A stretch of 37,380 bases of DNA from Candidatus Magasanikiibacteriota bacterium (GTDB lineage Bacteria > Patescibacteriota > Patescibacteriia > Magasanikbacterales > GWA2-37-8): assembly GCA_017991415.1 (NCBI GenBank), contig JAGOQR010000003.1, forward strand, positions 1 through 37,380. Direction: 5' to 3'. Below are positions 1-37,380 of this stretch, piece after piece. Both the position numbers and the translations under genes were made by a program. Each line of letters begins with the position of its first letter. Positions within the stretch are counted from its first letter, which is position 1. The notes beneath the pieces are model-generated. The model made no database searches and was not told where the DNA came from. It saw only the letters and a list, made by a program, of their open reading frames with translations.

Positions 1-13
1 GGAGCCAATAAAA

Positions 14-53
14 CTGGTGAGACTGACCGACTCCCGTCCAAACCAGCTTTTTT
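14..53 (+). repeat. Conserved-loop hairpin, copy 1
   Basis: A 5-bp stem (14-18 with 42-46) encloses the 16-nt motif GACCGACTCCCGTCCA at 25-40 and is followed by a T run, so it looks like an intrinsic terminator. The same motif recurs at 1116-1131 and 3510-3525 within different stems. Downstream, 60-231 is AT-rich leader before the amidohydrolase gene, with no other recognisable element. Confidence 0.55.
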
Positions 54-231
54 CTCTCAACCATAATAATTTCTAGCTATCTTGATACGGCAATAATGAG
101 TTTCTCCAGAACTCCTTCCTATTCCCGTCAAAAACGTACTTTCTAAAAACACCTCTTATTTTATTGAAGAATAACGGTTCGATCCCAGTTCCTAGTTTTA
201 CAAACCATATCTTTAAAACCATGAATGTTGT

Positions 232-1044
232 ATGTTCAAAAATCTCAAAATAGCATTGGTTCAATTTTCAATTACTCATTTGAGGGCAGACATTAATCTT
301 GCGCGGGCTGAATCGTATATCAAACAAGCTGCCGAACAAGGGGCACGGGTCATTGTATTTCCGGAAGACTTCATGACCAGTTCTATCTTTGGCGACCTGA
401 CACGACTGGATAGAGATAATACTTTCTTGAAGCAATTCCAGGCACTAGCTAAAAAACACAACATTGATATTGTGAGCGGTTCCTGGATGGAAGAAACACC
501 AAATGGTGCCAAAAGCACTGCCAGCTATATTGATGCAACTGGAGCCGTACTAGGCCAATACTATAAGAATCACCTCTACCTTTCCGAACGACATTTTTTA
601 ACCCCAGGCACCGAAGTATCAGTTTTTGACACAAAATACGGCAAAGCCGGTCTGATTATTTGTTGGGATATTATGTTCCCAGAAATTTTCACACGCATGA
701 ATGCGCTCGGAGTTCAAATAGTGTATTGCCCTAGTTATTGGTATAAAGAAATTGCGGGTAAGGGCTTGGAATATAATAGCAAAGCTGAAGAACAGCATTT
801 GGATGCGCTCTGTCTGGCACGAGCCGTAGAAAATAATATTGCCTTTATCTATGTCAACGCTGCTGGCGTAGCCACATTCCCCAATGGTTCTTCGGATCAT
901 TTAGTAGGGCATTCGCAAATTACGCTGCCTATAGCTGGGACAGTGGCAAAACTTAATCATAACGCGGAAGGAATGATTATAATGGATGTAAACCTGTCTT
1001 TGTTAGATATAGCGGCAAAGACATACCGATTGCGGACGGAATAA
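232..1044 (+). CDS. Carbon-nitrogen hydrolase (nitrilase superfamily)
   Basis: This 270-residue cytoplasmic protein is a nitrilase-superfamily amidohydrolase. The Glu-Lys-Cys triad is visible: E45 in VFPEDF, K112 in YYKNHLY and C144 in LIICWDIMFPE. The length matches single-domain family members, which hydrolyse amides or carbamoyl groups such as those of omega-amides, N-carbamoyl amino acids or carbamoylputrescine. The exact substrate cannot be read from the sequence. The start is the first ATG giving the usual beta-strand (KIALVQF), and no SD precedes it. It appears monocistronic between two conserved-loop hairpins. An arginase lies far away at 19.7-20.7 kb, so a link to guanidino or polyamine metabolism is only speculative. 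Confidence 0.9.
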   Translation: MFKNLKIALVQFSITHLRADINLARAESYIKQAAEQGARVIVFPEDFMTSSIFGDLTRLDRDNTFLKQFQALAKKHNIDIVSGSWMEETPNGAKSTASYIDATGAVLGQYYKNHLYLSERHFLTPGTEVSVFDTKYGKAGLIICWDIMFPEIFTRMNALGVQIVYCPSYWYKEIAGKGLEYNSKAEEQHLDALCLARAVENNIAFIYVNAAGVATFPNGSSDHLVGHSQITLPIAGTVAKLNHNAEGMIIMDVNLSLLDIAAKTYRLRTE

Positions 1045-1111
1045 ACTTTATTACAAAGTAGGGCGCTGTAGCGAGTTAGAGCCGGATTGCTAGAGCTAAT
1101 TTTTTCTGTGC

Positions 1112-1145
1112 AACCGACCGACTCCTGTCCAGTCGGTTTTATTTT
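1112..1145 (+). repeat. Conserved-loop hairpin, copy 2
   Basis: A perfect 7-bp stem, AACCGAC (1112-1118) with GTCGGTT (1132-1138), runs into TTTATTTT. The motif at 1116-1131 differs from the other two copies at one base (T for C). It lies about 70 nt after the amidohydrolase stop and about 110 nt before the next gene, so it is a plausible terminator. Confidence 0.6.
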
Positions 1146-1253
1146 ATCGTTAGCCATTTCTTACAAAAAGCGAATATCCTAAACTCTCCCTTCCTAGATA
1201 TTGATTTTTACATTTATTGACGCTACGCTTCAAAAGAATTTGGCCAAATCTAT

Positions 1254-1880
1254 ATGAATAAAAAATTATTAGCAGTTGTTTCTGGAATAGTATTGGTTTT
1301 AGGGAGCTTCTTTGTAGGAATGAAATATAAAGAAGCCACAAACAAAAATAGCTCACAAAATAATACTGTCCAGATATGCTTGGAACCAGGTAAAAATACA
1401 GAAATACAGAATTGTTCAGCGGTAAATGAAAGTTCTGCTAATGCCTCTACCGACCTCGACTCTCTTCTTACAACCTCCAAACCATACTCCCTTGGTGAGA
1501 CCAGAACTATTTTACCTCTTAAAGATATTGAAGAAAAAATAACTTTAGGAAACATTCACGAAATAAAGACAGTTGTGGATCAGGAAAATCATTTATCATA
1601 CCGCGTGTATAGAGTTGGCCAAGGAGACGTACCACCAACCTATTCAGAAGGACGTCTTTTTTTACAGATCGTAGATTCTAGTAGTGAACCGAGGTACGTG
1701 TGGACTAAATTTGATACACAAATTGATCGGGTAGAACCTTTAGGCGAAATACGCATTCAAAAAGAAAAATTAATTATTACTTGTGCAAAAACACAAAATA
1801 TAGACCCTGCCAAACCCTGTGAATACACAGTAAATTATTCGAAAGAAAATCAAGATCTTAGTATAAATAGGAGTATTTAG
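1254..1880 (+). CDS. Membrane-anchored protein of unknown function
   Basis: The family is not recognised. A 208-residue protein begins with two lysines and one hydrophobic helix (about residues 5-23), then a Ser/Thr/Asn-rich stretch to about 65 and a polar C-terminal domain with several charged beta-like segments. This is the layout of a bitopic protein with its C-terminal domain outside the cytoplasm. Three cysteines (in the segments QICLEP and NCSAV near residues 40-55, and later ITCAK) could form disulfides if exported. No SD is present. A weak hairpin with a T run follows the stop (about 1881-1910). It lies between two conserved-loop hairpins with the next anchored protein, but no function follows from that. 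Confidence 0.6.
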   Translation: MNKKLLAVVSGIVLVLGSFFVGMKYKEATNKNSSQNNTVQICLEPGKNTEIQNCSAVNESSANASTDLDSLLTTSKPYSLGETRTILPLKDIEEKITLGNIHEIKTVVDQENHLSYRVYRVGQGDVPPTYSEGRLFLQIVDSSSEPRYVWTKFDTQIDRVEPLGEIRIQKEKLIITCAKTQNIDPAKPCEYTVNYSKENQDLSINRSI

Positions 1881-2009
1881 GTAAAAAAATGAGAGGGTGC
1901 ATTTTTACTTTAACTATAATTTATCTAAATTTGATATAGTTATGTTAATATATTTTACTTACCTATCTCTACCTAAATATAGGTACATAGGCTTTTAGCT
2001 CAATTCTTT

Positions 2010-2593
2010 ATGAGAAAAATACTTAAAACAAGTTTAGTTTTTCACTGATCATTTTTGCAGGTATTGCCGTTTGATTTGCAAAAAATAAAAATTCTAACAA
2101 GTCTGACTTATCATCTGTGCCTATCACAGCAAACTCTTCTAGCACTACCTCGCAAGAAGATACTGCCCTGTTAAATTGGCAAACATACACAAATGATAAC
2201 TTTTCGTTCAAAATCAGATACCCAAAGGAGTGGGTTTATAAAGAATACTCTAACGATTACTCGGGTAAGGATATTTTCTTTGGACCGGTTTCAAGTGCAA
2301 GCGAAGGTTATATTTGGGGTATTACCATTTTTGAAGTATCTAAACTTGAAGAGGTAATTGCACAAATCGGTCAACAATTTTCTGACAGAAAAGAAAATAG
2401 AAAACCTATTATTTTCGGAAAGGATTTACATGGTACAGAAGTAACGGGAACGACCAACGAACTGCCAAACTGGACTAGCACAATGATATTTATCGAGAGA
2501 GATGGTCATGTATTTGTAATAGCAGATGGAGCCATGCAAGATCCAGATTTCAAATTATTTGCCAACAGCTTTGAGTTTATCGATAGTAATTAG
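2010..2593 (+). pseudogene. PsbP-like anchored protein with broken leader
   Basis: The intact downstream part (from about 2117) has the pattern TYTNDNFSFKIRYPKEW typical of PsbP/Mog1-like proteins common as lipoproteins or anchored proteins in bacteria, and a late segment ending FANSFEFID. The natural start is the ATG at 2010, which encodes a positively charged leader (MRKILKTSLVF). It then needs a 1-nt shift near 2040-2043 and meets TGA at 2072 before rejoining the frame of the mature domain (residues SLIIFAGIAV, stop, FAKNKN). The GTG at 2117 would give a leaderless 158-residue protein with no SD. Two lesions within about 30 nt suggest decay, or assembly errors in the leader. Confidence 0.55.
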
Positions 2594-2635
2594 TGAGATA
2601 AAATTTGCTGATTCGAACCTTATTAACTCTTCATT

Positions 2636-2667
2636 AAAAACACTTCACATTTCTGTGAAGTGTTTTT
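2636..2667. terminator. Strong intrinsic terminator
   Basis: A 14-bp stem (2636-2649 with 2654-2667) with a 4-nt loop, A-rich on one arm and T-rich on the other, can act in both directions. It separates the PsbP-like gene from the minus-strand GC-rich islet gene. Confidence 0.85.
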
Positions 2668-2682
2668 ATATTTTCCCTAAGA

Positions 2683-2730
2683 CCGTCACTACTATAGCAA
2701 TAAACTTTACAGCCATAGTGGTTGGGACGG
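2683..2730 (-). terminator. Hairpin at 3' edge of GC islet 1
   Basis: CCGTCACTACTAT (2683-2695) pairs imperfectly with ATAGTGGTTGGGACGG (2715-2730). It lies just beyond the stop of the minus-strand islet gene. A similar bulged hairpin closes islet 3 at 10831-10885. No good T run is present, so a role as terminator or element boundary is inferred. Confidence 0.4.
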
Positions 2731-2792
2731 CCAGGGAGCTTTCAGCATCTGCACCTCCTTTCCACGTGTTGCGCCGAACGAGCGCTTCACGA

Positions 2793-3371
2793 TCACTTCT
2801 CCTTGGGACCTCCGACGGTGGTGAAGACTGCCTCACCAGTGCGGAAGACCTCGGCGGCGGCAGTGCCACCGCCTTCGAACGCTGCCTGAAAATGCTTACC
2901 CGTCCAATGACCCGCGAAGAAGCCGCCCGACGGGCAACAGTCCCAGCGCATACAGCCGATGACCAGTTTGGCGCGTTCGCCGACATACGTTGCCCATGCA
3001 CTGTTGACTGATTCCGCGGTGTAGAGAGCGACCGCCTCACCCGGCCGAATACCGAAGCCGCACTGAGCGCAGCGGATGACGCACTCCTTGATCAGGGTGA
3101 GTCGGCACTGGGCGCACCGTTCGCGCTTGGCATATGCCTCATCGGTGAGCTCGATTGGCTCGCCGAAGATGTTAATGATGAACCGCTCGTGGTGCCGATG
3201 TCCGCACTGGTACTCCACCTCCGGACCCGACTGGTCCGTGATGAGGCAGGAGTCAGTCGAAGGCGGCAAGACCTCCTGCTCTTGAGTGCTTACCACCATC
3301 ACGAGACGGGGTGAACCGCCACGGAGCCAGTTGATCAATGCAACGATTTTCCGAAATGCCCAACTAAACAT
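2793..3371 (-). CDS. GC islet 1: Cys-rich putative zinc-binding protein
   Basis: No family is recognised. From the ATG at 3371 it is 192 residues. A GTG 12 nt upstream is possible, but GGTGGAG then falls at the ideal SD distance from this ATG. The middle has CGHRHH followed by two CxxC pairs (CAQC and RCAQCGFGI), spaced like a zinc ribbon or treble clef. The C-terminal part adds adjacent cysteines (WDCCPSG) and Gly/Ala-rich sequence. GC is far above the neighbours, the stop is TGA, and codons end mostly in G or C. It has its own promoter-like site and a 5' hairpin (3388-3403) next to the SD. Function is unknown; protein or nucleic-acid binding through zinc is only a guess. Confidence 0.6.
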   Translation of the reverse strand: MFSWAFRKIVALINWLRGGSPRLVMVVSTQEQEVLPPSTDSCLITDQSGPEVEYQCGHRHHERFIINIFGEPIELTDEAYAKRERCAQCRLTLIKECVIRCAQCGFGIRPGEAVALYTAESVNSAWATYVGERAKLVIGCMRWDCCPSGGFFAGHWTGKHFQAAFEGGGTAAAEVFRTGEAVFTTVGGPKEK

Positions 3372-3407
3372 GGGATTCTCCACCTGATTGGCGTAATTGC
3401 CAATATC

Positions 3408-3436
3408 ACACTATCTTTGATTAAAGCTCCTGTCAA
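3408..3436 (-). promoter_or_regulatory. Promoter-like site for islet 1 gene
   Basis: On the minus strand TTGACA (3431-3436) is followed after exactly 17 bp by TAGTGT (3408-3413). The -35 is perfect and the -10 is weak. A hairpin TTGGC/GCCAA (3388-3403) sits between the start site and the SD. Confidence 0.5.
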
Positions 3437-3502
3437 TCCTTGATTTAATTATATTTTAAGACAACAAAATAAACACTCTGCGGTGTCTCATTTTGCCAAA
3501 CC

Positions 3503-3535
3503 AGATTCCGACCGACTCCCGTCCAAAAATCTTTT
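3503..3535 (+). repeat. Conserved-loop hairpin, copy 3
   Basis: Stem AGATT (3503-3507) with AATCT (3528-3532), then a short T run. The 16-nt motif at 3510-3525 is identical to copy 1. It lies in the 3384-3735 gap, which otherwise holds the islet 1 promoter, an AT-rich stretch and the promoter of the zinc-knuckle gene. Confidence 0.55.
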
Positions 3536-3666
3536 AAGCCCTCCTCCAGAAACCCCATGGTTGATTGATACGCAAAGGTTCTGAACCGACCCAGGGAGCA
3601 AATGAAGCAATGTTCGTTATTCTGGTTTTAGAATATGGGTATAAACTATTTTTTTATTGTTTATTT

Positions 3667-3696
3667 TTAGACAATAAATAGAATTTATACTATAAT
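3667..3696 (+). promoter_or_regulatory. Promoter of zinc-knuckle gene
   Basis: TTAGAC (3667-3672), an 18-bp spacer and a perfect TATAAT (3691-3696). The start of transcription would be near 3703, about 33 nt before the ATG. Confidence 0.55.
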
Positions 3697-3735
3697 TCGT
3701 TTCAATGTTCTAGAATTAATAGTCAAAACCTGATT

Positions 3736-4668
3736 ATGCCAGACCATCTTACCATCTTCACATGCTCGAACTGCGGCCAGCCTGGTCATTTCAAAGGAGG
3801 CTGCCCAAATAAACAACCTTCCATCGAAAGAGGGTTTGAGCATTTTCCTGTTCAAGAACAAATAAAGAAAATACCTCGTAATGAGTACGGTCTTGTTGAC
3901 AAGGAAAAGATGAAGAAAGTAGCACCCGAAGTTCTTGCTTTTTTTGAAGAAAGTAAGCTATCAGGAACTGATTGTCATAGTTTCCTATTTCAAATGTTGA
4001 AGAAAATAGGGCTTCACCACCCCATATTTAAAAATGATACAGTTTGGGCTTTCACCTCTTCACCCCCTAATACGGGGCCTGAAAATTTTAAATCTGAAGC
4101 AGAAATGGCAATGGCAGTAAAGAAACAGTTGGATCTTAGAACAAATGTCACCATGCCAGAAGCTGCAAAAAATTTTAAGGCCTTTTGGAGGGCCTTTACT
4201 TATAATTTTTTCCAAAGAAGCAAAGAGGATGGTTTAAACTACGTTTCAACTGTTAGGTTGCACCCTCCAAAATCATTCGATGACTTTTATAAACCTGATT
4301 ATGTTGAAGAAAAAAATAAAAATAATCAATTAGCTACAAGCAACTTGACTAGCTTCCTCAAAAGAGATAACAGATTCCCACGTGTATTAGCAATCAATGT
4401 AGATAACCACGACGGAACAATTATTGACTACCACTCTTCTCTCATAATAGGACCAACTGAGGACGAAAAAGATTATTGGTGTATTGAAAAAGAACAAGTT
4501 GGCGAGCCACCACGTTTAATACATTTATCAAAGGTTATTGAACGCTACAATAATGAATTAGTAGGTTACAGAACAACCAATAAAATGACACTTAACTTCT
4601 CGTTAGCCTATAATGAACAAGAAATTTTAAATTCTATTACACCCGAAGTACTTGATAAGTGGAAATAA
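3736..4668 (+). CDS. CCHC zinc-knuckle protein, possible papain-like fold
   Basis: A 310-residue protein opens with a textbook zinc knuckle: C10-x2-C13-x4-H18-x4-C23, with Gly and aromatic residues where retroviral nucleocapsid knuckles have them. Such knuckles bind single-stranded nucleic acid in eukaryotes and viruses and are rare in bacteria. Further on, SGTDCHSFLFQMLKKIGL (around C80) resembles the catalytic-Cys helix of NlpC/P60-type papain-fold enzymes, and DYHSSLIIGP (H233) could be the matching His strand; this is a weak visual match only. The middle (about 140-215) is helical and basic. No signal peptide or membrane helix is seen, so it is likely cytoplasmic. It has its own promoter, no SD and no obvious operon partner. 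Confidence 0.65.
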   Translation: MPDHLTIFTCSNCGQPGHFKGGCPNKQPSIERGFEHFPVQEQIKKIPRNEYGLVDKEKMKKVAPEVLAFFEESKLSGTDCHSFLFQMLKKIGLHHPIFKNDTVWAFTSSPPNTGPENFKSEAEMAMAVKKQLDLRTNVTMPEAAKNFKAFWRAFTYNFFQRSKEDGLNYVSTVRLHPPKSFDDFYKPDYVEEKNKNNQLATSNLTSFLKRDNRFPRVLAINVDNHDGTIIDYHSSLIIGPTEDEKDYWCIEKEQVGEPPRLIHLSKVIERYNNELVGYRTTNKMTLNFSLAYNEQEILNSITPEVLDKWK

Positions 4669-4835
4669 GAGAATTAAATGTGGCAATGTCAGTTTTGATT
4701 TATATCTAACAATCTCTGGGAGAGAAAAGGGCAGATTATTATAATTACCATAAATCGGAATACGGTAACATAACCGAACGAACCATCCACTTATCTGACG
4801 GACAAATAATAAAGCCCTAACAGATTAGAATACGT

Positions 4836-5267
4836 ATGAACAAAGTAAACCAAAAACCATCTAAAAAAGAACCCGAAACCAAAGTGCCTTTAGATCTTCG
4901 TCGTGCCCTCAGCAATACACCAAAAGCAGAAGCTTTATGGCAAGATCTTACACCAATTGCACGCCGAGATTTTATTAGCTGGATTGAGTCAGCCAAACAA
5001 GCCGAGACACGGAGCCGTCGAGTTGCTATAGCCTGTTCAAAACTTATAGCTGGCAAACGACGCCCCTGCTGCTATTCAGTAATCCCCATGGATTTGTATA
5101 AGGCCCTTGGCACCAACCCACAAGCAAAAGCTCAATGGAGCAATTTGGCACCCAACGAACGCAGAGATTTTGCAAATTGGGTTGACGCGGCCACAAAGCC
5201 AGAGGTGCGTAAGCAGGCAATTGAAAAAGTGTGCCAAATGCTTATAAAAGGAAAACGTGGTCCTTAA
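4836..5267 (+). CDS. Tandem OmdA/YdeI-like protein
   Basis: The 143-residue protein holds two copies of the OmdA-type helical module (about residues 18-77 and 84-143). Each has the signature of a hydrophobic AL, a NP or TP plus KA motif, a W or L segment ending LxPxxRRDF, then W-[IV]-[ED]-xA and a basic tail ending KGKR or AGKR. OmdA domains are found at the C-terminus of YdeI-like proteins linked to bacteriocin or peptide resistance, though the biochemical role is unclear. Here the usual N-terminal DUF1905 or DUF1801 partner is missing and the module is doubled. A small hairpin (GGTCC/GGACC) overlaps the stop. It precedes an MFS exporter, which is compatible with a resistance theme but does not prove it. 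Confidence 0.7.
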   Translation: MNKVNQKPSKKEPETKVPLDLRRALSNTPKAEALWQDLTPIARRDFISWIESAKQAETRSRRVAIACSKLIAGKRRPCCYSVIPMDLYKALGTNPQAKAQWSNLAPNERRDFANWVDAATKPEVRKQAIEKVCQMLIKGKRGP

Positions 5268-5311
5268 AAAAGGACCCTTACCTCATTCACAGGCTACCCC
5301 TGGATAAATAT

Positions 5312-5351
5312 AAAAAAATCTGCTATAGTGATAGCCATTGCAGATTTTTTT
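5312..5351 (+). terminator. Terminator or attenuator before MFS gene
   Basis: A perfect 12-bp stem, AAAAAAATCTGC (5312-5323) with GCAGATTTTTTT (5340-5351), ends 12 nt before the MFS start codon at 5364. It can terminate transcription from the OmdA gene. If the MFS promoter lies upstream, it is placed to attenuate MFS expression. Confidence 0.75.
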
Positions 5352-5363
5352 ATAACTTTTTTT

Positions 5364-6545
5364 ATGGTAAAAGACAGAAATATCTACATCATTGCACTTA
5401 TTGCTCTCGTTAACATGCTTGGGTATGGCATTATCATTCCTCTTATTTATTCTTTTTCCAAAAAATTTGGCCTTTCAGATTTTGAAAATGGACTACTTTT
5501 TGCCCTCTACTCTATCTGTCAATTCATCTCTACCCCTATTATCGGACGCCTCTCAGATAAATACGGCCGCAGACCAATGCTACTTATTTCTATAGTTGGT
5601 ACTGCCCTCTCTTTCTTTCTCATGGCATTTGCGCCAAGTGCATTATTTTTATTTTTGGCACGTGCCCTCGACGGTCTCACTGCAGGCAATATCCCTGTTG
5701 CGTTTGCTGTAATTTCTGATTCCACTACAGCTGCAGAACGAGCCAAAGCTTTTGGTATTATTGGAGCGGCCTTCAACTTTGGTTTTGTCTTTGGTCCAGC
5801 CGTTGCAGCCATTACAGTAAGTTCGGGACAATTCCTTCCTTTTATCATTGCAGGTGGCATCACCTTACTAGCAGCAGTACTTACATTTTTGTACCTACCC
5901 GAAACCAATCAGCACATGGGTGAAGTTAAGCATGGAAAACTATTTGATTTCAAAAAACTTTGGCACACCTTGTTTGACCCAAATGTTGGGGTAACCTTTC
6001 TTATTTCATTATTATTCTTTCTTGCGTTTTCTTGCGCCCTTATCTATGGGTTCCAACCGTTTACCATGAATGTACTGCACATGAGTGATTCTCAAAACGC
6101 CCTCCTCTTTACTCTCTTTGGTATTATCGGATTAATTTCTCAGACATTTTTAGTTGGTAGGGTTTCGAAAAAATTTGGTATGAAAAAAGCATTTAACATT
6201 GGCATGATTTTTACCGCTGTAGGATTCTTGATTATGTTTGCATCACGTCATACTATTCCATTTGTAGTTGGACTCACCGTTCTTTCGTTATTCAATAGTA
6301 TTGTACAAACACTTATCCCTACTATTTTATCCCAAGAGGCTGATGCTAAATCTCAAGGCACTATTATGGGTCTTAACACATCCTACCAAAGCTTGGGCAT
6401 GATTGTCGGCCCTATTGCTGGCGGCGCTATTGCGACATTTGCGATTCCATTACCATTTTTACTTGGCAGCATTCTTATCGGCGCCTGTTTCTTATTGTCT
6501 TTGCGAGTTATGCGAAGTGATGTAAAAAAAGAATCTGCTTTTTAA
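5364..6545 (+). CDS. MFS drug exporter (TetA-like)
   Basis: A 393-residue major facilitator protein with about 12 hydrophobic helices. The loop after helix 2 carries motif A (GRLSDKYGRRPM), and a second-half equivalent (GRVSKKFGMKKAF) is present. The overall pattern resembles TetA/Bcr-type proton-driven drug exporters of the cytoplasmic membrane. The start was set to the ATG at 5364 (MVKDRN, followed by helix 1) because a start at 5328 would lie in the terminator stem and add an odd hydrophobic tail. The substrate is unknown. It is followed 18 nt later by the LssY_C gene and may be cotranscribed with it. Confidence 0.85.
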   Translation: MVKDRNIYIIALIALVNMLGYGIIIPLIYSFSKKFGLSDFENGLLFALYSICQFISTPIIGRLSDKYGRRPMLLISIVGTALSFFLMAFAPSALFLFLARALDGLTAGNIPVAFAVISDSTTAAERAKAFGIIGAAFNFGFVFGPAVAAITVSSGQFLPFIIAGGITLLAAVLTFLYLPETNQHMGEVKHGKLFDFKKLWHTLFDPNVGVTFLISLLFFLAFSCALIYGFQPFTMNVLHMSDSQNALLFTLFGIIGLISQTFLVGRVSKKFGMKKAFNIGMIFTAVGFLIMFASRHTIPFVVGLTVLSLFNSIVQTLIPTILSQEADAKSQGTIMGLNTSYQSLGMIVGPIAGGAIATFAIPLPFLLGSILIGACFLLSLRVMRSDVKKESAF

Positions 6546-6563
6546 TTTTTCAACAAAAATCGA

Positions 6564-7367
6564 ATGCATTTTATAATTCGATGGACTCAACGTATTTTTG
6601 TTTTTTGCTTTAGCATTGGCACGCTCTGGCTTATTGTTACACAAATATTTGACCGCTTTGAAGACAGAATGCCATTTTTCGTAGCTCTTATTCTAACCTA
6701 CCTTGTTTCTGCCTATTTGTTGCTGCCTCAAATTATTCGTTTTAGCACCATGATAGTACGACGACGCCATATTCCACACATGACACGTGCTATGGATGGG
6801 CTACTGGCAGATCCTGTAAATATTATTTTTACAGGCACAGCCCGAGAACTCTGTTCGGCCTTTGCAGATATTGGTTGGCACCAAGCCGACCCGCTTAATC
6901 TTAAAAGTGCATGGAAAATGATTAACGGTGTAGCTCTTAACAAACCGTACGCGCAAGCACCATTTAGCAGACAATATTTATTTGGACGCACACAAGATTT
7001 TGAATTCCAACAAGCTATAGGCAATAGCCCCAGAAAAAGACATCATATTAGGTTTTGGGCAGCAAATATTGATCCTCAAACAGAGCTCGGCAATCTACGA
7101 TACTGGATCAAGAAACACCCTGTTGACCCTACCACATCTACCATTTGGGTTGGAGCTGGCACCGAAGATATGGGTCTGGGAATAAAAAAACTAACATACC
7201 AAATCTCGCACCGAACAAACAAAGAAGTAGATACCGAACGAGATTATATAATAGACAGCCTCAAACAAAAAAATAGAATTCAGGATATCCGCCATATTAA
7301 TACGGGCGAACTTGTGGCGGGAAAATATATTTCTGACGGAAAAATTATTCTCGCACGATTAACATAA
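6564..7367 (+). CDS. Membrane protein with LssY C-terminal domain
   Basis: The N-terminus has two hydrophobic helices (about residues 7-27 and 37-58). The rest matches the LssY_C domain: DPVNIIFTGT, then PFSRQYLFGRTQDFEFQ, a RHHIRFW strand, TIWVGAGTEDMGLG and ERDYIIDSL. LssY_C often sits at the end of SNARE-associated or PAP2 phosphatase-like membrane proteins tied to type II secretion genes in Legionella; its activity is not established. Here it is fused only to two helices, giving 267 residues. The spacing from the MFS gene (18 nt) and to the HAD gene (5 nt) suggests one operon of three. Confidence 0.8.
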   Translation: MHFIIRWTQRIFVFCFSIGTLWLIVTQIFDRFEDRMPFFVALILTYLVSAYLLLPQIIRFSTMIVRRRHIPHMTRAMDGLLADPVNIIFTGTARELCSAFADIGWHQADPLNLKSAWKMINGVALNKPYAQAPFSRQYLFGRTQDFEFQQAIGNSPRKRHHIRFWAANIDPQTELGNLRYWIKKHPVDPTTSTIWVGAGTEDMGLGIKKLTYQISHRTNKEVDTERDYIIDSLKQKNRIQDIRHINTGELVAGKYISDGKIILARLT

Positions 7368-7372
7368 AAGGT

Positions 7373-7990
7373 ATGACACATACTATTAAAGCTGTCTGCT
7401 TTGATTTTGGCGGTGTAATAGAATTATACCCACCTGGTAATATTTTTAGATTTATTGCTGAATTATTTAATATTTCAGAAGATGATTATAAGCAAGAATA
7501 CTATAAACACAACCATCTAACTAATGTTGGAAACCAAAAATTAGAAGATGTATTTATTAAAACTGCTTTTACTTTTAATATAAACAAAGAGACAGCAGAC
7601 AAAGCTAGATCCATAATCCAAGACCGAATAACAAATAAAAGACTTAATACCGAACTCCTCTCGTGGTTTCCAAGATTAAAACAACAAGGTTTTAGTGTGG
7701 GTATTTTAAGCAATGCGCCCGCATCGGTAAAAGAACAATGGGAAGCAAAGGGTATTTATGATATGGTAGATACTGTTGTGATTTCTGGTGAAACTGGTTT
7801 TCAAAAACCAGACAAAGAGGCATTTGCTGTTTTATTTAAACAACTAGGTGTCTTGCCACATGAAACTATTTTTATAGACGACACAGAAAAAAGTCTCGAA
7901 AAGGCAAACGAGATTGGGTATCATCCAATTTTATTTACGGATAACAAACAGCTCAAAAAAGAATTACAAAATTTTGGGATAGAACTATAA
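7373..7990 (+). CDS. HAD-superfamily hydrolase (subfamily IA)
   Basis: A 205-residue HAD-like phosphatase. Motif I is CFDFGGVI (nucleophile D11), motif II ILSNA, motif III Lys in GFQKPDKEAF and motif IV IFIDDTEKSL. The second Asp of the usual DxD is replaced by Gly, as in the YihX and epoxide-hydrolase-like branches, which often still act on small phosphorylated metabolites. The cap is the helical type between motifs I and II. Substrate is unknown. It is the last gene of the possible MFS-LssY-HAD operon and starts five nt after the previous stop. Confidence 0.85.
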   Translation: MTHTIKAVCFDFGGVIELYPPGNIFRFIAELFNISEDDYKQEYYKHNHLTNVGNQKLEDVFIKTAFTFNINKETADKARSIIQDRITNKRLNTELLSWFPRLKQQGFSVGILSNAPASVKEQWEAKGIYDMVDTVVISGETGFQKPDKEAFAVLFKQLGVLPHETIFIDDTEKSLEKANEIGYHPILFTDNKQLKKELQNFGIEL

Positions 7991-7995
7991 TAAAA

Positions 7996-8024
7996 TTGAA
8001 CTATTTTATAAATTAGAGTATAAT
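7996..8024 (+). promoter_or_regulatory. Promoter of small basic protein
   Basis: TTGAAC (7996-8001), a 17-bp spacer and perfect TATAAT (8019-8024) lie just after the HAD gene. Transcription would start near 8031 and give a leader of about 105 nt. Confidence 0.7.
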
Positions 8025-8045
8025 AAACTTATTAATAATATAACT

Positions 8046-8117
8046 GTCCCTATCATATAGGGACTTCGTCACATATATACTCATTCACTCGGAAATACTA
8101 AAACACATTTTAGTATT
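8046..8117 (+). promoter_or_regulatory. Structured leader of small basic protein
   Basis: The leader holds two perfect hairpins: GTCCCTAT/ATAGGGAC (8046-8064) and AATACTAAAA/TTTTAGTATT (8094-8117, loop CACA). The sequence CTCATTCA occurs on both sides of the second hairpin (8080-8087 and 8120-8127). No SD is seen before the ATG. A regulatory role is inferred from position only. Confidence 0.45.
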
Positions 8118-8136
8118 ATCCTCATTCATTTCGCAT

Positions 8137-8259
8137 ATGGCTAAACGACCTACAGGACTTAAAAAAAGAACTAAATCACGACACTCTCCAAAAACAAAAA
8201 AGAGATTAGCTACCAAAAGAGAAATGCTTGCAAAAAAGGCTGCTAAAAAAAGAAGATAG
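8137..8259 (+). CDS. Very small, highly basic protein (40 aa)
   Basis: The ATG at 8137 opens a 40-residue reading frame with 12 Lys, 7 Arg and 1 His, one acidic residue and no aromatic residue. It starts MAKRPTGLKKRTK and ends AKKAAKKRR. It has a consensus promoter upstream and a strong terminator downstream, so it is a complete one-gene transcript, which argues for a real gene. The composition resembles small ribosomal proteins (bTHX, bL34, bL36) or nucleoid-binding peptides, but I cannot match it to any of them. Nucleic-acid binding is the likely role. Confidence 0.65.
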   Translation: MAKRPTGLKKRTKSRHSPKTKKRLATKREMLAKKAAKKRR

Positions 8260-8268
8260 TCATACCAC

Positions 8269-8302
8269 ACTAACAAGGACACTCTCCTTGTTAGTTTTAA
8301 AA
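8269..8302 (+). terminator. Terminator of small basic gene
   Basis: An 11-bp perfect stem (ACTAACAAGGA 8269-8279 with TCCTTGTTAGT 8285-8295) and loop CACTC, followed by TTTAAAA. Confidence 0.8.
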
Positions 8303-8308
8303 TAGCCT

Positions 8309-8704
8309 ATGAATACATATACCTGGTACACGCAACTCCTCAAACCATCCTGGGCTCCGCCTTCTTGGGTTTTTGGACCAGTTTGGTCTCTATTATATAT
8401 CCTTATTGCCATTTCTTTTGGCAAAGTATTTATCATGACCTGGCAAAAACAAATCACCTTCTGGGTTGCCCTACCGTTTATATTAAACCTTTTATTCAAT
8501 GCCGCTTTCACTCCATTACAATTTGGACTTAAAAATAACCTACTTGCTTCTATAGATATAGTGCTTGTCCTTGCCACTATTATCTGGTCCATGATTGCAA
8601 TTTTTCCACACGCCCGTTGGCTAAGCTATATACAAATCCCCTATCTACTCTGGGTTTTGTTTGCCACCACCCTTCAACTAACCATAACCTATTTAAACCG
8701 ATAA
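8309..8704 (+). CDS. TspO/MBR family membrane protein, short form
   Basis: A 131-residue protein with about four hydrophobic helices. It carries the TspO signature KPSWAPPSWVFGPVWSLLY, then NLLFNAAFTPLQFGLKN and PYLLWVLFATTLQLTI. TspO/MBR proteins bind porphyrins and related ligands in membranes and modulate stress or tetrapyrrole responses. Usual bacterial members have about 150-160 residues and five helices; here the protein begins just before the WxPP loop, so helix 1 is missing. No upstream in-frame extension was found because the gene follows the terminator at 8269-8302 closely. A strong terminator follows it. Confidence 0.85.
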   Translation: MNTYTWYTQLLKPSWAPPSWVFGPVWSLLYILIAISFGKVFIMTWQKQITFWVALPFILNLLFNAAFTPLQFGLKNNLLASIDIVLVLATIIWSMIAIFPHARWLSYIQIPYLLWVLFATTLQLTITYLNR

Positions 8705-8726
8705 AAATCTATTAATAAACATCTGC

Positions 8727-8757
8727 TTAAAACAACCCTCCTCTTGGGTTGTTTTAA
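8727..8757. terminator. Terminator after tspO
   Basis: A 12-bp perfect stem TTAAAACAACCC (8727-8738) with GGGTTGTTTTAA (8746-8757), T-rich on the outgoing arm. Confidence 0.8.
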
Positions 8758-8759
8758 AT

Positions 8760-8787
8760 TTGAAAAAAAATTAAACTCGTGTAATAT
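8760..8787 (+). promoter_or_regulatory. Promoter of GC islet 2
   Basis: TTGAAA (8760-8765), a 16-bp spacer and TAATAT (8782-8787). The leader to 8866 holds small hairpins (GGAA/TTCC near 8810-8822 and GAAGG/CCTTC near 8834-8851). It shares the decamer AGATAGTGTG with the islet 1 promoter region. Confidence 0.5.
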
Positions 8788-8865
8788 AAATAGTATTCAG
8801 ATAGTGTGCGGAAGTGCTTTCCAAAACATTACTGAAGGCTCTACAACCTTCGAGGCTCAGATCCC

Positions 8866-9081
8866 ATGGCTCTTCCCGATGATGACAAGGCCGACCTACC
8901 GAGCGTGTATGTTCCTGCGAACCGCCAACCCGACGACTGGGGTGGCGGACTGCAACCGCAGGCCACGAGCTCGGTGCAGGCGATGCCGCCCATCTCTCGT
9001 CCCCATCGACCCATGACCTACGGACCCAAGGAGGTCCATGGTGTGGGAAGACTGGACGAAGACGGTACGCGACTGGACTGA
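8866..9081 (+). CDS. GC islet 2: small Pro/Asp-rich ORFan
   Basis: A 71-residue frame with many codons ending in G or C and a TGA stop, in sharp contrast with the AT-rich neighbours. The protein is hydrophilic, rich in Pro, Asp, Gly and Arg (starts MALPDDDKADLPS) and has no Cys or hydrophobic helix, so it may be disordered. GAGG lies 10 nt before the ATG. No family is recognised. An AAGGAGG at 9030-9036 near its 3' end could initiate a second frame from ATG 9038, which overlaps both islet ORFs; I regard that as less likely coding. Confidence 0.45.
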   Translation: MALPDDDKADLPSVYVPANRQPDDWGGGLQPQATSSVQAMPPISRPHRPMTYGPKEVHGVGRLDEDGTRLD

Positions 9082-9111
9082 TCGCCACCCTTCTTCAAGG
9101 CTAATACGCCC

Positions 9112-9279
9112 ATGTCAGAAACGAGTGACAAGGCCAAGCCACGCGTCCCCGAAGAGAATGACCAGGATCTGCCCCCAAGCAATCCTATCGTCAGAACAAT
9201 TCTGGACGCAACGCGACGACGCGAGAAAGCGAACCTGCCATCGGTTCCGCTCTCGACGGACTTGCGCAACAAGAAATAG
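9112..9279 (+). CDS. GC islet 2: second small hydrophilic ORFan
   Basis: A 55-residue frame starts 30 nt after the previous stop (MSETSDKAKPRVPEEN) and ends in TAG. It is charged and Pro-rich, with G/C-ending codons typical of the islet. The predicted protein looks more natural than the overlapping 9038 frame, which is Arg/Cys/Trp-rich. The SD is weak (AAGG). No family is recognised. It may form a two-gene unit with 8866-9081, closed by the terminator at 9343-9390. Confidence 0.4.
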   Translation: MSETSDKAKPRVPEENDQDLPPSNPIVRTILDATRRREKANLPSVPLSTDLRNKK

Positions 9280-9342
9280 GTTGCATTAATCTGCCTCGCG
9301 CTCCCATGCGCGACCCAGGTGCGCAACCCACCCCCCACCAAC

Positions 9343-9390
9343 CTGAGAGCGCGTGCCTTGGCAACACCGCTCTCAGATCATATTTTTTAC
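9343..9390 (+). terminator. Terminator of GC islet 2
   Basis: A perfect 9-bp stem CTGAGAGCG (9343-9351) with CGCTCTCAG (9368-9376), then ATATTTTTT. The loop can extend the pairing through TGCC/GGCA. Confidence 0.7.
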
Positions 9391-9414
9391 CCCCACAAAA
9401 CCACTCGCATACCG

Positions 9415-9456
9415 TTGCGTTTTTTTTATTTTCTGATATACTACGCATCGTAGTAT
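9415..9456 (+). promoter_or_regulatory. Promoter and palindromic operator of FMN reductase
   Basis: TTGCGT (9415-9420), a 16-bp spacer and TATACT (9437-9442). Overlapping the -10 is a perfect inverted repeat ATACTACG-CAT-CGTAGTAT (9438-9456), the usual place for a repressor. Half-sites ATACTA/TAGTAT recur before the cytochrome b5 gene at 10665-10680. Confidence 0.55.
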
Positions 9457-9480
9457 TAATTATTTATACCTAACAAATAT

Positions 9481-10068
9481 ATGAGCGATACGCTTTCCAT
9501 AAAAGTCATTGCTGGCAGCACAAGAGAAGGTCGTTTTAGCGACAAAGCCACTCTCTGGATTGCTGAAGAACTAAAAAAGCAGCCAGGCTTACAAGTAGAA
9601 GTCCTTGATTTGCGCGATTATGACATGCCATTTTTTAATGAAGCAGCCACACCATCTTACAAACCAGCACCTTATACAAACGAAGCGGTAGCCAGGTTTA
9701 CAGCAAAAATTGCAGAGGGCGATGCTTTTATTATGGTATCTCCAGAATATAATCATGGCACTTCTGCAGTCCTCAAAAACGCCATCGATTGGGTATCTCA
9801 GGAATGGAACAACAAACCAGTTGGTTTTGTGAGTTATGGCAGCGTGGGTGGTGCACGAGCTGTAGAACAACTCCGTCTTACTGCTATTGAATTACAAATG
9901 GCTCCTATTCGTGAAGCAGTTCATATTCCTGGTGAAGAATTTTTCCCTGTATTATTTGGCAAAGTACAAGCTAGTGATATGTTGGCAAAAATGACCGAAA
10001 AATCAGACCGCATGATTCCCCAACTTATCTGGTGGGCACAAGCACTAAAAGCTGCCAGACAAAAATAA
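9481..10068 (+). CDS. NAD(P)H-dependent FMN reductase (flavodoxin-like)
   Basis: A 195-residue flavodoxin-fold reductase of the FMN_red family. The FMN phosphate loop is AGSTREGRFS (residues 11-20), and the SPEYNHGTSAVLKNAIDW segment (about 93-110) is the family hallmark binding the isoalloxazine, followed by the SYGSVGGARAVEQLR loop. Such enzymes reduce FMN, quinones or azo compounds with NAD(P)H in the cytoplasm. Single gene with its own promoter and palindrome, ending at a strong bidirectional terminator shared with the convergent cytochrome b5 lipoprotein. The operator suggests a redox- or quinone-responsive repressor, which is inference. Confidence 0.9.
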   Translation: MSDTLSIKVIAGSTREGRFSDKATLWIAEELKKQPGLQVEVLDLRDYDMPFFNEAATPSYKPAPYTNEAVARFTAKIAEGDAFIMVSPEYNHGTSAVLKNAIDWVSQEWNNKPVGFVSYGSVGGARAVEQLRLTAIELQMAPIREAVHIPGEEFFPVLFGKVQASDMLAKMTEKSDRMIPQLIWWAQALKAARQK

Positions 10069-10081
10069 TTACATAATTAGT

Positions 10082-10127
10082 AAAATTAAAAATAGACCTG
10101 TAAACAGGTCTATTTTTAATTTTATTT
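10082..10127. terminator. Bidirectional terminator
   Basis: A 19-bp perfect stem (10082-10100 with 10105-10123) with loop TAAA, with A and T runs on both outer sides. It ends both the FMN reductase and the convergent cytochrome b5 gene. Confidence 0.9.
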
Positions 10128-10136
10128 TTTAAATAA

Positions 10137-10598
10137 TTATTTCTGAAGCACACCAATTTGCAAACCAACCAATACATCTGCTGGTTTTTGCTGACCACCA
10201 TGAACTTGGGTAAAAGGAGCAGTGGCATCTTTACCACATAATGGAATAATTTTATCAGAACCACCTGGGTGTTTATCAGTAAATTTCGTTACATCGTATA
10301 CAGAAGAGTTTACAATAATATAACAACTCTCAGGGGTGTTGTGCTTAGCAACATCAGCAAGAGTAAAGGAAGTAGCTGTCTTGACTTCAGTAGCTGGTTT
10401 GGTTTCTGTCGTGTTACCAGTATTTTCTGTAGATTTATTTTCTACAACCTCCTCTTCATTATCCATAACTCTATTTTCTGTAGTAGTTTCTTTTTCGGTT
10501 TGCACATTGGTAGTAGTGGTATTTTTTGCTGCACAACCCGCACCCGCCAAAATAAGTAGTGTGCCAAAACTTGCTAATAAACTCAGATTTTTTTTCAT
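10137..10598 (-). CDS. Cytochrome b5-like heme-binding lipoprotein
   Basis: A 153-residue secreted lipoprotein. Residues 1-21 form a signal peptide with lipobox LAGAG-C22. A Thr/Glu/Asn-rich linker follows (about 23-75), then a cytochrome b5 fold (about 76-153) with SFTLADVAKHNTPESCYI, the HPGG heme ligand H110 and second ligand H133 in FTQVHGG. Two Cys (92 and 121) could form a disulfide. It should sit on the outer face of the cytoplasmic membrane and carry electrons. The start is the ATG at 10598, which gives a clean signal peptide. It is convergent with the flavin reductase and shares its operator half-sites, so the two may be coregulated. Confidence 0.9.
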   Translation of the reverse strand: MKKNLSLLASFGTLLILAGAGCAAKNTTTTNVQTEKETTTENRVMDNEEEVVENKSTENTGNTTETKPATEVKTATSFTLADVAKHNTPESCYIIVNSSVYDVTKFTDKHPGGSDKIIPLCGKDATAPFTQVHGGQQKPADVLVGLQIGVLQK

Positions 10599-10664
10599 AT
10601 AAACTAACAAATAAGAGAAAGAATTAAATGTGGTTAATCCTTTCCGAATCCATTAAAATTAATT

Positions 10665-10680
10665 TAGTATGTATATACTA
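10665..10680 (-). promoter_or_regulatory. Operator-like inverted repeat before cytochrome b5 gene
   Basis: A perfect repeat TAGTAT-GTAT-ATACTA lies about 70 nt before the start codon. On the minus strand TTGTCA (10688-10693 on the plus numbering) with a 17-bp spacer places a -10 over it (TAGTAT). Half-sites match those at 9438-9456 in inverted order. Confidence 0.4.
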
Positions 10681-10772
10681 CTACATTGTGTAATAGTTGA
10701 CAAGGGTTTCTTGCAAACCTTTTTCAGAAATCTTGCTTGGATAGATCTGTCTGCTAATACAGCCCTAAAAAA

Positions 10773-10805
10773 ACAAAACACCTTTCATAATAAAAGGTGT
10801 TTTGT
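10773..10805. terminator. Intrinsic terminator
   Basis: A 13-bp perfect stem ACAAAACACCTTT (10773-10785) with AAAGGTGTTTTGT (10793-10805). The minus strand has the better T run (TTTTTTT), so it probably stops transcription from islet 3. The 10611-10934 gap otherwise holds the cytochrome b5 promoter and the islet 3 end hairpin; a small plus-strand RNA from TTGACA at 10698 ending here is possible but unsupported. Confidence 0.75.
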
Positions 10806-10822
10806 ATAATAAATTTTTTATG

Positions 10823-10897
10823 AAGAAATTCGCCGTCACCCCTATTATGGCAAATGGATTGTCATAATAGGGGTGACTGACGGCGAAAAAACTTCTT
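10823..10897 (-). terminator. Long hairpin closing GC islet 3
   Basis: CGCCGTCA plus CCCCTATTATG (10831-10849) pairs with CATAATAGGGG (10863-10873) and TGACGGCG (10878-10885), with a 4-nt bulge TGAC. Weaker AAGAA/TTCTT pairing surrounds it. It stands 50 nt beyond the stop of the islet gene. Confidence 0.6.
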
Positions 10898-10934
10898 TTG
10901 CCGACAGCCACCCCTTCGCTTCGACCGAGACTTG

Positions 10935-11339
10935 TCAGTCCCAATCCTTGTTGGGTGGCTTGGCCGTCTTGGCCGAGGTCAGTTCCTGGAAGAGAGCCTC
11001 CACTCTTGGCCTGACCTCCGTAACGAACTCGAGGTAGTGTGGCTCAGTCGAGAGCACCACCTCCATCAAGCCGATGTCCACGCGGACGTGCTGCGGAGCC
11101 TTCACAGGCTCGCAGTAGACCGCTCGGCCACCATCGCTCAGAACGAGCAAGTGGAACCGACAGTGCGAACACCAGAGGATGGCGATCTCGTACGGCCACC
11201 GGACGACAGGATCGCTCACTCCGAACACGGCGCGCCGCTTGCATGCACACTCCATGCCACTTCCGACAGGCGGCCTGAAGGAAGCTGCGTTGCCGCCATC
11301 ATCCTGAGGATCCTCATGAAGAACACTATCTTGAGTCAT
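10935..11339 (-). CDS. GC islet 3: ORFan with Cys pairs
   Basis: No family is recognised. From the ATG at 11339 it is 134 residues; the frame stays open to a TTG at 11366, but ATG with CGGAG 11 nt upstream is preferred. The N-terminus is acidic, then CACKRR and WCSHCRF give two Cys pairs about 30 residues apart that could bind zinc, and a C-terminal helical stretch (about 95-134) is charged. Codons are GC-rich and the stop is TGA, unlike neighbours. It has a near-consensus promoter (11469-11497), a 120-nt structured leader and two downstream hairpins, so it is a self-contained transcription unit divergent from rplA. Confidence 0.6.
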   Translation of the reverse strand: MTQDSVLHEDPQDDGGNAASFRPPVGSGMECACKRRAVFGVSDPVVRWPYEIAILWCSHCRFHLLVLSDGGRAVYCEPVKAPQHVRVDIGLMEVVLSTEPHYLEFVTEVRPRVEALFQELTSAKTAKPPNKDWD

Positions 11340-11406
11340 CAGAAATCGAACTCCGGTTGTCGACAAGTATTTCCCCTAATAACTTGTCAGTTTTAGCCTA
11401 CACTCA

Positions 11407-11444
11407 GGGGAAAGAACGCACATACAGTAATGCCCTCTTTCCCC
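11407..11444 (-). promoter_or_regulatory. Hairpin in islet 3 leader
   Basis: A 9-bp perfect stem GGGGAAAGA (11407-11415) with TCTTTCCCC (11436-11444). A second hairpin (ACAAGT/ACTTGT, about 11363-11388) lies nearer the start codon. Together they fill the leader between the start of transcription near 11462 and the ATG at 11339. Confidence 0.5.
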
Positions 11445-11468
11445 CAGCCAAATTTCTATAAAGGCTAT

Positions 11469-11497
11469 AGTATAGTGGAAAAGGCCAAAATTGTCAA
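11469..11497 (-). promoter_or_regulatory. Promoter of GC islet 3
   Basis: On the minus strand perfect TTGACA (11492-11497), a 17-bp spacer and TATACT (11469-11474). It is back to back with the rplA promoter; the -35 boxes are about 15 bp apart. Confidence 0.75.
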
Positions 11498-11511
11498 ATA
11501 TAGGCTAGTTA

Positions 11512-11540
11512 TTGACAAAAAAAGCTCCTTCTTATATAAT
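11512..11540 (+). promoter_or_regulatory. Consensus promoter of rplA
   Basis: Perfect TTGACA (11512-11517), exactly 17 bp, then perfect TATAAT (11535-11540). This is the strongest promoter in the window and fits a ribosomal protein gene. Confidence 0.9.
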
Positions 11541-11555
11541 CCCCCCATCATTTAA

Positions 11556-11588
11556 GTGGGATCCCGACCATTCGGGAGTTAGCACCAC
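11556..11588 (+). promoter_or_regulatory. Candidate L1-binding leader element
   Basis: GTGG (11556-11559) pairs with CCAC (11585-11588), and TCCCGA (11562-11567) with TCGGGA (11572-11577). Between the helices lies an asymmetric loop: GA on the 5' side and GTTAGCA on the 3' side. The 23S rRNA site of L1 (helices 76-77) has the same GTGG-GA / CCAC frame around an asymmetric loop, and L1 is known to repress its own mRNA through such mimics. It lies 17 nt before the rplA start. Confidence 0.6.
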
Positions 11589-11605
11589 AAACAATTTAAA
11601 TTAGT

Positions 11606-12280
11606 ATGTCAAAACGAATGGCAGCCAACATGGCTAAAATAGACAAAAATAAGGTCTATTCTCTCGACGAAGCAATTAAGCTTTTAAAGGAAACTTCGAG
11701 CGTAAAATTTGATGCTACGGTAGAAGTGCACGCTAATCTTGGTATTAACACCAAAAAAACTGAACAGCAAGTTCGCGCTACTGTAGTCCTCCCTCACGGA
11801 ACTGGTAAAACCAAAACTGTTGCTGCTTTTGTTGCTCCAGAAAAAGAAAAAGAAGCAAAAGAAGCAGGCGCTGACTTTGTCTACGGAGAAGAAGATATTA
11901 AGAAAATAAAAGATACTGGTAAAATTACATTTGAAATCGCTATCACTACTCCAGACATGATGCCTAAGCTCGCTTCTGTAGCACGAGTACTTGGTCCAAA
12001 AGGTCTTATGCCTAACCCAAAAACAGATACAGTAGGCAACAACATCAAAAAAATGATTGACGATCTAAAAACTGGTAAAGTTACCTTCAAAAATGACGAC
12101 AACGGCAATGTCCATCAAGCAGTAGGTAAAATCAGTTTTGGAGAAGAAAAAATAAAAGAGAATATTAACGCTTTCCTAGAAGTTCTCAAAAAAGCGAAGC
12201 CTGCGACTGCCAAAGGAACATTCCTCAAGAACGTTACCCTTTGCTCGAGCATGAGCCCATCTATAAAAATTAGCGCTTAA
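11606..12280 (+). CDS. rplA: Ribosomal protein uL1
   Basis: The 224-residue protein is large-subunit protein L1, which forms the L1 stalk and helps release E-site tRNA. The two-domain family pattern is clear: KIDKNKVYSLDEAIKLLK at the start, VRATVVLPHGTGKT, the signature around ARVLGPKGLMPNPK and a C-terminal return to domain I. It is complete, and close to the usual 225-235 residues. It stands alone rather than behind rplK, with its own consensus promoter, an L1-site-like leader and a terminator, so autoregulation probably works on a single-gene mRNA. The presence of L1 argues against CPR lineages known to lack it. No SD precedes the ATG. Confidence 0.97.
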   Translation: MSKRMAANMAKIDKNKVYSLDEAIKLLKETSSVKFDATVEVHANLGINTKKTEQQVRATVVLPHGTGKTKTVAAFVAPEKEKEAKEAGADFVYGEEDIKKIKDTGKITFEIAITTPDMMPKLASVARVLGPKGLMPNPKTDTVGNNIKKMIDDLKTGKVTFKNDDNGNVHQAVGKISFGEEKIKENINAFLEVLKKAKPATAKGTFLKNVTLCSSMSPSIKISA

Positions 12281-12287
12281 ATTAATT

Positions 12288-12316
12288 CCATCCCGACTCA
12301 AATCGGGATGGTTTTA
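12288..12316 (+). terminator. Terminator of rplA
   Basis: A 9-bp stem CCATCCCGA (12288-12296) with TCGGGATGG (12303-12311), then TTTT. The ATG inside this stem (12308) is therefore an unlikely start for the next gene. Confidence 0.85.
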
Positions 12317-12325
12317 AAAATACCT

Positions 12326-13342
12326 ATGTTTATCATCGCTTCTGTTGGTACTGACAATTTTTCCGAAGATAAGATTAGAAAAATTATCTTGGCTGGTGCC
12401 GATGCGTTGCGCTATAGCTTTTCCTATGGACCAATCGAACATACAATAGAACGAATAAAATCTGGCATAAAAGTAATCGATGAACTGAACTCTTCGGCAA
12501 AAATTATTGTTAACCTCCCATCCAACCAATTACGGCTTGCCAACCCCGAATCACCTCGAACAATCTTGGAAAACGAAGAAATAATTCTAAGCTCTGCCAA
12601 CCACATACCTCCCAAAGAAGACCTGGTATATGTGCACACTACCGAACTTGGCAACTTAGTATACATTAACCAAATCACAACTATTGACCATGGCAAAATA
12701 GCCCTTCAGGTTACCGAAATAATTAACACAGACAATATACGTGTACGCGTCCTCAACGAAGGCATTGTACAAAAAAGTCTGAGCATTCATATCAACCAAC
12801 ATACTCAGGCCACAGAATACCTAAACCGCATCAAAGAAATATTATCAAGACTAGAAGAGCTTGCTCCCGAATATATTGCCATCCCCTTTATCAGTCCAGC
12901 CATAAACGAAGCTATAAAAAAACTTTCGGACTTTAATTGGAAACCCAAAATTATTGCCCGCATTGAAAGCCGTTCAGCAATGGATAATTTGGAAACAATT
13001 TGCCAAGATAGTTTTTACGATCTTATCCTGCTTAACCGAGGCAAGCTAGGCCTCGATATGCCATTTGAACGACTTGGAATTTTTCAAAAAGAATCTATCA
13101 AAAAAGTTAAGGACTATAAAAAACAAGTTATAATTTCTTCTCAAATCCTAGAAGGTACTATTCATAACTATATCCCCCTTCGCTCTGATATTTTGGATCT
13201 TACCAACATTGTCCTCGATGGCGCAGACGGCATCATGTTATGTAACGAAACTGCTTTGGGCACTCGCCCAGCCTACACCCTTTCGGTAGCCCGAAAAATT
13301 ATTTTGGAGGCAGAAAAGTACAAAAAACTAAACAATTTATAA
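12326..13342 (+). CDS. Pyruvate-kinase-like pseudoenzyme
   Basis: From the ATG at 12326 it is 338 residues and covers the TIM barrel and small B domain of pyruvate kinase but not the C-terminal regulatory domain. The N-terminal strand and helix (IIASVGTDNFSEDKIRK, then ALRYSFSYGP), a B-domain-like part (GKIALQVTE to VLNEGIV), IPFISPAINEA and NIVLDGADGIMLCNETALG match the family. Key residues have changed: the catalytic Lys of KIE is R212 (ARIES), the metal ligand Asp of ARGD is K240 (NRGKLG), and the ATQMLES motif reads SSQILEG. Kinase activity is unlikely, so a binding or regulatory role is inferred. It follows rplA after a terminator, and no promoter is obvious. Confidence 0.75.
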   Translation: MFIIASVGTDNFSEDKIRKIILAGADALRYSFSYGPIEHTIERIKSGIKVIDELNSSAKIIVNLPSNQLRLANPESPRTILENEEIILSSANHIPPKEDLVYVHTTELGNLVYINQITTIDHGKIALQVTEIINTDNIRVRVLNEGIVQKSLSIHINQHTQATEYLNRIKEILSRLEELAPEYIAIPFISPAINEAIKKLSDFNWKPKIIARIESRSAMDNLETICQDSFYDLILLNRGKLGLDMPFERLGIFQKESIKKVKDYKKQVIISSQILEGTIHNYIPLRSDILDLTNIVLDGADGIMLCNETALGTRPAYTLSVARKIILEAEKYKKLNNL

Positions 13343-13343
13343 T

Positions 13344-13372
13344 TTGCCAACCCACTTCTTTCTTGCTAGACT
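13344..13372 (+). promoter_or_regulatory. Promoter of the dTTP operon
   Basis: TTGCCA (13344-13349), a 17-bp spacer and TAGACT (13367-13372), with a start near 13379 and a short leader to 13401. No other promoter is clear before the terminator at 18014. Confidence 0.6.
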
Positions 13373-13400
13373 TTAAAGGTAATTATTGTTAATTTTTTGT

Positions 13401-13868
13401 ATGCAAACAGCTAGAGAAAACTACATATCGTGGGATGAATGCTTTATGCGCATGGCCCATGTTATTGCCGAACGATCCAAAGACCCGTCTACTCAAGCTG
13501 GCGCTGTTATTACTACCGAAAATAATGTGGTTATTGGCATGGGATATAACGGTTTCCCTCGCGGCATAGACAATGATCAGCTGCCTTGGGAACGAGAAGG
13601 CGGATTTTTGGACACCAAATATGCCTATGTCTGCCATGGCGAAGAAAATGCAGTCTACAACGCCACCACCTCGGTAAAAGGCGGCAAAATTTATTGCACC
13701 CTTTTCCCTTGCAACGAATGCACAAAAACTTTAATCCAAACTGGAATAAAAGAAGTAATTTTTGAAAGTGACAAGTACCACGACACAGACGTGTGGAAAG
13801 CATCACGACGAATGCTCGACGGAGCAAACATTAAATACCGTCAATATATTTGTGATTTTGCAAAATAA
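13401..13868 (+). CDS. dCMP deaminase
   Basis: A 155-residue zinc deaminase that converts dCMP to dUMP for thymidylate synthesis. The zinc site is H79 and the proton-shuttling E81 in CHGEENAV, with C104 and C107 in PCNECTK. The pattern SKDPSTQAGAVI and GYNGFPRGID is typical of ComEB/deoxycytidylate deaminases. The ATG at 13401 was chosen because upstream sequence to 13386 lacks an ATG and is promoter leader. It heads an eight-gene operon, and the neighbours dUTPase, ThyA and Tmk confirm the pathway. Confidence 0.93.
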   Translation: MQTARENYISWDECFMRMAHVIAERSKDPSTQAGAVITTENNVVIGMGYNGFPRGIDNDQLPWEREGGFLDTKYAYVCHGEENAVYNATTSVKGGKIYCTLFPCNECTKTLIQTGIKEVIFESDKYHDTDVWKASRRMLDGANIKYRQYICDFAK

Positions 13869-13877
13869 AACTCTACT

Positions 13878-14441
13878 ATGCAGCAAAAAATAATTTTGGG
13901 ATTTGTAGGAGATTTAGCTAGTGGCAAAGGCACTATTTGCCAATACCTAAAGGAGAAATACAACGTCAATTCATATAGATTTTCTACAATGTTACGAGAT
14001 ATTGTAGATAGAATTTATGTTGAACAAAACAGAGAAAATCTACAAGACTTATCTACCTTTCTCCGTCAAAGATACGGTCAAGATATAATGAGCAAAGTTA
14101 TTGCCAAAGACGTACAAAACGACCCAAACCCTATCGTGGCTGTAGAAGGAATACGCAGACCAACTGATATTACGTACCTTCAAGAACTTAACGGATTTCA
14201 TTTGATATATATTACAGCCGACCCAGAATTACGCTGGCAACGAATGGTGGCCCGAAAAGAAAATACCGATGACGCTAGCAAAACATTTGAACAATTTTTA
14301 AAAGACGAACAAGCAGAAGCTGATATGCTTATTAAAGAGCTTGGAAAGAAAGCTGCATATACACTAACAAACAACGGTTCGATAGAAGAATTTTATAAAA
14401 AAATGGAGGATATTTTAACTGAAATAAAACATGCAAGTTAA
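13878..14441 (+). CDS. P-loop nucleoside/nucleotide kinase-like protein
   Basis: A 187-residue P-loop protein with Walker A GDLASGKGT (residues 11-19), RFSTMLRD after it, VAVEGIRRPTDI as a DRR-like second motif and a lid-like RWQRMVARKE segment. The architecture resembles dephospho-CoA kinase and phage-type deoxynucleoside monophosphate kinases. Given its place between dCMP deaminase (9 nt upstream) and dUTPase (11 bp overlap), a role in phosphorylating dNMPs is likely. The family cannot be fixed by eye, and CoaE-like or RNA-processing roles remain possible. Confidence 0.7.
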   Translation: MQQKIILGFVGDLASGKGTICQYLKEKYNVNSYRFSTMLRDIVDRIYVEQNRENLQDLSTFLRQRYGQDIMSKVIAKDVQNDPNPIVAVEGIRRPTDITYLQELNGFHLIYITADPELRWQRMVARKENTDDASKTFEQFLKDEQAEADMLIKELGKKAAYTLTNNGSIEEFYKKMEDILTEIKHAS

Positions 14442-14865
14442 TATCAAAAGAATAGACACCTCCCTACCCTTACCTGAATATCAAACTTCTGGCGCGGTTG
14501 CTTTTGATTTGTATAGTCGCCTCGACATGACTATTGGCCCAAAATCACTTGGCCTTATTCCAACAAACCTAATAATCGAAACTCCCAAAGGCTACATGCT
14601 CATGCTTGCTAGCCGATCTAGCACGCCCAAAAAAAAAGGCTTGCTGGTGCCTCATGGAGTTGGTATAATTGATCAAGATTACTGCGGTGAAAAAGATGAA
14701 TTATTACTCCAAGTATTTAACTTTACCGACCAAGAAGTGGCCGTTGCCAAAGGTGAGCGTATGGGCCAAGGAGTATTTGTAAGGATAGAACAAGGCCAGT
14801 GGCAAGAAGTAACCGAAATGACAGGCCCAACCCGCGGAGGGTTTGGTACCACAGGACAACATTAA
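14431..14865 (+). CDS. dut: dUTPase (trimeric type)
   Basis: A 144-residue dUTP diphosphatase that makes dUMP and keeps uracil out of DNA. All five motifs are present: AVAFDLYS (22-29), ASRSSTPKKKGL (60-71), GVGIIDQDYCGE (76-87) with catalytic Asp 81, GERMGQGVF (108-116) and RGGFGTTG (135-142). The C-terminal motif 5 arm is complete. It overlaps the previous gene by 11 bp, which indicates translational coupling in the operon, and no SD is seen. Confidence 0.95.
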   Translation: MQVNIKRIDTSLPLPEYQTSGAVAFDLYSRLDMTIGPKSLGLIPTNLIIETPKGYMLMLASRSSTPKKKGLLVPHGVGIIDQDYCGEKDELLLQVFNFTDQEVAVAKGERMGQGVFVRIEQGQWQEVTEMTGPTRGGFGTTGQH

Positions 14866-14886
14866 ATTATTTTTAATTTTAATTAT

Positions 14887-15174
14887 ATGGAACAATCAGA
14901 AAGACGAAGAGTAGACCCAAATCTTGGACAAGAAAACTTTGGCGGAATTGGAAACCCAGATACAGAATGGGCTCAAGATCTAACAAGACCTGCTACTAGG
15001 TCTGAACAAATGGAAGATAAACAATGGGCAGAAAAAATAAAGGCAGTAAAAGAAGAGATAGCAATACAAGATGCACCAATGCTAGATAATAATCTACTCG
15101 TAGATGATTCTAAAACAGGAAGATTCTTAGATAAATTAAAAAAAATATTCCGCAATAATAGTCCTCAAGCCTAA
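14887..15174 (+). CDS. Small hydrophilic protein in dTTP operon
   Basis: No family is recognised. The 95-residue protein has no membrane helix and no Cys; it is charged, with a low-complexity start (MEQSERRRVDPNLGQENFGG) and a more helical end with FLDKLKKIFRNN. It lies 21 nt after dut and 8 nt before thyA, in the same direction, so it is cotranscribed. An accessory or regulatory role in the nucleotide pathway is only inferred from position. Confidence 0.6.
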   Translation: MEQSERRRVDPNLGQENFGGIGNPDTEWAQDLTRPATRSEQMEDKQWAEKIKAVKEEIAIQDAPMLDNNLLVDDSKTGRFLDKLKKIFRNNSPQA

Positions 15175-15182
15175 TATCAAAT

Positions 15183-16055
15183 ATGCAAACATACCTGGAC
15201 ATTGTCCGTACTATCTTAGAAAAAGGAGAACGTAAAGCCAATCGCACTGGCACTGATACTATCGCCATTGCAGGCGCAATGTTTGAGCACGACATGTCTA
15301 AAGGTTTTCCCATGCTTACTACCAAAAAAGTACCTTTCAAAGCAGTGGCTTCTGAATTAGAATTTTTCATCAAAGGTATTACTGATAAACAATGGCTCCA
15401 GGACCACAACAATCATATCTGGGACGAATGGGCTCATCCAAAAAAAGCCCCGTATGGTCACAACGAAGAAGCTAAAAAGAAAATGCTCGAGGAGCGAGAT
15501 CTTGGTCCGATTTATGGTTTCCAATGGAGGCACTTTAATGCTCCATATATAAATTATGAAACCGACTACTCCAACCAAGGAATCGACCAATTAAAAAAAA
15601 TTGTTGAAACACTAAAAACCAACCCCAACGATCGTCGCATGATTGTAAACGCCTGGAACCCGTCGTTTTTGGGCGAGATGGGACTACCTCCATGTCACTA
15701 TGCCTACCAAGTCACTGTAATTAACGGGAAACTCAATTTGCTCTGGAACCAACGATCGGTAGATACTATGCTTGGGCTACCATTTAATATTGCAAGCTAC
15801 GCCCTTATGCTTCATCTGCTTGCCAAAGAAAGCGGCCTACAAGAAGGTCGCCTTATTGGATTTTTAGCAGACACTCATATTTATGTAAATCATATTGATG
15901 GCGCCAAAGAACAACTCACCCGTGACCCAAACACCTACCCACTCCCTACTATCCAAACAGACAACTTTACTTCTATTTTCGATTGGAAATGTGAAGATAG
16001 TAAAATTTTAAATTACCAAAGTTATCCATCTATCAAATTTGATATAGCTATTTAA
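15183..16055 (+). CDS. thyA: Thymidylate synthase
   Basis: A 290-residue ThyA that methylates dUMP with methylene-tetrahydrofolate. Seen are R21 in NRTGT (phosphate binding), the catalytic Cys in LPPCHYAYQ (C171), the NQRSVDTMLGLPFNIASYA stretch for substrate and fold, and the C-terminal FDIAI close to the usual end. It is longer than E. coli ThyA (264) through the insert around residues 85-130, common in many bacterial forms. It lies in the operon 2 nt before folA, which regenerates its folate product. Confidence 0.97.
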   Translation: MQTYLDIVRTILEKGERKANRTGTDTIAIAGAMFEHDMSKGFPMLTTKKVPFKAVASELEFFIKGITDKQWLQDHNNHIWDEWAHPKKAPYGHNEEAKKKMLEERDLGPIYGFQWRHFNAPYINYETDYSNQGIDQLKKIVETLKTNPNDRRMIVNAWNPSFLGEMGLPPCHYAYQVTVINGKLNLLWNQRSVDTMLGLPFNIASYALMLHLLAKESGLQEGRLIGFLADTHIYVNHIDGAKEQLTRDPNTYPLPTIQTDNFTSIFDWKCEDSKILNYQSYPSIKFDIAI

Positions 16056-16056
16056 C

Positions 16057-16533
16057 ATGTCTTTTTCTCTTATCGCCGCGGTGGCAAAAAATAACTGTAT
16101 TGGTAAAAATAATAAAATTCCCTGGAACGTGCCAGAGGATTTTCAATATTTTAAAAAAACTACTCTAGGCAAAACCTGCCTCATGGGTCAAAAAACTTTC
16201 GAATCAATTTTAGGATACCTCGGCAAACCCCTCCCTGGCCGCCAAACAGCGGTTGTTACACTTGATACAAACTTCAAGGCACCAGAGGGTGTGCGGGTTT
16301 TTCATTCACTCGACCAGGCTTGGGAAACTCTACAAAACGAGGATGTCTTTATTTGCGGTGGTGCTAGTATTTATAAACAAACGATCGACCGTGCTGACAC
16401 ACTCTACATAACCTGGATAGACCAAGAACCTGATGGCGATGTGTTTTTTCCTGCCATAAATATAGATGCCTGGAAAGAAACCTGGCGTGAAAACCACCCT
16501 GGTTTTTCTTTTGTAAAATACGAAAAAAAATAA
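16057..16533 (+). CDS. folA: Dihydrofolate reductase
   Basis: A 158-residue DHFR that reduces dihydrofolate made by ThyA back to tetrahydrofolate with NADPH. The N-terminal SLIAAVAKNNCIGKNNKIPWNVPEDF has the Met20-type loop and acid D28 (E. coli D27), followed by GKTCLMGQKTF, RQTAVVT and VFICGGASIY, which binds the cofactor. Length is that of the standard enzyme. It sits directly after thyA in the operon, as in many bacteria. Confidence 0.96.
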   Translation: MSFSLIAAVAKNNCIGKNNKIPWNVPEDFQYFKKTTLGKTCLMGQKTFESILGYLGKPLPGRQTAVVTLDTNFKAPEGVRVFHSLDQAWETLQNEDVFICGGASIYKQTIDRADTLYITWIDQEPDGDVFFPAINIDAWKETWRENHPGFSFVKYEKK

Positions 16534-16540
16534 TCACTAT

Positions 16541-17245
16541 ATGCTGATAATGATCGATGGAATCGAAGGAGGTGGAAAAAGTACTATTGTTGAGTCATGG
16601 AAAAAGCATGCTTCCGAACAAGGAAAAAATATTTTCGACCTTAAGAAATATGGTTTAGAAAATGGGCACTACCCAGAATACCACGAACTGCAATCATACG
16701 ATATAATTTTCAGTGCTGAGCCAACTTTTTTTGGGATTGGAAAAATCATCCGAGAAGAGATGATTAAAAATGGCAGCAACTACTCCGAACTGGCTATTGC
16801 CCAAGCATACTCTCTCGACAGATTGGTATTGTATAAAAAAATAATTATCCCTGCACTCAGGGATAACAAAATCGTAATTGAAGACCGCGGTGTTTCAACT
16901 TCTCTCTGCTACCAAGCACTAAGTGGCAATCTAAGCCTGGACCTTCTTGCCCAATTACCAGGCAATGCCCTAGCCCTCGAACAAAGACCTGACCATCTCA
17001 TCCTCATTAGTATGAGCATCGCAACTGCTCAAAAAAGACTAGCTAGCCGCTACGAAAAACAAGACGACGCTATCTTTGATAAAATAGATTTCCAACAAAA
17101 AGCAGCTGCCATGTACCTATCTCCAGAATACCAGAAACTATTTACCGACCGCGGCACCGTTATACAATATTTGAATACTGATGTAGAAATTGATATAATG
17201 AAACAAAACGCAGTTAATATTTTTAATACCCTTATTAGTAAATAA
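16541..17245 (+). CDS. tmk: Thymidylate kinase
   Basis: A 234-residue dTMP kinase making dTDP. Walker A is GIEGGGKST (residues 7-15), the DRx motif is EDRGVSTSLCYQ, and the lid segment is RLASRYEKQDD. A long insert after the P-loop (about 28-60) makes it somewhat larger than the 205-215 residues usual in bacteria. Operon context with dut, thyA and folA settles the substrate class. The start codon follows folA by 7 nt without an SD. Confidence 0.92.
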   Translation: MLIMIDGIEGGGKSTIVESWKKHASEQGKNIFDLKKYGLENGHYPEYHELQSYDIIFSAEPTFFGIGKIIREEMIKNGSNYSELAIAQAYSLDRLVLYKKIIIPALRDNKIVIEDRGVSTSLCYQALSGNLSLDLLAQLPGNALALEQRPDHLILISMSIATAQKRLASRYEKQDDAIFDKIDFQQKAAAMYLSPEYQKLFTDRGTVIQYLNTDVEIDIMKQNAVNIFNTLISK

Positions 17246-17255
17246 ATTAAATTCT

Positions 17256-18005
17256 ATGCTCAAGCCAGCTATGGAGATTGTCAGTGAAAGCTGGCATTTA
17301 TCTACAAAAAATTGGAAAAACCTTTTGCCATACCTAACTATACTTTTCTTACCAGCTCTAGCTCTGGCTGTACTAGGAATCGCTTCTCTGTACTTATCCA
17401 TGTACTTCCCCCAAACCTCCGCGGTTACCAACCTCCTTATTACGGTGATGTCAGCAGCTGGCTTTGTTCTTAATATATGGGCTTCGATTGCAATCACCAA
17501 AGCCTTGGCTCACTTTATAATGGGACAGCCAATAAACTGGAAAGAAAACTTTAGCTCTTCCAGCAATCTTATCTGGCCTATTATTTTTTCTTCTATTTTA
17601 TTTGCTCTAATTGTCTTTGGCGGATCTCTCTTACTCGTCATCCCAGGTATAATATTTTTGGGTTGGTATAATTTATTTACATACCCAATAATTTTTGAAG
17701 GTGCTCGTGGCATGGCCGCTCTCAGATCAAGCAAAGCCTTAGTTGCTGGCCGCTGGTGGTCTATGGCTTGGAGGGTGATTTTTCCTGCGATTGCCTTTGG
17801 ATTCTTAAATATTATTATTATATTAATGCTAATTCTCCTCATTAAAGCACTGCCGCTTTCTCCTTTTGGAGAGATGACCGCAACCACATTATTCAGCTCT
17901 CTCGTAGGCACTCTCACGACACCTTTCTTTACTGGCGCTGGTCTTATCTTATATCAAAACGCCAAACAAACACCCGTAGCCTCCGCAAATACACCTACTC
18001 TCTAA
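17256..18005 (+). CDS. Polytopic membrane protein (YciC/GlpQ-membrane-domain like)
   Basis: A 249-residue protein with about six hydrophobic helices after an amphipathic, Trp-bearing start (SWHLSTKNWKNLLPY). The pattern, especially the segment FEGARGMAALRSSKALVAGR between helices, resembles the widespread membrane-domain family that includes YciC-like and the membrane part of some glycerophosphodiester phosphodiesterases. No catalytic residues are seen. It ends the dTTP operon, before the terminator, and its function there is unknown. Confidence 0.65.
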   Translation: MLKPAMEIVSESWHLSTKNWKNLLPYLTILFLPALALAVLGIASLYLSMYFPQTSAVTNLLITVMSAAGFVLNIWASIAITKALAHFIMGQPINWKENFSSSSNLIWPIIFSSILFALIVFGGSLLLVIPGIIFLGWYNLFTYPIIFEGARGMAALRSSKALVAGRWWSMAWRVIFPAIAFGFLNIIIILMLILLIKALPLSPFGEMTATTLFSSLVGTLTTPFFTGAGLILYQNAKQTPVASANTPTL

Positions 18006-18013
18006 ATAAAACG

Positions 18014-18051
18014 AATTAAAAAATCCCTATAATTATAGGGATTTTTTAATT
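18014..18051. terminator. Terminator of dTTP operon
   Basis: A 17-bp perfect stem (18014-18030 with 18035-18051) with a 4-nt loop and T run TTTTTT inside the outgoing arm. Confidence 0.88.
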
Positions 18052-18124
18052 TACCTGGATTACCAATTACAGTTGCAAATACAGAATAGAAATGATAATC
18101 TTAACCCATAAATTATATATAAAT

Positions 18125-19675
18125 ATGCCCAAATATATCCCTATTATCGGCATGGAAATTCATGTAGAACTCAAGACAAAAAGCAAGATGTTTTGCGCCT
18201 GCAAAAACGATCCATTTTCTTCTGCTCCTAACACTAACATATGCGAGGTTTGTCTTGCCCACCCTGGCACACTACCAGTTCCAAATCAAACAGCTATTAT
18301 TTGGGCTGCCAAAATTGCCAAAGCACTCAACTGCACCGTTAACAGCGACAGTAAATTTGATCGTAAGCACTACTTCTACCCCGACCTACCTAAAGGGTAT
18401 CAGATTTCTCAATTTGACCAACCTATTGGAGAGCACGGCTCTATTAACTTAGAATTTTTACCTGGTAAAAATCACAGAGACAAAGCAACTATTGGCGTTA
18501 CCAGAGTTCATCTCGAAGAAGATACGGCCAAACTTTCTCATGATTCGGTTGGCAACACTCTGGTTGATTTCAATCGTGCTGGTGTGCCCCTGGTCGAAAT
18601 AGTCTCCGAACCAGATGTTACCAGCTCGGCCGAGGCCAAAGCCTACTGCCAAGAACTGCAAACAATTTTTCGATACTTGGGTATTAGCGATGCCGACATG
18701 GAAAAGGGCAACATGCGCTGTGAAGCAAATATTTCTTTACAGGAAGAGGGTAAATTCATAAATGACCATGGCGTTATCAAGCCAGTAGACGGCTATACCC
18801 TCAACCCTAAAGTAGAGGTAAAAAATATCAACTCATTTCGAGCTGTAGAAAAAGCAATTGAATTTGAAATAAAAAGACAGACAGCCATGCTCGAAAAAAA
18901 CGAATCTTGGAAACAGCAAACCCGCGGTTGGGATGATAATAAAGGCGAAACAGTCATGCAACGAATAAAAGAAACTGCCGCTGATTATAGATACTTCCCC
19001 GAACCAGATATTCCACCTTTTCATCCAACCACTATTGCAGGTGAACTTTCTCTTCCTGAACTACCACAAGCCAAACGATTACGTTTTCGTGAAGAATACG
19101 GTTTTTCGTATGCTGATGCAGAGATATTAACTGCCGATCTCTCGTGGGCAGAATATACCGAAAACACCATGTCCGAACTTATCGAATGGCTCCGTCATTT
19201 AGACGAGTCCAAAACAGATACTGATACTATTTTAAAAAATAAACAGCAGCAACTCGCTCGTTTAACCGGTGGCTGGATTACCAGCAAGTTAGTCGGTGCT
19301 ATGACTGAGCGCAAAATCGACATCAAAATTCTCAAATTAAAACCAGAAAATTTTGCCGAACTAATCGCTCTTATCTACACCAACCGAGTAAACTCTACCA
19401 ATGCTCAAAAAATTCTTACTGAGATGCTAGATTCGGGTGTAGATCTTGATCCTACTCATGTCATGGAAGAAAAAGGTTATGGACAAATAAGCGATGAGGC
19501 AAAATTAATGCCGTTTATAGATCAAATAATTACTAATCACCCCGAACAAGTAACACAATTTAAAAACGGCAAAGAAACTATTTTGCAATTTTTAAAAGGA
19601 ATGGTTATGAAAGCCACCGAAGGCGCGGCTGATCCAATCGTAGTTGAAAAACTACTAAGAGAAAAAATGAAATAA
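18125..19675 (+). CDS. gatB: Asp/Glu-tRNA amidotransferase subunit B
   Basis: A 516-residue GatB, the kinase and tRNA-binding subunit of GatCAB, which turns Glu-tRNAGln or Asp-tRNAAsn into the amidated forms. The start (IPIIGMEIHVELKTKSKMFC), CEVCLAHPG with zinc-type Cys, LEEDTAKLSHD, VDFNRAGVPLVEIVSEPD and RYFPEPDIPP are typical, followed by the helical and YqeY-like tail. The ATG at 18125 matches the family start; the ATG 33 nt upstream would add an unnatural extension. gatA and gatC are not in the window. Confidence 0.96.
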   Translation: MPKYIPIIGMEIHVELKTKSKMFCACKNDPFSSAPNTNICEVCLAHPGTLPVPNQTAIIWAAKIAKALNCTVNSDSKFDRKHYFYPDLPKGYQISQFDQPIGEHGSINLEFLPGKNHRDKATIGVTRVHLEEDTAKLSHDSVGNTLVDFNRAGVPLVEIVSEPDVTSSAEAKAYCQELQTIFRYLGISDADMEKGNMRCEANISLQEEGKFINDHGVIKPVDGYTLNPKVEVKNINSFRAVEKAIEFEIKRQTAMLEKNESWKQQTRGWDDNKGETVMQRIKETAADYRYFPEPDIPPFHPTTIAGELSLPELPQAKRLRFREEYGFSYADAEILTADLSWAEYTENTMSELIEWLRHLDESKTDTDTILKNKQQQLARLTGGWITSKLVGAMTERKIDIKILKLKPENFAELIALIYTNRVNSTNAQKILTEMLDSGVDLDPTHVMEEKGYGQISDEAKLMPFIDQIITNHPEQVTQFKNGKETILQFLKGMVMKATEGAADPIVVEKLLREKMK

Positions 19676-19685
19676 AATTTAATCC

Positions 19686-19724
19686 AATTATAAAAGCCCT
19701 CGGAAAATGAGGGCTTTTATAATT
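19686..19724. terminator. Bidirectional terminator
   Basis: A 16-bp perfect stem (19686-19701 with 19709-19724) lies between the convergent gatB and arginase genes. Confidence 0.88.
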
Positions 19725-19731
19725 GTGTATG

Positions 19732-20730
19732 TTATAAGTCCAGATACCTCTTTTCCTGCTTCTCCACTTCATTATCCATATACTGAGTATACCAACCATA
19801 ATCAGAACCAAGAAAATACGAAATAAGCTCTACTGCCAGACGTCCTGTTTTTTCTTGAACATCGAGCTCTGGCGCTATCTCTACAATGTCAAAACCAACA
19901 ACATTACATGATTTACCAATAAATTTGGCTAGGTTTTCTATCTCTCTCCTAGCTAATCCTCCTGGAGTTGCCATGGGCGTAGCTGGCGCGTAAGCCATAT
20001 CTATAGAATCGACATCCAAACTAACCCACACATTCCCCACTCTTTTTTGCAAATCAGCAATCGCTTGCATAACTGGCTCAAAACCACCTCGTACCAAATC
20101 CATTATCGTAAAAGCATGTAGTTTTTCGGAGCGTATCAGGTCAACTTCTGCTTGATCCAAATCCTTAAGGCCAATATAAATAATATTTTCTTTTTTGATT
20201 TTTGCACCTGGCTTTAATAAATCCACCAACCTATGATGACCTAACCCCATAATTGCTGAGGAGGGCATGCCATGAATATTGCCTGACAACGTATTTTCAT
20301 GGGTCATCATATCACCATGAGCATCTATCCAAATAACTCCCAGATCCCCTTCACAGGCCACCGAAGCACCAGAGATTGTACCTATTGATAGCGCATGATC
20401 TCCGCCAAGCACCATCATTTTATTACCTAATTTAATTTCATTCGCAACTGTTTTACCTGCCTTCTCTGCTACACGCACAATCTCATCCAAGTATTTAACT
20501 TTTATATCTCCCACAACAGCTGTTTTTTTATCTGCACAATCTATATTTCCTAAATCTTTATAGAAAAGCCCTAGGCCCTCAAACATTTTTTGTAGACCTA
20601 GATTTCTTATATAATCGGGGGCAGCTGCAGTACCAGAAGAATCTTTACCCAAATCTAAAGGCACACCCAAAACTGAAACATTGCCTATAAGTTTTCTTTT
20701 TTCGTAAAAAATCAAGTTATCATTCCTCAT
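19732..20730 (-). CDS. rocF: Arginase-family ureohydrolase
   Basis: A 332-residue binuclear manganese enzyme. Metal ligands are visible: H112 in GGDHALSIG, D136-H138-D140 in WIDAHGDM, and D239-D241 in SLDVDSID; E284 follows in GFDIVEIAP. The start carries the arginase phosphate-free signature GVPLDLGKDSSGTAAAPDYIR. It should hydrolyse arginine to ornithine and urea; agmatine or another guanidino compound cannot be ruled out. No urease or ornithine gene is nearby. It looks monocistronic. Confidence 0.85.
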   Translation of the reverse strand: MRNDNLIFYEKRKLIGNVSVLGVPLDLGKDSSGTAAAPDYIRNLGLQKMFEGLGLFYKDLGNIDCADKKTAVVGDIKVKYLDEIVRVAEKAGKTVANEIKLGNKMMVLGGDHALSIGTISGASVACEGDLGVIWIDAHGDMMTHENTLSGNIHGMPSSAIMGLGHHRLVDLLKPGAKIKKENIIYIGLKDLDQAEVDLIRSEKLHAFTIMDLVRGGFEPVMQAIADLQKRVGNVWVSLDVDSIDMAYAPATPMATPGGLARREIENLAKFIGKSCNVVGFDIVEIAPELDVQEKTGRLAVELISYFLGSDYGWYTQYMDNEVEKQEKRYLDL

Positions 20731-20820
20731 AATATACTATTATTAGAGATATAATAAAGCTACCAAGACCTGCTACATAATACTTAAATTCTAGGGGGCT
20801 GTCAATCTGACTTTATATAT

Positions 20821-20848
20821 AAATAGCAGGCAATTTAGCCTGCTATTT
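20821..20848 (-). terminator. Terminator of the NIF3-ruvA-slipin operon
   Basis: An 11-bp perfect stem AAATAGCAGGC (20821-20831) with GCCTGCTATTT (20838-20848), 20 nt beyond the slipin stop. Confidence 0.75.
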
Positions 20849-20868
20849 ATTAGAATACATACAATATC

Positions 20869-21627
20869 TTATTTTCCCATTTCCTGATTCATAAATTTCT
20901 TGATATCAGCGATAGTGCTCATAAATTGAGCTGGGAAAATAATTGTGGAATTCTTCTCTACACTAATCTCGGCCATAGTTTGTAAGTTGCGCAACTGCAG
21001 AGCAATCGGATGAGCAGCCATAATATCAGCAGTATCGGCCAATTTTTGAGAAGATAAAAATTCACCTTCTGCTGCAATAATTTTGGCGCGTTTTTCTCTC
21101 TCTGCTTCAGCTTGCTTAGCCATTGCTCTTTGCATACCTTCTGGCAATTCAATATCTTTTATTTCTACGACCGAAACTACCACGCCCCATGCTTCGGTAT
21201 GAGCATCAAGAACAGAAGCAATACTTTTGTTAATCTGTTCGCGTTCGCTTAAAATTTCATCTAACTGAAATTTACCCACGATATTACGGATAGATGTTTG
21301 AGCAATTTGATTAATAGCGCTCATTACATTTTCTATGGCCACAATACTTTTAATTGGATCTACCACCTTGTAATAAGCCACTGCTGAAACATCTACCGAG
21401 ACATTATCCCGAGTAATAATTTTTTGAGTTGGCACTGGCAATGTAATAGTGCGAAAATCCACTTTTTCTACTTTATCAACAAAAGGAATAACCCAATTAA
21501 GCCCTGGCTCCTTAATACCAACTATTTTTCCAAAACGGAAAACTACGCCCTTTTCATACTGTTTAACAGTGCGCAACCCAATGGCAATAAAAAGGCCTAA
21601 CCACGGTAGTAAAAAAACAAATTCCAT
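20869..21627 (-). CDS. Slipin (SPFH/band 7 protein)
   Basis: A 252-residue membrane-associated scaffold protein. One N-terminal helix (about 2-19) is followed by QYEKGVVFRFGKIVG, PGLNWVIPFVDKVEKVDFRT and the SPFH core to about residue 165, then the coiled-coil QAEAEREKRAKIIAAEGE. Slipins organise membrane domains and often pair with NfeD; no nfeD is seen here. It is the last gene of a four-gene operon after ruvA (18 nt). Confidence 0.93.
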   Translation of the reverse strand: MEFVFLLPWLGLFIAIGLRTVKQYEKGVVFRFGKIVGIKEPGLNWVIPFVDKVEKVDFRTITLPVPTQKIITRDNVSVDVSAVAYYKVVDPIKSIVAIENVMSAINQIAQTSIRNIVGKFQLDEILSEREQINKSIASVLDAHTEAWGVVVSVVEIKDIELPEGMQRAMAKQAEAEREKRAKIIAAEGEFLSSQKLADTADIMAAHPIALQLRNLQTMAEISVEKNSTIIFPAQFMSTIADIKKFMNQEMGK

Positions 21628-21645
21628 ACTCTATTTAATTAATAA

Positions 21646-22215
21646 TTATTTGATTCTTTGTAATGCTTCTTTTAAAAGCTGCTGGCTAGTCTTACCGGTG
21701 ATATCCAAATCTTTTACGGCATTTCTTGCTTCTAAAATTGAATAACCAAGAGCACCTAACCCTTCTATCACATCACCCAACGCACCATCGAATTCTCCTA
21801 CTCCTAATTCGCCGGCACCCATTTTATTTTTTAATTCTACCAAAATTCTCTCGGCAGTCTTTTTTCCTATGCCACTTACTTTTGTAAGATATGTTAAATC
21901 TTCGCGACTAATAGCTGCCGAAATCTCGGCTACACTGCCCAGAGACAAAAGATGTAGCGCTGTTTTTGGCCCAACACCACTGACTAATAAAAATTTTTCA
22001 AATAAGTTTTTTTCTTCTGCATTAGCGAAACCGTATAATTCAAGCGCATTTTCTCGTACTACCAAGTAGGTTAAGATACTTGCTTCAACTCCTACAGCCC
22101 AGGTCTTAGCAGAGCTGGCATTGACCATAATCTCATACCCAACTCCACCAGCAGTAAGTACTGTTAGTTTATTAATATTTTTTGCCAGAACCTTTCCAAC
22201 TACAACGGAAATCAT
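21646..22215 (-). CDS. ruvA: Holliday junction helicase subunit RuvA
   Basis: A 189-residue RuvA, which binds four-way junctions and loads RuvB. The OB-fold start and two helix-hairpin-helix motifs (FLLVSGVGPKTALHLLS and LTKVSGIGKKTAERILVEL) are clear, and the C-terminal domain ends GKTSQQLLKEALQRIK. Length is normal. ruvB and ruvC are not in the window. It lies 9 nt after the first-copy NIF3 gene and before the slipin. Confidence 0.95.
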   Translation of the reverse strand: MISVVVGKVLAKNINKLTVLTAGGVGYEIMVNASSAKTWAVGVEASILTYLVVRENALELYGFANAEEKNLFEKFLLVSGVGPKTALHLLSLGSVAEISAAISREDLTYLTKVSGIGKKTAERILVELKNKMGAGELGVGEFDGALGDVIEGLGALGYSILEARNAVKDLDITGKTSQQLLKEALQRIK

Positions 22216-22224
22216 AAAATTTTG

Positions 22225-23193
22225 CTATTTCTTTTTAACTCGGCTTACACGAATAAGACCGCCACACGGCACAATCTCTACACCTTTTTTCTCGAGTTCG
22301 TCTAAGTATAAATTCATACCCAAAGAATCTGAAGACATATGGCCAGCCACAACCACATTAAGATTATGTTCATTTGCTTTTTCCCGAGCATCTTTTTGCA
22401 TATGCATAGTCACCACAGTACTAATACCTGCACGTGAAAGCTCAGCATAAAGCTTACTGGATGGCTCTGTACCGCCAGTCATTTCTAATACAAATTTACC
22501 TGTTTTATTTCTTGGATTGCCACTAAAAATTACTGGGCCATTACCTCTTCTTTTTGCTTCTTGGTATTCTGGAATTTCCATAAGAGCTTCCATAATATCA
22601 CCAATTGTCTCCGGTTTCTTTTTAGCAAAAAATTCTGATAAAAATACATTTACCAGGTTATCGGTTGGCGTATGCATATTCATTAAATTGACCCCGAGCA
22701 GCCTAGCCATATCAATAATCTGATAATGGTTGTATGGATGCACTCCTCGACCAATATCTGCAATTCTCTCTTCCATAAATTTTTCTGCCAAATGCACTGG
22801 CACACCTAACTCTTCGTATACTTCTATTACCATATCCATGACACCATGCAAAGTTGCTAAGCTACCACCCATTGGATGATGAGCAATGACCGCATCTATC
22901 TTTGTACCCCGCTCACTAAGCTGTGTAGCAAGCAGCACCTCTCCTACTTCAGCATCTATACCTGCCAATATTCTTTTTATTGGGGCTTTAAGATTGCCAG
23001 TGTGAATACGGCAATCATGATGATAGGGATTCTCTAATTTTTCTCGATCAAAATATTCTTTTTCTTCCGGTTTTAAATTAGCATACTCTTTTTTAACTCG
23101 TTCTAAGTAAGCCTTAAGTCTTGCTGGTCCGCGAGGATCAGCCTTTATACCCATCTTTATTCCTAGATCGTATGCTTCTTTAAGAGTTATCAT
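22225..23193 (-). CDS. NIF3-family protein, paralog A
   Basis: A 322-residue protein of the NIF3 (NGG1-interacting factor 3) family, which form hexameric barrels with two metals of unclear function, perhaps nucleotide or GTP cyclohydrolase-like hydrolysis. AVIAHHPMGGS supplies the metal-binding His pair and GHMSSDSLGMNLYLDELEKK the C-terminal His and Glu. An extra N-terminal helical part (about 1-70) precedes it. It is about two thirds identical by eye to the next gene, so a tandem duplication is certain. In an operon with ruvA. Confidence 0.85.
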   Translation of the reverse strand: MITLKEAYDLGIKMGIKADPRGPARLKAYLERVKKEYANLKPEEKEYFDREKLENPYHHDCRIHTGNLKAPIKRILAGIDAEVGEVLLATQLSERGTKIDAVIAHHPMGGSLATLHGVMDMVIEVYEELGVPVHLAEKFMEERIADIGRGVHPYNHYQIIDMARLLGVNLMNMHTPTDNLVNVFLSEFFAKKKPETIGDIMEALMEIPEYQEAKRRGNGPVIFSGNPRNKTGKFVLEMTGGTEPSSKLYAELSRAGISTVVTMHMQKDAREKANEHNLNVVVAGHMSSDSLGMNLYLDELEKKGVEIVPCGGLIRVSRVKKK

Positions 23194-23226
23194 AGTATTA
23201 TATTATTAGTAAATTTACTCTTGAAT

Positions 23227-24192
23227 TTATTTTTTTCTTACTCGGCTGACACGTATAAGACCACCGCATGGAACAATTTCTACCCCTCTTTTTTCAAGTT
23301 CATCTAAATATAGATTCATGCCTAATGAGTCTGACGACATATGACCTGTAACCACTGCGTTCATATTACATTCTATGATTTTTATTCTTGCACCCTCTTT
23401 TATATGCATAGCAATAATAGTACTAATACCTGATCGTGAAATTTCTGGATATGCCGGACCAGCTGGATTAACGCCACCTGTCATTTCTAACACAAACCTA
23501 CCAATTCTACTTTTAGGATTGCCAGCAACTATAACTGGCCCCACTCCTCTTCTTTTCGCTTCTTGGTACTCTGGAATTTCCAGAAGCGCTTCGAGAACTT
23601 CTCCAATTGTTTGGGGATTTTTTTTAGTTAAAAAATCTTGTAAAAATTGGTCGACTAAATTATCCGTAGCTGTGTGTAAATTCATAAGATTCACTCCAAG
23701 CGGCCGAGCAACATCCACAACTTGATAATGATTGTGTGCATGTAACGATCTAAACACCTCTTCTTGCCGATCAGCTACAATTTTCTCGGCTATATGAATC
23801 GGCATTCCATTATCTCCATACCGATCTATATTCATCTCCATAACTCCCGTTAGGGCTGCCTTACTGCCGCCAATTGTATGATGAGCAATCACCGCATCTA
23901 TTTTTTTTCCTCGTTCACTGAGCTGGGTAGCAAGCAAAACTTCTGCTGCCCCAACATCTATTCCAACCAGAACTCGTTTAATGAGCACTTCTGACTTTCC
24001 AGTATGGATACGGCAATCGTCATAGGGATTCACCAGCTTTTCTTTGTCAAAATATTCTTGCTCGCTTTGACTCATGCCGGCATACTCTTTTTTTACTCGA
24101 TCGAGAAAATTATTGACTCTGTTTTTACCACGAGGATCTGCCTCTTTTCCCATCTTTAAACCCAAATCATATGCCTCTTTAAGAGAAATCAT
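23227..24192 (-). CDS. NIF3-family protein, paralog B
   Basis: A 321-residue tandem paralog of the gene at 22225-23193, with the same N-terminal helical part, AVIAHHTIGGS metal site (Pro-Met replaced by Thr-Ile) and GHMSSDSLGMNLYLDELEKR. Both end in VPCGGLIRVSRV and a Lys-rich tail. It is the first gene of the operon, after the promoter at 24224-24252. Two copies may form mixed hexamers, or one may be specialised; nothing in the motifs shows loss of metal ligands. Confidence 0.85.
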   Translation of the reverse strand: MISLKEAYDLGLKMGKEADPRGKNRVNNFLDRVKKEYAGMSQSEQEYFDKEKLVNPYDDCRIHTGKSEVLIKRVLVGIDVGAAEVLLATQLSERGKKIDAVIAHHTIGGSKAALTGVMEMNIDRYGDNGMPIHIAEKIVADRQEEVFRSLHAHNHYQVVDVARPLGVNLMNLHTATDNLVDQFLQDFLTKKNPQTIGEVLEALLEIPEYQEAKRRGVGPVIVAGNPKSRIGRFVLEMTGGVNPAGPAYPEISRSGISTIIAMHIKEGARIKIIECNMNAVVTGHMSSDSLGMNLYLDELEKRGVEIVPCGGLIRVSRVRKK

Positions 24193-24223
24193 ACTTTTAC
24201 TAATTAAAGATCTGACTTCTTTT

Positions 24224-24252
24224 AATTTACCCTAAAGGGGGTGGGGTGTCAA
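24224..24252 (-). promoter_or_regulatory. Promoter of NIF3-ruvA-slipin operon
   Basis: On the minus strand perfect TTGACA (24247-24252), a GC-rich 17-bp spacer and TAAATT (24224-24229). Confidence 0.65.
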
Positions 24253-24267
24253 ACCTTTTTTTAAACC

Positions 24268-24294
24268 AAAAAACAGCCTTTTGGGCTGTTTTTT
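24268..24294. terminator. Terminator of ileS
   Basis: An 11-bp stem AAAAAACAGCC (24268-24278) with GGCTGTTTTTT (24284-24294), with a T run on both strands. Confidence 0.8.
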
Positions 24295-24317
24295 ACACAT
24301 CACACAGATACTTTTTA

Positions 24318-27245
24318 TCATACCTTCTCCACCGAGATAGAAGCGGCCACACCATCAATTTCTTTTTCTACTCCCCCACCAGCTTCTTCAAGTACATCGG
24401 CCAAAACAGATTTTTTAATCTCTTGGACATACTCAACAAAAACCGACTTGAGCAGTTCATCTGCCGTAGAATATTTTACTATCACCTTGTCAGAAATAGT
24501 TAACTTTTGCTCTTTACGAATTTGATTTATGGTACGAACAATCTCACGAAGCAACCCTTCTTTTTTAAGCTCTTCTGTCATCGCAATACTGAGCGTTACC
24601 ACCACATCTTTGGTTTGTTTTGTAACTCCATCACCAGTTCCTTTTTCAACTTTTTTTACATTAAGCTCATCGGCTATTACATCAGCAAGCCCCTCAAAAA
24701 GCACCAGATCTCCAATATAAATAGCACCGAGTGGCTGCCTTATTTTAATTGTCGCTTCAGCTCTTGCCGCTAACCCTAACTCTACCACTTCACGAGCAAC
24801 ACTCATTTGAGCAAGAATTGTTTCGTCTTCAAAATCCGTATTTACTACTGGCCAATCTTCCAAATGCACACTTTCTTTTCCGCTCTGATCTTTTACTTCT
24901 TGGTAAATTTTTTCTGCAATAAATGGAGTAAATGGGGCCATTAACTTGGAAAGCGTAAACAACACTTCTCGAAGAGTTGCAAGTGCTGCTTGTTTATCTA
25001 CCTCATCATCACCCTTAAAACGATCACGCGACCGACGAACGTACCACTGAGATAATTCAGTGACAAATTCTACAATTGGCCGACTTGCTTCAACCAATTT
25101 ATATGTTTCCATTCCAGCAGTTACCTCTTTTATCAAAACCTGCAATTTTGCCAAAATCCATAGATCCAAAACATTTTTAGATCCTTTTTCTGCGGCACTT
25201 TCTACACTCTGGTCTGCATACATTTTATAAAATTCCACTACATTATAGAGCGTATTGATTAACTTGCTATATACCTCTCTCACGGTTGCTTCAGAAAAAT
25301 TAAGAGATTCTGCAGCCATTACTGGTGAAGTAACTAAATAATAACGCAAGGCATCGGCTCCATATTTTTCAAGAACTATTTCTGGTTCTGGATAATTCTT
25401 CAATCGCTTACTCATTTTGCGACCATCTTCTGCTAGTACAATGCCATTTACAATCACGTTTTTAAACGCTGGTTCTGATTTACTCACTGCAATAGAAGGA
25501 TTATCGCCCATAGTTAAGGCCGTAGCAAGGACATGGAGTGTATAAAACCAACCTCTTGTTTGATCCTGACCTTCGGCAATAAACTCCGCGGGAAAGCTCG
25601 CTTCAAACTTTGCTTTATTCTCAAATGGATAGTGCATTTGACCATACGGCATACTGCCAGATTCAAACCAGCAATCGAGCACTTCTGGAATTCGTTTCAT
25701 TGTGCCACTACATTTTTCACATGGAATTTCTATGATGTCGATAATATGCTTGTGTAAGTCGGTAATTTTTTTCCCAGATAATTTTTCAAATTCTGCTACC
25801 GATCCAATCACCACAGTACCATCACATTTTTCTCCCTCACATTGCCACACTGGCAATGGCGTACCCCAATAGCGACTGCGAGAAATGGCCCAATCTCGCG
25901 CACCCTCTAACCACTGGCCAAAACGGCCTTCTTTAATATGTTCGGGCACCCAATTTATGTGCGAATTATTTGCAAGTAATTGTTCTTTTATTTTGGTAAC
26001 ACTTACAAACCAGCTGGTAGTAGCATAATTAAGAAGCGGAGTATCACAACGCCAACAGTGTGGGTAACTATGCTCAATCTTTTCTTTACTAAATAATTTG
26101 CCATTATGAGCAAGCCATTTAATAATTTCTACATCTGCTTTGGTATTATCATCTTTTGGTTTTACATCCATTCCCGCAAAATCAACTACATCCGATACAA
26201 ACTTTCCTTCCATAGATACATGCTGCACAAGCGGCACACCCTCTGTTTTTCCTACCTTAAAGTCATCCTCACCAAAAGCAGGGGCAATATGTACGATACC
26301 TGTACCATCAGCTACTGATACAAACTCTGCGGCCACCACTCTAAAGGCGTTTGGCGTATCTTTGTAATAGGTAAATAATGGTTCGTAGGCTATACCAACT
26401 AAATCTACGCCTCTACGCCTATCTACTTCTTTATACTTTTTATCTTTCACTACCTTTTCCACCAATTCTCTCGCTACAATATAGCGGGCGTCGTCGCCTT
26501 CAATTTCTAGAACTAGATATTCAATATCATGGTTTACTGCGAGCAACACATTTCCTGGCAATGTCCATGGGGTCGTTGTCCAGGCAAGAATATAGGTATT
26601 TTCTGGCAAACTATACTTGTCTGGATTTTTTACTTTAAACTTTGCCACTACCGAAATATCTTTTATATCTTTATACCCTTGTGTCACCTCAAAATTAGAT
26701 AATGTAGTAGAGCAACGCGGACAAATATGCATAGCCTTATAGTCTTTATAGATTAGTCCTTTATCCCATAACTGCCTAAATACCCACCAGACGCTCTCCA
26801 TAAAATGAGGGTCCATGGTTTTATAGTCGTTCTTCATATCTACCCATCTACCCATACGCGTAATGGTTTTCTCCCATTCGGCAGCATATCTCAAAACCGT
26901 AGCGCGACACGCTTCGTTAAATTTGCCCACACCATACTCTTCGATGTCTTTTTTAGAAGCAAGATCAAGTTCTTTTTCGATAATATTTTCTACTGGCAAT
27001 CCATGACAATCCCATCCCCACTTACGCTCCACCCTATATCCACGCATCGTAAAATAGCGTGGCACTGCGTCTTTCATGAGAGAGGCTACAATATGGCCAT
27101 AATGGGGCAACCCAGTAGCAAATGGAGGGCCGTCATAAAAATGATACGGCTTGCTTTCGGGGCGACTGCTAATAGATTTTTCAAAGCTTTTATGCGCTTC
27201 CCAGAATTTGAGTATTTCTTGCTCTTCTTTATTTGCATCGTACAT
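24318..27245 (-). CDS. ileS: Isoleucyl-tRNA synthetase, eukaryote-type
   Basis: A 975-residue class I synthetase from the ATG at 27245, which lies about 30 nt after the promoter; longer starts at 27329 would be upstream of the start of transcription. The Rossmann signature is GLPHYGHI (HYGH 48-51), the start YHFYDGPPFATG and WGWDCHGLPVE, the editing domain TTTPWTLPGN, zinc-type Cys in ICPRC and CEKCSG, and KMSKR in DGRKMSKRLKNYPEP. The HYGH start and DGPPFATG form are those of the type 2 (eukaryote-like) group, which tends to resist mupirocin. Ends in TGA. Confidence 0.95.
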   Translation of the reverse strand: MYDANKEEQEILKFWEAHKSFEKSISSRPESKPYHFYDGPPFATGLPHYGHIVASLMKDAVPRYFTMRGYRVERKWGWDCHGLPVENIIEKELDLASKKDIEEYGVGKFNEACRATVLRYAAEWEKTITRMGRWVDMKNDYKTMDPHFMESVWWVFRQLWDKGLIYKDYKAMHICPRCSTTLSNFEVTQGYKDIKDISVVAKFKVKNPDKYSLPENTYILAWTTTPWTLPGNVLLAVNHDIEYLVLEIEGDDARYIVARELVEKVVKDKKYKEVDRRRGVDLVGIAYEPLFTYYKDTPNAFRVVAAEFVSVADGTGIVHIAPAFGEDDFKVGKTEGVPLVQHVSMEGKFVSDVVDFAGMDVKPKDDNTKADVEIIKWLAHNGKLFSKEKIEHSYPHCWRCDTPLLNYATTSWFVSVTKIKEQLLANNSHINWVPEHIKEGRFGQWLEGARDWAISRSRYWGTPLPVWQCEGEKCDGTVVIGSVAEFEKLSGKKITDLHKHIIDIIEIPCEKCSGTMKRIPEVLDCWFESGSMPYGQMHYPFENKAKFEASFPAEFIAEGQDQTRGWFYTLHVLATALTMGDNPSIAVSKSEPAFKNVIVNGIVLAEDGRKMSKRLKNYPEPEIVLEKYGADALRYYLVTSPVMAAESLNFSEATVREVYSKLINTLYNVVEFYKMYADQSVESAAEKGSKNVLDLWILAKLQVLIKEVTAGMETYKLVEASRPIVEFVTELSQWYVRRSRDRFKGDDEVDKQAALATLREVLFTLSKLMAPFTPFIAEKIYQEVKDQSGKESVHLEDWPVVNTDFEDETILAQMSVAREVVELGLAARAEATIKIRQPLGAIYIGDLVLFEGLADVIADELNVKKVEKGTGDGVTKQTKDVVVTLSIAMTEELKKEGLLREIVRTINQIRKEQKLTISDKVIVKYSTADELLKSVFVEYVQEIKKSVLADVLEEAGGGVEKEIDGVAASISVEKV

Positions 27246-27282
27246 ATTATAGTCACAATAAATAACATCTATAATGTTTCTA

Positions 27283-27311
27283 ACATTACCAAAAATGCTG
27301 AGTTTAGTCAA
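27283..27311 (-). promoter_or_regulatory. Promoter of ileS
   Basis: On the minus strand TTGACT (27306-27311), a 17-bp spacer and TAATGT (27283-27288). The leader of about 30 nt leaves no room for a T-box. Confidence 0.65.
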
Positions 27312-27333
27312 AAAAATGCCCTTGCACATTCAT

Positions 27334-27362
27334 TTGTCAAAAAAATAATAAAAAGGTACAAT
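27334..27362 (+). promoter_or_regulatory. Promoter of rpiB operon
   Basis: TTGTCA (27334-27339), a 17-bp A-rich spacer and TACAAT (27357-27362). The start near 27369 gives a short leader to rpiB at 27388. It is divergent from the ileS promoter. Confidence 0.7.
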
Positions 27363-27387
27363 TATCAACATAATTAACCTGACAAAT

Positions 27388-27831
27388 ATGCTATTTATTG
27401 CCTCTGATCACGCTGGTTTCCAGCTTAAAAAAGAACTCTTCAAATATATAAAAGCAGACCTTAACAAAGAAATAAAAGACTTAGGGCCAGCAACATTTAT
27501 AGATACCGATGATTTTCCAGATTTTGCTGCACCACTCGCAACTGCAGTTGCCAAAGATGCCCAAAACATGGGAATTCTCATCTGTGGCACTGGCCAAGGT
27601 ATGTGCATCGCTGCCAACAAAGTCAAAGGAGCATATGCAATTATCGGATACAATATTGCTGCAACCGAACTAGGGCGCAGACATAACAATGCTAATATCC
27701 TCTGCCTTCCTGGCACCCCAGCATCTACAGACTTTACCAAAGCAATTGTACGAAAATTCCTTGATACCAAATTTGATGGCGATGAAAGACTTAAAAGAAG
27801 AAATAATAAAATTAAAGATTTAGAAAAATAG
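27388..27831 (+). CDS. rpiB: Ribose-5-phosphate isomerase B
   Basis: A 147-residue RpiB/LacA-type isomerase interconverting ribose 5-phosphate and ribulose 5-phosphate. SDHAG (residues 6-10) and the anion loop ICGTGQGMCIAANK (65-78), including the base C66, are present, as are the RRHNNANILCLPG segment and the basic tail. First gene of a five-gene operon with rpe two nt behind, so the non-oxidative pentose-phosphate steps are made together. Confidence 0.95.
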   Translation: MLFIASDHAGFQLKKELFKYIKADLNKEIKDLGPATFIDTDDFPDFAAPLATAVAKDAQNMGILICGTGQGMCIAANKVKGAYAIIGYNIAATELGRRHNNANILCLPGTPASTDFTKAIVRKFLDTKFDGDERLKRRNNKIKDLEK

Positions 27832-27832
27832 T

Positions 27833-28489
27833 ATGCTTCCCCTTATTACACCCGCAATTTTAGCAAAAGATTTACAGACTTTTACAGAGCAGCTCCAAAA
27901 AGTACATACCAACTATTCGTCGGTGCAAATAGACGTAATGGACGGAGTTTTTGTAGATAATAAATCTTTTAGCGAACGAACGGAGTTAAACAACATCGAA
28001 TCTGAAGCTTATTTTGAACTGCACCTTATGGTAAAAGACCCTATTGCCGAGCTATCCCAGTGGATAGAAGTTGCCAATATAAGCAGTGTGGTATTTCATA
28101 TTGAATCTGATGTAAATGCCGAAGAATGTATCCGCCATATTCGTAAACATAATTGGAAAGTTGGTATTGCACTCAACCCAGAAACTTCCTTAGAAAAAAT
28201 AATACCACTTGCACCACTCGTTGATGAAGTATTATTTATGACCGTCCATCCTGGACATCAGGGTTCCGTATTTTTAGAAGAAGTCTTAGAAAAAATAAAA
28301 GAATTTTCTACCAAAAACGGAACAGGTGCTACTATCTCTGTTGATGGCGGCATCAACGAGCAGACTATCAAAATAGCGGTGGATGCTGGTGCCCAAAAAC
28401 TCTACGTTGGCAACGCGATAATCTCTGCTTCAAATCCAGAAGTTGCTCATGAAAATTTAATTCAAGCTATTGGTGAAACAACTATTTAA
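27833..28489 (+). CDS. rpe: Ribulose-phosphate 3-epimerase
   Basis: A 218-residue TIM-barrel epimerase for ribulose and xylulose 5-phosphate. Core motifs are VQIDVMDGVFV (about 31-41), ELHLMV (62-67, H64), FMTVHPGHQG and SVDGGI. The usual metal ligand His in HxDVMDG is Q32, and the FVPN-x-TFG loop is altered (FVDNKSF), so metal binding may be changed. The Asp ligands D34 and that of SVDGG, and H64, remain. It follows rpiB by one nt in the operon. Confidence 0.85.
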   Translation: MLPLITPAILAKDLQTFTEQLQKVHTNYSSVQIDVMDGVFVDNKSFSERTELNNIESEAYFELHLMVKDPIAELSQWIEVANISSVVFHIESDVNAEECIRHIRKHNWKVGIALNPETSLEKIIPLAPLVDEVLFMTVHPGHQGSVFLEEVLEKIKEFSTKNGTGATISVDGGINEQTIKIAVDAGAQKLYVGNAIISASNPEVAHENLIQAIGETTI

Positions 28490-28494
28490 TACAT

Positions 28495-29442
28495 ATGCAA
28501 GATTTAATTATTATCGGCGCAGCTGCAGCTGGTTCAAGCGCAGCCATCTACGCGGTCAGACGCAATCTAAACTTTAAAGTAATTACCTTGGATACTGGTG
28601 GAGAAGTAGCCCTCTCTGGAGAAGTTGGTAATTGGCCAGGAATTATATCTATCCAAGGCTTTGAACTTGCGCAAAAATTTACCGAACATGTAAAATCATA
28701 CGGCGTACACATAGATGAGGGCTGGAAAGTAGAAAAAATCACCCCCGTAAAAAAACATTATGTAGTTACTGCAGTAAACGGCAATAATGAAAAACAAGAT
28801 TTTGAAACTAAGACTATTATTATCGCAACTGGTATCCACCCTCGCCACCTTGGCATTCCTGGAGAAAAAGAACTATACCAAAAAGGCATTACCTACTGCA
28901 CCGTATGTGACGGTCCATTGTTTAAAAATAAAACTACCGTTACGATTGGCTCAGGAAACGCCGCTTTGGAATCAGCCCTCATGATGGCTGGAATTGCCAA
29001 AAAAACCTATTTACTTAGCAAATTTCCTAACTCTCCCGAACAAAATGGTGGCTTTCCTAAAGGAGAAAACATCTTAATCGAAAAAGTTAAATCTTCACCA
29101 AATATAGAAATTATTTATGAAGCAGAAACTACTGTTATTTCTGGAGAAAATAGAGTTTCAGCTATAAAATACAAAGATAGCACTGGTGCAGAGCAAGAAA
29201 TTGCTGTAGATGCGGCCATGGTTCATATTGGACAAATACCAAACTCACAATTTGCCGAACACATAGCAAAAAATAAAGTCGGAGAAATTACCGTTGATCA
29301 AAAATGTCGCACCAATTTACCAGGTATTTTTGCTGCGGGAGATGTAACAGATGTTCCATACAAACAAATTGGTATTGCTGCAGGACAAGGAATCATTGCT
29401 GCTCTGGCGGCAATAGAGTATATTAATAGATGGGAGGAGTAA
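28495..29442 (+). CDS. trxB: Thioredoxin reductase-like flavoprotein
   Basis: A 315-residue two-domain flavoprotein with the redox pair C135-x2-C138 in YCTVCDGP and the FAD end motif FAAGDVTD. It should pass electrons to thioredoxin or a similar thiol protein. Two differences from TrxB are visible: the FAD loop reads GAAAAG (8-13), where GxGxxG is expected, and after [10 protein letters not shown] the NADPH phosphate-binding HRRxxxRA is absent, replaced by [13 protein letters not shown]. The cofactor may therefore be NADH, ferredoxin or something else. In the rpiB operon. Confidence 0.85.
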
Positions 29443-29460
29443 CTCCATTAAAACTACTAT

Positions 29461-29775
29461 ATGCAAGAACTTATAAATTTGTCCTCAGTTACACCGTGGC
29501 CACTTATTGATATTGTTATGAATGTGGTGGCTGCACTTGGTGCCATTCTACTTACCTATGGCGTATTTTTAGAAGCAGAACGACGCCAAGACGCTGTTTT
29601 TATCATTGCCTCAGGCTGCTTGCTCGTATACTCACTATGGCTTGGTAATAAAATATTTTCTTTGGCCATGATTGGATTATTTGTCGGCAGCTGGATCGAA
29701 CTTATCGAGATTCTCACTGGCCGTCACCACCATGTCTGCATTCCCGATCCTCATAAAACTACCGAAACAAAATAA
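29461..29775 (+). CDS. Small membrane protein
   Basis: A 104-residue protein with three hydrophobic helices (about 15-38, 44-60 and 66-88) and a His-rich polar tail (GRHHHVCIPDPH). No family is recognised. It lies 18 nt after the reductase and 2 nt before the PfkB kinase, in the same operon. Confidence 0.65.
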   Translation: MQELINLSSVTPWPLIDIVMNVVAALGAILLTYGVFLEAERRQDAVFIIASGCLLVYSLWLGNKIFSLAMIGLFVGSWIELIEILTGRHHHVCIPDPHKTTETK

Positions 29776-29777
29776 GT

Positions 29778-30761
29778 ATGTTTAATCTTATTACTATTGG
29801 CGACGCGCTTGTTGATACTCATGTTTTTATAGATAACGCCACACTTGAATGTGATATCAACCAGCAGAATTGCCAGCTCTGCCTCAATTACGCCAGTAAA
29901 ATACCCATTACCCACAGCTTCCAATCACTTGGCGGCAACGCTGCCAACGTCGCTCTTGGCACAAGTAGGCTCAACCTAAAAACTGCCATTCTAAGCTCTA
30001 TTGGCAATGACGCAAGCGGCAGCATGATCCGCGAAGAACTAATAAAGCAAAAAATTGATACCAGTCTTTTATCTGTTGATAAAAAAATTCCGACTCGCTA
30101 CTCAGTAGTACTTAATTTTAAACAAGAACGAACAATCCTCTCCTATCACCAAAAAAGAAGCTACCCGTTTCCAAAGAAATTTCCTGCAACAGACTGGATT
30201 TACTATTCCAGTCTCAGCGAAGGATACGAGGATTTTCAAGAAAAACTTCTTGTGTTTCTAAATAAACATCCCCATATTTCTTTATCCTACAATCCAGGAT
30301 CTATTCAATTACAAAATCTAGATCTTGTAAAAAAAGTTATTGCACGCACAAATATATTAATCCTCAACCTCGAAGAGGCAAAAACTATTCTTAGCTTGGA
30401 TATAAAAAAAGAAGAAAGCATCAAATATCTTATTCAAGGCCTTCTAAGCCTGGGAGCTCAAGAAGTTGCCATAACTGATAGTAAACAGGGTGCATGGGCT
30501 GGAAATACAACCCATATTTGGCATTGTGCTGGTATTCCAGTAGAAGTGGTTTCAAAAACTGGTGCTGGTGATGCGTTTTCATCAGGCTATCTAGCCGCAC
30601 GCTTCTACAAAAAAAATATTGATACTGCACTCAACTGGGGCATCCTCAGCAGCACTCATATTATATCTTCTGCTAGTTCTAAAAAAATACCACTTAACAA
30701 AAAAGAAATGGCTCGCGCCATTACCAAATTTCCTTCTCCAAAACCTTTACTCGTGAGCTAG
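29778..30761 (+). CDS. PfkB-family sugar kinase with Cys cluster
   Basis: A 327-residue ribokinase/PfkB-family protein phosphorylating a sugar or sugar phosphate. The start has GDALVDTHVFID, the substrate loop LGGNAANVALG (51-61), and the C-terminal anion hole SKTGAGDAFSSGYLAA with catalytic Asp. Near the N-terminus a Cys cluster C25-x6-C32-x2-C35 precedes the substrate loop, unusual for ribokinase. The operon with RpiB and Rpe suggests ribose or another pentose phosphate as the linked metabolite; the substrate is not fixed. Confidence 0.85.
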   Translation: MFNLITIGDALVDTHVFIDNATLECDINQQNCQLCLNYASKIPITHSFQSLGGNAANVALGTSRLNLKTAILSSIGNDASGSMIREELIKQKIDTSLLSVDKKIPTRYSVVLNFKQERTILSYHQKRSYPFPKKFPATDWIYYSSLSEGYEDFQEKLLVFLNKHPHISLSYNPGSIQLQNLDLVKKVIARTNILILNLEEAKTILSLDIKKEESIKYLIQGLLSLGAQEVAITDSKQGAWAGNTTHIWHCAGIPVEVVSKTGAGDAFSSGYLAARFYKKNIDTALNWGILSSTHIISSASSKKIPLNKKEMARAITKFPSPKPLLVS

Positions 30762-30772
30762 TTTTTTAGCTC
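30755..30772. terminator. Weak hairpin at the end of the rpiB operon
   Basis: GAGCTA (30755-30760) pairs with TAGCTC (30767-30772) around a T-rich loop and overlaps the stop codon. No T run follows, so termination is uncertain. The convergent gene stops 9 nt further on. Confidence 0.3.
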
Positions 30773-30780
30773 GCTCATCT

Positions 30781-31503
30781 CTAAGAATTATAAAAGTCGA
30801 TTTGCATTGGAATATTTATTCCTTTCATTCGGCTTAGTTCAGATTTTCTCCCTGCAAAAAAATCATGGGCCTGGCACACTGCTTCGTAGTCCATCTCACT
30901 ACCGAGCAGACAAAGACCGTGTTCAAAATCTTTAATTTTTGCATTAATCTCTCCTATTAACGGAGACCCATCTTCTTCTTTTTCCACAAAATTACGCAGG
31001 GATTCCAAATTAAATTTTATTTTTTCTAATAAAATTTTATACTCCTCTACTTTAGCAAGGTATTTATTTTTGTGCACACCTACCAAATCTCTATTTAAAT
31101 ACTCCTTGAGCTGCACTCTCATATTTACCAACTTTTCGCACAACTCTCCCCTTTCTTCCGAGGTAAAAAAGGAAGCTGGTCTTCCCGAATGCAAATCGGG
31201 TAACGTGCCGCCAAAAGCCTTAAATGCTTCGTACCTATCTTGCAAACCATTACTCATGGTTGGTAACAAAAAGTGTTCACCTAATTGCTCCTCTGCGATA
31301 GTTAAAAAGAATTTATAGGCCTGATTCCAAGGCCACACTTCATAACCAAACTGAATCATTATATCTTCAACTTCTAAGAGAGTTACCTGGTTATTATGCT
31401 CCAATATATCAAGCTCTTTTTTCATTGCAATCACAAGCTCCTCTGGAACAAGAGGTGGCAAGTGATTATATAAGTATTCAAAAAGCTGGATAGTTGACTG
31501 CAT
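30781..31503 (-). CDS. Unknown helical protein
   Basis: A 240-residue protein of unrecognised family. It is mostly helical and charged with no signal peptide or membrane helix. Landmarks are NHLPPLVPEELVIAMKKEL at the start, a YEVWPWNQAY aromatic patch, GGTLPDLHSGRPASFFT in the middle and a long helical section with HKNKYLAKVEEYKILLEKI. It starts 2 nt after the SpoU methyltransferase stop on the same strand, so it is translated from the same mRNA. A role with RNA modification cannot be deduced. Confidence 0.65.
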   Translation of the reverse strand: MQSTIQLFEYLYNHLPPLVPEELVIAMKKELDILEHNNQVTLLEVEDIMIQFGYEVWPWNQAYKFFLTIAEEQLGEHFLLPTMSNGLQDRYEAFKAFGGTLPDLHSGRPASFFTSEERGELCEKLVNMRVQLKEYLNRDLVGVHKNKYLAKVEEYKILLEKIKFNLESLRNFVEKEEDGSPLIGEINAKIKDFEHGLCLLGSEMDYEAVCQAHDFFAGRKSELSRMKGINIPMQIDFYNS

Positions 31504-31504
31504 A

Positions 31505-31981
31505 TTACACGGTATATTTTTTAATTTGATACATGGCTATCCCTGTTGCCACACTTACATTTAAACTATTTTTCTTACCACGCATTGGTATTTCAACAGA
31601 TTCGTCACAATATTTTAATAATGATCTCGGTACGCCTGTCTTTTCATTGCCCAGAACGAGTGCTATCGGAAATTTTGGCTGCCAACTAAACAAATCCCTG
31701 CTTGTCTTAGTTTGCTCTAAGGCAACTATAGTATACCCTATTTGCTTTAATTCTTTAAGCAATTTTCCCGTTTGTTTTTTATATTCCCAAGGCATCCATG
31801 TTTCAGCACCCAGCGAAACCTTATCTATCTGTACATGGGGAGGGCAAGGAGTATATCCAGTTAAATATAATTTATCTACCCCTGCGCCATCAGCCGTACG
31901 AAAAATAGCACCGACATTATGGCCGCTACGAATATTAGGTAGGACAAGAATAAAATTTTTTAATTCTATATTTTGTTTCAT
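31505..31981 (-). CDS. SpoU/TrmH-family RNA methyltransferase
   Basis: A 158-residue SPOUT-fold methyltransferase. The three family motifs are RSGHNVGAIFRTADGAG (motif 1), ALVLGNEKTGVP (motif 2) and IPMRGKKNSLNVSVATGIAMY (motif 3, with Ser-Leu-Asn). It probably methylates a ribose 2'-OH in tRNA or rRNA; the nucleotide cannot be named. Start is ATG 31981; a TTG at 31990 is less likely. It heads a two-gene unit with the unknown gene at 30781. Confidence 0.9.
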   Translation of the reverse strand: MKQNIELKNFILVLPNIRSGHNVGAIFRTADGAGVDKLYLTGYTPCPPHVQIDKVSLGAETWMPWEYKKQTGKLLKELKQIGYTIVALEQTKTSRDLFSWQPKFPIALVLGNEKTGVPRSLLKYCDESVEIPMRGKKNSLNVSVATGIAMYQIKKYTV

Positions 31982-32081
31982 AGTACACAAGCTACATTAT
32001 ACCAAATTTTGAATGTAAACTAAAAAAAGCTACTGAAGCTTTATGTGATGTTTGGTATTTTTCATTATAAAATTAATTTTT

Positions 32082-32111
32082 CCAGCATTTGTTCGCGGGT
32101 ACAAACGCTGG
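32082..32111 (-). terminator. Hairpin at 3' edge of GC islet 4
   Basis: CCAGCATTTGT (32082-32092) pairs, with one mismatch, with ACAAACGCTGG (32101-32111), just past the stop of the islet 4 gene. Without a clear T run, termination is uncertain. Confidence 0.4.
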
Positions 32112-32118
32112 CAAAAAC

Positions 32119-32361
32119 CTACCTCCTCCCAAACCGTCTATGGCGACGCCTTCGCGGCTTCTGCTCAGGCACCTGCCTCACATTCGGCACATGCACTTTC
32201 GGCATGTACACCACCTGAACTGGCACTTCGCCCCGTGACATGACCGTCACCCGTTCGGCGAACACCAAGAAGCCATGTCGATTCCATGTGAGCGCGCCAA
32301 CAGGCACACCCAACTCGTTCGCAGCAAACCGACGAGCTTTCTCGCGCTCGCGATTAATCAT
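32119..32361 (-). CDS. GC islet 4: small basic ORFan
   Basis: An 80-residue frame from the ATG at 32361, preceded by a perfect AAGGAGG (32367-32373) 5 nt upstream; a start at 32391 would run through that SD. The protein begins MINREREKARRFAANELGV, has a beta-like middle (WNRHGFLVFAERVTVM) and ends in an Arg-rich tail RRRRHRRFGRR, suggesting nucleic-acid contact. GC-rich codons set it apart from neighbours. TTGACA lies at 32405-32410 on the minus strand with a weak CATGCT 17 bp away. No family is recognised. Confidence 0.6.
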   Translation of the reverse strand: MINREREKARRFAANELGVPVGALTWNRHGFLVFAERVTVMSRGEVPVQVVYMPKVHVPNVRQVPEQKPRRRRHRRFGRR

Positions 32362-32367
32362 GGCGAC

Positions 32368-32383
32368 CTCCTTGTGAAAGGAG
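32368..32383 (-). promoter_or_regulatory. SD-sequestering hairpin before islet 4 gene
   Basis: CTCCTT/AAGGAG with loop GTGA (plus strand) folds the SD of the islet 4 gene into a 6-bp stem. It only works if transcription starts upstream of about 32385; a start from the weak -10 at 32382-32387 would give a leader too short to contain it. Confidence 0.35.
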
Positions 32384-32414
32384 CATGCCACAAATTAGGC
32401 CCTTTGTCAATATT

Positions 32415-32463
32415 CAATTTAAACAAAAAAGCCACCATTATGGTGGCTTTTTTGTTTAAATTG
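32415..32463. terminator. Very strong terminator
   Basis: A 24-bp perfect stem (32415-32438 with 32440-32463) with GCCACCAT core and T/A runs ends the giant minus-strand gene 11 nt after its stop; it also separates it from islet 4. Confidence 0.9.
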
Positions 32464-32473
32464 TTTTATTTTA

Positions 32474-35400
32474 TTATTGGTATAACGGGAATGTATTTAC
32501 CGTGGTAGGTAATGCGCCAGAATATAATGTTTGACCAGCGCTATTTACCATTAACAAGGTACCTCCATGGCCAGCATTACTAAATCGTACCGTAGCTACC
32601 GTACCATCATTAAAGGTAATACGAGCACCCGTTTCTGTAGCTGTATTATCCGCCACAGCAGCTGTTACTTTACTGTTTACACCGATGATATGGAGGAATA
32701 ATGATTCAGCCCCAGTGTTATGAACACCTTCTGCGCGAATACCAGTAAATACTCCAGTAGTTGTCCAAGGTACACTCGCTGGAGCAAGTCTCCAAACATC
32801 TGCACGTTGACTGTTAGCAGTAAAGGTTAGTTGGTTACCAGAAATAGTTGGAGTACCAGACATTTGTAATTGGAAGGTTCTTGGTGTACCGGCAGCATTG
32901 GCAATAGCTCTATCAAAGAGTACGACTGCGCCAGACTTGATAAACACCATTTCTCGTTCAGACTTAGCTACCAAGAATTGATTAGTATAAGGATCTGTAT
33001 ATACTGGTCTTGTATCCATCAGTTCGTAAGAGAACAAAGAGCCGTCTGACAATGCAAGGATTTGAGATGGGGCTGAGCCTTCACGTTGATGAACAACACT
33101 ACTACCAGCACCAAACCGTACCAAATTATGGTATATTTCTTCACCATCAATACCGCTGTTAGAACGAAGGTTAGCGTCATCAAACAACCAAGCACCAGCA
33201 GAATTTAACATGAACGAACCCTGATCTTTGTGGGCATGACTTTGGTCATATAGCCCAGCAATCGTGTGAACAAGGATAGCATTGGTGCTCCAAGAAGAAC
33301 GAGTATATAAGTTCCCCGTACCAGTACCAAAATATGTAGTGTTAAGAATTGATAGTGGTCGAGCTGTAATATTTGGCCAGTCATTAATAAAGTCAGACCA
33401 ATAACTTACACTATATGACATTTGCGGTACATTAGATTGAGCGAGCAAAGTCTTAATTGCTCCGGACACTTGCTCATTTGGATATAGAGACATTAAATTT
33501 TCAAGTAATTCACGGTGGTAGTCATAGAAGGAAGCTGTAGCATCACGAGACTGGTCACCAGTTGGCACAAACTTATTAAGTGTTGGCGCCATAGAATTTG
33601 CCCACCAGAACATAGTACCCAAGGTGTGCGGAGTTTGATTAGCAATATTTACACCAGTTGATTTTTCCCACCAGAAATATAATTTAAACAATCTTTTTTG
33701 TGCAGTTCCATAACCAGTACCTTCCAATGATCCACCGCCAGCTAAATTATTAAAGGCTGGAATTAACTGAGCTTCGATTTTGTCATTATAGAATTTATTA
33801 AGCCATTGAGAAGCTTGTGGGTTTTCTCCATAAGTTGCCAAACCAGCAAACATTGTAGCTTCCAAGAAGGAGTAATAGTAGTTATTGAATGGATCATTGA
33901 GTGACCAGCCTGACCATGGAATATTAACACCGCCCCAGCGCACTTCGTCTGGATCACCCCATAAATTATTAAGAACTGTATTCATGTAATTAACCCATCT
34001 TGTTTTTTGGGATGCAGTTAATCGATCATTAGCCCAGTCATACACGAGAGCTACATCACCAACATAGTCGCCAACTTCCAAAAAGCTATCTCCAGCAACT
34101 ACCGGACGCATACCACCAGCAATTCTCGCTTCTTCGGCTGCAACAAATGCATCAACTTTGTTGATTGCGAATGTTGCGTAGCGTGTTTCTCCCGTTAACC
34201 TATACATTAATGCTGCAAACCAACCTTGGAAAGCATAATTTGTACCAGGGCTCGAGAGCTCATTATTTACCATTGTTCTAAAGCGAGCAGCGCCAGCCGT
34301 ATTACTACTAAGAGCTGCTTGTAGTCTAGTAAGAGTGGCAGAATCATTAAGTAAAATACGAGGGTTAGCTGTAGATAACGGTCGAACTGTAGCAGTTGGA
34401 GCAGGTGCAGCAAAAGTTGCACCTACAGTTCTGGCTGCACTCATAGATACGGTACAAGTACCAGTACCAGAGCAGGCGCCGCTCCAACCAGAGAAGGTAT
34501 TGCCACTCGCAGCTGTAGCTGTAAGCGTTACAGACGTATTATTAGCAAAAGTCGCTGAACAAGTTACACCACAATTGATGCCATTTGGTAAAGAAGTAAT
34601 AGTACCATTACCAACTTTGGACACTGTTAAGGTGTAGTTAGAAGCTGGGGTAGTGGTAGGTGTTGGAGTTGGAGTCGGTGTTGGAGTTGTTGCAGTTGAG
34701 CCAGCATACCCAAGAGTAGAACGCATCCACCAATTAAACTTGCGAGGAGGGTTCACGCGATATTTTGGTAAAGTAAGGGTTGTGCGAGTTGCATCAGTAA
34801 AGGCATGGACTGCACATGATCTTAATTGAGTATTACGAGCACTTACCGCTGCTGTTGGTAATCCAAGAGCAGTCTTTGCAGAAATAGCAAACGAAACTAA
34901 CCCTGAAACATCTAAACAATGATCAAAATCACCTTCTGCTGGAGTTTCGTTGAGATATGGGCCAGTTGGTCCAACGAGGTAATAAGCAGCTTTAATTCCA
35001 CTAAATGCAGAATCGAGCACACTACCATCAAAATAACCATTTAGCTCCATCCAATCTGCATAACGACTTACTTGTTGTAAGACTTCTGTATTACCAGTTA
35101 ATACATTAAGTCTTCTTGCAGCTTGGAAATATAAAGCACTCATCCAAGGACTTGTTACCAATTGTGAACCGCCGCCACCTTCATGTTTATCAACAGTTAC
35201 CAAAGGCACGCCGTTGCCAGCATTTGCAACCACTGTCCACTGTGCTACCAACGCATTGGCACGAGCAAGAGCTGCAGAATCACCAGTTAACTCATACCAA
35301 GATACGGCTGCTTCGAGGGCTAAGCCAATTTCACGTTCTGTCCAAAGATCAGCAGAGCTAGCATTATATGTGCTACTAAAATCATTTAACCATGCATTAT

Positions 35401-37380
35401 AAATTCTTTGTGCAATTGGTCGATATTGAGAATCGCCAGTTTCTTTTTCGTATAACAGGAACGGAGTTACATAACTATACTTAGTATCTCCATATCCCTT
35501 TGGCGTAAAGATACCATTTGCATCTATATGTGTTCTATAATATGCAAAGTCAGATAAGAATTGTTGATACCAACGAGCTTTTTGAGTTGGGTCTGTAGTT
35601 CGTTTATATAAATAGTAACCAACAGAAGCTCTATCAAATAACCATGGTTCGTATGTGGTTTCAGTGTAATTCCAGTTACCGCTATTACCACTAAAATTAG
35701 GATCTACAGTATGCCCTTCAAAGTTCCAGTTTCTTGCCCAAGTTTCAGCAAATTTAACAAGCGGAGCATCTGCAGGATCAGTAGTGTTAAAAGCTGGGAA
35801 GGACACGCTTGAACCTGGAGTTGGGGTAGGTGTTGGAGTAGGAGTAGGATTTGGAGAAGAATATGCTGTTAAATAATCTTGGACAGAAAAGCCATCTGCT
35901 CCTGTATCATAATTAATCTGCCACCAGTTATAGCCACTTGCATTAGTTGGACCAGCTAAAACTGTTCCAAGAGCTCCTAAAGCTTGAGTGCCAAGCAATG
36001 TTCCAGAAGTATTAGGAGTGGATCGAACATTTAAACCTGCAGTAGTTTGAACACGTTGTCCGATAGAAAAAATACCAGTTGGTGTTGGAGTAGGATTTGG
36101 TGTTTGGTTAGTTGCAGCACTACAACTAGCAGATGTACCACCATTTGATCCAGCACAAGTCCAAGACCAAGGTCCAGAACCAGTTACAGAACTTGCAGAA
36201 CCAGTGGAACAAAGGTTAGAAGTTGGAGCGGAAGAAAGAGTAGTGTTATTAGCAGAACCACACACACCATTTACTGGACTTGGAGCTGCAGGAGGCAATG
36301 TAATGCCGTTTAATACAACGGTTGCATCATCAAGCATTACACCTTGTAACGCTTGGCTGCCTTCTTGAAAAATACCAAGACGAACACGACTTACATCACG
36401 CGTATTGTCTAGTGCAAACGTAAGATTCACAGTACCTTTATCTCCAGCACTACCACTTACATTAGTACAATCTTTAACACCAGATCCAGTTGTATAATCT
36501 ACTAGAGCACAGAAAGAAATTTGAGAAGCAGAAGAAACAGTTGCGCGAACTTTGATAGATGCGGCCAATCGATCGGAACGCTTAGTAGTAAAATTTGTTA
36601 ATTCTCTACCGTTCCAAAGAATACTGTCGCCATAACCACCAATACCAATTACCAAACTGCGTGAGCCGCTGATTGGATTAACAGTAGTAACGTTTACCGA
36701 CGTACCACCTTGATTTGGCTCAAAGTCTGAGGTGGTTTGTTCAAAACCTGGCTCTTGCACTAAATTATCACCAGTTACAGAAGTAGAAGGATTTGTTGTT
36801 TGAGCAGCAAAGGTTGCTACTACTGTGCGAGCAGCAGTCATAGACACAGTACAAACACCAGTGCCAGAACAAGCGCCGCTCCAACCAGAGAAAGTGTTAC
36901 CACTTGCAGCGGTGGCTGTTAAGGAAACAGAAGTATTATTAGCAAAATTGGTTGAACAAGTAGTGCCACAGTTAATACCTGCTGGGCTGGAAACTACAGT
37001 ACCGTTACCAGTTTTGGAAACAGTAAGAGCAAAATTTGTTGGTGCCGACATAGTTTGGGCACTACAACTAGCAGATGTACCACCATTTGATCCAGCACAA
37101 GTCCAAGACCAAGGTCCAGAACCAGTTACAGAACTTGCAGAACCAGTGGAACAAAGGTTAGAAGTTGGAGCGGAAGAAACGTTTGTATTGTTAGCAGAAC
37201 CACAAACACCATTTACTGGAGTAGGTGTTGGGGTAGGAGTTTGAGAAAGAGAAGCACTACAACTAGCAGATGTACCACCATTTGATCCAGCACAAGTCCA
37301 AGACCAAGGTCCAGAACCAGTTACAGAACTTGCAGAACCAGTGGAACAAAGGTTAGAAGTTGGAGCGGAAGAAACGTTTG
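32474..37380 (-). CDS. Giant surface protein with two lyase-like toroid domains (5' end outside window)
   Basis: The frame is open to the window edge, so the visible part is the last 1634 or so residues. Numbering from the ATG at 37051 (probably internal): upstream two Cys-rich GSGPWSWTCAGSNGG modules; InlB-like B-repeat 7-86; a jelly-roll CBM-like domain about 90-254; a third Cys-rich module; an SH3-like domain 325-400 (GLNVRSTPNTSGTLLG); Pro-Thr linker; an alpha-toroid 415-785; second InlB-like repeat about 804-884; and a C-terminal heparinase II/III-like part with PRILLNDSATLTRL at its start and SHAHKDQGSFML near 1270. It is probably secreted and acts on polysaccharide. Which of the two toroids is catalytic is not known. 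Neither a signal peptide nor an anchor is in view. Confidence 0.8.
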   Translation of the reverse strand, partial: NVSSAPTSNLCSTGSASSVTGSGPWSWTCAGSNGGTSASCSASLSQTPTPTPTPVNGVCGSANNTNVSSAPTSNLCSTGSASSVTGSGPWSWTCAGSNGGTSASCSAQTMSAPTNFALTVSKTGNGTVVSSPAGINCGTTCSTNFANNTSVSLTATAASGNTFSGWSGACSGTGVCTVSMTAARTVVATFAAQTTNPSTSVTGDNLVQEPGFEQTTSDFEPNQGGTSVNVTTVNPISGSRSLVIGIGGYGDSILWNGRELTNFTTKRSDRLAASIKVRATVSSASQISFCALVDYTTGSGVKDCTNVSGSAGDKGTVNLTFALDNTRDVSRVRLGIFQEGSQALQGVMLDDATVVLNGITLPPAAPSPVNGVCGSANNTTLSSAPTSNLCSTGSASSVTGSGPWSWTCAGSNGGTSASCSAATNQTPNPTPTPTGIFSIGQRVQTTAGLNVRSTPNTSGTLLGTQALGALGTVLAGPTNASGYNWWQINYDTGADGFSVQDYLTAYSSPNPTPTPTPTPTPGSSVSFPAFNTTDPADAPLVKFAETWARNWNFEGHTVDPNFSGNSGNWNYTETTYEPWLFDRASVGYYLYKRTTDPTQKARWYQQFLSDFAYYRTHIDANGIFTPKGYGDTKYSYVTPFLLYEKETGDSQYRPIAQRIYNAWLNDFSSTYNASSADLWTEREIGLALEAAVSWYELTGDSAALARANALVAQWTVVANAGNGVPLVTVDKHEGGGGSQLVTSPWMSALYFQAARRLNVLTGNTEVLQQVSRYADWMELNGYFDGSVLDSAFSGIKAAYYLVGPTGPYLNETPAEGDFDHCLDVSGLVSFAISAKTALGLPTAAVSARNTQLRSCAVHAFTDATRTTLTLPKYRVNPPRKFNWWMRSTLGYAGSTATTPTPTPTPTPTTTPASNYTLTVSKVGNGTITSLPNGINCGVTCSATFANNTSVTLTATAASGNTFSGWSGACSGTGTCTVSMSAARTVGATFAAPAPTATVRPLSTANPRILLNDSATLTRLQAALSSNTAGAARFRTMVNNELSSPGTNYAFQGWFAALMYRLTGETRYATFAINKVDAFVAAEEARIAGGMRPVVAGDSFLEVGDYVGDVALVYDWANDRLTASQKTRWVNYMNTVLNNLWGDPDEVRWGGVNIPWSGWSLNDPFNNYYYSFLEATMFAGLATYGENPQASQWLNKFYNDKIEAQLIPAFNNLAGGGSLEGTGYGTAQKRLFKLYFWWEKSTGVNIANQTPHTLGTMFWWANSMAPTLNKFVPTGDQSRDATASFYDYHRELLENLMSLYPNEQVSGAIKTLLAQSNVPQMSYSVSYWSDFINDWPNITARPLSILNTTYFGTGTGNLYTRSSWSTNAILVHTIAGLYDQSHAHKDQGSFMLNSAGAWLFDDANLRSNSGIDGEEIYHNLVRFGAGSSVVHQREGSAPSQILALSDGSLFSYELMDTRPVYTDPYTNQFLVAKSEREMVFIKSGAVVLFDRAIANAAGTPRTFQLQMSGTPTISGNQLTFTANSQRADVWRLAPASVPWTTTGVFTGIRAEGVHNTGAESLFLHIIGVNSKVTAAVADNTATETGARITFNDGTVATVRFSNAGHGGTLLMVNSAGQTLYSGALPTTVNTFPLYQ
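36117..36237 (-). repeat. 121-bp identical repeat, copy A
   Basis: Encodes the Cys-rich GSGPWSWTCAGSNGG module. It is identical over 121 bp to 37059-37179 and 37254-37374, although each lies in a different part of the protein. Confidence 0.85.
37059..37179 (-). repeat. 121-bp identical repeat, copy B
   Basis: Same module as copy A. B and C also share six further bases up to the window end. Confidence 0.85.
37254..37374 (-). repeat. 121-bp identical repeat, copy C
   Basis: Third copy, next to the window edge. A Pro-Thr linker (about 37219-37242) separates it from copy B. Confidence 0.8.

Follow-up and report, generated by a model that had tools for sequence, protein, structure and literature searches.

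GC-rich gene units form a second gene class in the AT-rich genome of a patescibacterium and its sister species

Horizontally acquired genomic islets, or alien genes, stand out by their atypical GC content, and the T-DNA of Agrobacterium holds genes that reside in a donor genome and bear the expression signals of the host. The GC-rich units described here resemble alien islets in their atypical GC, codons and Shine-Dalgarno (SD) sites, in their ORFans and in their presence or absence between relatives; unlike such islets, they keep their composition through silent-site saturation in orthologous units, lie behind AT-rich, native-like promoters and have a 3' RNA geometry common to unrelated genes. 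With T-DNA they share the notion that genes can be written to be expressed in a cell other than their own, but here a prokaryotic partner is assumed, the comparison extends to neither border repeats nor vir-type transfer, and the native promoters of the islets suggest delivery of RNA rather than DNA. Compared with T-DNA, islet signals are non-native and resemble those of GC-rich Gram-negative bacteria, a candidate group for the recipient. Integron cassettes likewise consist of one small ORFan gene each, followed by a 3' hairpin, and some islets also form arrays; the islets, however, showed no attC core motifs in the 12 hairpins read, are accompanied by no evident dedicated integrase in the two sister species, have their own promoters and are scattered genome-wide at conserved slots. 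The type IV secretion system (T4SS) of Patescibacteria, reported to be widespread and mostly without a relaxase, is a candidate delivery machine, the abstract of that report (PMC12102498) covering the secretion machinery and no GC-rich gene class. Titles and abstracts of the open-access literature on the feature, hosts and RNA export gave no account of the islet gene class, and neither did the passages considered from PMC13059738.

The DNA analysed, hereafter the window, is the 37,380-nt stretch C4:1-37380 of genome G000, which comprises 1.02 Mb in four contigs and is AT-rich, with a mean GC of 0.385 across its sampled part; the bacterium is probably host-dependent. Comparisons were made with G001 and G002, sister species of the same genus, the sampled DNA amounting to 641 kb of G000 (~63 %) and to 36-38 % of the sisters, with 400 kb from G001 and 416 kb from G002. 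One identical gene-calling procedure, whose calls are heuristic, was applied to all three samples, and a GTDB-wide homology scan covered one islet protein.

Four GC-rich islets in the window

The original prediction of four islets with a GC content well above that of the host genes was borne out, with peaks of 0.60-0.64 at 2661-3420, 8781-9440, 10821-11420 and 32061-32440 (islets 1 to 4), as against 0.385 for the sampled genome. Their parts are listed below; promoter-like sites, the leader hairpin of islet 1 and the terminator of islet 2 were read from the letters themselves.

Islet 1, 3408-3436 (-): promoter-like site in AT-rich DNA, TTGACA at 3431-3436, 17-nt spacer, TAGTGT at 3408-3413
Islet 1, 3387-3404 (-): leader hairpin ATTGGCAATTACGCCAAT, immediately upstream of the SD
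Islet 1, 3378-3385 (-): strong SD, AGGTGGAG
Islet 1, 2793-3371 (-): coding sequence (CDS), 192 aa, Cys-rich, GC3 0.71, stop TGA
Islet 1, 2674-2737 (-): 3' hairpin, dG -29.7, 12 bp, CCA bulge on the 5' arm, 14 bp above
Islet 2, 8866-9081 (+): ORF a, 71 aa, GC3 0.65, stop TGA, less certain
Islet 2, 9112-9279 (+): ORF b, 55 aa, GC3 0.64, stop TAG, less certain
Islet 2, 9343-9389 (+): terminator hairpin, then a T run
Islet 3, 11469-11497 (-): promoter-like site, TTGACA at 11492-11497, 17-nt spacer, TATACT at 11469-11474
Islet 3, 11394-11467 (-): leader hairpin, dG -33
Islet 3, 10935-11339 (-): CDS, 134 aa, Cys-rich, GC3 0.71, stop TGA
Islet 3, 10822-10895 (-): 3' hairpin, dG about -40
Islet 4, 32382-32411 (-): promoter-like site, TTGACA at 32406-32411, 18-nt spacer, CATGCT at 32382-32387
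Islet 4, 32367-32373 (-): strong SD, AAGGAGG
Islet 4, 32119-32361 (-): CDS, a short ORF, 80 aa, basic C-terminus, GC3 0.65, stop TAG
Islet 4, 32076-32118 (-): terminator hairpin, dG -18

TTGACA-type promoters are readable in islets 1, 3 and 4, and a hairpin follows each islet, as had been claimed. The purine-rich SD is weak in islet 3 (GGAG) and in islet 2, whose pair of short ORFs is the least secure among the window islets; the score cut-off of the gene calling dropped the short ORFs of islets 2 and 4. The islet 1 protein has relatives in two genomes, one from its own family (36 % identity) and one from the same order (28 %). In genome G003 (L003:1213-1290 and 1957-2035), an islet-1 homologue lies between two near-identical bulged hairpins of ~75 bp, GGTGGCGCGCTAGAACCAGACG..CGTCTGGTTTTTT, in direct orientation.

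Two candidate explanations for the window islets were set aside. A MITE or other shared repeat was rejected because comparison within the window found no repeat common to the islets, and structured non-coding RNA was rejected on two counts: Rfam gave no match, and coding is shown by the long ORFs, which bear signal peptides and reach a GC3 of 0.98. Elsewhere in the window, a dispersed repeat at 8055-8145, which has short matches scattered over dozens of sites in the two sisters G001 and G002 and a few in G000, ends directly ahead of a small ORF at 8137; a 1525-aa ORF at 32474-37051 contains internal repeats (158-bp and 221-bp families); and two adjoining paralogous genes at 22225-24192 share ~71 % DNA identity over 300 bp.

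A genome-wide second gene class and the anatomy of its units

The islets are part of a second gene class that extends across the genome and in which each unit is autonomous. In G000, native genes (n=436) have a GC3 of 0.301, an SD of at least 5 nt in 6.9 % and stop codons TAA, TAG and TGA in 75, 20 and 6 %, respectively; for the islet genes (n=40) the corresponding values are 0.744, 65 % and 8, 48 and 45 %. The initial observation that islets 1 and 4 carry SD sites which AT-rich genes mostly lack thus extends to the 641 kb of G000, where such SDs precede 26 of 40 islet and 30 of 436 native genes (Fisher p=1e-17), the gene caller favouring SD-bearing starts to an equal degree in both classes. 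Similarly, TAA ends 3/40 islet and 325/436 native genes in the same DNA (Fisher p=2e-17), and the TGA that was seen to end three of the five window islet genes is the rarest native stop. Per-gene values of GC3, codon use and SD split the genes of the sisters in the same way (37 islet genes in G001 and 40 in G002). There is thus strong support, genome-wide and in two further species, for the proposal that the islets are a separate gene class placed between native transcription units.

Codon use of islet genes is alike across the three genomes and opposite to native use, with TTA making up 0.00 of Leu codons vs 0.30 in native genes and AAA 0.12 of Lys codons vs 0.81. Codon bias through high expression in the cell was rejected, since the native EF-Tu gene has a GC3 of only 0.29; the islet dialect therefore cannot be put down to the usual codon adaptation of highly expressed genes. 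Islet GC3 covers a broad range, from 0.5 to 0.98. Several further genera of the order have GC3-outlier genes too, though these are few in some genomes (two in 280 kb of G036). At L263:4780-8543 (G044 C3), near a contig start, a thiolase-like gene and its neighbours have GC3 of 0.86-0.90; this region may stem from contamination or from chimeric assembly of the contig.

A unit consists of an AT-rich promoter, a structured leader, usually an SD, a GC-rich and usually ORFan CDS, and a strong 3' hairpin. Elevated GC is confined to the leader, the CDS and ~90 nt of the 3'UTR, and the promoter zone (-60 to -210) is AT-rich, matching native intergenic DNA. Median hairpin stability is -32.8 kcal/mol at the 3' side of islet genes vs -21.2 for native genes, and -27.7 vs -17.4 kcal/mol at the 5' side. 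Many islet 3' hairpins share one geometry, in which a lower stem leads to a bulge of 3-5 nt in the 5' arm, topped by ~13-18 bp of upper stem; it is found in 25/76 islet vs 14/98 native hairpins at dG<=-18, and in 22/48 vs 4/29 at dG<=-26. A strict scan for the bulged hairpin over both strands of the 641 kb, with a match assigned to a gene when within 250 nt 3' of it, gave 26 matches, 11 of them islet, 3 native and 12 elsewhere, one of the last lying 50 nt 3' of a GC-rich ORF dropped by the caller; the mirror-image geometry gave 16 matches in the same 641 kb, none islet and one native. Across the three species, the islet 3 hairpin has an identical base and keeps its bulge, with the upper stem rewritten on both arms and still complementary.

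Encoded proteins and a host-directed reading

Most islet proteins are ORFans. Pfam matches were obtained for ~9 of 74, namely kinase, histidine phosphatase, adenylosuccinate lyase, inositol phosphatase, HAD hydrolase, NUDIX, DUF4430, DUF218 and metzincin-like proteins. PHROGs matches among the 74 fell into nine families with one member each, mostly enzyme or unknown; phage, plasmid or defence origin was rejected, the matches being few and due mainly to one Ser/Thr kinase that also matches PADLOC kinase models. Several islet proteins are lipoproteins, and a lipobox of the ..GAGC type, which is typical for the group, occurs in 0/15 of these vs 11/21 native lipoproteins (p=0.0007), 7/8 within this genus; absence of lipoprotein processing was rejected, LspA being present in all three genomes. 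The adenylosuccinate lyase (PurB) of G002 is encoded in an islet and is an orphan enzyme. None of the three genomes has PurA or PurC, both of which were found in 14/14 control genomes, and this leaves islet PurB without a source of substrate in the genus. Tracing of a donor through PurB was unsuccessful, its nearest relatives, in Deferribacterales and Phycisphaerae MAGs, being only 54 % identical.

One islet family is class-wide, occurring in 64 of 286 genomes, GC-rich Patescibacteria included. At 30 of its loci, an SD is present in 24 and GC3 is 0.65 as against 0.46 for the genes on either side, the excess being >0.1 in 19. This family (L266:4700-5275, relatives L269-L298) has a Trp-rich C-terminus, and downstream of its gene there is often another small ORF that matches this C-terminus. 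A tandem array of about six GC-rich units occupies ~54.9-61.0 kb of G000 C1 (L006:14921-20000 and L019:1-980); it encodes two near-identical lipoproteins (E 1e-113), contains internal tandem repeats with an assembly gap, and has several AT-rich leader palindromes with a common TTAGTTAATAAA..TTTATTTATTAA.

The reading favoured here, the likeliest of those weighed and possible though short of probable, is that the islets are host-directed genes: their durable mRNAs would be written in the coding dialect of a Gram-negative, GC-rich partner, whose ribosomes would read them. According to this proposal, the islet proteins would be aimed at such a partner; the epibiont's own RNA polymerase would transcribe the islets from their native-looking promoters; hairpins at both ends would stabilize the mRNAs; and these would be delivered to the partner, perhaps by way of the patescibacterial T4SS or pili, candidate routes taken from the literature (PMC12102498, abstract), to be read by its SD-dependent, GC-adapted translation system. 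Selection in the partner would then hold codons, SD, stop codons and lipoprotein signals to the partner dialect. Such a system would amount to a bacterium-to-bacterium equivalent, in RNA (or DNA), of the T-DNA genes with their host signals. Translation by a partner would jointly explain the codons, SDs, stops, lipobox, hairpin ends and orphan enzyme. The more specific idea of mRNA-based effector delivery, in which a parasitic or symbiotic patescibacterium would export hairpin-capped mRNAs in host dialect for the host to translate, is rather doubtful. Against translation by the host, the epibiont is able to read islet mRNAs itself, for its 16S retains the anti-SD GGATCACCTCCTTT and CNN anticodons are among its 44 tRNAs; a missing anti-SD and missing GC-reading tRNAs were accordingly rejected as explanations, and neither supports host-only translation. 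In addition, the GC3 spread is wider than one tightly selected host dialect predicts, the folding of islet CDSs fits long-lived structured mRNAs inside the epibiont, and the prior for cross-species use of mRNA is low.

Shared slots and competing readings

Intergenic sites in the relatives bear on whether the islets arrived from outside. At the site of islet 3, between matching native neighbours, G001 (GC3 0.59) and G002 each have a fast-evolving gene, with promoter and 3' hairpin conserved in both sisters, and at the site of islet 4 all three genomes have GC-rich small genes. For G001 clusters with both flanks mapped in G002, the interval contains an islet in 9/15 and none in 6/15, the three genomes being too diverged for insertion junctions or target-site duplications to be read at empty sites; in the reverse direction, an islet lies in the matching interval in 10/17. 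Comparisons involving G000, with fewer mapped flanks, gave 2/2 (G000 to G001), 3/5 (G000 to G002), 1/6 (G001 to G000) and 1/12 (G002 to G000). Gene content at shared slots often differs between sisters, and gain and loss of whole units is real. The original idea of insertion is therefore favoured by the empty sites and opposed by the conserved islet 3 unit; islet genes do stand at shared sites, but their codon use stays non-native.

Recognizable islet orthologs have 23-46 % protein identity, compared with a native median of 74-80 %, and their four-fold sites are saturated (46-81 % differ). Among the orthologs, one family has a GC3 of 0.84-0.98 and most others lie at 0.50-0.72, compared with native values of about 0.30-0.37. 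In the clearest family (G000 C1:235695, G002 C11:301974 and G001 C5:84950), GC3 is 0.89, 0.84 and 0.98, respectively, promoter and leader are 61-67 % identical vs 46-55 % for the CDS, and the 3' region is 74 % identical between the G000 and G002 members. A single old transfer should have reached a GC3 of 0.30, which calls for either selection on silent sites or repeated replacement, and the shared promoters and hairpins favour the former; pairs at GC3 0.50-0.65 may reflect partial drift. Some islets are thus inherited vertically with their composition maintained, and whole units are also gained and lost.

The foremost rival holds that effector-type genes are repeatedly acquired from GC-rich bacteria, be they hosts or other Patescibacteria, and are expressed and secreted by the epibiont; they would be GC-rich still because they arrived recently or are replaced time and again at slots that tolerate them. 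Codons, SDs, stops and lipobox that are donor-like all together fit this account, as do the ORFan majority, the presence or absence of units at equal sites, the differing content of shared slots and the class-wide family that includes GC-rich Patescibacteria. However, the saturated orthologs with shared promoters, leaders or 3' hairpins have a GC3 well above native, which amelioration to 0.30 does not predict, the promoters lie in native-like AT-rich DNA, and no plasmid or viral relatives emerged for the four queries tried. As an explanation of the class it is somewhat unlikely, while for the many islets without orthologs recurrent effector acquisition is a serious rival.

CDSs of islet genes fold somewhat more than their synonymous permutations (mean z -1.34 vs -0.53 for native genes), doing so beyond codon choice in 19/22 genes, and part of the islet GC may therefore serve RNA structure. 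This finding, the strong hairpins at both ends, and the presence of the anti-SD and CNN tRNAs suit a further alternative, in which GC, SDs and end hairpins are selected within the epibiont for long-lived structured messages, for example ones stored in a host-free stage and translated upon host contact; SDs aid the start of ribosomes on structured mRNA. It leaves the different lipobox and the orphan PurB unexplained, the excess of folding over native genes is modest, and we consider it unlikely.

Mobile cassettes, whether integron-like, MITE-like or elements with terminal inverted repeats (TIRs), moved by a trans-acting recombinase, would account for the gain and loss of units and for arrays such as that of G000 C1, and one G001/G002 family of tandem Cys-rich islets (L096:12000-13400 and L111:10800-11250) has complementary ends, AACTTTTTAGAT..ATCTAAAAAGTT, which may be either an RNA panhandle or DNA TIRs. 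Nevertheless, attC core sites (RYYYAAC...GTTRRRY) were absent from the ends of the 12 islet-associated motif hairpins searched, G001 and G002 have a single tyrosine recombinase apiece (G000 has three), and the window islets have no repeat in common, making this account improbable. More broadly, the suggestion of mobile, plasmid- or phage-derived insertions mostly did not stand, given the shared slots, the lack of relatives for the islet queries tried, one against plasmids and three against viral contigs, and the paucity of PHROGs matches. Two of the G000 recombinases, unmatched in G001 and G002, are extra ones at C1:97451-105132 by a tRNA-Asp (C1:105320), a region that is probably an integrated element. 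Assembly contamination or a gene-calling artefact, which short ORFs, GC-rich spurious ORFs, MAG data and the marginal islet 2 might suggest, is scarcely credible. It is refuted for the class as a whole, in which islets and native genes alternate along long contigs and islets turn up in all three genomes, several of them at homologous sites; for single short ORFs it is possible.

Patescibacteria make up a vast radiation, most of it uncultured, and the islet class may bear on the question of how its members affect their hosts. The marks of the islet class, namely composition, SD and 3' RNA geometry, allow candidate host-interaction genes to be listed directly from sequence, and the codon dialect might also point to the host. 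Even if islet messages are not read in a host, silent sites of a single gene class that stay GC-rich in the face of AT pressure demand explanation; if host translation is true, it would represent a new mode of interaction between bacteria.
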